Shown here in pieces: positions 1-64,000 of a stretch of 64,000 bases of DNA (position 1 is the stretch's first letter; each line of letters opens with the position of its first letter). Source of the DNA: a bacterium (GTDB lineage Bacteria; Electryoneota; Electryoneia; Electryoneales; Electryoneaceae); contig JAHLLB010000019.1 of assembly GCA_020444425.1 (NCBI GenBank), positions 1 through 64,000 of the forward strand, given 5' to 3'. The position numbers and the translations under genes were made by a program. Below the pieces are notes generated by a model. That model was given only the letters and a program-made list of their open reading frames with translations, ran no database searches and was not told where the DNA came from.

Positions 1-162
1 GCGAGATTCTGTCGGCGAATTAACGAAGCGGTTGGAAGGGTAACCTGGCTCTCTTGGACTAGTTCGACGATTTGGCTGGTTATCACCAAGCTTCTTGTTC
101 AAGACTTCAGCGCTTTATCTCCTGATTATTTCATACAGTTTGAGCAGCGACTCCTACAAATC
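1..162. other. No gene seen at left edge
   Basis: This stretch lies outside the left inverted repeat of the insertion sequence. I see no open frame with coding character, no RNA gene and no clear terminator. It may be the edge of a gene or spacer outside the window. Confidence 0.4.
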
Positions 163-1463
163 GAGACTGTTGAATTATCTATGACGTTCTAACCCGCTTT
201 TTGCGGTGTCTGTTTTGAAAACAGTCGATGATTGAGTCATTATTGCGACGTGATAGCGTATCAGGTCACGTTACTCATCATGAATTTGGTATTATTAGCG
301 TTTGTTCTTTGATAATCGTTCCTTGAAGACACACCAAGCCCTTGGTTTCATGTTCAGGTCGCTGCAAGCACCGGTTGTCGACGCAACGCCTTCAGCCGTT
401 TGCAATTCACCACAAGTCCAGTCATCAGGCCCTGAATCCGCATCTTCGCCAGACCCCAGAACCGCGCCTGGCCCAAGCCGTGTTGCGCTTTCATCTCCGC
501 GAAGTGACGTTCCACACGGGGACGCTGGCGACGAATCGCCTCATCCGGTTGATCCTGTGTCCGTTTGCGGATTATCCCGTCTTCGATCTTCAGCTTATGA
601 CAGTGGTTATGATTGTTCCGGTAGTCGTAGCCCTTGTCCGCCGTCACCGCCCATGGCGGATGCTCGCAAATCAGGTACGGGAACTCGCTGCCATCGTCGT
701 AATTGCCCGGTGTCACCCGCAAATCGGTGATCAGGCCGCTGTCGCGATCGAAACCGATGTGTGTCTTGTACCTGTAGAACTTCTTCTTCGACGATTTCGC
801 GCCGAAGGCTGCGTCCGGGTCCGGGCCGTTCGGAAGTTTCGGACCCTTCCCGCCGCCGCCGGAATCCTTGTTTTTCTTGCGCTGGTGCGGCCCGAACAGG
901 TCCACACGTGCGCGCACGTCGGTCGCGTCCACAAGCCGGAGACGGTCGGTGATCACACCTGCCGACCGCGCCTGATCAACCACCAGGTTGAAAATCCGCT
1001 GGAAACGGTCAGCGCCGAGACGCGTGCGAAACTTGCTGATCGTGCTGTAATCCGGCGCGGCAGCATCCACCGCCAGCCCGGCAAACCACTTGTACAACAG
1101 GTTGAATTGCACCGCCTCCTGCACCTTGCGGTCGTACAGCTCGCCGACGAACTGCAGAAAGACGATCTTGAACAACATCAACGGGTCGGTCGGACGGCCA
1201 CCCGTCGTCGAATACGGCTCTTCGACAATCGGGCGAAACTGTTCAAAATCAATCGCTTTGCCCAAGTCGAGCAACCAGTGGTCGACGTTGCGAAACGCCG
1301 ATTCATACACCGTGTCTTCAAAGAACGACGTCTGGCCGGAGGGACGGCGGATCATGACGATCTCCACGTAGCATGTTGATATCCATGATACGCGCTAACC
1401 GCAAAAACGACTCAAACGAGAGATCAATCAGAGACCGGCCACCAAGACTTTTTCAACAGTCTC
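163..1463 (-). mobile_element. IS5/IS1182-like insertion sequence
   Basis: A single transposase frame is flanked by a perfect 12-bp inverted repeat, GAGACTGTTGAA, at 163-174 and as its complement at 1452-1463. Ends of this type (GAGACTGTTGAAAAAGT) are common in IS5/IS1182-type elements. The right end keeps the longer A-rich extension and the left end diverges after 12 bp. No convincing target-site duplication is visible outside the ends. About 190 bp between the left end and the transposase stop carry no gene. The family call rests on the protein; the exact ends are inferred. Confidence 0.7.
354..1355 (-). CDS. IS5/IS1182-like DDE transposase
   Basis: The protein has about 333 residues. An N-terminal DUF772-like region (PLMLFKIVFLQF, then YSTISKFRTRLG) is followed by a DDE catalytic core. 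The acidic triad fits VDAT, ADKGYDY and the E of RVERHF, with the downstream K typical of the family (EMKAQHGLG). A basic, glycine-rich linker sits between the first two acidic motifs. I chose the ATG at 1355 because GGAG lies six bases upstream; a GTG at 1367 adds four residues without a ribosome site. The frame is uninterrupted, so the element could be active. It would move the IS by cut-and-paste. Confidence 0.85.
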   Translation of the reverse strand: MIRRPSGQTSFFEDTVYESAFRNVDHWLLDLGKAIDFEQFRPIVEEPYSTTGGRPTDPLMLFKIVFLQFVGELYDRKVQEAVQFNLLYKWFAGLAVDAAAPDYSTISKFRTRLGADRFQRIFNLVVDQARSAGVITDRLRLVDATDVRARVDLFGPHQRKKNKDSGGGGKGPKLPNGPDPDAAFGAKSSKKKFYRYKTHIGFDRDSGLITDLRVTPGNYDDGSEFPYLICEHPPWAVTADKGYDYRNNHNHCHKLKIEDGIIRKRTQDQPDEAIRRQRPRVERHFAEMKAQHGLGQARFWGLAKMRIQGLMTGLVVNCKRLKALRRQPVLAAT

Positions 1464-1734
1464 TATACATTTACGTCATTGTGCTGAATCGCGCACATAA
1501 TCCTTGAGTTCTAAGGCCGAAGTCCGAACTCTTCTATTAATGGCAATGTCCGTTGAATTGCGACAATCTGGGCGATGTGGGAGCAAGCTGCAGCACAAAA
1601 GATAATTTCTTGCTTAGACTGCTTGCTCGTCAGCTGTCTGGTGATTCAACATGCAGAACTTAATGACAGCGCCGTTCTGGCCAAAAATCGACCTACATGC
1701 GTGGAAATTTAAAATTCAGGTGATCAACCTACTA
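1464..1734. other. Intergenic, AT-richer, no gene
   Basis: This spacer lies between the right end of the insertion sequence and the stop of the beta-barrel gene. No coding frame or terminator is evident. About 80 bases near 1465-1545 loosely resemble the sequence at 33725-33810, which suggests shared debris of a lost element. Confidence 0.4.
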
Positions 1735-3039
1735 TTAGAAGTCAAAGCGGACCTTTAGGTAAACCATATCGTTGTCACTGTATTGTCCGAACGTACCTCT
1801 ACCACCGAAGAACAGGTTCGCGCCGAGTGTAAGATTCACTGCATCGGCAAATGAATAGTCCACTGACGGCCGCACGAGGGCGTCTGACTCATTGAAGCCG
1901 ATATAAGAAAAGAGTTCCAAGCCGAGCGTTTCGCGCATGAATGTATCTCGAAGCGACAAGGTCATCATGTTGTCAAATTCATCAGCAAGCACGGCATCTT
2001 GGTGGTCGAGAACGGCGGTTTGGATAAACTGACTGGAGATTGTTGTGCCTGCTATGTCCCGGGACAGGCCGCCCATCCAATGGATGTAGTCGTTCTCTAT
2101 GGCGCCGACCGGAATTGTCTTCGTCTTGGTCTCGAACCAGGCACCCTTTACAAAAGCTGCCTCGCCAGTGAATACCCACGGACCGACCGTCGTGCTCGCA
2201 CTGCCGCCTACAGTCAGAAGTCGATGATGTTCAGGGAGCACGACTAAACTGTCCGGTGCGCCAGGGAGGGAGCTCGGTTTTATTGCTGTTTGCAGTATAG
2301 GTTCGTCCTCCCACATCCAGCCTGCAATCAGTTCAAAGTCGTATGCTGACGAAATCATCGACCAGCGTGCGAATAGTTCGCTATTATCGAGGGAGGCCCC
2401 CACCTCTTCTTCAGAACGGTCAAATCTAGTCGGCATCGCCACCGAAAGCTCGAACGCCGGCCGCCAGAGACTCCCTTCTTCCGGAGCAATTGTCGGTGTA
2501 AATACAGGTAGCCAGACCAACTCGAATGTGTTGTTCCCGGTATAATAGTCCAACTTCGCAGCAGTCACCCCGATCCGGATTTCGCTGAAGTCTCGAAGCA
2601 GGAACTCGCTCAGATCCTTCGGACTTACGATGTCCGTGATGAACACACCGTCCGCTTTGCCCCAGACGATCTGCTGCTTTCCCATTCGCACGTCGAACGT
2701 GTCGAAGTACAGATCGACGTAGGCCTGCCGGAGATCGATCTCAAACTCATCCGTTCGTGGCGAAAGCGCCGGATCCGGGTACTGGTAGATGTACGGGTTG
2801 ACATGAAACCCGATCTGCGGCCCGGTCTTGTCGAAGCGCAGGTCGAGAGCGTTCTGCACGATGGCGTAGTCGCCGTCCTGCTGTGTCAGCGCACCGATGT
2901 AGCTGCGCACGTACCCGGACCGGTCGACATCACCAAACTGGGCTAACGCCGGCGGCAAGGCGACAAGTAACATGATCGCAGCGATGAGGGCGTGTGCCGC
3001 GCTCACCCGCGGCAGTGGCTGGAACCGTTTCATCCTCAC
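1735..3039 (-). CDS. Outer-membrane beta-barrel protein, DUF1302-like
   Basis: The protein has 434 residues, with an N-terminal signal peptide (hydrophobic run about residues 16-33, ending ALAQ). The rest is rich in alternating beta strands with aromatic girdles and ends in ...VRFDF, with the terminal phenylalanine expected for BamA-assembled barrels. The segment RQAYVDLYFDTFDVRMGKQQIVWGK resembles DUF1302/alginate-export type porins. Its GTG start overlaps the stop of the LolA-like gene (GTGA); an ATG lies two codons further in. Fixed linkage to an RND exporter and a LolA-like carrier suggests it is the outer-membrane partner of a lipid-trafficking or export pathway. The substrate is unknown. 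Confidence 0.7.
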   Translation of the reverse strand: MRMKRFQPLPRVSAAHALIAAIMLLVALPPALAQFGDVDRSGYVRSYIGALTQQDGDYAIVQNALDLRFDKTGPQIGFHVNPYIYQYPDPALSPRTDEFEIDLRQAYVDLYFDTFDVRMGKQQIVWGKADGVFITDIVSPKDLSEFLLRDFSEIRIGVTAAKLDYYTGNNTFELVWLPVFTPTIAPEEGSLWRPAFELSVAMPTRFDRSEEEVGASLDNSELFARWSMISSAYDFELIAGWMWEDEPILQTAIKPSSLPGAPDSLVVLPEHHRLLTVGGSASTTVGPWVFTGEAAFVKGAWFETKTKTIPVGAIENDYIHWMGGLSRDIAGTTISSQFIQTAVLDHQDAVLADEFDNMMTLSLRDTFMRETLGLELFSYIGFNESDALVRPSVDYSFADAVNLTLGANLFFGGRGTFGQYSDNDMVYLKVRFDF

Positions 3040-3821
3040 ATCCCCCGCTTCATCATCCGTTCGGTGAACATGCCTGAGTCGACGCCGGTGTCGAGTTCAA
3101 CGTCCTTCAGCTTCATCCGGGTGCGATGGTCGGCCTGCACGTTGTGCATCTCGCTGTCGAGGATGATCCAGAAACCGTCGATCTGTTCGTACTCGGCGAC
3201 GTTCAACGTTTTCAGGTGGTCGCCATCCTCGTCATAGAACTCCTTCTTCAGCCCGATCCACTTGTCCTTGATAACCCAGGAAACAGTCCGGGAGTACATG
3301 TAGTCACTTTCCTTCGGCGTGGATTCGATCACATAGACCGGCTCACCATCAAGGGTTTCCTCGCGCAACAGCGTGTGGGTGTCCTCGTCGGGGTGGCGGT
3401 CGCCGAGATCGTCATAGGTGAAGTCGGAGCCCATGAAGGAGTCACTCTTCGAGTCGCTGGAGATGCGTTTCACCTTGCGCAACGCTGGCAGATAGATCCA
3501 CTGGTCGTCGTCTTTCGACGCGTCATCGTAACTCCAGTTCATGAACGAGGTGTTCTCGACATCGGCCGGCGCGAGAAAGAACATGATCTTCTTTTCGACA
3601 TCGCCGAAGTCACGCTGGAACTGGCGGATCGCGCGCACACGCTCCTCGCCCTGCGAATTGACGAGGGTCATAGTGAGGTTAGACGTCATGTCGTCGCCCT
3701 GGTCACGTTCGTACACATTCATCATGATCCTGTGTGGATCGGGGCTGTCTTGGGCAAACGTTGGCAATCCCGATGTGACAATCAGTGCCAGCAGCAGGAT
3801 ATGGATTGAGATGCGGTTCAT
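3036..3821 (-). CDS. LolA-like outer membrane lipoprotein-sorting protein
   Basis: The protein has 261 residues with a cleavable signal peptide (residues 1-23, ending TFAQ). The body matches the LolA-like family PF17131 that travels with MMPL exporters: a region around RAIRQFQRDFGDVEKKIMFFLAPADVENTSFM, then WIYLPALRKVKRI, then GSDFTYDDL. Such proteins have a half-barrel that can hold acyl chains, so a periplasmic lipid carrier between exporter and barrel is the likely role. It lies 52 bp downstream of the exporter and overlaps the barrel gene by four bases. It is not LolA itself, since no LolB or LolCDE genes are near. Confidence 0.8.
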   Translation of the reverse strand: MNRISIHILLLALIVTSGLPTFAQDSPDPHRIMMNVYERDQGDDMTSNLTMTLVNSQGEERVRAIRQFQRDFGDVEKKIMFFLAPADVENTSFMNWSYDDASKDDDQWIYLPALRKVKRISSDSKSDSFMGSDFTYDDLGDRHPDEDTHTLLREETLDGEPVYVIESTPKESDYMYSRTVSWVIKDKWIGLKKEFYDEDGDHLKTLNVAEYEQIDGFWIILDSEMHNVQADHRTRMKLKDVELDTGVDSGMFTERMMKRGM

Positions 3822-3873
3822 CGTTCGTTCTCCTTGTTCGGTCAGCCGGCGTGCTCAGCCAGCGTTTCTTCGG

Positions 3874-6195
3874 TTAATTGTGCTTGTCATGTTTCGGTTT
3901 CGGCAGAAACGCCTTGCTCGCGGCGAGGGCGATCAACAGCACGGTGACCGTGCCGAGAAAGCTGGTCGCCATGTTCAGCGATACGAAGGCACCGAGCGCA
4001 CGGTTGGGCGGAAAGACACTGCTCAGCAGGACGAGGAATCCGGCGATCACGACGAGCGCATTGAACAGGATTGCGCGGCCGGTGTGCTGCATTGCGCGTC
4101 GTGACGCGGCGCGCGCGTCCTTTTCGTCCCGCACGGCAATCCGGTAGCGTTCGACGAAGTGGACGGCGTAGTCGACTCCGATCCCGATCGCGATGCTCGC
4201 GATCAGCGCAGTGGTTGTGGTGAGGGGAATATGCAGCGCGCCCATCAGACCAAAGCTGATCAACGCGGTGACGGTGATCGGAATCGCACCGATCACACCG
4301 ACGAGCAGGTTGCGGAACATCAATGCAAGCAACAGGACAATGAGCCCGATGCTGAGCACCAGCGACTTGATCTGTCCCTCGAGGATCAGATCGGCGAACA
4401 CCATCGCCTTGTATCCTGACCCCGCGTAGTTGATCGTGATCCCGTGCCGCTCGAATGCATCGGCAAAAGGTTCGACGGCGGAAATGGCGTCATTCAGCGT
4501 GCGCGCATTGTCGCTCTTGAGCTGGAAAGCGAGGTTGGCCCGGTTGTAGTCGTAATTGACCACCTGCCAGAGGTTGTCCGGGTCGCCGCTCATCTCATAG
4601 AGCAGCAGGAATTGCGCCGTCAGGTCGCGCGTTTCGGGGACCCGGTAATACTCCTGCCGGTCCTCGTTCAGCACCATGTTGATCCGCTTCAGGTAATCGA
4701 CCAGCGATAACGCGCTGCCGACCTTCGGTCGAGCCAGCACCGAATCCTGCAACCGCGCCATCTCGCGCAGCACTTCGGGCTGTTTGAACACTCCCGCCGA
4801 ATCGGCCTCGAGGATTACGTTGAGCGTTGAGGTGCCGCCGAAATGGCGGTTGATGAAGGCGTCGGTCTGCACGATGTCACTGTCCTTCTCGAATTTTTCG
4901 AGGAAGCTGGAGTCGATCCAGAGCCGGGTCATCCCCCAGATCGAACCGGCGACAATCGCGGCCGTGAGTGTGAGCGTGAGCGAACGTTGGTTGAGCACCA
5001 AATCAGCGAAACGGTAGCCGAACGGACGATGTCTTTCGGCGTTCCGGACTCGTTCCTGCTTCACGCGCCTCTTGATCGGTCGTTGCGATACGCCGAACAC
5101 GAGCAACGTCGCAGGAAGAAAAACCAGCGAGAGCACCATCGCGGACAGCACGCCGAACGCAGTGAACACACCAAAGTATTTCACCGGCAGCACATCGGAC
5201 GTGAGCAGCGAAATGAAACCGACCGATGTGGTCAGCGAGGTGATCACGACCGGCTTCCACATCCCATGCAGCATCTCCATCACCACCGACCGTCTGTCGG
5301 CATGGCCGTCCCGCTGCTGCACGTGACGCAGGTGATTGTAGAGGTGGATGCCGTCCGCGACCCCGATCGCGATCAGAATCACCGGCAGCATCGTCGTCAC
5401 GGAATAAATCGGAATCCCGAGCAACCCCATCAGCCCGAATGTCCAGATCGAACTGATCAGGACAATCAGCAGGGTGATGATCGAATAGCGCACGCTCCGC
5501 AAAAGAAGAAAGAGGACAATCAGGATCACCGCGACAACGATCGGCACCATACGCTGCATGTCTTTCGGCGCGAGCCGGGCGAGTGTCCCTTCGACGATGG
5601 GACTGCCGGCGATGTGCACCTCTTCCGGCCCTTCATACGTCGCCGTCAACTCTTGCAGCCGGTCGTAGAACTCCTGGCTGAAAACATCGTCACCGATGCG
5701 CGCCACAATAAGCGTAACCGTTTCATCGTCGGACACCAGCCGCCCCTGCACCATCTCGTTGCCACGGACGGCATCACGCAGGGCGGCAAGTTCAACAGAA
5801 TCACGAGGCGCTTTGCTGTAGAACGCGCGCACGTCGAGGCCGTCTTCCGATCCAGCGATGTTCTCAGCCGTATACAGCGAGGTTACATCGTCTTTTTCGA
5901 TCTCCTCCATCTTCTGGAGGTCTTTCGTCAACTGACGGACTTTGGTCAACGTACCCGTGTTGTAGATGCCGTCCGGGTGTTCGATGGCGACCAGAATGCC
6001 ATCCTTGATGTCGAACCAGACTTCCGCCTGATCGCTGTAAATAAACGCGGGATGATCCTGCGGCATGTACTCGTCGAGGTCGGTTTCGAGTCGCGCGTTG
6101 TCGATCATTTCGACAGTGAGCCAGCCTGTGATCGCCAGGGTAAACGCGAGCACGAGGATCGGGTAGCGTATCAGAACGCGAAGTGTGGACATCAT
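3874..6195 (-). CDS. RND superfamily exporter, MMPL type
   Basis: The protein has 773 residues with the two-fold RND layout: TM1 near residues 10-30, a large periplasmic domain, a TM2-6 bundle about 215-370, TM7 about 400, a second periplasmic domain, and TM8-12 about 620-765. The TM4 and TM10 stretches (IAIGVADGIHLYNHL and IAIGIGVDYAVHFVERYR) carry the acidic residues that relay protons in MMPL proteins. At 773 residues it is shorter than drug pumps of about 1040 and fits lipid or hopanoid exporters. The start ATG at 6195 has GGAG upstream. It is the first gene after the operator at 6218-6233, so TetR control is likely. Confidence 0.85.
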   Translation of the reverse strand: MMSTLRVLIRYPILVLAFTLAITGWLTVEMIDNARLETDLDEYMPQDHPAFIYSDQAEVWFDIKDGILVAIEHPDGIYNTGTLTKVRQLTKDLQKMEEIEKDDVTSLYTAENIAGSEDGLDVRAFYSKAPRDSVELAALRDAVRGNEMVQGRLVSDDETVTLIVARIGDDVFSQEFYDRLQELTATYEGPEEVHIAGSPIVEGTLARLAPKDMQRMVPIVVAVILIVLFLLLRSVRYSIITLLIVLISSIWTFGLMGLLGIPIYSVTTMLPVILIAIGVADGIHLYNHLRHVQQRDGHADRRSVVMEMLHGMWKPVVITSLTTSVGFISLLTSDVLPVKYFGVFTAFGVLSAMVLSLVFLPATLLVFGVSQRPIKRRVKQERVRNAERHRPFGYRFADLVLNQRSLTLTLTAAIVAGSIWGMTRLWIDSSFLEKFEKDSDIVQTDAFINRHFGGTSTLNVILEADSAGVFKQPEVLREMARLQDSVLARPKVGSALSLVDYLKRINMVLNEDRQEYYRVPETRDLTAQFLLLYEMSGDPDNLWQVVNYDYNRANLAFQLKSDNARTLNDAISAVEPFADAFERHGITINYAGSGYKAMVFADLILEGQIKSLVLSIGLIVLLLALMFRNLLVGVIGAIPITVTALISFGLMGALHIPLTTTTALIASIAIGIGVDYAVHFVERYRIAVRDEKDARAASRRAMQHTGRAILFNALVVIAGFLVLLSSVFPPNRALGAFVSLNMATSFLGTVTVLLIALAASKAFLPKPKHDKHN

Positions 6196-6217
6196 GAGGT
6201 TACTCCATACGATGTTT

Positions 6218-6233
6218 GTTAACGATCACTAAC
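6218..6233. promoter_or_regulatory. Predicted TetR operator before the exporter
   Basis: The sequence GTTAACGATCACTAAC is an imperfect palindrome 22 bp upstream of the exporter start. Its right half matches the second palindrome at 6890-6909 (ATC, then TCACTAAC). Two related palindromes in front of the regulator and its neighbour fit an autoregulated TetR switch. Confidence 0.55.
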
Positions 6234-6292
6234 CTGCTGGGGCGCAATAAGAGCGTGTCAGGCGGGGATTTCCCCTCGGCCGTGTCTCCTCG

Positions 6293-6877
6293 TCATGGAG
6301 CAAGCAGCAGACGTTTCAACGTCTCGATCAGGCTTTCACCCTGCTGCTTCAGATCACCGCGAAACCCATTGATCCTCCAACGGGCGACAAGCACCCGCAG
6401 CGACCCCATCAACACGAGAGCGAGCGAATCCTGCGAAACATCCTTACGGATATCGCCCTGCTCCTGACCCAGCCGGATGAGGGAGGAGATGAGTTCATGA
6501 TAGTTGCTCATGATCGTAAGTACTTCGCGACGCAGCCGTTCGTCGTGGTGGAAGATTTCTTCGGAGAAAACCACTGCGGCCAGGGCAGGATTGTCGGCAA
6601 GCAGGTCGATCTGTCCTCGCAGCAACAACTCGCAGGATTCCACCGCCGGTCGTTTCTTCAGCAGCAGCAGTTCGAGCCGTTCCTGCATGTCTTCCTGAAA
6701 CGAGGTCAGGATGGCAAGGATGATGTCCTGTTTGCTCTCGAAATGGCGATAGAGCGCAGGCTCTGTGATGCCCACACGGCCTGCCAGATTCTTCATCGTC
6801 AGGCCCTGGATGCCCAGGTCCATGATCAATAGGGTGGCCTGTTGGACAATCTCCGTCTGTCGTTCCGTCAGTTTCAT
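6293..6877 (-). CDS. TetR/AcrR family transcriptional regulator
   Basis: The protein has 194 residues. The N-terminal helix-turn-helix is typical: ILLIMDLGIQGLTMKN-like helices, then VGITEPALYRHFESKQDIILAI at about residues 34-56. The C-terminal ligand domain is helical and divergent, as usual. It probably represses the exporter, LolA-like and barrel genes until a membrane-active ligand binds. It is separated from the exporter by 97 bp that hold one predicted operator, and it has its own copy upstream, so autoregulation is expected. The ligand cannot be read from the sequence. Confidence 0.85.
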   Translation of the reverse strand: MKLTERQTEIVQQATLLIMDLGIQGLTMKNLAGRVGITEPALYRHFESKQDIILAILTSFQEDMQERLELLLLKKRPAVESCELLLRGQIDLLADNPALAAVVFSEEIFHHDERLRREVLTIMSNYHELISSLIRLGQEQGDIRKDVSQDSLALVLMGSLRVLVARWRINGFRGDLKQQGESLIETLKRLLLAP

Positions 6878-6889
6878 CGCGCATCGGTA

Positions 6890-6909
6890 GTTAGTTATCG
6901 CTCACTAAC
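6890..6909. promoter_or_regulatory. Predicted TetR operator before tetR
   Basis: The sequence GTTAGTTATCGCTCACTAAC is a 20-bp palindrome with GTTAGT/ACTAAC arms, 13 bp upstream of the tetR start. The shared TCACTAAC half-site with 6218-6233 supports a common regulator. Confidence 0.55.
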
Positions 6910-7059
6910 CAAAGTAAGCAATCCTAGGCGCATGGATCAAGAGGCTGGAGAGTGTCGATCTCTCGCCGTGTCATTTTCAACTGTAAGCTTTTGGAAATGT
7001 GAGAGAACAGGAGTCTCCGACAACCTTGATAGGACATCTGTCCTGCTTGGAGTCAAGGT

Positions 7060-7776
7060 TCATAGTTCGGATGAACAAATCCGCGGTTTATTTCGATGCA
7101 CATCCTCTATCGAATTCATGTTATTTAGCCCATAGGCTCCACTCACCGGCTCAACAATCTGAACCCGAAGTTTTTTTAATCCCTTACGAAGTGAAAGACG
7201 TTGACTTTTCAGACGTTGGTTCCAGAAATGTAAGGTCGATGCAGGATAGAGCGCCGCGAGTGGTTCGGGTCGGTCTTCCATTCCAAGACAGATTACTTTC
7301 TTACTAGACTGAACATCCAGCTCAGCCTCGGCAAGTGGTGATTCTCCCGATTCGCTGACATGCCGTCCCTCAGGATTCGGGTCACACATTACTCGCATTG
7401 CATCAAGCAATCTTGTTAGATCCTCACTCGTCACCGCAGGCATGTCCACTGCAAGTACCAGCGCCCAGAGATTGGATGATGAAGAATCTGGAAAGCGTTT
7501 AGCGACATCCCGCAATGCCGTTACCAGGCCGCCCAATGGACCGCAATCTGGTCGAGCATCGGGAAGCCAGGTCGAGTCAGATGTGATTGAGCCCACCGGG
7601 TTGTCACCAACCAGTTGCGGTACTTCACCCAGAGTCTGTTCAATAACCAACGCGGCACGCTCGAGCAGGCTTAAGCCATCCCACTCGAGCGTACGTTTGT
7701 CGAAACCCATTCGTCTACTTTGACCGCCTGCGATCACGTAGCCAGAGATTATTGCCTTTTCCTGCTTCAAGTTCAC
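7060..7776 (-). CDS. mobA: Molybdenum cofactor guanylyltransferase
   Basis: The protein has 238 residues and links GMP to molybdenum-molybdopterin, giving the MGD form used by NarG-type enzymes. The nucleotide-binding signature is clear: VIAGGQSRRMGFDKRTL (about residues 14-30), then CGPLGGLVTAL, then VLAVDMPAV, whose Asp binds Mg. The GTG start overlaps the stop of the upstream hemerythrin gene (GTGA), so it is probably translated from the ric-hemerythrin transcript. The C-terminal half is rather divergent, but the length fits MobA. Co-expression with NO-stress genes fits a nitrate-respiration regulon. Confidence 0.88.
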   Translation of the reverse strand: MNLKQEKAIISGYVIAGGQSRRMGFDKRTLEWDGLSLLERAALVIEQTLGEVPQLVGDNPVGSITSDSTWLPDARPDCGPLGGLVTALRDVAKRFPDSSSSNLWALVLAVDMPAVTSEDLTRLLDAMRVMCDPNPEGRHVSESGESPLAEAELDVQSSKKVICLGMEDRPEPLAALYPASTLHFWNQRLKSQRLSLRKGLKKLRVQIVEPVSGAYGLNNMNSIEDVHRNKPRICSSEL

Positions 7777-8336
7777 GAGTTAACCGCAACATACCGGTTC
7801 ATCAAGGTCTCCGCAGATTTGGTCATCGCTTCAAGCTGACCATTCCCCTGGGCTACTTTTTCCTGATGATCGAACTCGTTTTCCATCGCCGCAAGCGCAC
7901 TGTCATCGACCGCGTTCAACGCCATTGGGTAGAGAATCTGGTCCTCCTTGTAGATGTGGCCCCGCAGCAGTTCAACAAACACCGTCAGGTCCTGGACCAA
8001 TCTGTCGAGTTTTGCCTGTTCGAGAGGATGCTCGAAGGATGATGCTGCCTGCATGCGTGCGACTAACCTGCGGCCTTCCTCATGTTCTACCAGCATGGCA
8101 CCGATTGGCCCCTGTTCACCGGGAAATCCAGCCTTGACCATTTCCGCAAAAAGATGATCCTCTTCCTTTGCATGATGATACTTGTCGGCATACTGCTGGA
8201 AAAAATATGCGAAGCGGTCAAGGTCAGCAAGCACCGGCCGGTGGTTGGCTTCCAATTGCTGGGTGAATTCTTCCAAAGCATCGAGGACATTCAGGATCAC
8301 CTGATGTTCCTTCATCAGAATTTGAATGGACCTCAT
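7773..8336 (-). CDS. Hemerythrin HHE domain protein
   Basis: The protein has 187 residues and one four-helix hemerythrin domain with di-iron ligands in order: MKEHQVIL, YHHAKEEDHLF, MLVEHEEGRRL and LLRGHIYKEDQILYPMA. Proteins of this type bind O2 or NO at a non-haem di-iron site in the cytoplasm. I chose the ATG at 8336 (GGAGG upstream, ATGA overlap with ric); a longer frame to 8435 lies inside ric and is unlikely. Position between ric and mobA points to a role in NO tolerance or iron-sulphur repair during nitrate respiration. Confidence 0.85.
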   Translation of the reverse strand: MRSIQILMKEHQVILNVLDALEEFTQQLEANHRPVLADLDRFAYFFQQYADKYHHAKEEDHLFAEMVKAGFPGEQGPIGAMLVEHEEGRRLVARMQAASSFEHPLEQAKLDRLVQDLTVFVELLRGHIYKEDQILYPMALNAVDDSALAAMENEFDHQEKVAQGNGQLEAMTKSAETLMNRYVAVNS

Positions 8337-9031
8337 GACGCCCTCCTTTCCTTTGCAAGCGCGCTTGGGAACAGCACGTTGTTCTCCAGGTGAATGTGTT
8401 TCTTCAACTCCTTCTCCAGGGTTTCCAGATTCCACCAGAATGCCCGCCAGGTGTTGCAGGCGTCATCAGGTAGCTGAAAGTCGGACGTGAGTTCGCGAAT
8501 CTGGTTCAGCACTAGTGCCACATCGTTGTGATCTCGAACCAATTGTTCAACCGTTTCCGGTACCTCCGCGCTTCGGCCCTCAAGGATCAATGGAAACAGA
8601 CGCTGTTCCTCATCGTCCAGATGCCTCAGCAGGTCAGCACGTAAAGCCTGGACAGATTCCCGCAATTGAGTGAGTGATGGTCCATGTGTAGGACCATGTG
8701 CCTCTTCAACACGCTGTGCGAGGATCATGAGTTGTGGTAGCACCTCACGGAGTGGTTTGTGGTACTTATCCACGATATGGCTAATCAACTCGTCCGTTGA
8801 CCGTGTCGTCCAGTTGATTTCTTCGGTATCGCTATCGCCGTCAATCGCAGCCTGCAGCTCGCCTGTGAGTTCTTCAGTCGTGAGATTTGCCTCTACACAG
8901 GCATTGTGCAGAGCACGATTTCCACCACAGCAGAAATCGAGATTGTGGTTAAGGAATACGTTCACGGTTTCTGGATATTCGGCGGCAATTCTACCCACCG
9001 TCCAAGTTGGGTCAATCAGGGTTTGGTGCAT
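8333..9031 (-). CDS. ric: Iron-sulphur cluster repair protein RIC (YtfE/ScdA)
   Basis: The protein has 232 residues. It begins with a ScdA_N (DUF542) domain carrying the hallmark NLDFCCGGNRALHNAC (about residues 29-45), followed by a hemerythrin-like di-iron domain with HIVDKYHKPLREVLP, LLRHLDDEEQRLFP, LVRDHNDV and LKKHIHLENNVLFP. RIC proteins repair nitrosatively or oxidatively damaged Fe-S clusters and are induced by NO in many denitrifiers. It is the first gene of the ric-hemerythrin-mobA operon. An FNR/DNR-type box lies about 80 bp upstream of the ATG. Length and motifs match the family throughout. Confidence 0.93.
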   Translation of the reverse strand: MHQTLIDPTWTVGRIAAEYPETVNVFLNHNLDFCCGGNRALHNACVEANLTTEELTGELQAAIDGDSDTEEINWTTRSTDELISHIVDKYHKPLREVLPQLMILAQRVEEAHGPTHGPSLTQLRESVQALRADLLRHLDDEEQRLFPLILEGRSAEVPETVEQLVRDHNDVALVLNQIRELTSDFQLPDDACNTWRAFWWNLETLEKELKKHIHLENNVLFPSALAKERRAS

Positions 9032-9103
9032 GGTGTAGTCCTCTCTATGGTACCTGGATTGGAGTTAGTAATGCCAAACTAACAAGATGCGGTAACGATC
9101 GCT

Positions 9104-9117
9104 TTGACATAGATCAA
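9104..9117. promoter_or_regulatory. FNR/DNR-type box upstream of ric
   Basis: TTGACATAGATCAA matches the CRP/FNR-family consensus TTGAT-N4-ATCAA at nine of ten fixed positions. It is centred about 79 bp before the ric ATG, which suits a class II activation site with a short leader. No FNR/DNR gene is in this window. It predicts induction by anoxia or NO. Confidence 0.6.
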
Positions 9118-9136
9118 AGCTCGAGATGCGGCTCGA

Positions 9137-10042
9137 CTACGACAGCAAGTGGAACAACGATTCCCCGTATCGAAAGGCAATTACGAGAAGCAAAATGCCA
9201 AGAACACCTGCAAGTACAGGTCCGGGAACTCGACGTTGAAGCAGCGCGCCGGTGTAAGTTCCGGCAATTCCTCCCAGCCCGAGCAGTACCCCAAGAAGCC
9301 AATCGGGAGCTACAGCCACTGGAAGTGAACTGAACTGTGCAAACACTGTGTAGCTGAGTGTGCCAATCAGTGACGAAACAAATGATGTGAGGATGGTTGC
9401 CCCCGCAGTACCGTGAACCGGAAGGCCGCAAATCCCAACCAGAAACGACGATAGTAATGCACCGCCGCCCATCCCATACGCCCCGCTGATCAAGCCAACC
9501 AGCAACGCGTAGCTCACGACCAATGGAACGGAGAATGAAAACTTCTGAGAACCGTATTGGAAGATGAACTTCGCGCCATCCAGCTTGGAAGATGACAGTC
9601 TTCCTGCGGTATTCATTTTCTGATTACGGCCATCGCGGCGATTGATATAAGCTCGGAGAAGAGTTTGTACGCCAAGAGCAAACAGGATCACCGCAACAAA
9701 TGCTCTAAACGTGGTTGGATCGGGTAGTAAGAACACCCGAATAAACATACCCCCAATGATGCCGGGTATGGTGCCAGCCAACAGAAGACCGGCTAATGGA
9801 AGAAGCAGCCGTCCTTCACGTGCATAGCGGTATGGCCCGCCAATCCCAGCAAAGAGGTTATACACATGATTGGTGGCAGATACGGCAGGGCTGGTGAAGC
9901 CAAACACCGTCATCTGCAGCGGGAGCAGCAGAAAGGCGCCCGTGACCCCGGCCATCGAACAGACAGTTCCCACGGCAAACGCAAGGGCGATTGGCAAAAG
10001 CGGATTGACTTCGATTCCGGCGACTGCAAATTCGACGGTCAT
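9137..10042 (-). CDS. TSUP (TauE/SafE) family membrane permease
   Basis: The protein has 301 residues and about eight membrane segments in two halves. Each half holds the TSUP-type glycine-rich entry: SMAGVTGAFLLLP (about residues 29-41) and SGAYGMGGGALLSSFLVGICG (about 186-206). The family exports sulphite, sulphoacetate or related anions; the substrate here is unknown. Its ATG overlaps the stop of the MOSC-MogA gene (ATGA), so it is the last gene of the moaA operon. That position suggests transport of a sulphur- or molybdenum-related anion, but this is inference from context only. Confidence 0.78.
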   Translation of the reverse strand: MTVEFAVAGIEVNPLLPIALAFAVGTVCSMAGVTGAFLLLPLQMTVFGFTSPAVSATNHVYNLFAGIGGPYRYAREGRLLLPLAGLLLAGTIPGIIGGMFIRVFLLPDPTTFRAFVAVILFALGVQTLLRAYINRRDGRNQKMNTAGRLSSSKLDGAKFIFQYGSQKFSFSVPLVVSYALLVGLISGAYGMGGGALLSSFLVGICGLPVHGTAGATILTSFVSSLIGTLSYTVFAQFSSLPVAVAPDWLLGVLLGLGGIAGTYTGALLQRRVPGPVLAGVLGILLLVIAFRYGESLFHLLS

Positions 10043-11037
10043 GCCTGCGCTCCGACCTTGCGTGCGCGCTTCTTCAGCGCGACACGTTGCTCACGCTTGA
10101 GTTCCAGCTCTTCGTGCGCCGGCTGGTCGCGCAGGTGTTTGATTGCATGTGCCAGTGCACTTTGGATAAACTGGAAATTCTCAGTAGCGCCTTTCTCGCT
10201 GCCTGGCAGGTTCACGATCAGCGTACGGCCACGGATTCCGCAGACTCCACGTTGCAACATTGCATGCGGGGTGACTTCGACAGAGCGACGCCGCATTTCT
10301 TCTGCCAAACCAGGGGCCTCGCGTTCAATCGCTGACCGTGTCGCTTCCGGGGTGACGTCTCGCGGTGCGAACCCGGTGCCGCCGGTGGTAACAATCAGGT
10401 CGTAACCTCGGTCGCAGAGGTGGGTCAGCAACTCTGCCAATTGGGTTTCATCGTCCGGGACTACCTTCGTGAGCGCGATGTGCGCGCCCTGGGAATCCTG
10501 TATCAGTCTCTGCAGCGCGGGGCCGGAAGTATCTACCGCCTCGCCACGCGAACAACGGTCAGATACAGTGATCACGGAAGCTTGGATCATCTCTCGAGGA
10601 ATTCTTTGCGCAACCTCGACCGAATCACCCGCGTGAATCATACCACCCTTGCGCACCTCGGCGAACAGACCGGCGCGCGGCATGATGCAATCACCCGCTG
10701 TGTAGTAAATCGCACATCGATGATGGCAGGTCTTCCCAATCTGGGTAACTTGCAGTTCGGAATGTCCGATACGAAGCTGTGTTCCAATCCCGCACGTGTC
10801 GAGATCAATGCCCTCGACACCGAGGTTTTCGCCGAACGCACCCGGTTTGAGTTCAACGCCCAGTTTACGCATCGTGTCAATATCAGCAATGTCCAACAGA
10901 CTAACCTGGCGATGCCAGTTGCCAGCGTGGACATCCCCAACAATACCGTGGTCGATGCGGAGTTCGGCAACATCAAGCTGGTTTTTCGCGCGACCCTTTT
11001 TCTCAGATACACAGATGTGTCGCAGACGGCCGTTCAT
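10039..11037 (-). CDS. MOSC domain-MogA fusion, molybdenum cofactor synthesis
   Basis: The protein has 332 residues and two domains. Residues 1 to about 145 are a MOSC domain (GRAKN, IVGDVHAGNWHRQVSLL, GAFGENL, HSELQVTQIGKTCHHRC with the expected cysteine). Residues about 150-310 are a MogA/MoaB domain (ASVITVSDRCSRGEAVDTSG, TTGGTGFAPRDVTPEA, NLPGSEKGA), which adenylylates molybdopterin before metal insertion. The start at 11037 makes an ATGA overlap with moaC; a longer frame to 11067 runs into moaC. The fusion would join cofactor activation to a domain thought to handle sulphurated or mature Moco. The partner role of the MOSC half is unproven. Confidence 0.85.
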   Translation of the reverse strand: MNGRLRHICVSEKKGRAKNQLDVAELRIDHGIVGDVHAGNWHRQVSLLDIADIDTMRKLGVELKPGAFGENLGVEGIDLDTCGIGTQLRIGHSELQVTQIGKTCHHRCAIYYTAGDCIMPRAGLFAEVRKGGMIHAGDSVEVAQRIPREMIQASVITVSDRCSRGEAVDTSGPALQRLIQDSQGAHIALTKVVPDDETQLAELLTHLCDRGYDLIVTTGGTGFAPRDVTPEATRSAIEREAPGLAEEMRRRSVEVTPHAMLQRGVCGIRGRTLIVNLPGSEKGATENFQFIQSALAHAIKHLRDQPAHEELELKREQRVALKKRARKVGAQA

Positions 11038-11522
11038 GAGGCGATCTCCTGGTCGAGGGCATGCCAATCGCCGGATTTGCCACCCGATTTTTCGAGTAGA
11101 CGGATACCTTCAATGGTAATGGCGTGGCTGACGGCCTTGAGCATGTCGTAAACTGTGAGCGCAGCTACCGATGCGGCTGCCAGCGCTTCCATTTCGACCC
11201 CGGTTTTGCCAGTGACGGTGCATGATGCATGAATCACAAGACGGTCGCCCCTGATCTCGAAGTCAATGCCGATGTGGTCAATCAGCAGTGGGTGACAGAG
11301 GGGGATCAGGTCTGGTGTTCGCTTGGCAGCCAGAACTCCGGCCAGTCGTGCGGTCTCATACACATTTCCTTTGGGTGCGGTGCCATCCAACAGTGCAGTC
11401 AGTGCAGCAGCATCCAGGTGTACGGTGGCTTCAGCCACGGCTTTGCGCCGGGTTGCTGGTTTTCCCCCCACATCAACCATGCGGGCAGCACCAGTCTCAT
11501 CTATGTGCGTCAGGTTGTTCAC
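11034..11522 (-). CDS. moaC: Cyclic pyranopterin monophosphate synthase MoaC
   Basis: The protein has 162 residues, the usual length. It converts the MoaA product 3',8-cyclo-7,8-dihydro-GTP to cPMP. Signatures present are MVDVGGKPATRR near the N-terminus, the active-site LIPLCHPLLIDH, and GVEMEALAAASVAALTVYDMLKA, with the terminal KSGGKSGDW. The GTG start is three bases after the moaA stop, and its own stop overlaps the MOSC-MogA start. It acts in the cytoplasm in the same pathway as its neighbours. Confidence 0.95.
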   Translation of the reverse strand: MNNLTHIDETGAARMVDVGGKPATRRKAVAEATVHLDAAALTALLDGTAPKGNVYETARLAGVLAAKRTPDLIPLCHPLLIDHIGIDFEIRGDRLVIHASCTVTGKTGVEMEALAAASVAALTVYDMLKAVSHAITIEGIRLLEKSGGKSGDWHALDQEIAS

Positions 11523-11525
11523 GGG

Positions 11526-12530
11526 TCAGCCTCCGATTGATGCCATCGTTCCGGCGGTTGACATAACAGCCGGGATGCGTTTGCCCTGCATGTATTCCCG
11601 GACAGCCTTGTGCAATTCCGGTTGCGGCAGCGATGTCATCAGATCGTTGAGCGGCAAGGGATCTGGATCCATCAGGCAGCGGTAGAGTCGTCCACTGCTG
11701 TCAAGTCGCAAGCGGTTACAGCCGTCACAGAACGGATTGCTGTGAGGCGTGATCCATCCGACACGGAGTAAATGTCCCGTCCAAGTCAGTTCGTCAACCC
11801 TGGCCGGGCTGTCCGGTGAACGGAGAATCGGCACTGTAGACACAATCGTTTGCAGCCAATCACGCACCACGGCAGCGGAGATGTACTCGCCAGCCGCCCA
11901 GTCCGCTGTGGGACCGGTGCGCATCAATTCGATAAAGCGCACCTGCAGACCTCGTTCGGCAGCGAATCCCAGCAGTTCGGGAACATCCTCCCGCCAGGAT
12001 GAACGGCGCAGGACAGCGTTTAACTTGACAGGTGTGAGTCCAAAAGCGACAGCAGATTCAATGCCGCTCAGGGTGTCGTCGAGCAGACCGGATGTGAGGT
12101 CACGAAAACGCCCTGCATTCAACGTGTCGAGGGAGATGTTGACGCGAGCCAGGCTGGCAGCTTTCAAGTCCTCAGCCATGTCCGCGAGACGGGAGGCATT
12201 CGTGGTCAGTGAGATCTCGCCGAGACCGGCCTCGCTCAACCGCTGGATGAAACCCGGCAACCCGGATCGCACCAGCGGTTCACCACCAGTGATTTTCAGT
12301 TTACGAACCGTGTATAGTGAGTGAATTGCTGCGCAGAGTTCGACGATGCGGTCCAGTGCAAGCGGGTGCCCACAGGTGGATGTTGATGCACCGGGTGGGA
12401 TACAGTAACGGCAACGGAAATTGCAGCGCTCGGTGACCGAAACCCGCAACACCAGACCTTGTTCATGGCGGAAGTGGCAGCTCATGCCGGCCTGCACATG
12501 AGCAGTGGAAACAAAGGAATATTTTTGCAA
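11526..12530 (-). CDS. moaA: GTP 3',8-cyclase MoaA (radical SAM)
   Basis: The protein has 334 residues. The N-terminal radical-SAM cluster motif is CNFRCRYC (CxxxCxxC). The C-terminal GTP-binding 4Fe-4S cluster motif is CDGCNRLRLDSSGRLYRC, and the chain ends in the conserved glycine pair. It catalyses the first step of Moco synthesis from GTP. The start is uncertain. A TTG at 12530 lies 11 bases after AGGAG and directly follows the riboswitch candidate; an ATG at 12485 gives the more typical N-terminus (MSCHFRHEQ). The gene opens the moaA-moaC-MOSC/MogA-TSUP operon. Confidence 0.93.
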   Translation of the reverse strand: MQKYSFVSTAHVQAGMSCHFRHEQGLVLRVSVTERCNFRCRYCIPPGASTSTCGHPLALDRIVELCAAIHSLYTVRKLKITGGEPLVRSGLPGFIQRLSEAGLGEISLTTNASRLADMAEDLKAASLARVNISLDTLNAGRFRDLTSGLLDDTLSGIESAVAFGLTPVKLNAVLRRSSWREDVPELLGFAAERGLQVRFIELMRTGPTADWAAGEYISAAVVRDWLQTIVSTVPILRSPDSPARVDELTWTGHLLRVGWITPHSNPFCDGCNRLRLDSSGRLYRCLMDPDPLPLNDLMTSLPQPELHKAVREYMQGKRIPAVMSTAGTMASIGG

Positions 12531-12542
12531 GTCACGAGGATC

Positions 12543-12640
12543 TCCTTTCCAAGTTCGGGAGGCTGGCAGGTTTCCCTGTCAACCCTTGGGATCCGGAGTT
12601 GAACCGGATCCACCGCCCGTGATTCCATCGGTTTGGCCGG
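12543..12640 (-). promoter_or_regulatory. Probable molybdenum cofactor (MOCO) riboswitch
   Basis: The 150-bp leader of moaA on the minus strand has strong structure. An 8-bp perfect stem GGATCCGG/CCGGATCC (12589-12611) is followed by CAGG-GAAA-CCTG, a GNRA-capped hairpin (12567-12578). The invariant-looking GCCTCCCG and GGAAAGG (12556-12563 and 12544-12550) appear with the same spacing as in the E. coli moaA Moco leader as I recall it. CCAAG and CTTGG can close the helix just before AGGAG, so ligand binding could mask the ribosome site. I infer feedback control of moaA by Moco. A covariance search is needed to confirm it. Confidence 0.65.
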
Positions 12641-12679
12641 AAGGAGTCGCGGGTCGGAGATGATGGCTTCGAAATAGAT

Positions 12680-13960
12680 TCAGACGATGTTCATGATGGA
12701 ATCACTTTCTTCTGGTTGGGTTTCAGCCATTCGGGCTGGATTCAGCTGGTTGAACACGTAGTAGCGAGCCCTGGTCCCAGGTGTCAGCGATTCTCCCTGT
12801 TCAATCCTCATCCATGCATCTGCTCTTGAGCCCATGTAGAGGTCATGGGACCCCTTCCAAGGCACGGGATTCAGCAACACGACGCCGTCGGAATCGGTTT
12901 CAATTGTGCATGGATGAAGCAGAGTTCGAGAACCTTTATTTTGAACGGAACCGTTGCTTCTTGCAGCAAGCGGCTGCTCTTTGAAAGCTCGTCTGAATCC
13001 CTGCAGCGAGTGGGCGAGGGGGAGAGCGAACATCCGCCAGCCCGCAAGCACGGAAAGGGGGTTTCCCGGCAGGCCTATCAGCCATTTGTTCTTCACTCGG
13101 CCCACAAGTAAAGGCTTGCCCGGCTTCATTGAGACACCGTGCAGCAGGGTTTCGCCGTCCAACCCGTCAATCATCTCCGGCACGAAATCGTAATCACCGA
13201 CCGAGACACCTCCGCTGGTGAGTACGATGTCGGCGCTTGCGAACGCTTGCTCGAGTATCATGAGCAGAGAGTGAGGATCGTCAGCCGCACGGTGGATGTG
13301 TGCATCGCCAAATCCTGATTCTCTCACCAATGCGCGCAGCATCGGTCCGTTGCTGTCACGGATCTGTCCGGGTTCTGGGGATTCCCCGGCAGACACCAAT
13401 TCTGATCCGGTCAGAACGATTGCGAACGTCACACGCGGATAGACCGGGACCGACGCAGCCCCTCCACTTGCAAGCAGGGCAATTCGGGCGGGGGTTAGAC
13501 GGTCACCGTGACGAGCGAGAACACTCTTGTGTGTGAAAAGCTCTCCACTCTTCCGGATGTGGCTCGACGGGGGTACCTTCTCAAGCAGGACATTACCATT
13601 CTCCTGCATCAGGGCTTGCTCCTGCGGAACCACAGTGTCCGCCCCTTCCGGGACCACGGCTCCGGTGAAAATGCGCGCGGCGGTGCCGGGCTTAAGCATC
13701 CCGCCAGAACTGCCCGCGGCGATTTCACAACTGATCTGGAGTGGAGAGCCATTGAGGTCCGCCGAGCGAATGGCAAACCCATCCATCGCGGACACATCTT
13801 CCAACGGAAGGGGGCCATCACTGCGCACATCGTGAGAGAGTGCCAACCCTGCCGCGTGCTCAAGAGGAAGAAGAAGGTGAGCCCGAGGTGACACCTCGTT
13901 GGCGAGAAGATTTCTTGCCTCATCAAGGGGTCGTAGATTTGTTAGGCGAGCCTTATGCAT
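12680..13960 (-). CDS. moeA: Molybdopterin molybdenumtransferase MoeA
   Basis: The protein has 426 residues. MoeA inserts molybdate into adenylylated molybdopterin. Motifs seen in order are the domain III/I block LPLEDVSAMDGFAIRSAD, then RIFTGAVVPEGADTVVPQE, the catalytic domain with VLTGSELV, RDSNGPML, LTSGGVSVGDYDFV and SMKPGKPLLVG, and finally GLPGNPLSVL. A C-terminal MoeA_C domain follows. It is transcribed away from the Rrf2 regulator and lies upstream of the riboswitch and moaA, so it may have its own transcript or read through the leader. The length is normal and the frame intact. Confidence 0.93.
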   Translation of the reverse strand: MHKARLTNLRPLDEARNLLANEVSPRAHLLLPLEHAAGLALSHDVRSDGPLPLEDVSAMDGFAIRSADLNGSPLQISCEIAAGSSGGMLKPGTAARIFTGAVVPEGADTVVPQEQALMQENGNVLLEKVPPSSHIRKSGELFTHKSVLARHGDRLTPARIALLASGGAASVPVYPRVTFAIVLTGSELVSAGESPEPGQIRDSNGPMLRALVRESGFGDAHIHRAADDPHSLLMILEQAFASADIVLTSGGVSVGDYDFVPEMIDGLDGETLLHGVSMKPGKPLLVGRVKNKWLIGLPGNPLSVLAGWRMFALPLAHSLQGFRRAFKEQPLAARSNGSVQNKGSRTLLHPCTIETDSDGVVLLNPVPWKGSHDLYMGSRADAWMRIEQGESLTPGTRARYYVFNQLNPARMAETQPEESDSIMNIV

Positions 13961-13991
13961 CGTGCTCTCACAGTTTTTTTCCGGCTGACAC

Positions 13992-14005
13992 TTGATCTCG
14001 GTCAG
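13992..14005. promoter_or_regulatory. Weak FNR/DNR-like site between moeA and the Rrf2 gene
   Basis: TTGATCTCGGTCAG matches the TTGAT-N4-ATCAA consensus at eight of ten positions. It sits 39 bp before moeA and 65 bp before the divergent regulator. A separate AGATG-N13-CATCT inverted repeat lies at 14027-14049. Either may serve as an operator, but the evidence is slight. Confidence 0.25.
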
Positions 14006-14063
14006 CCTAAGTTTTATTCTTCATCCAGATGTCAAGATATAACTCATCTCAGCGAGACGCAAG

Positions 14064-14540
14064 ATGCTGTCAACAACCTCCGAACATGCAATCAGAGCCT
14101 TGGTCTTTCTTGCAAAGATACCGCAAGGGGAATCCGTGTTGGGGCGCGACCTTTCGTCGATCGCGGAGGTGCCTTCGAACTACCTGGCAAAAATTTTGGT
14201 TCAACTCAACCGCCAGGGAATGCTTGAAGCAACACGAGGCCGGGGAGGGGGATACCGGCTTAGCCGGCCGGCAGAGGACATCAGGCTGATTGAGGTAGTG
14301 ACGGCACTTGAAGGTGAAGCTGCAATTCCACAGTGCATCCTTGAGCACAGCCGAATCTGTTCGGATGAAAACCCATGTGCTGCCCATCCCGACTGGAAAC
14401 ATGTTCGTAACACGTACATCCGTTTCCTGAATGATACAACAATTGCCAGGATTGCCAGTAACCTGGAAGAGGATGACGTGGAGAAGCTTCTTGCCCGCTT
14501 GAAAACCCTGGAATCCGTCGAACCCAAACATCAGGCTTGA
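14064..14540 (+). CDS. Rrf2 family Fe-S regulator, NsrR-like
   Basis: The protein has 158 residues. The N-terminal winged helix is typical of Rrf2 (STTSEHAIRALVFLA, then LGRDLSSIAEVPSNYLAKILVQLNRQGMLEATRGRGGGYRLSRP). The cluster loop PQCILEHSRICSDENPC gives three cysteines spaced C-x7-C-x5-C, as expected for a 4Fe-4S NO or redox sensor of the NsrR/IscR group. It stands alone at the head of the nar-act cluster, 77 bp before narC and divergent from moeA. I infer NO- or oxygen-dependent control of these neighbours. NsrR and RsrR/IscR cannot be separated on sequence alone. Confidence 0.83.
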   Translation: MLSTTSEHAIRALVFLAKIPQGESVLGRDLSSIAEVPSNYLAKILVQLNRQGMLEATRGRGGGYRLSRPAEDIRLIEVVTALEGEAAIPQCILEHSRICSDENPCAAHPDWKHVRNTYIRFLNDTTIARIASNLEEDDVEKLLARLKTLESVEPKHQA

Positions 14541-14616
14541 GTTACAACTGAGGTGTTTTTTTTGGGCTATAAACAGATAAATAGATCCACAAGTATAGAT
14601 AAAGAGGTGAGGGGAG

Positions 14617-15460
14617 ATGAAGCGAGGATTTCGAAGGAGGTTGCCGGGAGTGCTGGTGCTGCTGCTGACCTGCAGCGTCCATGCTCAGGATCCGGCGGAA
14701 TACTTCAAACAGAATTGTGTGTCCTGCCATACCATCGGCGGCGGCCGACTCACCGGGCCAGACCTGCAAAATGTTTCTGAACGGCAGGACGCTGAGTGGC
14801 TGGTCCGCTTCATCTCAAATCCAAAAGCGATGATTGACAGTGGTGATCCATACGCGCTGGAGTTGCTTGACCAGTCGCGTGGAGTTGTAATGCCAACGCC
14901 GCAGAACATCACTCCCGCGTTCGCCCGTGAACTTGTGGCTTTAATTCAGGAGGAGTCTGCGAAGGAAGAATCCCAGTTTCGCGGGTTGCAGATCTCGGAT
15001 GCTCCTTTCACCGCCATGGACATCGCACGTGGCAAGGCGGTGTTCGAGGGTCGTGTGAAGTTGACAAATGGTGGACCTGCTTGTGTGAGCTGCCATAACA
15101 CCGCTGGGCTTGGTGGACTCGAGGGGGGAAGGCTTGGCCCCGATCTGACGCTGGTCTTCGAACGTCTTGAGGGTAGAAAGGGACTCGCCGCCTGGTTGCT
15201 CAACCCGGCGACTGTGACCATGCAGTCGGTGTTTAGTGAACAGCCGTTGCAGCAGGACGAAATCCTGCCTCTGGTGGCTTATTTCGAGGACCGGTCCAAG
15301 AAATCGGCCATCGCTCCAGCAAACACAGCATCCTTCCGCTTCTTCCTGCTCGGTCTGTTCGGTGTGATCGTTGCGCTCGCCCTATTCGACATCCTCTGGA
15401 AAAAACGTCTCCGCTCGGTGCGTCGCACCCAGGTTTTAGACGCTGCAAACGAGGTTCTCC

Positions 15461-15471
<11 letters not shown>
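14617..15471 (+). CDS. narC: Diheme cytochrome c, NarC-like
   Basis: The protein has 284 residues with a signal peptide (residues 1-23, ending VHAQ), two CXXCH haem sites (NCVSCH near residue 35 and ACVSCH near 157) and a C-terminal membrane anchor (about 245-265) followed by basic residues. Haem-bearing parts would face the periplasm. A diheme cytochrome gene directly before narG also occurs in Thermus nar operons, where NarC links the enzyme to the quinol/cytochrome pool; the name is by that analogy. Its end overlaps narG by 11 bases. The leader has GAGGGGAG just before the ATG. Confidence 0.75.
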
Positions 15472-19183
<3,712 letters not shown>

Positions 19184-19199
19184 CCGGAGGAATCGATTG

Positions 19200-20693
19200 A
19201 TGGATGTTCGCTCACAAGTCTCGATGGTTTTTCACCTCGACAAGTGCATCGGCTGCCACACCTGTTCGATCGCCTGCAAGAACGTCTGGACGGATCGCAA
19301 GGGCACTGAATACATGTGGTGGAACAACGTTGAAACCAAGCCCGGCACCGGTTACCCCACTCGCTGGGAAGATCAGGATAAGTACGCGGGTGGATGGACA
19401 CGGCGCAGGGACGGGAAGATTGAGCTCAAGTCCACCGGCAAGGGGAAGATTGTCTTCAACATCTTCCACAATCCACACATGCCAAGCATGGACGACTACT
19501 ACGAGCCGTGGACCTACGACTACCAGAATCTGTTCAACGCACCTGAAGGACCTGACCAACCGACGGCTCGCCCCATCTCGATGATTACGGGGGAACATAT
19601 CGATGTCGAATCCGGCCCCAACTGGGATGACGACCTGGGCGGATCACCCGTTTACGCAAAGAACGATCCCAACCTCGAAGGGCTGAGCGACATCGAACGC
19701 GAACAGCTGATGGCGATTGAACGGCTGGTGTTTTTCTACTTCCCGCGCATCTGTAACCACTGCCTGAACCCGGCTTGCGTGGCAGCCTGCCCCTCAGGAG
19801 CGATCTACAAGCGCGGCGAGGATGGAATTGTATTGATCGACCAGAAGCGCTGCCGTGCCTGGCGTGCATGTGTTTCTGCGTGCCCATACAAGAAGTCCTA
19901 CTACAACTGGCATTCGGGCAAATCGGAGAAATGCATCCTCTGCTTCCCGCGACTGGAAACCGGCCAGGCTCCTGCCTGCTTCCACTCCTGTGTTGGACGT
20001 ATCCGCTACCTCGGTGTGTTGCTCTACGACGCCAGCCGAATTGAAGAGATCGCGAAGCTACCAGACGAAGAATTGATCGATGCTCAGCGTTCAATGATCC
20101 TCGACCCGCACGATCCAGATGTGATTGCCGCAGCACGGAAGAACGGTGTGCACGTTTCAGTAATCGAATCAGCACAGATATCGCCTGTTTACAAGTTCGT
20201 CAAGGAGTGGAAGGTCGCGCTCCCGCCCCACATCGAGTACCGCACATTGCCGAACCTGTTCTACGTCCCACCCATGTCACCGGTCATGGCGGCGAGCAAC
20301 GGCGCGACAGTGAATCACGTGTCCAGTGACTTCTTCCATGACATCGACGACTCGCGTGTACCGCTGCAATTCCTGGCGAACCTGCTTGCCGGAGGGCAAA
20401 CAGGCAAGGTTCGCTATGCCTTGCGTAAACAGCGTGCAGTACGTCTGTACCGCCGCGCGGAGACGGTCGGCGACGTATCTAAGGAAGATGCCGCACAGGC
20501 GCTTAAGGATGCTGACACATCTGTGGACGAGGTCGAAGCGATCTACAAGCTGACATCACTCTGCCGTTTTGAGGACCGGTTCGTGATTCCGCCAATGCAT
20601 CGAGAGGAAGCGATCGAAATGATCGATGATCCCCATGAACGCAAAGCCGCTGCCGGATTCGGTTTCATGGAAAGCCCAAAGAGGGGTGCATGA
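19200..20693 (+). CDS. narH: Respiratory nitrate reductase beta subunit
   Basis: The protein has 497 residues and carries electrons from NarI haems to NarG. Four cysteine groups are visible: DKCIGCHTCSIACKNVW near the N-terminus, then ICNHCLNPACVAACPSGAI, RCRAWRACVSACPYKK (Trp in place of one Cys, as in the 3Fe-4S site of NarH) and SEKCILCFPRLETGQAPACFHSC. I start at the ATG at 19200, nine bases after GGAGG, rather than the TTG one codon earlier. Its stop overlaps narJ. All ligands needed for three 4Fe-4S and one 3Fe-4S cluster appear present. Confidence 0.95.
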   Translation: MDVRSQVSMVFHLDKCIGCHTCSIACKNVWTDRKGTEYMWWNNVETKPGTGYPTRWEDQDKYAGGWTRRRDGKIELKSTGKGKIVFNIFHNPHMPSMDDYYEPWTYDYQNLFNAPEGPDQPTARPISMITGEHIDVESGPNWDDDLGGSPVYAKNDPNLEGLSDIEREQLMAIERLVFFYFPRICNHCLNPACVAACPSGAIYKRGEDGIVLIDQKRCRAWRACVSACPYKKSYYNWHSGKSEKCILCFPRLETGQAPACFHSCVGRIRYLGVLLYDASRIEEIAKLPDEELIDAQRSMILDPHDPDVIAAARKNGVHVSVIESAQISPVYKFVKEWKVALPPHIEYRTLPNLFYVPPMSPVMAASNGATVNHVSSDFFHDIDDSRVPLQFLANLLAGGQTGKVRYALRKQRAVRLYRRAETVGDVSKEDAAQALKDADTSVDEVEAIYKLTSLCRFEDRFVIPPMHREEAIEMIDDPHERKAAAGFGFMESPKRGA

Positions 20694-21325
20694 TGGATAC
20701 GACACGTTTTTTCGATGCACTCGCGCAACTCGTTCTCTATCCGCAACCCGGATACCGGCAGGAAGTATCAAGCCTGTTGCAAATCGCCTGGCGGGAACAA
20801 CATCCCGCTGCGAAACACCTGACGGCCTACGCACGCGAAATCGATTTACTGGATGTGCCGGAACTGCAGGAACGCTTCATTCAGGCTTTTGAACACAATC
20901 CAAAAACTGCGCTCGAAGTCGGCTGGCATGTGTACGGCGAACGTTACGAACGCGGCTCTCTGATGGTTGCATTGCGCCAATCACTGGCGGCGGTTGATAT
21001 ACCCGAGAACAGCGAATTGCCGGATCATTTGAGCCATGTCTTACGCTTGATCCCTCGCGCTGATGATGAACTCGCAGTACGACTTATCGAGCAGTACGTG
21101 CTGCCCACTCTTGCAAAGGTGGAAACCGCTCTGGCACCAGCTGAGAGCAACAACGGCAACGGTCAAAGTAGTGGCTTGACGAATGGTGTGCGTGAAAATT
21201 CACCGGAAGCGGTAATGGATCGGCAAGCCCACATTGCCGGGCCAGTGTTCATTCCTCTGATTCTGGTCGTTCAAGCCGCATGCAGAGAACTGAGTGTAAC
21301 TCTAAACAGCGGGGTGGACGCATGA
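20690..21325 (+). CDS. narJ: Nitrate reductase assembly chaperone NarJ
   Basis: The protein has 211 residues of the TorD/NarJ all-helical chaperone family, which loads Moco into NarG and holds the GH dimer before membrane docking. The conserved helix TALEVGWHVYGERYERGSLMVAL and the later LPDHLSHVLRLI are typical. A flexible Asn/Gly/Ser-rich linker (about residues 148-165) precedes a hydrophobic C-terminal helix, which is longer than in E. coli NarJ. ATGATG gives two possible starts; the first overlaps the narH stop. It is translationally coupled to narH and narI. Confidence 0.9.
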   Translation: MMDTTRFFDALAQLVLYPQPGYRQEVSSLLQIAWREQHPAAKHLTAYAREIDLLDVPELQERFIQAFEHNPKTALEVGWHVYGERYERGSLMVALRQSLAAVDIPENSELPDHLSHVLRLIPRADDELAVRLIEQYVLPTLAKVETALAPAESNNGNGQSSGLTNGVRENSPEAVMDRQAHIAGPVFIPLILVVQAACRELSVTLNSGVDA

Positions 21326-22044
21326 ACGGGTCAACTCTCGACGTCATCCTCTTCGTGGTGCTGCCCTACGTGGCGATGGCGCTGTTCTTCCTCGTCTCGA
21401 TCCAACGATACAGCGGCCGCAAATTCACCTATTCCAGCATTTCCTCACAATTGCTGGAAAACAAACACCATTTCTGGGGACTGGTACCGTTCCACTATGG
21501 TATCATCATCGTTTTAACTGGACACGTTGTCGCGTTCCTCTTTCCCCGCGAACTGCTGGCATTCAATCAAGTACCCGTGCGTCTATACATCCTCGAAACA
21601 TCGGCTTTGACCTTTGGCCTCCTTGCTGCAATCGGGTTGGGCTCAATGATGCTCCGACGTACAGTCGAATCAAAGATCCGTGCTGTAACGACGCCAGTTG
21701 ACTGGGCGGTGCTGATTCTGCTCATGGTGCAAATTGTCGCGGGTCTCGGGATCGCACTGTTTTATCCATGGGGATCTTCCTGGTTTGCCACGTCGATGAC
21801 ACCCTATCTGTGGTCACTGGTCAAGTTGCAGCCGGACATCACCTTTGTCTCTGGTTTGTCATTCTGGGTCAAGCTTCACATCGTCAACGCCTTCCTGCTT
21901 ATCGCGCTGTTCCCGTTCACTCGCCTTGTGCACATCCTGGTTGTGCCAAATCCCTACCTCTGGCGCAAGCCGCAGGTCGTGCGCTGGTACAAGCGTGGAA
22001 ACGCAATCTCGACTGGGACAGGCCTGCGAAAGAAAGGAGCCTGA
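21322..22044 (+). CDS. narI: Respiratory nitrate reductase gamma subunit (cytochrome b)
   Basis: The protein has 240 residues with five membrane helices. NarI oxidises quinol at the outer face and passes electrons through two b haems to NarH. Histidine ligands are seen in HFWGLVPFHYGI and VLTGHVVAF on one helix pair and in KLHIVNAFLL and TRLVHILV near the C-terminus. The ATG at 21322 overlaps the narJ stop (ATGA); a longer in-frame extension lies within narJ and is unlikely. narK1 follows after two bases, with AAAGGAG inside the narI end. Confidence 0.94.
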   Translation: MNGSTLDVILFVVLPYVAMALFFLVSIQRYSGRKFTYSSISSQLLENKHHFWGLVPFHYGIIIVLTGHVVAFLFPRELLAFNQVPVRLYILETSALTFGLLAAIGLGSMMLRRTVESKIRAVTTPVDWAVLILLMVQIVAGLGIALFYPWGSSWFATSMTPYLWSLVKLQPDITFVSGLSFWVKLHIVNAFLLIALFPFTRLVHILVVPNPYLWRKPQVVRWYKRGNAISTGTGLRKKGA

Positions 22045-22046
22045 AC

Positions 22047-23597
22047 ATGACTGGGAACGAGTTCAGTGGTAAGGAAAAACGGCGCGCAATACAGGTTCTG
22101 ACTCTGAACACACTTGCGTTCACTGTCAACTTCGCGTGCTGGATGCTGAACGGCGTCCTGATCACGTTTCTCGTGGAAAACGGTGCCTATGACTGGACAA
22201 ACACACAGATGGGCTGGTTGATCGGGATCCCCGTTCTCTCGGGCGCATTGTTCCGGCTACCGGTCGGAGTACTGACAGACAAGTACGGCGGACGAATCGT
22301 ATACACCGTCGTCATGCTGCTTGCGGCGCTGCCGATGTTTCTGCTTTCGTACGCCGATTCGTACTGGCAGTTCTTCATGTATGGACTCGGCTTTGGACTC
22401 GCCGGTACAACTTTCGCCGTAGGCATCGCCTATACATCCGTCTGGTTCCCGAAAAAATATCAGGGCACAGCACTGGGCATTTTTGGCGCGGGTAATGCCG
22501 GCGCGGCAGTCACTTCGATGCTCGCACCGCTCTTGCTGGCCCGGTTGACCAGTGGCGGCGAGAGCATCGAAGCCTGGCGCGCAGCCCCGCGTATTTATGC
22601 TGTCGCGCTCCTTGCAATGGCGGTCATCTTTTACTTCACCACGTATTCCAAGAGGGTTGATGATTCGCACGTTACCAGCCTTAGCCAGCGTCTGGAACCA
22701 CTGAAACATCTCAAGGTCTGGCGATTTGGACTGTACTACTTCCTCGTCTTCGGTGGGTTTGTTGCTCTCGCTCAGTGGCTGATCCCTTACTATGTCAATG
22801 CGTACAAGCTCACCGTCGCCACCGCAGGCATGATGGCGGCGATCTTCAGCTTGCCTTCCGGTGTGATTCGGGCACTGGGCGGTTGGTTGTCAGACCGATT
22901 CGGTGCGCGTGCGGTTATGAACACTGTTTTTATCACAACCCTGGCAGCCACGATTCTCCTCGTCTTCCCTCCCATGGATGTTGAAACTCCCGGAAAAGGT
23001 GTGATGGCAACTCGTTCCGGGACGGTGACCCAAGTGACAGACAAAGTGATCGTTGTGGGAAATGTTGCCCATAACCTGAAGTATGGCGAGGATGAAGCGC
23101 AGACTGTCGAAAACCGGGATGCAGGCGTGCTCATCTGGCCAACGCGGTCCGCCTGGCAGAAGCCTGTAGTCGAGGTTGGGGATAGCGTCGAACGCAAACA
23201 ATTGCTGGCGAAGGGGATTACTCACATCCACTTCGAAGCAAATGTCTGGATCTTTACCGGTCTTGTGTTCATTGTCGGCATCATGATGGGCATTGGCAAA
23301 GCAGGCGTTTACAAGTACATCCCAGACTACTTCCCCCGTGATGTCGGCGTAGTCGGCGGCATTGTCGGTGTACTTGGCGGACTCGGTGGATTTGTCTGCC
23401 CGATCCTGTTCGGCTATCTGCTCGACGCTACAGGTTTATGGACTACCTGCTGGATCTTCTTCGCCCTTTTTACAGCAGCCTGTATCTGGTGGATGCAGCA
23501 CGCTATAAGGGAAAGCGAATCACTTGTCAAAGCACCATACGCGGCAGTTCAGACGGATGGCGTTCAACAACGGGAACTCGAAAAATCCCACGCCTGA
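22047..23597 (+). CDS. narK1: MFS nitrate/nitrite transporter NarK1-type, with inserted domain
   Basis: The protein has 516 residues and 12 predicted membrane helices of the nitrate/nitrite porter family. Signatures include the GxFRLPVGVLTDKYGGR loop after TM2 and the nitrate-signature-like GLAGTTFAVGIAYTSVWFPKKYQGTALGIFGAGNAG. Between TM8 and TM9 there is an extra segment of about 90 residues (310-400, starting after FPPMDVETPGKG) with repeated beta-rich V/G patterns (GTVTQVTDKVIVVG, VEVGDSVERKQLLAKG). Ordinary NarK lacks this. Thermus and its relatives place NarK1 and NarK2 in the same order. Its start has AAAGGAG upstream. Confidence 0.9.
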   Translation: MTGNEFSGKEKRRAIQVLTLNTLAFTVNFACWMLNGVLITFLVENGAYDWTNTQMGWLIGIPVLSGALFRLPVGVLTDKYGGRIVYTVVMLLAALPMFLLSYADSYWQFFMYGLGFGLAGTTFAVGIAYTSVWFPKKYQGTALGIFGAGNAGAAVTSMLAPLLLARLTSGGESIEAWRAAPRIYAVALLAMAVIFYFTTYSKRVDDSHVTSLSQRLEPLKHLKVWRFGLYYFLVFGGFVALAQWLIPYYVNAYKLTVATAGMMAAIFSLPSGVIRALGGWLSDRFGARAVMNTVFITTLAATILLVFPPMDVETPGKGVMATRSGTVTQVTDKVIVVGNVAHNLKYGEDEAQTVENRDAGVLIWPTRSAWQKPVVEVGDSVERKQLLAKGITHIHFEANVWIFTGLVFIVGIMMGIGKAGVYKYIPDYFPRDVGVVGGIVGVLGGLGGFVCPILFGYLLDATGLWTTCWIFFALFTAACIWWMQHAIRESESLVKAPYAAVQTDGVQQRELEKSHA

Positions 23598-23625
23598 TGG
23601 AATGGCGAAACGGAGAGCAGGAGCT

Positions 23626-25188
23626 ATGAACAGGCTCGTTACCTGGAACCCGGAAGACTCGAGCTTCTGGGAGGCTACAGGCAAACGAATCGCAAACCGA
23701 AATCTGTGGATCTCGGTGCCTTCGCTGCTATGTGCATTTGCCGTATGGCTTTTCTGGTCGATCATTATCGTTCAGATGGACAACCTCGGGTTTTCTTTCA
23801 GCACATCACAGCTGTACACACTGCCTGCGATTGCCGGGCTGGCTGGCGCTACGCTCCGCATTCCTAACTCTTTTCTTATCGGTATCAGTGGCGGTCGCAT
23901 CGTGATTGCGGTGACTACCGGCCTGCTGTTGCTTCCGGCCTTTGGCACCGGGATGGCGTTGCCAGACCCGACAACCCCTTTCACCACTTTCGCCGTGCTC
24001 GCCGCCCTCTCCGGCATCGGTGGTGGCAACTTCGCCTCCTCGATGTCCAACATCAGCTTTTTCTTCCCCAAACGTATTCAAGGTGTTGCGCTTGGGATCA
24101 ATGCCGGACTCGGCAACATTGGCGTCAGCGTTATGCAGGTCCTGCTGCCCTTCGTGATGACCCTGGGCCTGTTCTCGTTTGCCACCGGTACAGGGATGAC
24201 CCTGCCTGCAGCGACCTCTGGCATGGAGGCGGGTCAGACGGTCTGGATCCAGAATGCTGGTTACGTCTGGGTGCCGTTCTTGCTGCTTCTGACATTCCTT
24301 GCATGGTTCGGTATGAGCACAATGCCAGGTCATGGCAGCGGCAGTTCTCCGGCAGCTATAGGCCGCGTGCTCTGGCTCAAGCTGCTGGGCTTTGCTGCAG
24401 CGGGAATCGGTCTGTACCTGCTCATCGGCCTGAACGTGTCGATGTGGATTGTCTTGCCCGTGACGATCATCCTGACACTGCTGCTGATGCGCTTCCTCAC
24501 CCCCAGGCCAGTGCGGGAAAATCTGAATTCACAATTCAAGATTTTTCGAAATGGACACACGTGGTCGATGACCTGGCTCTATGTGATGACCTTTGGCTCA
24601 TTCATCGGTTTTTCAGCGGCGTTCCCGAAACTCATCCAGGATGTGTTTGGCACGCTTCCAGATGGGGGAGTGAATCCGAATGCTCCCAACCCATTCGCAT
24701 ACGCCTGGCTCGGACCACTGGTCGGATCGCTTGCACGCCCAGTGGGCGGTTGGATCTCTGACAAATGGGGCGGAGCAAAGGTCACTCAGTGGGATACTGT
24801 GGTAATGATTGCTGCGACTGTCGGCGTTGGTTTGTTGGTGTATCAAGCTCGCAGCGCAGCTTCACCTGAAACCTATTTCTTCCCGTTCCTGGTTCTGTTC
24901 CTCGTTCTGTTTGTGACAACTGGGATTGGGAACGGATCCACGTTTCAGATGGTGCCTGGCATTTTCCGGCCGGAACAGGCAGGTCCCGTGTTGGGTTGGA
25001 CATCTGCCGTTGCGGCGTACGGCGCCTTCATCATCCCGAAGATCTTCGGTAGCACCATTGAAGACGGACAACCGGAAGTGGCCTTCTACGGTTTCGCAGT
25101 CTATTACCTGAGTTGTCTATTCTTGAACTGGGTGTTGTACGCCCGCCGGGGAGTTGCGCTACCGCAATTTGCTGGTGCATCAAGCTGA
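23626..25188 (+). CDS. narK2: MFS nitrate/nitrite transporter NarK2-type
   Basis: The protein has 520 residues with 12 membrane helices. Family marks are TLRIPNSFLIGISGGR after TM2, the nitrate signature GGGNFASSMSNISFFFPKRIQGVALGINAGLGNIGVS, and the second-half SLARPVGGWISDKWGGAKVT. NarK2-type porters usually exchange nitrate for nitrite, complementing a NarK1-type proton symporter. I chose the ATG at 23626, preceded by GCAGGAG; earlier in-frame starts overlap the end of narK1. It has no counterpart to the NarK1 insertion but has a longer TM5-6 loop. The next gene begins 15 bases after its stop. Confidence 0.92.
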   Translation: MNRLVTWNPEDSSFWEATGKRIANRNLWISVPSLLCAFAVWLFWSIIIVQMDNLGFSFSTSQLYTLPAIAGLAGATLRIPNSFLIGISGGRIVIAVTTGLLLLPAFGTGMALPDPTTPFTTFAVLAALSGIGGGNFASSMSNISFFFPKRIQGVALGINAGLGNIGVSVMQVLLPFVMTLGLFSFATGTGMTLPAATSGMEAGQTVWIQNAGYVWVPFLLLLTFLAWFGMSTMPGHGSGSSPAAIGRVLWLKLLGFAAAGIGLYLLIGLNVSMWIVLPVTIILTLLLMRFLTPRPVRENLNSQFKIFRNGHTWSMTWLYVMTFGSFIGFSAAFPKLIQDVFGTLPDGGVNPNAPNPFAYAWLGPLVGSLARPVGGWISDKWGGAKVTQWDTVVMIAATVGVGLLVYQARSAASPETYFFPFLVLFLVLFVTTGIGNGSTFQMVPGIFRPEQAGPVLGWTSAVAAYGAFIIPKIFGSTIEDGQPEVAFYGFAVYYLSCLFLNWVLYARRGVALPQFAGASS

Positions 25189-25203
25189 CGGAGTGACTTG
25201 TTC

Positions 25204-25857
25204 ATGCAAAGCAAGATGATCACCGTGGTACTGTCTGTGGCAGTCCTGTTCGCATTCCTGACGTTGCTGCCTGACCTGCAAGCTGTACGTCTGCAAGGCA
25301 ATGACGAAGGGTATGCACCTGAACAGCCGATAGACTTTTCGCATCGCCTGCATGCAGGCGAGCTGCAGGTCGATTGCCGGTACTGCCACTATAACGCTGA
25401 GCATGGCAAGCTGGCAGGAGTGCCTGCGGCAAGCATCTGCATGAACTGTCACCGTTTCGTCAGTGCCCCCTTCGGTGCCGTACGCGCGGAAGACAAGCTG
25501 GCAACTGACGAGAACCGCGATGCGCGGCCGGTGGTGTCGGCGGAGATCGCAAAGATATACACAGCCCTCGGCCTCGATTCCACTGCCACGCCGGATCTGT
25601 CCCGGACAATGGATCCCATTGAGTGGACACGTATCCACATCCTGCCGGATTACGCCGCGTTTGACCACAGCGTGCACATTACTGCGGGTGTTGATTGCGC
25701 CACGTGTCACGGGGATGTGGCGACTATGGAACGGTTGCGGCAGGCAGAGACGCTGTCCATGGGCTGGTGCGTCAACTGCCATCGGGATGCGAATGAGACG
25801 GGGATCGCCGGCAGGCAAGTGAACGCACCCGACGATTGCTCCGCCTGCCATTACTGA
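25204..25857 (+). CDS. actA: Alternative complex III, pentaheme cytochrome c ActA
   Basis: The protein has 217 residues with an N-terminal hydrophobic anchor or signal (about residues 5-24) and five CXXCH sites: CRYCH, CMNCH, CATCH, CVNCH and CSACH. The fold and haem spacing match the periplasmic pentaheme subunit of ACIII, which collects electrons from the Fe-S subunit and passes them to ActE or a soluble carrier. The ATG at 25204 lies ten bases after GGAG. It is 15 bases from narK2 and 80 bases from actB. Confidence 0.88.
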   Translation: MQSKMITVVLSVAVLFAFLTLLPDLQAVRLQGNDEGYAPEQPIDFSHRLHAGELQVDCRYCHYNAEHGKLAGVPAASICMNCHRFVSAPFGAVRAEDKLATDENRDARPVVSAEIAKIYTALGLDSTATPDLSRTMDPIEWTRIHILPDYAAFDHSVHITAGVDCATCHGDVATMERLRQAETLSMGWCVNCHRDANETGIAGRQVNAPDDCSACHY

Positions 25858-25937
25858 GACGTTCCAATGTTTGAACCAAAGCGTGGACCAAGATGATCAC
25901 GATAAGAAACAATAGCGCAGACACGGGAGAGAACGGA

Positions 25938-28854
25938 ATGCAGGAACAGGACACCGCATTGTCTCGCCGTGATTTTCTTGCGATTTCCGGGTTTAGCGTT
26001 GCAGCAGCCGGACTGATGACTGGCTGTATGCGGCCGCCAGAGGAAATGGTCATTCCCTATCTGGAACAGAGTCCGGAAATGCAGCCGGGACAGGCATTTT
26101 GGTATTCAACCGTTTGCCGCGCCTGCCCGGCAGGTTGCGGGGCGCTGGTTAAGGTGCGGGACGGGCGCCCGATCAAACTCGAGGGCAATCCCGATCACCC
26201 GCTATCACGCGGGGGACTGTGCGCGGTGGGTCAGGCCTCACTCCTTGGACTCTATGACGAGATGCGTTTCAACAACCCTTTGCTTCACGGGAAAAGAGTC
26301 AATTGGGCTGAATTGGACGCGCAGATCTCAAAATCACTGGATAATCTTGCCGCGAGTAGTGGAACGGTGCGTGTTATGAGCGGAAGTGTCAACTCACCCA
26401 CAGAACATACCGCAATCGCCCGTTTCCTGTCGCGTTTTGTCGACGGAAAACACATCGAATACGACCCGGCACCTGCAAGTGCGATTCCGGCTGCGTATGA
26501 GATCACACATGGCATTAGAATCCTTCCACAATACCGATTTGATCGGGCCAAGGTGATTGTGTCGTTCGGCGCGGACTTCCTTGGAACGTGGATCTCGCCC
26601 GTTGAATTCACAGCAGAATACAGCGCACGCCGAGATCCCGAAGCTCCGGAAGAGTTTTCCTGGCACGGGCAGTATGAAACTGTGCTCAGCCCCACCGGAG
26701 CACGTGCTGATAAACGCTTGGCACTCAAACCATCCGAACAAATAGCGGCTTTGGCATATCTCGCACGACAGTTCGGCGAGGCGGGTATTCCCGCGCCCTC
26801 CTTGACGAACGAGCTTCGCCATGAAATGGACGCGCTTGCCCATCGTCTCGAAAAGCATCGCGGTGAGAGTTTGGTTGTCTGTGGGTTGCAGGATCTGGAC
26901 ACCCAGCAGGCCGTGAGCGCGATCAACCATCATCTCGGGAATGAAGAGCAGACAGTTCTGCTCTCATCACCGTCCAACCAGCGGCGCGGGAATGATCATG
27001 CACTCGCTGGTCTGATCGAAGAAATGAAGGCTGGATCGGTAGACGCACTGTTCATCCTCGAGGCCAACCCAGTCTATGACCTCCCTGACAGCGAACTGTT
27101 CGCCGGGTTGCTACAGCAGGTGCCACTGACGGTTGCGCTCACCGAAAGGTCTAACGAAACCACTGAGCACATGCAAATGGTTGCCGCCCTTTCGCACCCT
27201 CTCGAATCCTGGTCGGACAGCGAACCCGTGAACGGTCTGGCTGCGATCCAGCAACCGTGTATTCGTCCACTGGGCAACACCCGGTCGGCGGCGACATCGT
27301 TCACCAGTTGGAATCACGAGAACTCTTCGGATCATGATCTCGTGCGCGATCGGTGGCGGACGATGATATATCCAGCTTCAGCGAATGGGGAATCGTTCGA
27401 CAGTTTCTGGACACAGTGTCTTCAAAATGGATACGCCCCGATTCGTGATGAATCCACATCGTATCCACCCTGGCATGGCGTCAGGTCGACCAGCCAGTCC
27501 AGCGAACGCAAGGGTCTGGAACTGGTCCTCTACAGTAAGACTGCACTTCCAGAAGGCCGTCATTCCAGTAACCCCATGCTGCTTGAACTGCCCGATCCGA
27601 TCAGCAAGATCTCGTGGGATAATTACGCCTGCCTGCCGGAACAAGAGGCACGCCGTTTCGGAGTTCATGAAGGTGACTACGTCCATCTGAAAGTTAAGGG
27701 CCGGATCCTCACCCTTCCGGTACACATCCAGCCCGGGCAGGCAGCAGGAACAGTCGCAGTGGCGCTCGGCTATGGACGCGACATCAGCGCTCGTTTCCGT
27801 GAGACCGGTCCGCGCTGGCTCGAGGACGATGTCAATACGGGGCCAAATGGACTCGTTGGTGTCAATGCCGCGCCACTGCTCGAGCTGCGCGATGGTCTGA
27901 TCGTCACCCACAGATCCAGCGTAACTGTTAAAATCGCTGGAGGACACACTGACTTAGCGAAAACGCAGGAGTATGACTGGCTCGATGTTCCCGAAAAACT
28001 GACACCGCCGGACGGTGGTCACCGCGACCTGCTGGTCGAAGGCACCCTCGGTGACTATCGTCACGATCCTCAGCACTTCGTGCCCCATCCACACATGGAA
28101 GGTGATGATCTCTGGCCGGAAGATCATCCGTATTACGGTCACCACTGGGGCCTTGCCATCGACCTTGGTAAGTGTACCGGCTGCTCTGCCTGTGTGGTTT
28201 CCTGCCAGCTTGAAAACAACGTGCCCGTAGTTGGAAAGGACGAAGTTCGTCGCAACCGCGAATTACACTGGCTGAGAATTGACCGCTATTACCGGAAAAA
28301 CAATAGCAGTGATACGACCGCCTCATTCCAGCCAGTGATGTGTCAGCAGTGCGACAACGCGCCCTGTGAGACCGTCTGCCCGGTGCTGGCGACGGTGCAC
28401 AGCGACGAAGGGCTCAATCAGCAGGTGTACAACCGCTGCGTTGGCACACGCTACTGCGCCAACAACTGTCCATACAAAATGCGTCGCTTCAACTGGTTCA
28501 ACTACCCTCGCGGCACAGAGAAAGAACGGCTGGCACTCAACCCGGATGTCACCGTGCGTTCACGCGGTATCATGGAAAAATGCACGTTCTGCGTCCAGCG
28601 CATCCAGGAAGGCAAGCAGCGCGCGAAGCGGGAGAATCGACCGCTAAGAGATGGCGAAATAAAGCCGGCCTGCCAACAGTCCTGTTCGGCCGGGGCAATT
28701 GTTTTCGGCGATATGAACGATCCGAACAGCGAAATCGCCCGGTTGATCAGCAGCGGACGGTCGTACAAAATGCTGGAAGAGTTGAACGTGAGACCGAGTG
28801 TCCACTACCTCGCAGCGGTGCGCAACAGCGACTCAACCGGCAAGGAGGTGCATC

Positions 28855-28862
<8 letters not shown>
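25938..28862 (+). CDS. actB: Alternative complex III, Fe-S/molybdopterin-like subunit ActB
   Basis: The protein has 974 residues. A Tat signal ([11 protein letters not shown]) runs into GLMTGC, a possible lipidation site. The first two thirds are a molybdopterin-oxidoreductase-like domain with a complete cysteine motif, C60, C63, C67 and C95. The last third is an NrfC-like ferredoxin domain with four cysteine groups ([39 protein letters not shown]...CQQSC). In known ACIII the first domain has lost its cofactors, so the retained cysteines are notable. I use the ATG at 25938 with GGGAGAG upstream; an ATG at 25893 is possible. It overlaps actC by eight bases. Confidence 0.9.
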
Positions 28863-30305
<1,443 letters not shown>

Positions 30306-30309
<4 letters not shown>

Positions 30310-30836
30310 CCGACCGCAGAACGATCGGAGTGTTTGCCTCCGAAAATGACATTATGAACGCTATTCGAGTCGTTCGGGCGAGAGGATATGACATTGAGGA
30401 TGTCTATACCCCGTACGCAATTCATGGCCTGGAACGCGCGTTGGGGATGAAGCGTTCAAGACTGCCTTGGATCACTTTAATACTTGGTCTCACGGGTGCC
30501 GGTCTGAAGGTTTGGTTCGAATATTGGACGACTGCCGTGAACTGGCCTGTGAATGTCGGAGGTAAACCGTGGGATTCGTTGCCGGCTTTCGTGCCGGTCA
30601 CGTTCGAGGTGATGGTACTACTGGCGGGCGTGAGTACAGTTCTGGTCTTCCTTGGTGTGGCACAACTCTACCCGGGACGCAAACCGAAACGGTTCTACCC
30701 CGGAGTAACCGATGACCGGTTCGTGCTTGTGCTCAATGAAACCGATGCCTCGTTCGATCTGGAAGAGACGCGAGAACTGCTGAGCAGTCTGAACGCTGTC
30801 GATGTGGACGAACGCATCGGTGAGGAGGGACGATGA
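30306..30836 (+). CDS. actD: Alternative complex III subunit ActD (DUF3341)
   Basis: The protein has 176 residues. The N-terminal cytoplasmic part ([37 protein letters not shown]) and two membrane helices (about residues 57-75 and 95-118) match DUF3341, a small ACIII subunit that packs against ActC. No redox-cofactor motif is present, as expected. The gene overlaps both neighbours by four bases. Confidence 0.9.
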
Positions 30837-31492
30837 GCCGCTGGCATGTAGTGAACGGAACGCTGCTGCTGACACTGATTGCGCTCGTGGGGTTGAACCT
30901 TGTGCTGCACCGGGACGTGAACCGACGGAATGTTGAGTTTTTCCCTGAGATGGTCCATCCGGTGCCGCTGGAGTCTTACTCGTCAAGCGGAGTTTTCGCA
31001 AACGGTTCAACGTTGCAGCAACCCCCGGAGGGCACGGTTCCGCGCGGGTACACCCCGCCGAGGTACGGTCCGGGAGAAGACCAGGCGGAACTTGCCGGAC
31101 AGTCCCTGCACAATCCACTCGAGATCACGGCTCAGACTATAGAACGAGGAAACGATCTCTACCGTGCTTTCTGTTTGCCGTGCCACGGTGCAGACGGGGG
31201 CGGCATGGGTCCGGTGGCAATGCGCGGGTATCCACCTCCGCCGCCCCTCCTGGCGGAGAACGCTGTGTCGCTGCCGGACGGCCGCCTGTATCACATCATC
31301 GTTTACGGGCAGGCAAACATGCCTGGCTACGCCGCTCAAATTCATGACGAGACGGACCGCTGGACGATCGTGCACTACCTGCGAGAAATGCAGGGCGTCG
31401 AAACGGCGGGAACGGGAAGCGTCGTGACAACGGACTATGTCACAAGGCAACTCGCTCAGGCTGGTGTATCAGCGGTGGAGAACACACAATGA
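30833..31492 (+). CDS. actE: Alternative complex III, monoheme cytochrome c ActE
   Basis: The protein has 219 residues. One N-terminal membrane anchor (about residues 8-25) precedes a proline-rich linker and a class I cytochrome c domain with CLPCHGADGGGMG and an axial methionine in GQANMPGYAAQI. It is the usual exit point for electrons from ACIII to a soluble cytochrome or terminal reductase. Unlike some ACIII ActE proteins it shows a membrane helix rather than a lipobox. The start overlaps actD by four bases and the end overlaps actF by four. Confidence 0.9.
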   Translation: MSRWHVVNGTLLLTLIALVGLNLVLHRDVNRRNVEFFPEMVHPVPLESYSSSGVFANGSTLQQPPEGTVPRGYTPPRYGPGEDQAELAGQSLHNPLEITAQTIERGNDLYRAFCLPCHGADGGGMGPVAMRGYPPPPPLLAENAVSLPDGRLYHIIVYGQANMPGYAAQIHDETDRWTIVHYLREMQGVETAGTGSVVTTDYVTRQLAQAGVSAVENTQ

Positions 31493-32655
31493 TTCTGAAT
31501 CCATCAAACCTGAAAGCAACACCTCCCATAAATCGACGCCTGTTTGGAGGTTTCGCCGGAGCTGGAGCTTTGATCCTCGCTGTCGGACTGATAATCGATC
31601 CCTCAAGTGCATGGGCGAACCTGCTCATCGTTGGCTTCGGGTTGGTCACAACTGGCTTGGCGGGTCTCACGTTTGTTGCAATCCACTATCTCACCGGAGC
31701 GAGATGGACTGTGGTGATTCGGCGTGTGCCGGAAGCGATGAGCGTTGCACTTATTCCAGGATCTTTTCTAATCCTGATCACCGTCTTGTTCGCACCTGAT
31801 TTGTACTCATGGATGGATGGTCTCGGCGATCACGCAGCGAAGTTCAAATCCTGGTGGCTGTCGAAGCCGTTTTTCAGCGTACGGACGGTTATCTACATCG
31901 CAGTCTGGATGACGTTTGGTTTTGCAATTGTGCGTGCATCTCGCAAACAAGATCTGGACGGTGAAACGTCATTGACCAATAGGCTCACTCGGCTTTCCGC
32001 TGGATTTATTGTCAGCTTTGGATTGACGTTCGTGCTGGCGACATTCGACTGGCTGATGTCGCTGGAACCACACTGGTTCAGCACGATCTACGGGGTCTAC
32101 CATTTCGCGGGTCTCTTCGAAAGCGGGCTTGCAATCATCATTCTGGTCATCGTATGGCTGCAGACTCGAGGCCCGTTGCGGAAACTGGTCAATGAAGAAC
32201 ACTTGCATGATCTCGGTAAACTGCTGTTCGCTTTCTCCACGTTTTGGATGTACATCTGGTTCAGTCAGTATATGCTGATCTGGTACTCGAACATCCCCGA
32301 GGAAGCCGTGTATTACACCCGCCGTCTCGAAGGTGCCTGGGCACCTCTGGTGATTGCCAACATTGCACTCAACTGGGCGATTCCGTTTCTCGTTCTACTA
32401 CCAGCTCTCACAAAACGCACCGGGCATGTACTCGCGAAGGTAGCAGGGGTGGTACTTCTCGGAAGAGCGCTCGACCTGTACCTGACGGTGATGCCTGCCA
32501 AAACGGCTTCACCCTCCTTCGGCTTCTGGGAGATCGGAACCATGCTCCTGCTTGTCGGCGGTGTTGCCCTGTGCATTGATTACGGCCTGCGAGGGGCCGC
32601 TGTACTTCCGATTCGGGATCCATTTCTTGAGGATAGTCTCAACCACCAGCAGTAA
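31489..32655 (+). CDS. actF: Alternative complex III membrane subunit ActF
   Basis: The protein has 388 residues and about ten membrane helices, related to ActC/NrfD but shorter. Typical ActF pieces are the loop containing WMDGLGDHAAKFKSWWLSKPFFSVR, the helix FDWLMSLEPHWFSTIYGVYHFAGLFESGLA and FSTFWMYIWFSQYMLIWYSNIPEEAVYY. It completes the ActABCDEF set. No cytochrome oxidase genes follow, unlike many ACIII operons. The next gene, a hemerythrin, starts 22 bases after its stop. Confidence 0.92.
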   Translation: MILNPSNLKATPPINRRLFGGFAGAGALILAVGLIIDPSSAWANLLIVGFGLVTTGLAGLTFVAIHYLTGARWTVVIRRVPEAMSVALIPGSFLILITVLFAPDLYSWMDGLGDHAAKFKSWWLSKPFFSVRTVIYIAVWMTFGFAIVRASRKQDLDGETSLTNRLTRLSAGFIVSFGLTFVLATFDWLMSLEPHWFSTIYGVYHFAGLFESGLAIIILVIVWLQTRGPLRKLVNEEHLHDLGKLLFAFSTFWMYIWFSQYMLIWYSNIPEEAVYYTRRLEGAWAPLVIANIALNWAIPFLVLLPALTKRTGHVLAKVAGVVLLGRALDLYLTVMPAKTASPSFGFWEIGTMLLLVGGVALCIDYGLRGAAVLPIRDPFLEDSLNHQQ

Positions 32656-32677
32656 CCACAAGTACATGGGGGACACC

Positions 32678-33232
32678 ATGGGAATTTTTGCAACACTTCA
32701 TAACGAGCACGTGTTGATCCAACGACATCTTGAACTGTTGAAACGGGCTTCAAACCGGGTTGTTGACAACAAGCCGGTACCTCGTGAATTCTTTGAAAAT
32801 GTGATCGCCTTTGCCAGGATGTTTAACGACAAGCACCATCACTACAAGGAAGAATTGCTCCTTTTCGCATACATGGCACAGAAGTATGAGGGACGCCTTG
32901 ATGCGACGCTGGAAAAATTGCGCAGTCAACATGAAATGGCTCGGGACCATATCAATGGAGTTGCAGACATGCTGAATGCATACGAACGCGGTGAGTCCGA
33001 CCCCACTCGACAACTCGGTCTTCACCTGAGCGAGTTCATCCGACTTATGGAGGTTCACCTGTTCTCAGAGGACATGGTGTTCTTTAGAATGGCAAAGGAA
33101 ATGCTATCCGAAGAGGAACAAGATGCTCTGCAGAAGGCTTTCACAAAATACGAGCAGAAACAGGGTGAGAATCCCACGGTGATCTGCACTCGAATGCTCG
33201 ATCAGTGTGAACGAATGCTGGAGATTGCTTGA
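32678..33232 (+). CDS. Hemerythrin domain protein
   Basis: The protein has 184 residues and one hemerythrin-like domain with the ligand order NEHVLIQRHLELL, FNDKHHHYKEELLLFAYM, LRSQHEMARDHI, and MEVHLFSEDMVFFRMAKEML. The HHHYKEE stretch resembles hemerythrin proteins linked to NO or oxygen handling. I chose the ATG at 32678, preceded by GGGGGA; a longer frame reaches back into actF and is improbable. It is distinct from the minus-strand hemerythrin at 7773-8336. As the last gene of the nar-act run it probably protects or senses at the respiratory chain. Confidence 0.82.
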   Translation: MGIFATLHNEHVLIQRHLELLKRASNRVVDNKPVPREFFENVIAFARMFNDKHHHYKEELLLFAYMAQKYEGRLDATLEKLRSQHEMARDHINGVADMLNAYERGESDPTRQLGLHLSEFIRLMEVHLFSEDMVFFRMAKEMLSEEEQDALQKAFTKYEQKQGENPTVICTRMLDQCERMLEIA

Positions 33233-33825
33233 GGCTAATCTAAAGAATTGCACACCGGTGGGAATGGTGTGTTACAGAGGATTCGTTATCCTTCGTCAAC
33301 TATACCAACACGGTGCTTCGGCTCGATGTTGCCTACAAGAGTCCGTAAGCACCGTGAGCACGGGAAACAGTTTGACGGCAGGAAGCGATAAGACTCGCCT
33401 TAGCGCTGAAAAATAATGGCTGCAATTGAGAGACGGCACTCACTTTAGGAGTCCGTGGAGTATGTCCTGCAACCTATCATTGGATGGTGGAGTGCGGGTT
33501 TCACCGAGGTTAACTTACAACGATTGCAGGTTGACGATGTCGGATTCAACATTCCGAAACGGTTGAATTTCGGCTGCAAGTTGCATACAAGTACCAGAGT
33601 TATTTTCCGCCAAACGGTAAACAAACCCCTACTGAAACAATCGTACATCCTGCCAAAACCCCGCAAAAACTCCGAAACGCTGAAAATTTTCAAGCTCGGC
33701 TGATTCCTCACCGCAATTGCCCAGTTTATACTCCATACATGTACATCAAAGTGATGCATCGAAGCACCTATTCTTGAGTTCTACGACCGTATAACGACCT
33801 CGCTATTCATTGTATTGTCTGGTGA
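33233..33825. other. Non-coding, lower-GC stretch
   Basis: I see no gene with coding character. The base composition is visibly more AT-rich than the operons on either side. A six-base inverted repeat CACACC/GGTGTG just after the hemerythrin stop lacks a T-run. The stretch reads as decayed sequence leading into the S8 peptidase fragment. Confidence 0.5.
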
Positions 33826-34177
33826 AAGTGCGGATGAACTATTGATCAGAATCAAAAAGCGTACTCAAGAAGAGGAACAAACTTTTGAAACTGAATCTGA
33901 TCCAAGTCGAAGGACTATCGGTGCGGCGATAAACCGTGGTTCTATCCACAAGGACATTTGGAAAGGACCAGCTGTTGAGATAGCGCAAACGAATGCTCTG
34001 GGTGTGTACCCTGTTGTTGGCTGGTGGCATGAACGAAATCACTTGCAGAAATATAGTAGGAAAACGCGATACGCGCTTGTTGTATCACTGCCCACCCCTG
34101 AACAGGATGTGGACCTGTACACTTCGGTCGCAACGAGAGTTGGGATTACCACACCAGGTGAGATCAATGTTTACTGA
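33826..34177 (+). pseudogene. C-terminal fragment of an S8 family (subtilisin-like) peptidase
   Basis: About 117 codons match the C-terminal module of large S8 peptidases often found next to AAA ATPases: ESADELLIRIKKR, NRGSIHKDIWKGPAVEIA, YPVVGWWHERNHL, then RYALVVSLPTPEQDVDLYTSV. The catalytic Asp, His and Ser regions are absent, and upstream frames are broken. A full protein would be several hundred residues longer. The match is from my memory of the family; the ATPase partner is not here. It is probably the relic of a mobile defence-type gene pair. Confidence 0.6.
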
Positions 34178-34334
34178 TCCCAAGGTTCTGCCTCTGGTAA
34201 ACCTGTATTTCTGGATCGACAAACAGGCTGATGGTACACTGACGGTACATTTGAACAAGATCAGCGAGGGTCATCTGCGGTCAATGAGGGAAAAAGATGT
34301 TCATGTAACCCGCATCAAGTTTGATCTTCACTGA
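34167..34334 (+). CDS. Small hypothetical protein, possibly a remnant
   Basis: A 55-codon frame starts with ATG inside the end of the S8 fragment, preceded by AGGTGAG, and reads MFTDPKVLPLVNLYFWIDKQ onward with plausible composition (TLTVHLNKISEGHLRSMREKDV). I do not recognise a family. It overlaps the fragment stop by 11 bases, as coupled genes do. It ends just before the truncated tRNA. It may be a genuine short gene of the lost element or chance. Confidence 0.3.
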   Translation: MFTDPKVLPLVNLYFWIDKQADGTLTVHLNKISEGHLRSMREKDVHVTRIKFDLH

Positions 34335-34345
34335 TCCTCAGTTGT

Positions 34346-34411
34346 CGTCAGTTTACGCGGTAGCATGATTCCTAATCCGAAGGTAACAGGTTCGAGTCCT
34401 GTCGGGGGTAC
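34346..34411 (+). pseudogene. Truncated tRNA-Arg(CCT), candidate att site
   Basis: The 3' part of a tRNA is intact. The T-arm is ACAGG-TTCGAGT-CCTGT and the acceptor 3' strand CGGGGGT is followed by A and C. An anticodon loop TTCCTAA (Arg, CCT) is visible, but its stem is mispaired and the D-arm and 5' acceptor strand are missing. A strong terminator follows at once. A 3' tRNA piece like this is typical of an integrase attachment site. A near-copy of its last 25-27 bases lies at 43960-43986. Confidence 0.6.
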
Positions 34412-34419
34412 GGAAATAG

Positions 34420-34452
34420 ACGGGAGTTAGCGAAACGCTGGCTCCCGTTTTC
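34420..34452 (+). terminator. Rho-independent terminator after the truncated tRNA
   Basis: ACGGGAGTTAGCG and CGCTGGCTCCCGT pair over 13 bp, with two G-T pairs and an AAA loop, followed by TTTT. This is the terminator expected directly after a tRNA gene, and it indicates that the 3' half here was once part of a functional transcript. Confidence 0.8.
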
Positions 34453-34747
34453 TCGTAACCTGGGGTATTGGTCAACGTGAAGTACTGGTGAGGTAGTAGT
34501 ACCCGGAAGTACGGGTAAAACAGATCAACAACGATTCGGATACTGGGAGCTAACTCTTCACGATTTCTACTGTTAACGAATCTATATCGTTGTAATTGAT
34601 GCAGGGGTAAGAAGTCTTGCACATCGGCAATACATCCCGGCAATCTTACCGGCAGGTCACCAATAATTACGTTGAGCCCTGTGAGAAGGTGGCCCAACGT
34701 GATGATTTTCCGCCGTATCTTGTACCCGTGCCCGTTTGGGGGAAGGT
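34453..34747. other. Intergenic, no gene
   Basis: I see no coding frame or RNA structure of note between the tRNA terminator and the broken sensor gene. Confidence 0.45.
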
Positions 34748-35165
34748 ATGAGCGGTACCACATACCGCGTGCGGATCCATCGTCATCAGTGGCGAGTTTG
34801 TTTCCCCCACCGACTCTGCACGCTGATTCTGCTGGCTTGCGTCGTGTTTGTCACAAACGCAGGCGCGGCGGACTCCATCCGTATCGGCGTGCTCGCTCCG
34901 TACGGCAAAGCGGTTTGCGTCAATCAGTGGCTGGCGACAGCGGACTGGTTGGACACCTCCATCCCTGGTACATCCTTCGATATTGTTCCGCTCACCTACG
35001 ATGAAGCTGTTGATCCGGCAACCTTGCCCGGCCTTTCCTTCGTGATTGTCAATCCGGCGATGTACGTGCAGCTCGAGAAGGAGCATGGCGCGTCCCGGAT
35101 CGCCACCCGCAAGACCGATGTCACCGGAACAGCTGTAACCACTTTCGGCGGTGTGTTATCGCAGG
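34748..35165 (+). pseudogene. N-terminal fragment of a PhnD-like sensor protein
   Basis: The ATG at 34748 follows GGGGGAAGG. About 135 codons give a signal peptide (ending AGAADS) and the first lobe of a PhnD-type periplasmic binding domain: [65 protein letters not shown]. This form is common at the N-terminus of sensor histidine kinases. Similarity stops near 35155 and the sequence runs into a piece of Sbp in another frame. The second lobe and any kinase part are missing. Confidence 0.65.
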
Positions 35166-35179
35166 CTGCAGGAATCGCC

Positions 35180-35625
35180 GGCTGGATCGAACCGGGCAAA
35201 CCGTCACCATCGAGATGTCGCACGGCGGATCGGGCAAACAGGCGCGGTCGGTGATCGACGGGCTGGAAGCGGATGTCGTCACCCTGGCGACCGCCTCCGA
35301 CATCAACGCCATCGCCGCGAACGCCGGCCTGTTGCCGGAAACCTGGCAGACGCAACGTCCGCACAACAGCGCGCCCTATTACTCGACGATGGTGTTCATC
35401 GTCCGCGAGAGCAATCCGAAGCACATTCGTGACTGGGGTGACCTGGTACGGGCAGACGTCTCAGTCATCACCCCGAATCCGAAGACATCCGGCGCGGCCA
35501 GGTGGAGCTATCTCGCCGCCTGGGCGTGGGCGAAAGAGCAGTACTCCAGGGACGAGACAAGAATTCGAGACTACATGGCCGGTCTGTACGCCAATGTCCC
35601 GGTGCTTGACAGCGGCGCGCATCGG
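35180..35625 (+). pseudogene. Internal fragment of sulphate-binding protein Sbp/CysP
   Basis: This piece covers the middle of a periplasmic sulphate-binding protein: [21 protein letters not shown], then [50 protein letters not shown], and [24 protein letters not shown], ending at NVPVLDSGA. The anion-contact motif SGGSGKQ-like and the TSGAARW motif are preserved. The signal peptide, first segment and C-terminal part are lost. The reading frame differs from the fragments before and after it. Confidence 0.75.
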
Positions 35626-35877
35626 CGTTTGGCGTGTGGTTGATCGAACACGGCGTACGTGTTGTTTTCGCTGTGCCGGGGATCGTGCTGGCGACAGTGT
35701 TTGTCACCTTCCCGTTCGTTGCGCGCGAACTGATTCCGGTGATGGAAGCAATCGGCCCGGACGAAGAACTGGCGGCGGTCAGCCTTGGGGCCCGCGGCTG
35801 GCAGATGTTCCGCCGTGTCACCCTGCCGAACATCCGCTGGGGACTACTGTACGGCATCATTCTGTGTACGGCGCGTG
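35626..35877 (+). pseudogene. Internal fragment of sulphate permease CysW
   Basis: About 80 codons match the cytoplasmic-loop region of the sulphate ABC permease Cys[32 protein letters not shown], then [31 protein letters not shown], which is the EAA loop that contacts the ATPase. N- and C-terminal helices are missing. It is joined on the left to the Sbp piece and on the right to CysA without spacer. Confidence 0.75.
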
Positions 35878-36549
35878 CCGTCGCAACTGTCCGGCGGGCA
35901 GCGGCAACGTGTCGCGCTCGCCCGTGCGCTGGCGGTACAGCCGAAAGTGCTGCTGCTCGATGAGCCGTTCGGCGCGTTGGACGCCCGCGTGCGGCAGGAA
36001 CTGCGCGGCTGGCTGCGCAACCTGCAGAAGGAGCTTGGCATCACCACGGTGATGGTCACACACGACCAGGAAGAGGCGATGGAAGTCGCCGACCGCATCG
36101 TAATCATGAACGAAGGCCGCATCGAACAGGTTGGCAGTCCAAATGAACTGTGGGATCACCCGGCCAATCCCTTCGTCTTCGATTTCCTCGGCAACTCGAA
36201 CCTGTTTCACGGTATCGTGCGCTCAGGCTTTATCGAGTTGCCCGGCTGGAAAATGAGATCCAACGGCTGGCCGGAAGCGGGTGAGGTGGATGTGGGGGTG
36301 CGCACGTTCGACGTACGCATCGCACCGTCGCGGAATGGCTCCGGTCGCGTCAAGCGGCTTGTTTCCTCTGGTGAATTCGTGCGGCTCGAGATTGAGCTTC
36401 CGCATGACAAGCGTCTGAACGCACAGATTCACAAGTGCGATCCATCGCTGATCGGAGTCAGCGAGGGGACTCCGATCCGTGTCGAACCGTTGAAAGTCTT
36501 TGTTTTTAGCGACCGGTTAACGATGGGGGTGCCTACGAGCGTTCACTGA
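35878..36549 (+). pseudogene. C-terminal fragment of sulphate-transport ATPase CysA
   Basis: About 223 codons start at [19 protein letters not shown] (signature motif) and include Walker [13 protein letters not shown], the H-loop [16 protein letters not shown] and a C-terminal TOBE-like domain to the normal end. The Walker A half is absent, so it cannot hydrolyse ATP on its own. The frame is intact from the junction to the stop. With the pieces upstream it shows that an sbp-cysTWA operon was reduced by internal deletions while its order was kept. Confidence 0.8.
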
Positions 36550-36632
36550 CAGACATCATTGCATTCTTGCGACGGTGACTTTCCGCGGGTTACATTGTGC
36601 TTGAGTTCACAAGTAACCTGCGGGAGTCTTTT

Positions 36633-38030
36633 GTGCAATCCGCCCAGTTCCGTATCCCCGCTTCCGATCCCCTCGCCACCATCCTCGAAAGCATTACCGA
36701 GGGGGTGATGACGGTTGATCTCGATGACAAGATCACAACGTTCAACCGAGCCGCGGAGAAGATGACCGGCGTACCACGCCACAACGTGTTCGGCCAACGT
36801 TGCAGCGACGTGCTACGCTCCAGCATCTGCGAGGCAAACTGTCCACTACGGGAAACCCTCGAGACCGGCGAACCGGTGATCGCACGCCGGGCGTACATCT
36901 TCAACGCCGCCGGGCACCGTATCCCGGTCAGCATCAGCGCCTCAACGCTGCGGGACGCCGACGGCAAACTGATTGGCGGTGTGGAAACCTTCCGCGATTT
37001 GAGTGTCGTCGAAGAGCTGCGCAAGACGATAACCGTCGGCTACAGCTTCGAAGACATCATCAGCAAAAGCCTGTCAATGCGGAAACTGTTCGACATTCTT
37101 CCGGCCATTGCCCGCAGCAACGCGGTGGTGATGATCGAGGGCGAAAGTGGTGTCGGCAAGGAGTTGCTGGCGCGGGCGATCCACAACCTCGGGCCGAACA
37201 AGGACAAACCGCTGGTATCCGTCAATTGCGGCGCCCTGCCGGATTCGCTGCTCGAATCGGAATTGTTCGGTTACAAGGCCGGCGCGTTCACCGACGCCCG
37301 CAAGGACAAACCGGGCCGTTTCGCCGTCGCGGCGGGCGGCACCATTTTCCTTGACGAAATCGGCGATGTTTCGATGGCGATGCAGGTTCGGCTGCTGCGT
37401 GTGTTGCAGGAAAAGGTCTACACCCCACTCGGTGCGGTGCACGAGGAGCCGATGACCGCGCGGGTGATCGTCGCAACGCACCGTGACCTGGAGGCGCTGG
37501 TCGAACAGGAGAAATTCCGTCTCGATCTATATTTCCGGATCAACGTGATGCGGCTGACCGTGCCGCCGTTGCGTGACCGTCGCGAGGACATTCCGCTGCT
37601 GCTCGACCACCTGATCCAGAAGTACAATCGGTTGTACGGCAAACGCATCGCAACCGTCTCAGCAGATGTCCTCACTCTGCTGATGCACCACGATTTCCCC
37701 GGCAATGTGCGCGAGTTGGAAAATCTGATCGAGCATGCGTTCATCCTCTGCACCGGCCTCGTCATCAACACCGAGCACCTGCCATTGCGCTTCATCGAAC
37801 AGGTCGCGCCGGACCAGGCGGCGATCCCGCAACCGCCGGAATCGTTCGAGGATGTGGAACGTAAACACCTGATCAGTACGCTCGAGAAGTACAAGTGGCA
37901 TCGTGACCGTACCGCCCGGGCGCTGGGGATTCACAAGGCGACGCTGTTCCGCAAGATCAAGAAGTTGGGGATCGAACTGCCGGAACAGGATGGCCGCTCC
38001 AATCCCGCCGCTACCGTCGCAAAACCGTAA
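36633..38030 (+). CDS. PAS domain sigma-54-dependent activator (no receiver domain)
   Basis: The protein has 465 residues. A PAS domain (about residues 10-120) holds a cysteine cluster GQRCSDVL, SSICEANCPL that could bind a metal, haem or Fe-S group. The AAA+ domain has Walker A GESGVGKE, the L1 loop GAFTDA instead of GAFTGA, Walker B GGTIFLDEIGD and the arginine finger region. The C-terminus has a Fis-type helix-turn-helix (DRTARALGIHKATLFRKIKKLG). I start at GTG 36633, which has GGGAG seven bases upstream; a GTG at 36597 is also open. It probably drives the adjacent sigma-54-like promoter at 38236-38252. Confidence 0.88.
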   Translation: MQSAQFRIPASDPLATILESITEGVMTVDLDDKITTFNRAAEKMTGVPRHNVFGQRCSDVLRSSICEANCPLRETLETGEPVIARRAYIFNAAGHRIPVSISASTLRDADGKLIGGVETFRDLSVVEELRKTITVGYSFEDIISKSLSMRKLFDILPAIARSNAVVMIEGESGVGKELLARAIHNLGPNKDKPLVSVNCGALPDSLLESELFGYKAGAFTDARKDKPGRFAVAAGGTIFLDEIGDVSMAMQVRLLRVLQEKVYTPLGAVHEEPMTARVIVATHRDLEALVEQEKFRLDLYFRINVMRLTVPPLRDRREDIPLLLDHLIQKYNRLYGKRIATVSADVLTLLMHHDFPGNVRELENLIEHAFILCTGLVINTEHLPLRFIEQVAPDQAAIPQPPESFEDVERKHLISTLEKYKWHRDRTARALGIHKATLFRKIKKLGIELPEQDGRSNPAATVAKP

Positions 38031-38047
38031 ATATTGTCCGCAGTGAA

Positions 38048-38100
38048 CGTCGCAGAATCGCGACGCTCGACCTCGTTTTCCCTGATGACCGCCCGGTCAT
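38048..38100. promoter_or_regulatory. Two inverted repeats, possible activator sites
   Basis: CGTCGC-N6-GCGACG (38048-38065) and ATGACC-GCCC-GGTCAT (38085-38100) lie between the sigma-54 activator stop and the sigma-54-like promoter. They sit about 140-190 bp before that promoter, a usual distance for upstream activator sequences. Neither is followed by a T-run, so they are poor terminators. The role is inferred. Confidence 0.35.
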
Positions 38101-38235
38101 AAACCCGCAAGAGAGTCCCCCTGCGCTGTACCGGTTCAACTCGCCGGAACCCGTTTGTAGCAGCAACGATACCCTGTGTCCGTTTCCGTCATTTTTCTGG
38201 CGTTCCACCTGTCTCCTGCCCCTACACCCGCCAGA

Positions 38236-38252
38236 TCGGCCTTCGAATTGCT
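38236..38252 (+). promoter_or_regulatory. Candidate sigma-54 promoter before the NifX-like gene
   Basis: CGGCCTTCGAATTGCT has GG and GC separated by ten bases and a TTGC -12 element, matching the -24/-12 layout (TGGCACG-N4-TTGCA) at the core GGC and TTGC. Transcription would begin near 38263, 18 bp before the NifX-like ATG. A sigma-54 activator gene lies directly upstream. Confidence 0.45.
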
Positions 38253-38280
38253 TGATACGTGGCAGCAGGCAGGAGGCACG

Positions 38281-38649
38281 ATGCGGATTGCGATTTCAGA
38301 GTGGAACGAGATGATCAGCCCGGTGTTTGACGAGACCGGCACAGTGCGTCTTGTCAACCTTGACACCGGTGAGATCCAGCGGCTGCCGTTGTCTGGCCTG
38401 GCGGCGGGTGCCCGTGCGGAGGTGTTGCGGACGGCGGGTGTCAGTGACTTGCTCTGCGGCGCAATTTCGCCCTTCGCGTTGAAGGTGTTGACGATGAGCG
38501 GGATACGGGTTCACGCGTGGCTGCATGGTCCGATCGATCGTGCGTTGCAGGCGTTCACGCATGGTGATCTGGACGATCCCCGGTTCACCATGCCCGGTTG
38601 TCAGGCGCTGCGCGACAATCCGGAACAGGGCATGGTGGAAGAGACGTGA
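38281..38649 (+). CDS. NifB/NifX-type small protein
   Basis: The protein has 122 residues matching the NifX/NafY/NifB C-terminal fold (PF02579): MRIAISEWNEMISPVFDETGTVRLVNL, then VSDLLCGAISPFALKVLTMSGIRVHAWLHGPIDRALQAF. Family members bind Fe-Mo or Fe-S precursors, but many stand-alone copies sit in signalling clusters with unknown ligands. No nif genes are near. The ATG at 38281 follows AGGAGG; the longer frame upstream covers the promoter. It is the first gene after the sigma-54-like promoter. Confidence 0.75.
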   Translation: MRIAISEWNEMISPVFDETGTVRLVNLDTGEIQRLPLSGLAAGARAEVLRTAGVSDLLCGAISPFALKVLTMSGIRVHAWLHGPIDRALQAFTHGDLDDPRFTMPGCQALRDNPEQGMVEET

Positions 38650-38710
38650 TACCGGAATCGGTGTCCCATGGCCGTGTCCGGGATCTGCAAGGACGCGACG
38701 GAGACCGGCG

Positions 38711-40528
38711 ATGAGTACGACTTCTGACCAGGGCGGGAAAGCACATGGCGGGTCGAAGTCCCGGGCAAGCGGGGCGGCCGGGAACGGTCTGCAGCGAACC
38801 GAGACGTACTACCGTCACTTACTGAAGACGACGCTTTTACGTCTGTTGCTGATGTATTTCGTGCCGCTGTTGTTGTTGGCGGGATTCTTCCACCTGCAGC
38901 AGTTGAAGCTGATGCGTGAATCGCGCCGTGCACATTTGCAATCCATTGCTGAGCACCAGGCGTACATGCTCGACCTGTTCCTCCGTGAACGGATCGTCAA
39001 CCTCGAGAACGTGATCGACGATCCCCGCCTTCCGGTGCCACCTTCTAACGAGGTGATGGAGCGGCGGCTGGCCGAGTTGCGCAAGACCAGCGACACATTC
39101 GTCGACATCGGCTGGTTCAGCACCAGCGGCAACCTGCTCGCGTACGCCGGCCCGCACCCGGATCTCGAGTCTCGCAACTACGGGATGGAAGCGTGGTTTC
39201 TCGAGTTGCGCGGGTCGGCGGAACAGGTTGTGATCACCGATATTTACATGGGGTTCCGCGAGCAGCCGCACTTCACCATCGCGGTAAACCGCATCATCGA
39301 CGGTCGGTATGTCGTACTGCGGGCGGTGCTGTCGCCGGAACGGATGCGTGAGTACCTGACCACGCTGCAGCACAACGAACAGATCGTCACCTCGTTGTTG
39401 AGCAAGGACGGGTCGGTGCAGGTCGTCGCCGGACGCCAGGATCCAGGTCCGGTGCACTCGGCGATCGTGCCGCCTCGGGATCCGTGGATCGGCACTGGCG
39501 AGTTGCGCGAGAACGGGTCGAGAACCGCCTACGCCTACGCCTGGCTGCGAGCGACGCCGTGGGCGCTGCTGGTCGAGGGTGAGGATGTTGTTGTGCCGAC
39601 GGCGTTGCTCGGCGGTGCCTACTCGGCGTTGATGGCGCTGATCGGCGCGATCCTGGTGATCGAGTTTCTGGTGATTATCTACCGGGCGCGGGTGGTTGTG
39701 CGCAAGCAGCGGCGCACCGACGCACAATCGGCGGAACTGTCCGGTCAGCTGGTTCACGCGGCAAAACTGGCGACGGTCGGCGAGTTGGCGGCGGGCATCG
39801 CGCACGAGATCAACAACCCGTTGGCGATCATCGCTGAGGAAACCGGGCTCGTACGTGACCTGATGGATCCACGGTTCGGCCGCAGCCTGAGTCCGGCGCA
39901 ATTGAACGAACACCTCGACATCATCCACCAGGCGACGTTCCGTTGCCGCGACATCACCCGCAAATTGCTTGGATTCGTGCGGCAGGAAAGCGTCAATCTC
40001 GGCGAACATGACGTCCGGCAAATTCTCGACAACGTGGTGGACGGCCTGCTCGGCCGCGAATTTGAACTGTCCGGCATCCGTGTCGTCAAAGACTACAGCC
40101 CCCATGTCCCGGAGATCACCACCGACCGTCACCTGCTCGAGCAGGTCTTCCTCAACCTGGTGAAAAACGCATACGACGCGATGGACGGCACCGGCACGTT
40201 GACGCTGCATGTCAGCGCAACGCCGGCGTGTTTGTCCATTTCGGTCAGCGACACCGGGTCCGGCATCCCGCCTGAGCTGCTCGAAAAGATCTTCATGCCG
40301 TTTTATACGACAAAGGAAGTCGGGAAGGGGACTGGACTTGGCCTGTCGGTCAGCTTCGGCATCATCAAGAGTTTGCAGGGAAATATTTACGTCGATAGCA
40401 AGCCGGGAGTCGGCAGCATGTTCACTGTCGAACTGCCGGTAGTCTGGAAATCGTCCGCGCGTACATCGGATGCGGGAGTGTGGCAGATGCAGGGCAAAGC
40501 CGTTGTCACCGAAGGAGGGCAGTCGTGA
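38711..40528 (+). CDS. Membrane sensor histidine kinase with periplasmic Cache-type domain
   Basis: The protein has 605 residues. TM1 is near residues 34-56 and TM2 near 292-318, enclosing about 235 periplasmic residues of dCache type (FVDIGWFSTSGNLLAYAGPHPDLESRNYG, then FREQPHFTIAVNRIIDGRYVVLRAVLSPERM). The kinase core has the H-box ELAAGIAHEINNPLAII, N-box LEQVFLNLVKNAYDAMDG, DTGSGIPPE and GKGTGLGLSVS. No HAMP or receiver domain is evident. The nearby receiver domains (41093 and 43249) are its likely targets. The small ligand is unknown; context suggests an anion. The GTG of the CBS gene overlaps its stop. Confidence 0.88.
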   Translation: MSTTSDQGGKAHGGSKSRASGAAGNGLQRTETYYRHLLKTTLLRLLLMYFVPLLLLAGFFHLQQLKLMRESRRAHLQSIAEHQAYMLDLFLRERIVNLENVIDDPRLPVPPSNEVMERRLAELRKTSDTFVDIGWFSTSGNLLAYAGPHPDLESRNYGMEAWFLELRGSAEQVVITDIYMGFREQPHFTIAVNRIIDGRYVVLRAVLSPERMREYLTTLQHNEQIVTSLLSKDGSVQVVAGRQDPGPVHSAIVPPRDPWIGTGELRENGSRTAYAYAWLRATPWALLVEGEDVVVPTALLGGAYSALMALIGAILVIEFLVIIYRARVVVRKQRRTDAQSAELSGQLVHAAKLATVGELAAGIAHEINNPLAIIAEETGLVRDLMDPRFGRSLSPAQLNEHLDIIHQATFRCRDITRKLLGFVRQESVNLGEHDVRQILDNVVDGLLGREFELSGIRVVKDYSPHVPEITTDRHLLEQVFLNLVKNAYDAMDGTGTLTLHVSATPACLSISVSDTGSGIPPELLEKIFMPFYTTKEVGKGTGLGLSVSFGIIKSLQGNIYVDSKPGVGSMFTVELPVVWKSSARTSDAGVWQMQGKAVVTEGGQS

Positions 40529-41088
40529 TCCAAGCACTGAAGCGAGTGCGGGACCTGATGATCTCGCTGGAACAATACGCTGTCGTCGATGAGAACGCGA
40601 CGCTGCTGGAAGCCCTGTATGCGCTGGATCGGGCACAATTCCACGTGCGCAACAACGGTCATCAGCATCGCGCGGTACTGGTACGCAGCCGTGGGGGACG
40701 CATCGTCGGTAAAATCGGTCACCTCGCGTTCCTTCGGGCGTTGCGGACGGTGCATGATGATCCGCGCGGTGAAGACCGGTTGCGGCGGGCTGGTGTCGAT
40801 CAGGAAATGATCCGCCACTCGGAAGGATTCTACCGGCTGCTCAGCGAGGATGTCACCGATCTGTGTGGCAAGGCGCGCACGATCAAGGCGCGGGAGGCGA
40901 TGCGACCGGTCAGCGAACGGATCACCGCGAACGAGAGCCTGATGGATGCGCTGGACGCCTTCGAACGCTGGCAAACCCAGTCACTGCTGGTTACCGACAA
41001 CGGTGGCGCGGTGGGGATTATACGGGCTGTTGACCTGTTCGACGAAATCGCCACGACGATGAAACGCTGTGCTCAGGGGGAGAAGTGA
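40525..41088 (+). CDS. CBS-pair domain protein
   Basis: The protein has 187 residues. Two CBS motifs can be traced: VRDLMISLEQYAVVDENATLLEALYAL...RAVLVRSRGGRIVGKIGHLAFLRAL, and AREAMRPVSERITANESLMDALDAFERWQTQSLLVTDNGGAVGIIRAVDLFDEI. CBS pairs bind adenosine nucleotides or act as ionic-strength sensors. The GTG start lies within the kinase stop, 7 bases after GGAGGG, and its own stop is four bases before the receiver-transporter ATG. It may gate the fused transporter by energy state; this is inference. Confidence 0.82.
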   Translation: MIQALKRVRDLMISLEQYAVVDENATLLEALYALDRAQFHVRNNGHQHRAVLVRSRGGRIVGKIGHLAFLRALRTVHDDPRGEDRLRRAGVDQEMIRHSEGFYRLLSEDVTDLCGKARTIKAREAMRPVSERITANESLMDALDAFERWQTQSLLVTDNGGAVGIIRAVDLFDEIATTMKRCAQGEK

Positions 41089-41092
41089 GCCG

Positions 41093-43153
41093 ATGTCGCG
41101 AATCCTGCTTGTAGACGATGAGGAACGGTTCCGGCAATCATTGTCGGAACGGTTGGAATTGCGCGGGTATGAGACCGTTGGGGCGTCCAACGGCGAGGAT
41201 GCGATTAAGCACATCCGCGCCAACCGTGACATCGAAGTGGTCGTGCTCGACCGCAAAATGCCGGGCATGAGCGGCGAACAGACGCTCAAGGAAATGAAGG
41301 AATTCCGTCCGGAGTTGCAGGTCGTCATTCTCACCGGCCACGGCGACCTGGAATCCGCCAAGGAAGCGGGCAAACTGGACGCGTTCAACTACCTCAGCAA
41401 GCCGGTTGATCTGGATCAGCTGATCACGATCATCGAAGCCGCGCGGGAGGAAAAGACTTACGCCGCCGTACGCTATGAAGTGCCGGTTATCGAACGTGGA
41501 TCGGTGTGGAAGTGGTTTCTCGGGTCGCACAATTCCCGGCCGCTGTTCATCATTGCCGGGCTGCTGATCTTCGCTACGCTGGCGTTGATGCCGCTGCCGC
41601 AACGGCTGGTCACATTGGTCAGCACGCCGAAAGCGCCGGCTGGTTCGGACATCATGGTGGACGCCGACATCCAGGGTTACGCTGACTATCGCAAGATGAA
41701 GCCGGGCGCGACGGTTGCCGATTTCTACAGCGAAAAAAATGACATGATGCGGGAGGTCGTGGCTGCGGACGGGTCGCACGGCAAAGCCCCGATGCTTCCC
41801 GAGCAGACTGCCCGCCGTGCGTTGATCATGCTCGCGCTGATCGTGCTGGCGGCGTTGTTCTGGGCGTCTGGAGCGGCACCGGTGGGCGTGACCGCGCTGC
41901 TGGTCGGGGTGGTGATGTATATCGGTGACATTCTGCCACCCGACCGTATCGCGCAGGCCTTCGCCAAGGACGCCGTCATCTTCATCTTCGGCGTGCTGGC
42001 GTTGTCCAAGGCGATCACCAAGACCGGGCTTGACCGTCGCATCGGCCTGTTCCTGCTCGCCCCAGCGAAGAACCTGACGCTGCTCCTGTTGCTTTTCCTG
42101 CCGATGTTGTCGGTGACCTGCTCGTTTGTCAGCGAACATGCGCTGGTCGCGTTCACGATGCCGCTGTTCGTGATGGTCTACGGCAACACCATGCGTTCGC
42201 TGAACATCAAACGCGACCGGTCGCTGATGGTGATGTTCGCACTCGCCCTGTGTTACGCCGCCAACTCTGGCGGGCCGGGATCGCCAGCTGCGGGCGGACG
42301 CAACGCGATCATGGTCGGCATCCTCGCCGACTACGGCATCGCGCCCAGTTTCAGCGAGTGGGTAACATACGGTCTGCCGCTGGTGCCGGTGATGTCGTTC
42401 TGCGTCGGGCTGTATTTCTGGCTCACGTTGCGCCGGAAAACGCAGGTGAAGACGCTGAACGTGAACAGCATCGTGCGGCGCGCGTCGGAGAAGATCGGCC
42501 CGATGACACGCGAGGAATACGTCACCTTGTTCGTGCTGCTCGGCGTGATCGTATTGTGGGTGACGATGTCCAGCAAGCTCGGCATGGGCGGGCCGGTTAT
42601 CCTCGGCCTGGTGGTGCTCAATCTGCTGCGAGTGCTGAGCTGGCGCGACATCGCCAACATTCACTGGGAGGTGGTGTTCCTCTACGCATCCGCCAGCGCC
42701 ATCGGCAAGGGCCTGGCGGTGACCGGCGCCGCGCTGTTCATGGCGGATGGTTTCGTCAGCATTCTGCCCGACATGATGCGTTCCGGGATTGGCTTGGCAG
42801 TCGCAACCAGTATCTTCACCGGAACTGTTACCAACTTCATGAGTGATGGCGCGACGGTTGCCGCGATTGGTCCGATCACGGTACCGATGGCCACCATCGC
42901 CGGGATTCACCCGTGGATGGTCGGCTTTGCGACGGCGTACGCGTCCTCGTTCGCCCACATGCTGATTATCGGGACGCCGTCCAACGCGCTGGCCTACGCA
43001 CTGGCGAAAGACCCTGTCACCGGTGAACAACTGGTTACGCTGGGCGATTTCCTCAAGCACGGCTTCATGATCCTGCTGATCTCGTTCGTTGTGCTGTGGG
43101 CATGGGCATTCTTCGGCTACTGGCAGTGGATCGGATTCCCGCCGGTCGGATAA
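41093..43153 (+). CDS. Response-regulator receiver domain fused to SLC13/DASS transporter
   Basis: The protein has 686 residues. Residues 1-125 are a complete receiver domain: acidic pair D8/D9, phospho-acceptor D53 (VVVLDRKMPGMSG), T81 (VVILTGHGD) and K103 (NYLSKPVD). A TM helix follows (about 145-165), then a loop of some 75 residues (about 166-240), and then an SLC13 core of about 11 helices to the C-terminus (VGVTALLVGVVMYIGDILPPDRI, AITKTGLDRRIGLFLL, GGPGSPAAGGRNAIMVGIL). Both SNT-type ion motifs are altered: SEHAL and SDGAT. The fusion is in one frame with no break. I infer anion uptake switched by phosphorylation from the adjacent kinase. Confidence 0.88.
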   Translation: MSRILLVDDEERFRQSLSERLELRGYETVGASNGEDAIKHIRANRDIEVVVLDRKMPGMSGEQTLKEMKEFRPELQVVILTGHGDLESAKEAGKLDAFNYLSKPVDLDQLITIIEAAREEKTYAAVRYEVPVIERGSVWKWFLGSHNSRPLFIIAGLLIFATLALMPLPQRLVTLVSTPKAPAGSDIMVDADIQGYADYRKMKPGATVADFYSEKNDMMREVVAADGSHGKAPMLPEQTARRALIMLALIVLAALFWASGAAPVGVTALLVGVVMYIGDILPPDRIAQAFAKDAVIFIFGVLALSKAITKTGLDRRIGLFLLAPAKNLTLLLLLFLPMLSVTCSFVSEHALVAFTMPLFVMVYGNTMRSLNIKRDRSLMVMFALALCYAANSGGPGSPAAGGRNAIMVGILADYGIAPSFSEWVTYGLPLVPVMSFCVGLYFWLTLRRKTQVKTLNVNSIVRRASEKIGPMTREEYVTLFVLLGVIVLWVTMSSKLGMGGPVILGLVVLNLLRVLSWRDIANIHWEVVFLYASASAIGKGLAVTGAALFMADGFVSILPDMMRSGIGLAVATSIFTGTVTNFMSDGATVAAIGPITVPMATIAGIHPWMVGFATAYASSFAHMLIIGTPSNALAYALAKDPVTGEQLVTLGDFLKHGFMILLISFVVLWAWAFFGYWQWIGFPPVG

Positions 43154-43248
43154 CAGCGAGGAATCCGAAGGGTGTCCCGGGACGTCTCGCGACCCGGGTG
43201 TCAATGGACAGAAAGACCTGAGGTTTGCATCAGGAAGGAGTATAGATC

Positions 43249-43788
43249 ATGAGTACGCAGAACGATTTTCCCGGTGACCCGGTTCGTGAGGAAACCTGGT
43301 CGGGCACGCCGATCCGGTTGCTGATCATCGACGACGAAACCAGCTTCCTCAACGCCATCGCCCAGCGGTTGCAGATGCGTGGGTTTGATGTGACCACCGC
43401 GAGCAACGGCAATACCGCCATCGAAATCGCGCGCAAGCACAAGTTCGATCTCGCACTGCTCGACCTGAAGATGCCTGGTATGAGCGGCAAGCAGGTGCTG
43501 GAGGTACTGAAACAGGAGCACAAGTTCATCGAGGTGGTGATTCTGACTGGCCACGGGTCATTGGACAGCGCAGTTGAATGCACCAAACTCGGCGCGTTCG
43601 GTTACCTGCCAAAACCGTACGAACTGGAAAACCTGCTCGACACACTGAAGGATGCATTCACCGCACGAATGCGGAAGAAATTCGAATACGACCATGATCG
43701 GATGGAAGAAATCCTCAGCCTCGCGACCGGCGAGAGTGCGCTTGGCATTCTTCGCAGGCTGAAAGAGATGGACACGCCGGAGAAGTGA
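43249..43788 (+). CDS. Stand-alone response regulator (receiver plus helical tail)
   Basis: The protein has 179 residues. The receiver has D28/D29, phospho-acceptor D72 (LALLDLKMPGMSG), T100 (VVILTGHGS) and K122 (GYLPKPYE). A C-terminal tail of about 50 residues (ARMRKKFEYDHDRMEEILSL...LKEMD) is predicted helical and has no DNA-binding motif. The receiver is a close relative of the one fused to the transporter (shared LKMPGMSG and VVILTGHG surroundings), so a duplication is likely. It may be a phosphate sink or a partner of the kinase or transporter. GGAAGGAG precedes the ATG. Confidence 0.86.
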   Translation: MSTQNDFPGDPVREETWSGTPIRLLIIDDETSFLNAIAQRLQMRGFDVTTASNGNTAIEIARKHKFDLALLDLKMPGMSGKQVLEVLKQEHKFIEVVILTGHGSLDSAVECTKLGAFGYLPKPYELENLLDTLKDAFTARMRKKFEYDHDRMEEILSLATGESALGILRRLKEMDTPEK

Positions 43789-43959
43789 CGGGAGGAATAC
43801 TTCCCAACAATTTCGGGTTCGAACAGTTCTTCTTCACGCCGGGCTGAACTCACCTGAGCAGCATTGCGTCAGGATTTCATCAAGTCCGTCGGGGAAGAAC
43901 CCTGTGTTCTGTGTTTGGCTTTACGGAACCATGGGTCAAGTTGTCCCGTGTCTTGCCGC
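43789..43959. other. Intergenic, no gene
   Basis: Nothing with coding character is seen here. No clear terminator follows the receiver gene. Confidence 0.4.
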
Positions 43960-43986
43960 AACAGGTTTGTGTCCTGTCGGGGGTAC
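43960..43986 (+). repeat. Second copy of the tRNA-Arg 3' end (candidate att site)
   Basis: The 27 bases here equal the 3' end of the truncated tRNA at 34385-34411 except for two changes in the T-loop (TTTGTGT in place of TTCGAGT). The T-stem ACAGG/CCTGT and acceptor strand CGGGGGTACC are kept. No foldable tRNA body lies upstream. In the same orientation as the first copy, it marks the possible far end of an island spanning about 9.6 kb. Confidence 0.55.
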
Positions 43987-44653
43987 CAGTATTGAGACGG
44001 ATTTGCAGAAAATTTCTCAGCCCCAGCACCCTCTCCTCGGATTCACCCCCTGCCCTGCCGTTCGTGGATTGCCGGCATGGAGCCGGTCCAGCCCACCGTA
44101 CGAGGTCATTCGCGTCACACTTGTACGAGCCGTCGCCACAACCCCCGAACTCATCGCTGCCCATACCCGAATCCATCACCGTGGCCCGAATTCAACCTCG
44201 CACGTGCGCCAACCCATCACGGCAAACCTGTCGTGTATCGGTGGATGTGAACGTTTTGTTCCATGCGTTGAACATTCCTTTCGCTCGTTACACGGCTACC
44301 CTGTTCGTCGCGTGATCTGCGCGAAAGTTAGGATCGATGGCACAAAACCTGAACCAGCGAGTGTACCAAGTGGACGCACGGGTTCGAGCTCTCCGGCCTG
44401 GTCAACGCTTCCATTGTCCCGGAACTGGCATTTTTCCGGGTTGGCTGTAGACTGACGGTTTTCATCTCGTTGTCCTCCGGTTTGATTCTCGGTACTCCAC
44501 CTGTGAAAAAAGCAATCATCGTGCAACCTGGAAATCCTACGCCGAGCCGCGTTCGCTCCGAGCAGGTATGGAAGTTGCGAATGTTAGAGTTTCCGAACAC
44601 GAAACGATTTCCAGGCGGCAGGTGACCTTGTATTCTGAACAACGAAGAGGCTT
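43987..44653. other. Intergenic stretch before the copper region, no gene
   Basis: An open frame crosses part of this stretch (43904-44455), but its composition is not protein-like: scattered Cys and Pro, no conserved motif, and it runs through the tRNA-like repeat. I could not recognise a sigma-54 or copper-regulator site before the ATPase. Confidence 0.45.
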
Positions 44654-46807
44654 ATGATGGATAAGCGTAACCATGACCACAAGCAGCAGGAACGAGGCGG
44701 TCAGCACAAACAGGCGGATCCAGATGATCATGGACACACGCAGCATGCGTCCGCTACGGACGAAGCCCATGATCAGGATCAGCACGGACAGGGTGGACAT
44801 GACGGACACGGCGGTCATGACAGTCACAATGAACATGAGGGGCATGATCACCACGATCACCACGCGATGATGATTCGTGATTTCCGGCGACGGTTCTGGG
44901 TGTCGATTGTGCTCACCCTGCCGATTCTTGCCCTCGCGCCGATGATTCAGCAGTGGCTGGGTCTTGGTGACGCTATTGCGTTCCCGGGCGATTCGTGGGT
45001 GATGTTCGCTCTTTCGACGGCCCTGTTCTTCTACGGCGGCTGGCCGTTCCTGAAGGGCATGTTCAGCGAACTCGGCGAACGCAATCCGGGGATGATGACT
45101 CTGATCGGGTTTGCGATTTCCGTCGCCTTCGGCTACAGCGCGGCGGTCAATCTCGGTCTTTCCGGCCACACTTTCTTCTGGGAGCTGGCGACCCTGATTG
45201 ACGTGATGCTGCTCGGCCACTGGATCGAGATGCGATCCGTGATGGGAGCGTCCAGGGCGTTGGAAGAATTATCGAAACTGATGCCTTCAACCACGACTCG
45301 TGTCAACGAAGACGGGTCCACCGAAGAAGTATCGATCAAGGATCTGAACTCCGGCGACATCGTGCTGGTCAAACCGGGTGAGAAAATCCCTGCGGATGGC
45401 GCGGTCGTGGACGGCAAAAGCTCGGTCAACGAAGCGATGATCACCGGCGAATCGGTACCTGTAACCAAGCAGGAATCCGACGAGGTGATCGGTGGTTCGG
45501 TGAACGGGGAAGGTTCGCTAAAGGTCGAAGTGAAGGGTACCGGCGAAGATTCCTATCTCTCGCGGATGGTGAATCTCGTTCGAGATGCGCAAGCCTCCAA
45601 GTCGAAGACCCAGAACTTCGCCGACCGTGCCGCGCGTTGGTTGACAGCGATTGCGCTATCGTCCGGCACGATCACCTTTGCCGCGTGGCTGATCTTCAGC
45701 GACGAGAATGTCACCTTCGCGATGGCCCGCGCGGTGACAGTGATGGTGATCGCCTGCCCGCACGCCCTCGGACTCGCGATTCCGTTGGTGGTCGCGGTGT
45801 CCACGGCTCAATCGGCGAAGAACGGCCTGCTGATTCGTAACCGGAACGCGTTCGAACGCGCTCGCGACCTGCAGGCGATCATTTTCGACAAGACGGGCAC
45901 GCTGACCCTCGGCGAGTTCGGTGTCACCGATACCGTCCCGTTCGGCGAACAGTACGGTGAAGACGATGTCCTGCGGCTTGCGGCGGCGGTTGAAAGCGAA
46001 TCGGAGCATCCACTGGCGAAGGGTATTGTCGATGCGGTTGACGAAACGCCGCAGGTGAAGGAGTTCAATTCCATCGCCGGCACCGGCGCAGAAGGTGACG
46101 TCGACGGTAAGCATGTGCAGGTCGTCCGTCCCAGCTTCCTCGAGGAAAACGGGATGCAACTTGACCGGCAGGACAAGCTTGACGAACTCGCTGGTCAGGG
46201 CAAGACCGTCGTCGTTGTGATCGTTGATGACCAGCCCGTGGGCGCGATTGCCCTCGCCGACATCATCCGTGACGAGTCAAAGGAAGCGGTCAAGCTGCTG
46301 AAATCGATGAACTTTCGCACCATCATGCTGACCGGCGACAACAAGCAGGTGGCGGAGTATGTGGCTGGCGAAATCGGCATTGACGACGTGTTTGCGGAAG
46401 TCCGTCCAGACGGCAAGGCCGACAAGGTCAAGGAAGTGCAGAAGGACGGAACAATCACCGCGATGGTCGGTGACGGCGTCAACGACGCCCCTGCGCTGGC
46501 GACGGCGGATGTCGGAATTGCAATTGGTGCCGGAACCGACGTTGCGGCGGAAACGGCTGATGTGATCCTGGTCCGTGACAATCCGTTGGACGCCGCTTCG
46601 GTCGTCCGGTTCTCGCGCGCGACCTACAAGAAGATGATCCAGAATTTGTGGTGGGCGACGGGTTACAACGCCATCGCAATTCCGCTTGCAGCCGGTGTGC
46701 TGTTCTGGGCGGGGATTATCCTCAACCCGGCTGTTGGTGCGGCCCTGATGAGCGTGTCAACGGTTGTCGTCGCGATCAACGCGCGGCTGCTGCACGTGGA
46801 GAAGTAA
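44654..46807 (+). CDS. Copper-translocating P1B-type ATPase, CopB-like
   Basis: The protein has 717 residues. The N-terminus (1-75) is a His/Asp-rich metal-binding tail (HDGHGGHDSHNEHEGHDHHDHH) rather than a CxxC domain. The core has the TGES actuator motif (ITGESVP), the membrane site ACPHALG (CPH type, P1B-3), phosphorylation motif DKTGTLT, the SEHPLA nucleotide-binding loop, and the hinge GDGVNDAPAL. CPH-type pumps export Cu(II) or Cu(I) across the inner membrane. The gene opens the metal-resistance region. ATGATG gives two near-equivalent starts. Confidence 0.92.
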   Translation: MMDKRNHDHKQQERGGQHKQADPDDHGHTQHASATDEAHDQDQHGQGGHDGHGGHDSHNEHEGHDHHDHHAMMIRDFRRRFWVSIVLTLPILALAPMIQQWLGLGDAIAFPGDSWVMFALSTALFFYGGWPFLKGMFSELGERNPGMMTLIGFAISVAFGYSAAVNLGLSGHTFFWELATLIDVMLLGHWIEMRSVMGASRALEELSKLMPSTTTRVNEDGSTEEVSIKDLNSGDIVLVKPGEKIPADGAVVDGKSSVNEAMITGESVPVTKQESDEVIGGSVNGEGSLKVEVKGTGEDSYLSRMVNLVRDAQASKSKTQNFADRAARWLTAIALSSGTITFAAWLIFSDENVTFAMARAVTVMVIACPHALGLAIPLVVAVSTAQSAKNGLLIRNRNAFERARDLQAIIFDKTGTLTLGEFGVTDTVPFGEQYGEDDVLRLAAAVESESEHPLAKGIVDAVDETPQVKEFNSIAGTGAEGDVDGKHVQVVRPSFLEENGMQLDRQDKLDELAGQGKTVVVVIVDDQPVGAIALADIIRDESKEAVKLLKSMNFRTIMLTGDNKQVAEYVAGEIGIDDVFAEVRPDGKADKVKEVQKDGTITAMVGDGVNDAPALATADVGIAIGAGTDVAAETADVILVRDNPLDAASVVRFSRATYKKMIQNLWWATGYNAIAIPLAAGVLFWAGIILNPAVGAALMSVSTVVVAINARLLHVEK

Positions 46808-46890
46808 TTGTCTACGCGTGATCAGGTTTCGCGCGACGAGACACGAGGTGTATTGACGTATTGAACGAGTTGTTTGAGAGGAGGCAAACC

Positions 46891-47136
46891 ATGGTTGACT
46901 GGGGCTGGCATATGGGCGGTTTTGGCATGCTGATCTGGATCGCGGTCATCGTCCTGGTGGTCTGGCTGATTGTGCGGGTGACGACGCAGGGAAACGCAGG
47001 GCGGTCCGATTCGACCCGTTCGGGAAATGGATCCTCGACTGAGAGTGCAAAGGAAGTTCTCGATCGGCGGTTCGCTCAGGGAGAAATTACACGTGAACAG
47101 TATCTACAGATGAAAAAGGACTTGGGCGGCGATTGA
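46891..47136 (+). CDS. Small membrane protein with SHOCT domain
   Basis: The protein has 81 residues: a short Trp/Gly-rich start (MVDWGWHMGGFGML), one membrane helix (about 10-28), a Ser/Gly linker, and a C-terminal SHOCT helix-turn (AKEVLDRRFAQGEITREQYLQMKKDL). Such proteins often sit beside copper ATPases; their function is not known. The ATG at 46891 follows GAGGAGG. It lies 83 bp after the ATPase and ahead of the palindrome at 47238. Confidence 0.85.
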   Translation: MVDWGWHMGGFGMLIWIAVIVLVVWLIVRVTTQGNAGRSDSTRSGNGSSTESAKEVLDRRFAQGEITREQYLQMKKDLGGD

Positions 47137-47237
47137 GAACGAGGCGTAGTGTGGCGGCTGCGGCGGAAAAACGGATGCACCCGCTCCATGATTCCATTTT
47201 CCTGGGGGTTGTGGACAGGAATTCTTAGCCCGGCCAA

Positions 47238-47276
47238 ACTGAAAATTGTCTTCAATGGTTGAATGCAATGTTCAGT
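47238..47276. promoter_or_regulatory. 39-bp imperfect palindrome, candidate activator site
   Basis: The arms ACTGAA, ATTG and TTCAA are mirrored by TTGAA, CAAT and TTCAGT around a TGG centre, with about 15 of 18 arm positions pairing. It is centred near 47257, about 100 bp before the expected start of transcription from the sigma-54 promoter at 47329. It could also fold in RNA, but no T-run follows, so activator binding is the better reading. Confidence 0.5.
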
Positions 47277-47328
47277 CGCTCCGCCGCCAAGACAGATGTA
47301 AACTATTGATAAATAGCGATATCCTATC

Positions 47329-47344
47329 TGGCACTTGCTTTGCA
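47329..47344 (+). promoter_or_regulatory. Sigma-54 promoter before the secreted protein
   Basis: TGGCACTTGCTTTGCA matches the consensus TGGCACG-N4-TTGCA at all but one fixed base, with GG and GC ten bases apart. Transcription would begin near 47355, giving a leader of about 70 bases to the ATG at 47424. Confidence 0.75.
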
Positions 47345-47423
47345 TCAAGATCTGAGAACGTGAAATAGCCCGGTGGAAACAGGAGCATCTTTTCCATTGG
47401 GCACAAACAGAAGGAGACGGAAC

Positions 47424-48743
47424 ATGTCCTTGCGATGGTTCTTGGTGATGGTAACGCTGCTGGTTGCCGGAGCAGCAACCGCCCAAATGACAGGCACCGT
47501 GGCTGGTACGGTTACCGATCTTGACGGCCAACCGCTTGAAAACGCTTATGTGACTCTTCATGATGGCGAACACCACGGTGGCGGAGGTCATCATGGTGGC
47601 GGTGGAATGATGGGTGATTACGAAACCTGGACCGGTGCCGATGGCACATTCTCCATTACGGAGGTCGAAACCGGCGACTATCTGGCTCGTGCCATGCTTT
47701 CAGGATTCGGGATGGACGAAATCGAGATCACAGTCGAGGCAAACCAGACGGTGACCGTGGATTTCGTGCTTGAGACCGGTGGTCACCAAGGCGGCCACGG
47801 CATGCATGAGTGGGAGGAAGTCGATCTAGCCGGGTGGACAATTGTCGTGGAAGACGACTGGCATGACTTCTACTATCTCGACGAAGAGAACGACGGAGAA
47901 GCTGAGTATCACCTCGGATTCGGCCCCCCGGGATATGAACCTCCCGGTGACATTGAACTGCCACAGGACGGTGACGAAATCACGATCACCGGCGGCCTGA
48001 TGATGATGGGCGGCTGGGGCAACGACCTGCCGATGGTGATGGTCTTCACCTTGAACGGTGAGACGTGGTTTGAACCCGATTCCATGGGTGGTCAGCACAA
48101 CGGTCATGGTGGCGAGTGGCACCAGGATCATGATAACTGCATGTTTGAACAGCCGACCTTCCAGGGTGCGGAAGGCTGGGTGCTCGTTGACGACGACGCG
48201 GACGGCCACAACCGTTTCTGGCTCGACGTGGATGACGATCAGCAGGCTGATCTGCGTCTTTCATACGGACTCATGGAATACTCACCTGGTAACGAAGCAC
48301 ACCGCCCCACTCAAGGCGACTGGGTTGAACTGAGCGGGGGTTGGATCGAAGGTTGCCCTGAGCATCCAACACTCGTTGTTTACGAGCAGAACGGTTTGTT
48401 CTGGCGTGAACCCGGTGACACCACCGGCCTCCAGGCCACCGGCCTTAGTGTGGGCGAACCGGGAGATGGCGCGGTCCCTGTTGACCATCTCATGGTAACC
48501 GCCTATCCGAACCCGTTCAATCCGAAAACAACGTTGCAGGTCTCACTTCCGGAGCAGGCGAATCTTACGGTGTCTGTCTTCGACGTATTGGGCCGTCAAA
48601 TGCAGTCGTTTGACCGGGGTCTTGTAAACGCAGGCGTGCATCAGTTTACCGTGGATGCATCCGGCTGGTCCTCCGGTATTTACTTTGTGCGGATTCAAGC
48701 CGGAAGCGCGCAGCAGATAACCAAGATTCAGCTGATGAAATAA
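47424..48743 (+). CDS. Secreted protein: carboxypeptidase-regulatory domain, duplicated unknown domain, T9SS sorting tail
   Basis: The protein has 439 residues and a signal peptide (1-21, ending ATAQ). A CarboxypepD_reg-like beta-sandwich (TGTVAGTVTDLDGQPLENAYV) has a His/Gly loop (EHHGGGGHHGGGGMM). Two tandem copies of an unrecognised domain of about 85 residues follow: each starts GW-x2-V-x-DD, holds a YxLD or FWLD strand, and ends NGxxWxEP or NGxFWREP. The C-terminus is a type-A sorting domain (AYPNPFNPKTTLQVSL...IYFVRIQAG). I infer an exported, possibly copper-binding protein. The ATG at 47424 follows AAGGAGACGG. Confidence 0.8.
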   Translation: MSLRWFLVMVTLLVAGAATAQMTGTVAGTVTDLDGQPLENAYVTLHDGEHHGGGGHHGGGGMMGDYETWTGADGTFSITEVETGDYLARAMLSGFGMDEIEITVEANQTVTVDFVLETGGHQGGHGMHEWEEVDLAGWTIVVEDDWHDFYYLDEENDGEAEYHLGFGPPGYEPPGDIELPQDGDEITITGGLMMMGGWGNDLPMVMVFTLNGETWFEPDSMGGQHNGHGGEWHQDHDNCMFEQPTFQGAEGWVLVDDDADGHNRFWLDVDDDQQADLRLSYGLMEYSPGNEAHRPTQGDWVELSGGWIEGCPEHPTLVVYEQNGLFWREPGDTTGLQATGLSVGEPGDGAVPVDHLMVTAYPNPFNPKTTLQVSLPEQANLTVSVFDVLGRQMQSFDRGLVNAGVHQFTVDASGWSSGIYFVRIQAGSAQQITKIQLMK

Positions 48744-48796
48744 CCCCTTGGGATCGCTGACACTTCGATCTCATGCGTGGTGATTCCTTTCTTAAC

Positions 48797-48829
48797 CGGC
48801 CGGTGCTATAGCGTAGCACCGGCCGTTTT
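48797..48829 (+). terminator. Rho-independent terminator after the secreted protein
   Basis: CGGCCGGTGCTA and TAGCACCGGCCG form a perfect 12-bp stem with a five-base loop, followed by TTTTC. It isolates the secreted-protein transcript from the efflux operon. Confidence 0.9.
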
Positions 48830-48978
48830 CTCGTCTTTCAATCTCAACCAGCCGAATTCTATCGTCCCGGTCTCCTCACTTTCACTTCGTACGCTGACCA
48901 CCTCACCCGGCAGATCGAATTCTGTCATGTCAACCGTTTCACTCGTTTGACAACGGGTTGAACTACGGCCAGGATAGA

Positions 48979-49007
48979 CTTTCAAGGGATTTCGTTTCAC
49001 TTGAAAG
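48979..49007. promoter_or_regulatory. Inverted repeat, candidate activator site for the efflux operon
   Basis: CTTTCAAG-N13-CTTGAAAG is a perfect 8-bp inverted repeat about 100 bp upstream of the sigma-54 promoter at 49081. The TTCAA/TTGAA core is shared with the palindrome at 47238-47276, though the spacing differs. It may bind the NtrC-type regulator encoded at 57810. Confidence 0.45.
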
Positions 49008-49080
49008 AAAGGTTCAATTCTACGAAAGTGCCGGGCCACAATTTTGATCTATGATTATGTTAAACAGTAGGTTGCGTTAA

Positions 49081-49096
49081 TGGCATGCGGGTTGCA
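49081..49096 (+). promoter_or_regulatory. Sigma-54 promoter of the copper efflux operon
   Basis: TGGCATGCGGGTTGCA differs from the consensus TGGCACG-N4-TTGCA at one base, and GG/GC spacing is exact. Transcription would begin near 49107. This excludes an apparent ATG at 49080 and supports the ATG at 49146 as the start of the outer-membrane factor. Confidence 0.75.
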
Positions 49097-49145
49097 ATCA
49101 GAAGAATTAAACAGCAACGCGAACCCAAGTGCCGGTACATCGCAC

Positions 49146-50495
49146 ATGATGAGCAGACAGTTTCCATTTCGCCAGATCCGGATGACATTCCTGGTCCTCG
49201 TGACAGGGTGGCTGGGAATGCATACCGCAAACGCACAACCCACGCCCGATCTGACGGACGTCGTCCCTTCTGACCCCGTTCTGCAAAGGTTGCAGGACGA
49301 AGTGTCCGCAAACAACCCGTCCCTGTCGAGCATGCGGGAACAACTGGCCGCGTCCCGTGCGCGCGAATCGCAGGCGGGTGCGTGGATGGATCCCAAATTG
49401 GGAATCGGCGCGATGAACCTGCCTGCAAACAGCCCGCTGGATTTGAACCAGGAACCGATGACCGGGTTGTGGATCAACGCGTCCCAGTCCATTCCGCTGA
49501 CCGGCAAGTATTCGAGCAAACGCATCGTCGCGGAAGCCATGTCCGACGCGACGCACGCGACCGTGGATCAGCGTACCGCCACGGTGACAGATGCACTGCG
49601 CAAGGCGTGGTACGATTGGGCGTATTTGCGCGCGGGAGTCGCGTCGCTGGATTCCACGATTCAGCTCGTGGATGACCTGCTCGTCGTCGCCCGCACCAAG
49701 TACGAGACCGGCAGCGGACTGCAGTCCTCATTGTTGCGTCTGCAGACCGAACGATCCCGTCTCACCAGCCAGCGAGTTGAGCTGGAGCAGAACGCCCGCA
49801 ACGCCGGGCGCACGGTAGCCGTATTGCTTGGCCGTACCCCCGACGCGGCTCCGTCCGCACCCGCTGGCCTTCCCGTCTCGTTCAGCACAATTGATCCGGC
49901 AGCGATGCAGCAGGGTGCGGAACGTTCCCCGGCGATCCAGGCGGCGGAGCAGGCCGTTCGGGCGAACGACGCCAGGGTCAACCTGGCACGTCAGCTGTGG
50001 ACGCCTGAGTTGATGCTCGGCGTCGGTTACGGCTACCGGCAGGACGCGGACAACGGCATGGACCGTGCGGACTTCATCACCGTGACCGCAGGCATTACGC
50101 TGCCCGTGTTCGGTGGCAGCAAGCAGGGCCGGGCGGTGGAAGAAGCGGTTGCCGAAAAACGATCGGCGGAATACCGCCTGCGTGAGACTCAGCTCTATGT
50201 CAGCCGGCAGATCGAGTCGCTCGTTGACGAGGACAACCGTCACGCCGAACAGATCCAGCTCTACGACCAAGGCATCCTGCCGCAGGCGTCCTCGACGCTT
50301 GCCAGTACGTTGTCAGACTATTCCGTAGGGCGAGTCGGGGTAGAAGCGCTGGTCGCGGCGGAACGTGAATTGTTGAATGCTCGCCTGCAACGCCTGATGC
50401 ACCTGCGCGACCGCGCGAAGGTGCGCTCATCGCTTGCGGCTTTGGTATACAGAACGGATGTCGAACAAACCACGACTCAGAGTGAGGAAAAGTAA
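49146..50495 (+). CDS. TolC-like outer-membrane factor of heavy-metal efflux
   Basis: The protein has 449 residues: a signal peptide (to about residue 31, ending NAQP) and two TolC/OEP-type repeats with long helical hairpins (LQDEVSANNPSLSSMREQLAASRAR, then AERSPAIQAAEQAVRANDARVNLARQLWTPEL). It forms the outer-membrane duct for the CusB-CusA pump. No lipobox cysteine is seen. The start is set downstream of the sigma-54 promoter. cusB follows after one base, so expression is coupled. Confidence 0.85.
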   Translation: MMSRQFPFRQIRMTFLVLVTGWLGMHTANAQPTPDLTDVVPSDPVLQRLQDEVSANNPSLSSMREQLAASRARESQAGAWMDPKLGIGAMNLPANSPLDLNQEPMTGLWINASQSIPLTGKYSSKRIVAEAMSDATHATVDQRTATVTDALRKAWYDWAYLRAGVASLDSTIQLVDDLLVVARTKYETGSGLQSSLLRLQTERSRLTSQRVELEQNARNAGRTVAVLLGRTPDAAPSAPAGLPVSFSTIDPAAMQQGAERSPAIQAAEQAVRANDARVNLARQLWTPELMLGVGYGYRQDADNGMDRADFITVTAGITLPVFGGSKQGRAVEEAVAEKRSAEYRLRETQLYVSRQIESLVDEDNRHAEQIQLYDQGILPQASSTLASTLSDYSVGRVGVEALVAAERELLNARLQRLMHLRDRAKVRSSLAALVYRTDVEQTTTQSEEK

Positions 50496-50496
50496 G

Positions 50497-52452
50497 ATGA
50501 AACAGCGCACAACACTTGTTATCAGCGGCGCGCTCGTCGTTTTCTCCCTGATTGCCGGCTTGGCGATCATGGGCCTGCAACCCGAGCCCGCACGTGCAGC
50601 TGAGGAGAAGGATGCCGACGCATCGCTGTATGTCTGCTCGATGCACCCGTGGGAAGCGTCCCACGATGCGGACGAATCCTGCACCATCTGCGGCATGGGG
50701 CTGAGCCAGGTCGAAGGCTACAAGGCTGGCGATCCGATGCCGGAGGAGGACGACCTCTACGTCGATCCGAACAGTCCGATGAAGGTGTCGTTGACACAGC
50801 ACGACGGCTGGATTCCGATCAAGGAATCCCCCTTCTATCAGCCGAAGAAGATGGACGACGGGGCGATGGACCACTCGGGCCATGACCATGGTGCGATGAA
50901 CCACGAAATGCCGATGCATGAGAACGTCTACGTCTGCTCGATGCATCCGTGGGAAACCGCGTTTGTCGCTGGTTCGAAGTGCGACCTCTGCGGCATGGGA
51001 TTGAGCCAGGTCAAAGGCTACAGCAAGGGCGATCCGGTACCTGGTGAGGACGAGCTGTTCGTCGATCCGGACAACCCGATGAAGGTGTCGGTGACGCAGC
51101 ACGACGGCTGGATTCCGATCACCAAATCCCCGTACTACCAGCCAAAGTCTACGGACGATTCGCAACACGAAGGTCATGGCGGCCAAGGTCATGATTCCGA
51201 TTCTGACATGGATCACTCGATGCAGACCAGATCGACCCAGGAGTCCACCGCTTCGGCGGACTCCGGAACGCTCTGGACCTGCGGCATGCACCCGGAAGTG
51301 ATCCAGGATGAACCCGGAATCTGCCCGATCTGCCAGATGGACCTGACGCCGCTCAAGCAGAGCACCGCGTCCGGCGGTGGAGCAACGGTCTCGATTGACC
51401 CGGTCACGTTGCAGAATATCGGCGTGGTGACAGTCCCGGCCGAACGGACCGATTTGTACCGCAGCATTCGCAGCAACGGAACCGTGACGGTTGCCGAAGA
51501 AAACGAGGTTCGTGTCAATGCACGAGTGAGCGGCTGGATCGAACGCCTGTATGTCGATCGGACCGGCGATCCGGTGCGCAAGGGACAGACCCTGCTTGAG
51601 ATCTACAGCCCGGAGTTGGTTGCAGCGCAGGAGGAGTATATCCTCGCGCTGAAGAACGGGGAGGCGTTGGCCGGCAGCTCAATACAGCATGTCAGCCAGG
51701 GTGGGCAGGATCTGGTTGACGCGGCGAAACGACGGCTGCAACTGTGGAACATCGCCGACAGCGAAATCGAGCGACTCGAGCGGACCCGTGAAGTGCAACG
51801 CACGCTCCCATTTAACGCCCCGGCGAGCGGAATTGTGTTGAGCAAGAATGTTGTCGAAGGTGCGTCGGTAAAGGCGGGCATGGACCTGTTCACCATCGCG
51901 AATCTCGATGAAATCTGGGTGACCGCGCAGCTCTACGAATACGAATTGCCGTGGGTGAGGGAAGGTGATCCGGTTACGGTGTCCAGCTCGTACGATCCGG
52001 GGCTGGAGCTTTCTGGACGCGTGGACTACATCTACCCGACGCTGAATGCTCAATCCCGCACCGCTGAAGCACGGATCGTGCTGGACAACCCCGGCCTGAA
52101 GTTGAAGCCCGACATGTATGTGGACGTCAGGATGCAATCGAGCCCGGTGACGGATGTCGTCGCCGTGCCGAAATCGGCCGTGATCCGCAGTGGTGAACGA
52201 GACATTGTTTTCGTCAAGGTCGGCGACGGGCAGTTCGAACCGCGTCAGGTGCATCTCGGGCTGGAAACGGATTCCCAATACGAAATCACCCACAACTTGG
52301 ACGCCGGCGAACAGGTCGTGACCAGTGCCCAGTTCCTGCTCGACAGCGAAGCGACGCTGCAGGAAGCCATTCAACGCAGGATCGCCCAGCGACGGGCGAT
52401 GGGTCAGGATGCCACCGCCGACGCCGGGGCCATGAGTGGGCATCAACACTGA
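50497..52452 (+). CDS. cusB: CusB-like membrane fusion protein with three metal-binding modules
   Basis: The protein has 651 residues with an N-terminal anchor (about 7-28). Three heavy-metal-binding domains follow: CSMHPWE...CTICGMGL, CSMHPWE...CDLCGMGL and CGMHPEV...CPICQMDL. The first two lie in a tandem duplication of about 100 residues (each continues to TQHDGWIPI and YQPK). His/Met-rich linkers (GHDHGAMNHEMPMHE, DMDHSMQ) separate them. The remainder is a normal adaptor with lipoyl and beta-barrel domains (VNARVSGWIERLYVDRTGDPVRKGQTL, APASGIVLSKNVVEGASVKAG). It links CusA to the outer-membrane factor and probably hands over copper or silver. Confidence 0.9.
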   Translation: MKQRTTLVISGALVVFSLIAGLAIMGLQPEPARAAEEKDADASLYVCSMHPWEASHDADESCTICGMGLSQVEGYKAGDPMPEEDDLYVDPNSPMKVSLTQHDGWIPIKESPFYQPKKMDDGAMDHSGHDHGAMNHEMPMHENVYVCSMHPWETAFVAGSKCDLCGMGLSQVKGYSKGDPVPGEDELFVDPDNPMKVSVTQHDGWIPITKSPYYQPKSTDDSQHEGHGGQGHDSDSDMDHSMQTRSTQESTASADSGTLWTCGMHPEVIQDEPGICPICQMDLTPLKQSTASGGGATVSIDPVTLQNIGVVTVPAERTDLYRSIRSNGTVTVAEENEVRVNARVSGWIERLYVDRTGDPVRKGQTLLEIYSPELVAAQEEYILALKNGEALAGSSIQHVSQGGQDLVDAAKRRLQLWNIADSEIERLERTREVQRTLPFNAPASGIVLSKNVVEGASVKAGMDLFTIANLDEIWVTAQLYEYELPWVREGDPVTVSSSYDPGLELSGRVDYIYPTLNAQSRTAEARIVLDNPGLKLKPDMYVDVRMQSSPVTDVVAVPKSAVIRSGERDIVFVKVGDGQFEPRQVHLGLETDSQYEITHNLDAGEQVVTSAQFLLDSEATLQEAIQRRIAQRRAMGQDATADAGAMSGHQH

Positions 52453-52613
52453 GCACATGCACCCGCGCGACCGGGGATACTTTGTCACCACAGTGTCCTC
52501 GACGTAGCCAAAGCAGAGTAGGGACACGCTGAGTTCTACCGGTGACAGTTGCAGCAGTAAATGTCTCCGGTAGAGGGCCGAGGAACGAGAGACGAAGGAC
52601 GAGAGACGTCCCC

Positions 52614-55600
52614 ATGAACCCCATTGAACGCATCATCGAAGGCAGCATCAAGCACCGCCTGCTGGTCATTCTGATCACGGTCGCCGTGATCGCGGCCGGA
52701 ATCTGGGCGATGCTGACCCTGCCTGTGGACGCAATTCCCGACCTGTCTGATGTACAGGTGATCGTGATGGCCGATTACCCGGGTCAGAGCCCGCAGGTTG
52801 TCGAGGATCAGGTCATCTATCCGCTCACCACCGCGCTGCTGAGTGTGCCGTATGTCAAGGACGTCCGTGGATACTCGTTTTTCAACTTCGGGATGGTCTA
52901 CCTGTTGTTCGAGGATGGGACTGATCTGTACTGGGCCCGTTCCCGTGTGCTCGAATACCTGAACCAGGCGGCTGACCGCCTGCCCGAGGGAGTGTCGCCA
53001 CGTCTCGGTCCCGATGCCACTGGCCTCGGCTGGGTGTATCAGTACGCGTTGAAGTCCGACAATCATTCCCTCGCAGAACTGCGCAGTCTTCAGGATTGGT
53101 ACCTGCGGTACGAGCTGCAGACCGTTCCTGGTGTTGCAGAAGTCGCGAGCATCGGTGGGTTTGTCAAACAGTACCAGGTCGTGGTCGATCCGGACAAGCT
53201 GGCCGCGCTTGGGATCACGATACAGCATGTCAAGATGCAGTTGAAGAAGTCGAATCAGGATGTCGGTGGACGCCTGGTCGAGATGTCCGAAACCGAGTAT
53301 TTCGTGCGTGGGCTCGGTTACCTCAAGGGCGACACCGAACAGGACATTGTCAACCAGATCGAGAAGATCGCGCTCGGCACCAACGCGAACGGCCACCCGA
53401 TCCTGATGAAACAGGTGGCGGATGTGCGTGTCGGGCCGGAACTCCGGCGCGGCATCGCGGAATGGAACGGTGAGGGCGAAGTCGCCGGCGGTGTGGTTGT
53501 GATGCGTTACGGCGAGAATGCACTGGCTACCATTGAACACGTAAAGGAAAAGCTGAAGTCCCTCGAAGCCGGGCTACCTGCCGGTGTCGAAATAGTCACC
53601 GCCTATGACCGCTCCGACCTGATCCACAGAGCCATTGACACGCTCAAGGGCAAACTGACCGAAGAGATGATCGTGGTTGCATTGATCACGATTTTGTTCC
53701 TGCTGCATGTTCAGAGTGCATTGGTCGCCATTTTTACTCTGCCCGCAGGTGTGCTGATCAGCTTTCTCGTAATGCGGTATATGGGCATCAATGCCAACAT
53801 CATGTCGCTCGGCGGGATCGCAATTGCGGTCGGCGTGATGGTGGACGCCGCTGTGGTGATGGTCGAGAACGCCCACAAACACATCGAACGCGACAGGGGA
53901 AAGAAACCGCACGTCCGCATCATCGCGGACGCAGCGAAAGAAGTCGGGCCAGCGCTGTTCTTCAGCCTGCTGATCATCACCGTCAGCTTCCTGCCGGTGT
54001 TCAGCCTGCAGGCGCAGGAGGGCCGGATGTTCAGCCCGCTCGCGTTCACGAAGACGTTTGCGATGGGTGCGTCCGCAATCCTCGCGATCACCATCATCCC
54101 TGTGCTGATGGTGTTCTTCGTGCGTGGAAAAATTCTACCCGAACACAAAAATCCACTCAGCCGCTTCTTCATCTGGGTGTATCGTCCGTTTATCAAGGGT
54201 GCGCTGAAGTGGCCGTTGCTGGTGATCCTGTTAGCTGTCTTGTTGCTGGGTGTGACGGTCGTCCCGTGGAACAACCTCGGCAGCGAGTTCATGCCGCCGT
54301 TGAATGAAGGTGATCTGCTCTACATGCCAACTACTCCGCCGGGCATCTCGCCGGAAAAAACCCGTGAACTGCTCCAGCAGACCGACCGGATTATCGCGTC
54401 CTTCCCCGAAGTGCAGCACGTGTTCGGCAAGGCGGGACGTGCGCTGACCGCGACCGATCCGGCACCGCTATCGATGCTGGAGACGACGATCATCCTCGAA
54501 AAGGATCGAAGCAAGTGGCGTGAAGGTGTGACCATGGACAGCCTGGTCAAGGAACTGGACGCTGCGATCCAGATTCCCGGTCTGACCAATGCCTGGACGA
54601 TGCCGATCAAGACCCGCATCGACATGCTCTCCACCGGAATCAAAACCCCGGTCGGGATCAAGATCATGGGCAGCGATCTGGACAGCCTCGCTGTTGTTGG
54701 CGAACAGGTGGAAGGCGTGGTTGCGGGCATGCCGGGGGTGACATCGGTGTACGCCGAACGTGTCACCGGCGGTCGCTATATCGACATTGACATCGACCGT
54801 GACCAGATCGCCCGCTATGGACTGACCATCAGTGACGTGCAGCAAGTCATCATGACCGCGCTCGGCGGAATGAATGTCACCTGGACCGTCGAGGGGCAGG
54901 CGCGTTACCCGGTGAATGTTCGCTATCCCCGGGAGCGCCGTGACTCCATCAGTGAGATCGAGCGGATACGTGTCGCCACTCCCACCGGCGCACAAGTGCC
55001 ATTGGTCCAACTGGCGGAGATCTCCATCCAGGACGGTCCGCCGATGATCAAGACGGAGAACGCGCGCAAGACGGTCTGGGTTTACGTTGACACCCGTGAA
55101 TCGGACATCGGCGGCTTTGTCGCGAACCTGCAGGAGGCGGTGAACGCCGAGGTGACCCTGCCCGCCGGGTATTCGCTGGTGTGGTCTGGACAATTTGAGT
55201 ACATGCAACGTGCCGCCGAACGGCTGCGTCTGATTATTCCGCTGACCTTGCTGGTGATCTTCTTCCTGCTCTACGTCCATTTCGGCAATGTGACGGAAGT
55301 GTTGATCGTGATGCTGTCGCTACCGTTCGCGATGATTGGTGGCGTCTGGCTGATGTACATCCTCGGTTTCAACATGTCGGTAGCGGTGGCAGTGGGGTAT
55401 ATCGCGCTGCTCGGGCTGGCGGCGGAAACCGGTGTCGTGATGCTCGTGTACCTCGACGAAGCGTACAAGCGCTACAAAGCCGAGGGGCGGATGAAATTCC
55501 GTTCCGAGTTGCGGTCGTCGGTGATGGAAGGCGCGGTGGACCGTGTCCGGCCCAAGCTGATGACTGTTGCGACCACGATGATCGGGTTGCTGCCGATCAT

Positions 55601-55784
55601 GTTCGGGCACGGGACCGGCTCGGAGGTGATGAAACGCATCGCCGCGCCGATGGTCGGCGGGTTGGTTTCATCCACGGTACTCACGCTGCTGATCCTGCCG
55701 GCTGTTTACTACCTGGTCAAGCGGCCCACGGTGGAGAAGGATCCGGAATCGGAACAGGAAGACGTGTCATTCGTGACAGAGTAA
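52614..55784 (+). CDS. cusA: CusA/CzcA-type heavy-metal RND efflux pump
   Basis: The protein has 1056 residues, the full RND length with 12 membrane helices. The metal-RND signatures are clear: IERIIEGSIKHRLLV start, LPVDAIPDLSDVQV, GGIAIAVGVMVDAAVVMVENAHKH in TM4, NEGDLLYMPTTPPGI, and WTMPIKTRIDMLSTGIKTPVGIK, a segment typical of the monovalent copper/silver branch. It drives proton-coupled export through CusB and the outer-membrane factor. The ATG at 52614 is the start that matches family N-termini. It ends before the terminator at 55842. Confidence 0.94.
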   Translation: MNPIERIIEGSIKHRLLVILITVAVIAAGIWAMLTLPVDAIPDLSDVQVIVMADYPGQSPQVVEDQVIYPLTTALLSVPYVKDVRGYSFFNFGMVYLLFEDGTDLYWARSRVLEYLNQAADRLPEGVSPRLGPDATGLGWVYQYALKSDNHSLAELRSLQDWYLRYELQTVPGVAEVASIGGFVKQYQVVVDPDKLAALGITIQHVKMQLKKSNQDVGGRLVEMSETEYFVRGLGYLKGDTEQDIVNQIEKIALGTNANGHPILMKQVADVRVGPELRRGIAEWNGEGEVAGGVVVMRYGENALATIEHVKEKLKSLEAGLPAGVEIVTAYDRSDLIHRAIDTLKGKLTEEMIVVALITILFLLHVQSALVAIFTLPAGVLISFLVMRYMGINANIMSLGGIAIAVGVMVDAAVVMVENAHKHIERDRGKKPHVRIIADAAKEVGPALFFSLLIITVSFLPVFSLQAQEGRMFSPLAFTKTFAMGASAILAITIIPVLMVFFVRGKILPEHKNPLSRFFIWVYRPFIKGALKWPLLVILLAVLLLGVTVVPWNNLGSEFMPPLNEGDLLYMPTTPPGISPEKTRELLQQTDRIIASFPEVQHVFGKAGRALTATDPAPLSMLETTIILEKDRSKWREGVTMDSLVKELDAAIQIPGLTNAWTMPIKTRIDMLSTGIKTPVGIKIMGSDLDSLAVVGEQVEGVVAGMPGVTSVYAERVTGGRYIDIDIDRDQIARYGLTISDVQQVIMTALGGMNVTWTVEGQARYPVNVRYPRERRDSISEIERIRVATPTGAQVPLVQLAEISIQDGPPMIKTENARKTVWVYVDTRESDIGGFVANLQEAVNAEVTLPAGYSLVWSGQFEYMQRAAERLRLIIPLTLLVIFFLLYVHFGNVTEVLIVMLSLPFAMIGGVWLMYILGFNMSVAVAVGYIALLGLAAETGVVMLVYLDEAYKRYKAEGRMKFRSELRSSVMEGAVDRVRPKLMTVATTMIGLLPIMFGHGTGSEVMKRIAAPMVGGLVSSTVLTLLILPAVYYLVKRPTVEKDPESEQEDVSFVTE

Positions 55785-55841
55785 AGACCAGGCATAGTCG
55801 CTTGTTTTTCCCGAGACACCTCCCCCTGTGTCTTGGACCTG

Positions 55842-55880
55842 CCCCTGTGACCCGCGCGCTGCGTGGTTCGCAGGGGTTTT
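55842..55880 (+). terminator. Probable terminator after cusA
   Basis: CCCCTG (55842-55847) and CAGGGG (55871-55876) pair around a GC-rich loop that can itself fold, and TTTTCTT follows. It lies 58 bp after the cusA stop and before the sensor kinase gene. Confidence 0.6.
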
Positions 55881-56025
55881 CTTGTTCTTGTCCTGCGATG
55901 GTGCCAGGGGCAAGTGCAGTGCGTCTTAAATCGGCAAACAGGAAACCGTTCCGTGTTCACGGATACAGCAGCAAACAACACTTGCCGCCTGTACTTTTCC
56001 CGAATCTGCCCCTACTTTCCTCATC

Positions 56026-57809
56026 ATGAGCCCCGCAGACCACAAAGCAACTTCGGAGATCGCGCCACGCAGCCGAATCGGTACGCGCCTGTTTCTCGTC
56101 GGCGGTGTGTTGGTGTTGCTGACCGGCCTGGTCGTGGCGCTGGTTGGTGCAACCATCGCACGGCAGAGTGTGCTGGCGGAAGCGGAACGGCGGGTGCTGG
56201 CGCTTGTGGAGCAGCGTGAAGCGCACCTGCAGGACTGGCTCGGGGCATATTTCGACACTGCGGAACGGTTGGTACTGACCCTTTACCCGGGCATGATCGA
56301 GAATAACTCGGAATATCACGACGTCCTTTTCAGCCTGCCCGGATTGATTCATTCGACATTGCTCGCCGATGATGGGAATCCTCATCCGGGCGACCCGATC
56401 GCGGGTTGGCAGCCGGATGAAACTGCGGTCAAGGCTGCGGCGTTGTCGCGGGAACCGTCCTTCGGACCCCTGCACCGGCAGGCGGACGGAACCCCGGTCT
56501 TCGATGTGGTCCTCCCCGCCCGGATCAACAGCAAGGGTGATTCCGCGCTGATTGCGTTGCGTCTGAACAGCCGCGTCGTGCTCGACCCGATTCTGACGGA
56601 TACCTCGGGGTTGGGTTCACGGGGAGAACTGTTCCTGCTCGACCGTGACATGCGGATGCTGACCCCGTCCCGGTTCCATTCCCATCCTGAACCGTTAATG
56701 CACAGAATGGACATTCCCCCGGCCCGTGCGGCGCTGGACTCGTCGTCAGGGTCGATGGAATACACCAGTTATCTCGGCGATCCGGTGGTCGGCGGGTATG
56801 TTTACATGCCTCGCCAGCGCTGGATTCTGGTTGGTGAGCTGGATGTCCGGGAGGCGCTCGCGCCGGTGAAGCGGATTTACGTACAAACCGCTATCATCCT
56901 TGGCCTGTCGCTGCTTGTGTTTGTGGTTATTACCCTGTTTCTCGCCCGTACCTGGGCGAGGCCGATTGTGCGTCTGACCCGCGCCAGCGAGCAGGTGGCG
57001 TCCGGCAATTACGATGTCACGGTTGCGCCGCCGCGTCAGCAGGACGAGCTCCACCAGCTCACCGACTCGTTCAACCGGATGACGGAGGCCCTGCTGGCCG
57101 GCCGGAAGGAGCTGGCAGTTGCACAACGACGGCTGGTGCAGCAGTCCACCATGGCTGCGATCGGGCAGTTGGCATCGTCCATCGTTCACGAGATGCGCAA
57201 CCCGTTGTCGTCGATTAAAATGAACCTGCGTCTGCTGGAACGGCAGGCCGGGTCAGATCCGCAGATCCGTGAACACTTTGATCTCGCAAACCAGGAAGCG
57301 GGCCGGCTGGAAACGATGCTCGGCGAATTGCTCGACTACAGCAAGCCCGTGCAGCCGGATCTGCAGCCTGTCAATGTGAATGAGGTTCTACAGGCGGTTG
57401 CCGGCGATCTGGCGAGCCGGTTGGAAACAGCGTCCATTGACATGCAGCTTGATCTCGCCGATCCGCCGCCTGTTGCCCATACTGATCACGAGCTTTTACG
57501 GCGCAGCATCGAAAACCTGCTGCGGAATGCGTTGGAATCCCTGCGTGATTCGGGAACGATCCGGCTGGTGTCTCGTGCTGACGACAGTGGCACGGTGCAA
57601 TTGACCGTCCAGGATAACGGAGTCGGGATGAGCGAGAGGGTACAAGAACGCTTGTTCGACCCGTTCTTCACCACTCGAGACGACGGCACGGGGCTGGGCA
57701 TGGCAAATGTGAAACGGTTCATTGACTTGCTTGATGGTCGTATTCAGATCGACAGTGTCGAGGGCGAGGGAACAACCGTCACACTCACACTTCCGGGGGA
57801 GCCTTCCTG

Positions 57810-57810
<1 letters not shown>
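56026..57810 (+). CDS. Membrane sensor histidine kinase of the copper region
   Basis: The protein has 594 residues. TM1 (about 20-46) and TM2 (about 288-310) enclose a periplasmic Cache-like domain that includes two histidine-rich spots (HSHPEPLMHRMDIPP), possible metal ligands. A HAMP segment (about 311-365) leads to the kinase core: H-box SSIVHEMRNPLSSIKMNL, N-box ENLLRNALESLRDS, DNGVGMSE and GTGLGMANVKRFI. It overlaps the NtrC-type regulator by one base, so the two form a two-component pair. I infer periplasmic copper or envelope stress as the signal. Confidence 0.88.
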
Positions 57811-59153
<1,343 letters not shown>

Positions 59154-59460
59154 GTTCGGCCGACAGCGAATCATCCTGCCCCACCCTGGCTCATCAAGTA
59201 CCATCAGTTCTCCCGCTCAGGGCCAGTTGGATTGCCGTTTGCCACAGATACGTCTGCAGAAGATTCTCAGGTTGGATGTGTGTTTGCGCCTTGCAGATCA
59301 CCCAGGGGAACCGGAGGCACGAACCCTGATGATTTTTCGACTTCTTGAGCCATTCTGCACAATCTCTGCACCCCGCCGCCTATATTCCAGCTGACCCTGA
59401 AACAATGGCATGAGTGCGTCTGCCACCTGCATCTGAAAACCAAACTGTCGGAGATGACAC
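59154..59460. other. Intergenic, no gene
   Basis: This spacer of about 300 bp separates the regulator from the secreted propeller protein. A TATATT at about 59381 could be part of a promoter, but no clear -35 partner is at the right distance. No terminator is evident. Confidence 0.4.
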
Positions 59461-62400
59461 ATGCGCTCGTTCACGCATCCCGTACCCACGTTCTTCCTTG
59501 CCTCGGCACTGCTGCTGCTGATCTGGATTGTGCCGCAACCCTCGGAACGAGCCCCCTATCTGATGACCCCGGCGCTGAAGCAGGACTTGAAAGCCGAGCT
59601 GCGTGGCCCGGTCAAGGAACCGAACGACTGGTTCATGGCGCAGCGAGTCGGCCCGGATGGCACGTTGAACATGGACGCCGTCCGCGCGGGGCGTGATCGC
59701 GCCAACGTGATGCGGCAGCAGGTTTCGCCGCTGGAGGAAACGTGGCTGTTTGAAGGTCCGACGAACATCGGCGGTCGCATCACGGCGCTCGCGGTGCACC
59801 CATCCAACCCGAGCATCGTGTACGCTGGTGGAGCAATCGGCGGCGTGTTCAAGTCCTACGACTACGGGATGAACTTCACACCGATCTTCGAGGAAGACTA
59901 CGCCCAGTCGGCCGGTGCGCTGGCGATGGACCCGAACGATCCGGACCGGATCTGGTTTGGCACCGGAGAAGCGAACGCTTCCGGCGACAGCTATCCCGGC
60001 GTCGGCATTTACCTGACCGAAGATGCCGGTGTCAGCTGGACGTACAAGGGCCTGCCGGAATCGTATCACATCGGCCGAATTGTCGTGGATCCGACCGACA
60101 GCGACCGGGTCTTTGTCGCAGTTGCGGGAAAGCTGTTCGGGACGAACACCGAGCGTGGCGTGTACCGCACGGAAAACGGCGGGGACACCTGGGAGCTGGT
60201 CCATTACATCAACGAGACGACCGGCTGCATCGACATCGAGATCAACGAACTGAACCCGGCTATCGTGTATGCGGTGATGTGGGAACGGTACCGCACGCCC
60301 TCAACGCGTGAAGTCGCGGGTGATGACAGCGGTGTTTGGCGCAGCACGGACGGCGGCGACACATGGCAGCAGTTGACCAACGGCCTCCCGAACAACGATC
60401 CGAATCTCGGCCGTGGCGCGCTCGCCATCTCGCCGGACAACCCGGACCGTCTCTATCTCTTCCATTCGGGGACACCGTATCCTGGCTCCAGCAGCACGCC
60501 GTACTACGGCAGCTGGCGCAGCGACAATGGCGGCGACACGTGGACCAGCATCGACATCGGTAACTATGACGACAACCTGTACTCGACCTTCGGCTGGTAT
60601 TTTGGCGAAAGCATTGTCGAACCGGGCAATCCGGACGTGATCTACGTCGCCGGTGTTGAAGTGATTCGCAGCTTGAACGGCGGTGCTTCCTGGTCGACGG
60701 AGTTTGACGACTCGCACGTCGACCATCACGCGTTCTACATCGATCCGAACAATCCGTCGCACGTGACGTCCGGTCACGACGGCGGGTTGAACCGTTCCAC
60801 GAATCGCGGGAGCACGTCCACCGTGTTTAACTCCCTCGGCGCGACGCAGTTCTATGCCATCTGCCATGATCCGTCGCACCCGGAGCGGCTGTACGGCGGC
60901 ACGCAGGACAATGGCACGATGCGAACGGTCAACGGCGGAACCGGTGACTGGGATCGCATTTACGGCGGGGATGGGTTCTACTGCCGTGTCGATCCGCGTG
61001 ATAATGGCTACGTATACGCGGAATGGCAAAACGGGAACATGGTTCGTTCCACCAACGGCGGATCGTCATTCTACGGCATTTCCGGCTGGTGGGGCGACCG
61101 TTGCAACTGGATGTCGCCGTACTGCTTCGACCCGTTCGATTACGACCGGCTCTATTTCGGGTCGTACCGCGTTTACCGCACAAACAACAACGGGAACGAC
61201 TGGAGCACAATTTCGGGCGATTTGACCGACGGCGACGACCCCGGTTCACTGACCTACGGCACCATCACCACCATCGACGCCAGCGCGGTGCAGCCGAACT
61301 ACATCGTGGTCGGCACGGATGACGCGAATGTCTGGGTGACACAGAACGGTGGTTCCAACTGGACCCGGATCGACAGCGCGCTGCCGGAGATGTGGGTCAG
61401 CCGTGTGGCCTTCCACCCGACGGAAGCGAACACGATCTTCTGCACCTTCTCCGGGCACCGTGTCAGCGACCCGACGCCGCATGTGTACCGCAGTGACGAC
61501 TTGGGCGCGAACTGGTATTCGGTTTCCGGCACCGGCGCCGGCGAGCTTCCGGAAGGCCCGGTCAACGATATCATCGTCGATCCGGACGATCCGAGCCGCT
61601 TCTACGTCGCCACCGACTTCGGCGTCTTCTTCAGCACCAACGAAGGCGACACCTGGGCCGCCCTCGGCCAGGGCTTGCCGATGTCCGCCGTATTCGATAT
61701 TGAGTTCATCGCCAGCGAACGCCGCCTGGTTGCCGGCACACACGGCCGCTCGATGTACAGCATCGCGCTGGGGAATCCCGCGCCGGTCACGTTGAGCGTC
61801 ACCCCGACCTCGTCAACCACGATCCCGGCCGCGGGCGGAACGCTGGTTTACACCGTTTCATTGCAGAGTTCGCTCGCGCAGAGCTACCCGGGCGTCGACT
61901 TCTGGACCAGTGTCGAACTGCAGAACGGTAACGAGGTTGGACCGCTTTTCCACCAGGTGTTCACGATGACGCCGTTCTTCAACGCGAATGTGACCGGCCT
62001 GACGCAGGATGTCCCGAGCAACGCCCCGGCCGGAACGCACGAGTTCCGAGTCCACATCGGCCTGAATGTCAACAACCCGTTGTTCACCGATAGCTTCAGC
62101 TTCACCAAGCTGAGCAACAGTGTGGATGGCGCCGGGACGGTGTCCCGCGACTGGCCCGCAGGTGGCGGCAGCTGGATCGCTGATGAGGCGGCCGATGCCG
62201 CGGTGCCGACCGGTTTTGTCATGCACGAAGCGTACCCGAACCCGTTCAACGCGATGGCCACGCTACGTGTCTCGCTGCCGGAAGCGTCCGATCTGACTGT
62301 TACTGTGGTCAACACACTCGGCCAGACGGTCGCACGGCTGGTGGATGGCTACACCTCCGCCGGGACACATGAGCTGGCGTTCGACGCGACAAACCTCGCC

Positions 62401-62475
62401 AGCGGTGCGTATTTCATCCACGCGTCTGTCCCCGGCCAGCTCAACCAGACGCAGAAGGTGATGCTGGTCAGGTAA
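59461..62475 (+). CDS. Large secreted VPS10/sortilin-like beta-propeller protein with T9SS tail
   Basis: The protein has 1004 residues and an N-terminal signal anchor (about 8-25). Many Asp-box/BNR repeats of the type SxDGGxTW run from about residue 90 to 760 (YRTENGGDTW, RSTDGGDTW, RSDNGGDTW, STNEGDTW), giving a sialidase/VPS10-like propeller. A PKD-like region with VTLSVTPTSSTTIPAAGGTLVYTV follows. The type-A sorting domain (AYPNPFNAMATLRVSL...ASGAYFIHA) closes the chain. No catalytic residues of sialidases were recognised. The role is probably surface binding or glycan or protein processing. Start: GGAG seven bases before the ATG. Confidence 0.85.
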   Translation: MRSFTHPVPTFFLASALLLLIWIVPQPSERAPYLMTPALKQDLKAELRGPVKEPNDWFMAQRVGPDGTLNMDAVRAGRDRANVMRQQVSPLEETWLFEGPTNIGGRITALAVHPSNPSIVYAGGAIGGVFKSYDYGMNFTPIFEEDYAQSAGALAMDPNDPDRIWFGTGEANASGDSYPGVGIYLTEDAGVSWTYKGLPESYHIGRIVVDPTDSDRVFVAVAGKLFGTNTERGVYRTENGGDTWELVHYINETTGCIDIEINELNPAIVYAVMWERYRTPSTREVAGDDSGVWRSTDGGDTWQQLTNGLPNNDPNLGRGALAISPDNPDRLYLFHSGTPYPGSSSTPYYGSWRSDNGGDTWTSIDIGNYDDNLYSTFGWYFGESIVEPGNPDVIYVAGVEVIRSLNGGASWSTEFDDSHVDHHAFYIDPNNPSHVTSGHDGGLNRSTNRGSTSTVFNSLGATQFYAICHDPSHPERLYGGTQDNGTMRTVNGGTGDWDRIYGGDGFYCRVDPRDNGYVYAEWQNGNMVRSTNGGSSFYGISGWWGDRCNWMSPYCFDPFDYDRLYFGSYRVYRTNNNGNDWSTISGDLTDGDDPGSLTYGTITTIDASAVQPNYIVVGTDDANVWVTQNGGSNWTRIDSALPEMWVSRVAFHPTEANTIFCTFSGHRVSDPTPHVYRSDDLGANWYSVSGTGAGELPEGPVNDIIVDPDDPSRFYVATDFGVFFSTNEGDTWAALGQGLPMSAVFDIEFIASERRLVAGTHGRSMYSIALGNPAPVTLSVTPTSSTTIPAAGGTLVYTVSLQSSLAQSYPGVDFWTSVELQNGNEVGPLFHQVFTMTPFFNANVTGLTQDVPSNAPAGTHEFRVHIGLNVNNPLFTDSFSFTKLSNSVDGAGTVSRDWPAGGGSWIADEAADAAVPTGFVMHEAYPNPFNAMATLRVSLPEASDLTVTVVNTLGQTVARLVDGYTSAGTHELAFDATNLASGAYFIHASVPGQLNQTQKVMLVR

Positions 62476-62483
62476 GGACAGTG

Positions 62484-62511
62484 GTCAGTACTCAGTGCTC
62501 AGTAGTCAGTG
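62484..62511 (+). repeat. Four copies of a 7-bp tandem repeat
   Basis: GTCAGTA, CTCAGTG, CTCAGTA and GTCAGTG follow each other without gap, only nine bases after the stop of the propeller gene. The unit is SxCAGTR-like. It is a simple tandem tract of unknown role. Confidence 0.7.
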
Positions 62512-62517
62512 AAACAC

Positions 62518-62544
62518 AACCCGGCATCAACGGATGCCGGGTTT
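62518..62544 (+). terminator. Terminator hairpin after the propeller gene
   Basis: AACCCGGCATC and GATGCCGGGTT pair perfectly over 11 bp around AACG, then TTC. It sits 43 bp after the stop. A near-identical hairpin occurs at 62740-62765. Confidence 0.75.
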
Positions 62545-62577
62545 CAGATCGTTGACAAACCCCGGATTGCCAGGGGT

Positions 62578-62684
62578 GTCATTCTGAGCGAAGCGAAGAA
62601 GGTCCAGCTTTTCTGAAAACCAATAGTTGTAACCCATTGATCATCTGGATCTTCTTCACTTCTCTTCGTTCCGTTCAGAATGAC
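62578..62684. repeat. Inverted-repeat element, REP/MITE-like
   Basis: The left arm begins GTCATTCTGAGCGAAGCGA (62578) and the right arm is its approximate complement ending TTCAGAATGAC (62684). The motif TCATTCTGAGCGAAGCGAAGAA is a familiar intergenic repeat in many bacterial genomes. About 40 bp separates the arms. No gene lies inside, so it would rely on a transposase elsewhere. Confidence 0.7.
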
Positions 62685-62739
62685 GCGACAGCCGAATTTT
62701 CCTTGAATCCCGAACGTTGCCACTTTGTCAGCAGTCTGC

Positions 62740-62766
62740 AACCCGGCGTCAGGGGACGCCGGGTTT
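62740..62766 (+). terminator. Second copy of the terminator hairpin
   Basis: AACCCGGCGTC and GACGCCGGGTT pair over 11 bp with loop AGGG, then TTC. It nearly repeats the hairpin at 62518-62543, with the inverted-repeat element between them. Whether it ends transcription or is part of a repeat block is unclear. Confidence 0.6.
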
Positions 62767-62853
62767 CTTCATGCAAACGAGCTCAGAACGTGCTGCGAGT
62801 CGGTGTGAGCACGGTGAGTACGAGCCATGCGAGGTTTACAATGGACGGTGTGC

Positions 62854-64000
62854 TCAGTCGAGCTGGTAGGCGACGAGTTTCCTCCACAGCGTGGTACGGT
62901 GCATGCCGAGGTCGCGTGCGGCTTGGGTGCGGTTGCCGTGGTGACGGCTGAGCGCTTCCACGATCTCGTCCTTCTCGTGCCTCGGATTCGGCTGATGGGT
63001 GATGTCGGCGTTGACGTTGCTGGTGATATGACCCGGGAGGTGATTGGGTTGGATCACGCTGCCGTGGCACATGACAAATGCGTGTTCGATGGCGTTTTCC
63101 AGTTCGCGCACATTGCCGGGGAAATCATAGCGCCGTAGCAGTGCCAGCACCTCCGGCGACACCGATTCGATCGGTTTGCGGATCTTTTTCTTCACCTTGC
63201 GGATGAAGTAGTCGACCAGCAAAGGAATGTCTTCGGGACGGTCGGACAGCGGCGGAATGTAGATGTTGACGACATTCAACCGGAAGTAGAGATCCTGCCG
63301 GAACTCACGCCTTTCAATCGCTTCCTGCAAATCAACGTTGGTCGAGGCGATGATGCGTGCGTCGGTGCGCATGGTTCGGGTGGAACCGAGCGGACGGTAC
63401 TCGCCGTTGTTCAGCACACGCAGCAGCTTGGATTGCAGCTGCACGTCCATCTCGCCAATTTCGTCGAGAAGTAGCGTGCCGCCATTGGCAAGGCAGAACA
63501 TGCCCGGCTTGTCGCGCTTGGCGTCGGTGAATGCGCCTTTTTCGTAGCCGAACAGTTCGGACTCGAGCAATGTTGCCGGCAACGCACCGCAATTGATGCG
63601 GATGTACGACCCGTACTTGCGTGGGCTGAGCGAATGGATCGCCTGCGCGAAGAGTTCCTTACCGGACCCGCTCGGACCTTCAATGAGCACATTGCATTCG
63701 GCGGTGGCAACGTCAGGCAGCAGGTTGATCAGCTCCTGCATGCGTGCGTTTACACTGACGATGTTGTCCAGCGTGGTGGCGTGATGGACACGGTTGCGCA
63801 GATTTTCGATGGTCGACAGATCCTGGAAGAATTCCACCGCGCCGACGACGGTTTCCTTCTGGTCGCGCAGCAGGGTCGTCGAGACGGTAATAGGTACCTC
63901 GCAGCCGTCCTTGGTGATGATCGTGACGCGCACATTTTCGACCGTTTCCTGGCTCTTCAGCGTGTCTTTCAGCGCGCAGCGCTTGTGGCACACCTCGGTG
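62854..64000 (-). CDS. PAS/sigma-54-dependent activator, 5' end outside window
   Basis: At least 380 residues are present and the frame stays open to the window edge. A partial PAS tail (CHKRCAL, then VRVTIITKDGCEVPITVS) matches the first PAS/sigma-54 activator, so more PAS sequence must lie beyond 64000. The AAA+ domain has GPSGSGKE, the L1 loop GAFTDA, GTLLLDEIGE and a Fis-type helix-turn-helix (NRTQAARDLGMHRTTLWRKLV). It shares the GAFTDA variant and the PAS cysteines with the activator at 36633. Its targets are not known; the neighbourhood ends at the edge. Confidence 0.85.
   Translation of the reverse strand, partial: TEVCHKRCALKDTLKSQETVENVRVTIITKDGCEVPITVSTTLLRDQKETVVGAVEFFQDLSTIENLRNRVHHATTLDNIVSVNARMQELINLLPDVATAECNVLIEGPSGSGKELFAQAIHSLSPRKYGSYIRINCGALPATLLESELFGYEKGAFTDAKRDKPGMFCLANGGTLLLDEIGEMDVQLQSKLLRVLNNGEYRPLGSTRTMRTDARIIASTNVDLQEAIERREFRQDLYFRLNVVNIYIPPLSDRPEDIPLLVDYFIRKVKKKIRKPIESVSPEVLALLRRYDFPGNVRELENAIEHAFVMCHGSVIQPNHLPGHITSNVNADITHQPNPRHEKDEIVEALSRHHGNRTQAARDLGMHRTTLWRKLVAYQLD

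Follow-up and report, generated by a model that had tools for sequence, protein, structure and literature searches.

A receiver domain joined to an SLC13-fold transporter in a conserved kinase-linked gene cluster

In the window, which is the whole 64,000-nucleotide stretch of DNA analysed here, a receiver domain and a membrane transporter are encoded within a single reading frame, together with genes for a histidine kinase, a CBS-domain protein and a second receiver protein, RR2. The features of this cluster, each followed by the evidence on which it was assigned, are:

38711 to 40528, + strand: histidine kinase with HisKA and HATPase_c domains and a weak dCache match below the Pfam cut-off; likely phosphodonor (Pfam, linkage, genome co-occurrence)
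40558 to 41088, + strand: CBS-domain protein, a constant cluster member in the window's phylum (Pfam, neighbourhood comparison)
41093 to 43153, + strand: fusion of a receiver to an SLC13-fold transporter, 686 aa, comprising receiver (residues 3-122), linker (123-148), TM1 (about 150-178), enlarged TM1-TM2 loop (179-235) and transporter core (236-683) (frame, Pfam, AlphaFold, Foldseek, alignment)
41093 to 41458, + strand: receiver domain of the fusion, with D8, D9, D53, T81 and K103 (Pfam, alignment of 46 fusions)
42131 to 42139, + strand: SEH (residues 347-349), replacing the first SNT motif of DASS symporters (alignments)
42842 to 42850, + strand: SDG (residues 584-586), replacing the second SNT motif of DASS symporters (alignments)
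43249 to 43788, + strand: RR2, a lone receiver extended at the C-terminus by about 40 aa, a constant cluster member (Pfam, neighbourhoods, orthologues)

The initial annotation had described positions 41093-43153 as one unbroken frame containing both a receiver and a transporter, and our analyses agree: the frame translates into 686 aa without an internal stop, with an alternative GTG start possible 24 nt upstream, and both domains score above their Pfam cut-offs, Response_reg at residues 4-114 (E 5e-26) and Na_sulph_symp at residues 236-680 (E 2e-34; PF00939 scored at 119.7 bits, the cut-off being 27). The N-terminal domain is thus Response_reg, and no STAC, SPX or kinase domain was detected by Pfam in the chain. 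An AlphaFold model built from an 18-sequence alignment had a mean pLDDT of 82 and a pTM of 0.72, with a weak stretch at the hinge, residues 131-136 (pLDDT <50). In Foldseek searches, the N-terminus matched receiver domains (3jte, TM-score to target 0.90), and the best matches of the membrane part were human NaS1 (8y5w, E 8e-14), NaCT and VcINDY (6okz, TM-score to target 0.79). The transporter half is a whole SLC13 fold, spanning about residues 150-683.

The assignment of this half to SLC13/DASS in the initial annotation holds for the fold, on both Foldseek and PF00939 evidence, but not for the DASS signature. Specifically, at the positions that align with the Na+/substrate sites the fusion has SEH and SDG instead of the two SNT signatures, and the score of 159.2 bits against NCBIfam TIGR00785 'dass' is below the cut-off of 198.6; we therefore label the protein SLC13-fold and not a proven Na+:dicarboxylate/sulfate symporter of the DASS family (TC 2.A.47). 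Since its motifs are unlike those of the studied symporters, transport by the fusion is assumed. Both replacement motifs hardly vary across the fusion clade and a receiver-less sister clade. Gene context weakly suggests that the putative substrate is a sulfur oxyanion, for example sulfate: among relatives, APS kinase and DsrC-like proteins are encoded in the neighbourhoods of L044 and L045, APS kinase also near L046 and L054, TauE near L043 and L051, and SulP near L051, and in the window fragments of a sulfate ABC transporter are found some 2-4 kb upstream from the kinase gene. These fragments belong to a series at 34736-36549, consisting of a TtrS-like tetrathionate sensor N-terminus and incomplete stretches of a sulfate-binding protein, CysW and CysA, with no gene whole; the series resembles a sulfate ABC transporter region that has decayed or been misassembled.

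Other genes of the window were also noted. Positions 36597-38649 encode a PAS-sigma54 activator and, after it, a small protein with a weak resemblance to Nitro_FeMo-Co, just below the Pfam cut-off, and a clear Nitro_FeMo-Co protein is encoded downstream of RR2 in Desulfosarcina (L037). Downstream of the cluster, 44654-46807 encodes what, from translation alone, seems to be a P-type metal ATPase, its N-terminus very rich in His, and the product of 47373-48743 combines a carboxypeptidase regulatory-like domain with a C-terminal sorting domain of the Por secretion (T9SS) type.

Whole-genome searches revealed 46 distinct fusions. The architecture was present in 16 of the 39 genomes of the window's phylum, representing five families (one of these copies, in G006, is frameshifted at about residue 302), in 25 of 291 Desulfobacterota genomes sampled from the class of a Desulfosarcina genome, near-closed genomes among them, in one Myxococcales genome (Myxococcota), and in five genomes from three other families elsewhere in Bacteria; a 26th Desulfobacterota candidate (G338), interrupted by a contig end, is outside the count of 25. 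The fusions formed one clade both in a tree of SLC13 proteins calculated from the transporter part only (SH-aLRT 96) and in a tree of 174 receivers (SH-aLRT 99), from which we conclude that the fusion arose once. A recent chance fusion is ruled out by this single clade spanning several phyla. The only receiver-less row within the fusion clade, L086, has a frame that reaches the contig end, so that it was considered cut rather than an instance of receiver loss. The sequences come mostly from metagenome assemblies, which could favour an explanation in which two genes had been joined by an assembly or frameshift artefact; however, no frameshift or stop separates the two domains, the frame and junction are identical in 46 distinct proteins, and the fusion is unbroken on contigs that nearly equal the genome in length (G113:C1, 5.2 Mb of 5.2 Mb; G095:C1, 3.9 Mb of 3.9 Mb). 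Because the frame is intact in independent genomes, some on contigs of this kind, we regard the fusion as real and the artefact as ruled out, its probability being negligible.

Residues D8, D9, D53, T81 and K103 of the fusion line up with the phosphotransfer residues of receivers, as initially annotated, and they are kept at each position in at least 45 of the 46 fusions (D8 and K103 in 46/46; D9, D53 and T81 in 45/46), which rules out a degenerate, non-signalling receiver for 45 of them. Mean conservation over the 46 sequences was 0.69 for the receiver and 0.74 for the transporter core. That one ancient fusion has been kept across phyla, with a receiver almost as conserved as the core, supports the view, at the level of sequence comparison, that the receiver serves the transporter.

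The gene neighbourhood is also conserved. The cluster in the window's phylum is ordered kinase, CBS protein, fusion and RR2, tightly spaced on one strand, and the usual order in Desulfobacterota is kinase, fusion and RR2. The CBS protein and RR2, constant members of the cluster in the window's phylum, do not figure in the initial annotation. Among the 26 loci with enough flanking sequence to be assessed, the kinase adjoins the fusion in 25 (upstream on the same strand in 24 and divergent in one, L111), and RR2 is downstream of the fusion in all 26. Within the window's phylum, and with G003 set aside, an orthologous kinase is present in 14 of 15 fusion genomes; in the fifteenth, G023, the contig stops before the kinase position. 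None of the 23 fusion-less genomes has it, and only distant kinases of about 31-33% identity are present in them. Orthologues of RR2 were found in 14 fusion genomes of the phylum and in no other of its genomes; they are absent from G003 and from G015, in which the contig terminates at the RR2 position. RR2 has no output domain detectable by Pfam, and no DNA-binding response regulator was found in the core cluster among the loci of the window's phylum. The sigma54 activator at 36597 was rejected as an output of the kinase, having no receiver and not recurring beside the fusion in the phylum.

One lineage departs from this pattern:

L050, 238 to 2307: fusion of G003, its receiver degenerate through D9P, D53A and T81S; the genome has neither a kinase orthologue nor an RR2 orthologue

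This is the one fusion of the 46 without D53. Other genes occupy the expected kinase position upstream of its CBS gene, and the genome search returned only a distant kinase of 33% identity. Of all the receivers compared, this one diverges most, while the transporter is ordinary (z = 3.9 for the difference). The pattern is suggestive, fitting a kinase that would act on the fused receiver and a transporter that would be useful by itself, as read from a single lineage with co-loss of D53 and kinase, in an assembly that is 91% complete and on a contig that stops just downstream of the fusion. Taken with the adjacency of the two genes and their co-occurrence in genomes, this joint loss gives comparative support to the initial proposal that the kinase at 38711 is the donor, and the adjacent kinase likely phosphorylates the fused receiver.

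Related parts occur in other arrangements. The transporters of the sister clade, at about 42% identity, lack a receiver but are encoded next to a related kinase, and free receivers lie beside them in most of the loci read (L098-L103, L116). In addition, many of the genomes containing the fusion also have a second cassette, encoding a kinase, a receiver-receiver protein or a single receiver, another SLC13-fold transporter, whose motifs are SDH/ADG, and a receiver-CBS protein:

L045, 3546 to 8943; L046, 1055 to 6399; L110, 10134 to 15925; and further loci: second cassette

Recurrence of the same parts in shuffled form suggests that kinase, receiver, SLC13 and CBS components work together. In Desulfobacteria, the second cassette often includes an extra small membrane protein, which is Yip1-like in L102. 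We also observed a Cytidylate-kinase-like domain fused to a receiver (L043, 5299-6756; L051, 4684-5991; L117, 682-1908), the genes for which lie next to that for a kinase and, varying between loci, that for a SulP permease or TauE exporter, and may possibly represent another receiver-controlled transporter locus.

From these comparisons, phosphorylation of the fused receiver likely gates transport, and we consider it probable that the cluster is a two-component system with a transporter as its output. The kinase at 38711 would detect a signal, probably an external ligand, and autophosphorylate; the phosphate would then move to D53 of the receiver, carried on the cytoplasmic N-terminus of the SLC13-fold transporter, and the resulting change in the receiver would travel via the conserved linker into TM1 and alter transporter activity, bypassing transcription. 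As a guess, RR2 would compete for, or drain, the same phosphate, and, equally as a guess, the CBS protein would contribute an adenine-nucleotide signal.

At the sequence level, direct gating would look much like a membrane-anchored drain for phosphate, or like signalling from the transporter to the kinase. The transporter might be the sensor (a transceptor), its substrate or conformation tuning the phosphate on the receiver and hence the kinase and RR2, the latter being the true output. Transporters that inform kinases are already known from the SLC5-STAC kinases CbrA/CrbS, RR2 is present in every assessable locus and could be such an output, and the altered SNT motifs could mean sensing without transport; however, RR2 lacks an output domain, and the G003 transporter stays conserved after loss of the kinase, RR2 and D53. 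A transporter that outlasts the signalling parts is useful without signalling, which weakens the transceptor reading, and we judge it unlikely, though deserving of more weight than the other two alternatives considered here. Two receivers per kinase resemble known phosphate-sink arrangements, and the fused receiver might likewise be a membrane-anchored sink or scaffold that drains phosphate from the kinase or tethers the kinase at the transporter and leaves transport unchanged. For such a role, a transporter fusion kept as a single clade through several phyla would be unnecessary, and the sister systems manage with free receivers next to the transporter; we regard this as rather improbable. 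Retention of a receiver in G003, albeit a degenerate one, is what might be expected of a domain acting without phosphorylation, in folding, targeting or dimerisation, but D53, T81 and K103 are kept in at least 45 of 46 fusions and the kinase is a constant neighbour, so that we give this explanation very little credence.

Beyond phosphorylation-gated transport by the fusion itself, there may be a class of two-component systems in which response regulators act directly on transporters, in cis as in this fusion or in trans through free receivers encoded beside receiver-less transporters (SLC13-fold, possibly also SulP and TauE), and kinases set ion transport post-translationally, with a transporter lineage in which acidic and histidine residues replace the SNT motifs; we put this forward tentatively, as a proposal with a little less than an even chance of being correct. 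The known outputs of response regulators are DNA-binding, RNA-binding, enzymatic and protein-interaction domains. If the favoured reading is true, a transporter covalently joined to its receiver would add a new class to these outputs, and a kinase could shift uptake ahead of any transcriptional response. With this fusion, a lineage naturally without D53 and a sister clade without the receiver to hand, a single aspartate is enough to put the idea to a direct test.

No paper describing a receiver-transporter fusion was found in the literature searched, outside of which lie most subscription journals, in line with the initial statement that no characterised example was known. The architecture proved to be recurrent. 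The initial annotation had named a common and already studied architecture as a reason to discount its proposal, and prior study was not found in that literature. InterPro or MiST may list the receiver-transporter architecture as an unstudied one. A survey of sulfate transporters in sulfate reducers (PMC5840216) makes no mention of response regulators.

Several known systems resemble the fusion in part. VcINDY, NaCT and NaS1 share its fold and Pfam family, but the fusion has SEH and SDG in place of the SNT motifs, a longer TM1-TM2 loop and a fused receiver. CheY and PorX, of which PorX was among the Foldseek fold matches of the fusion, are response regulators that act at the protein level without DNA binding, whereas the output of the fusion would be an integral membrane transporter on the same chain. 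CbrA/CrbS likewise combine a secondary transporter and a two-component module within one chain; there, however, an SLC5 transporter and STAC form the input side, joined to the kinase, and DNA is the target of the response regulator, whereas in the fusion an SLC13-fold transporter is joined to the receiver, on the output side. By analogy, the closest precedent for a domain-gated transporter is the SPX domain of yeast Pho87/Pho90, and Pho90 structures were among the fold matches of the fusion. In Pho87/Pho90, too, an N-terminal cytosolic regulatory domain is attached to an SLC13-fold transporter, where it restrains transport, and phosphate uptake increases by as much as eightfold once it is removed (PMC7381174). 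The difference is in the signal: SPX answers inositol pyrophosphates, whereas the fusion has a phosphoaspartate receiver and a linked histidine kinase.
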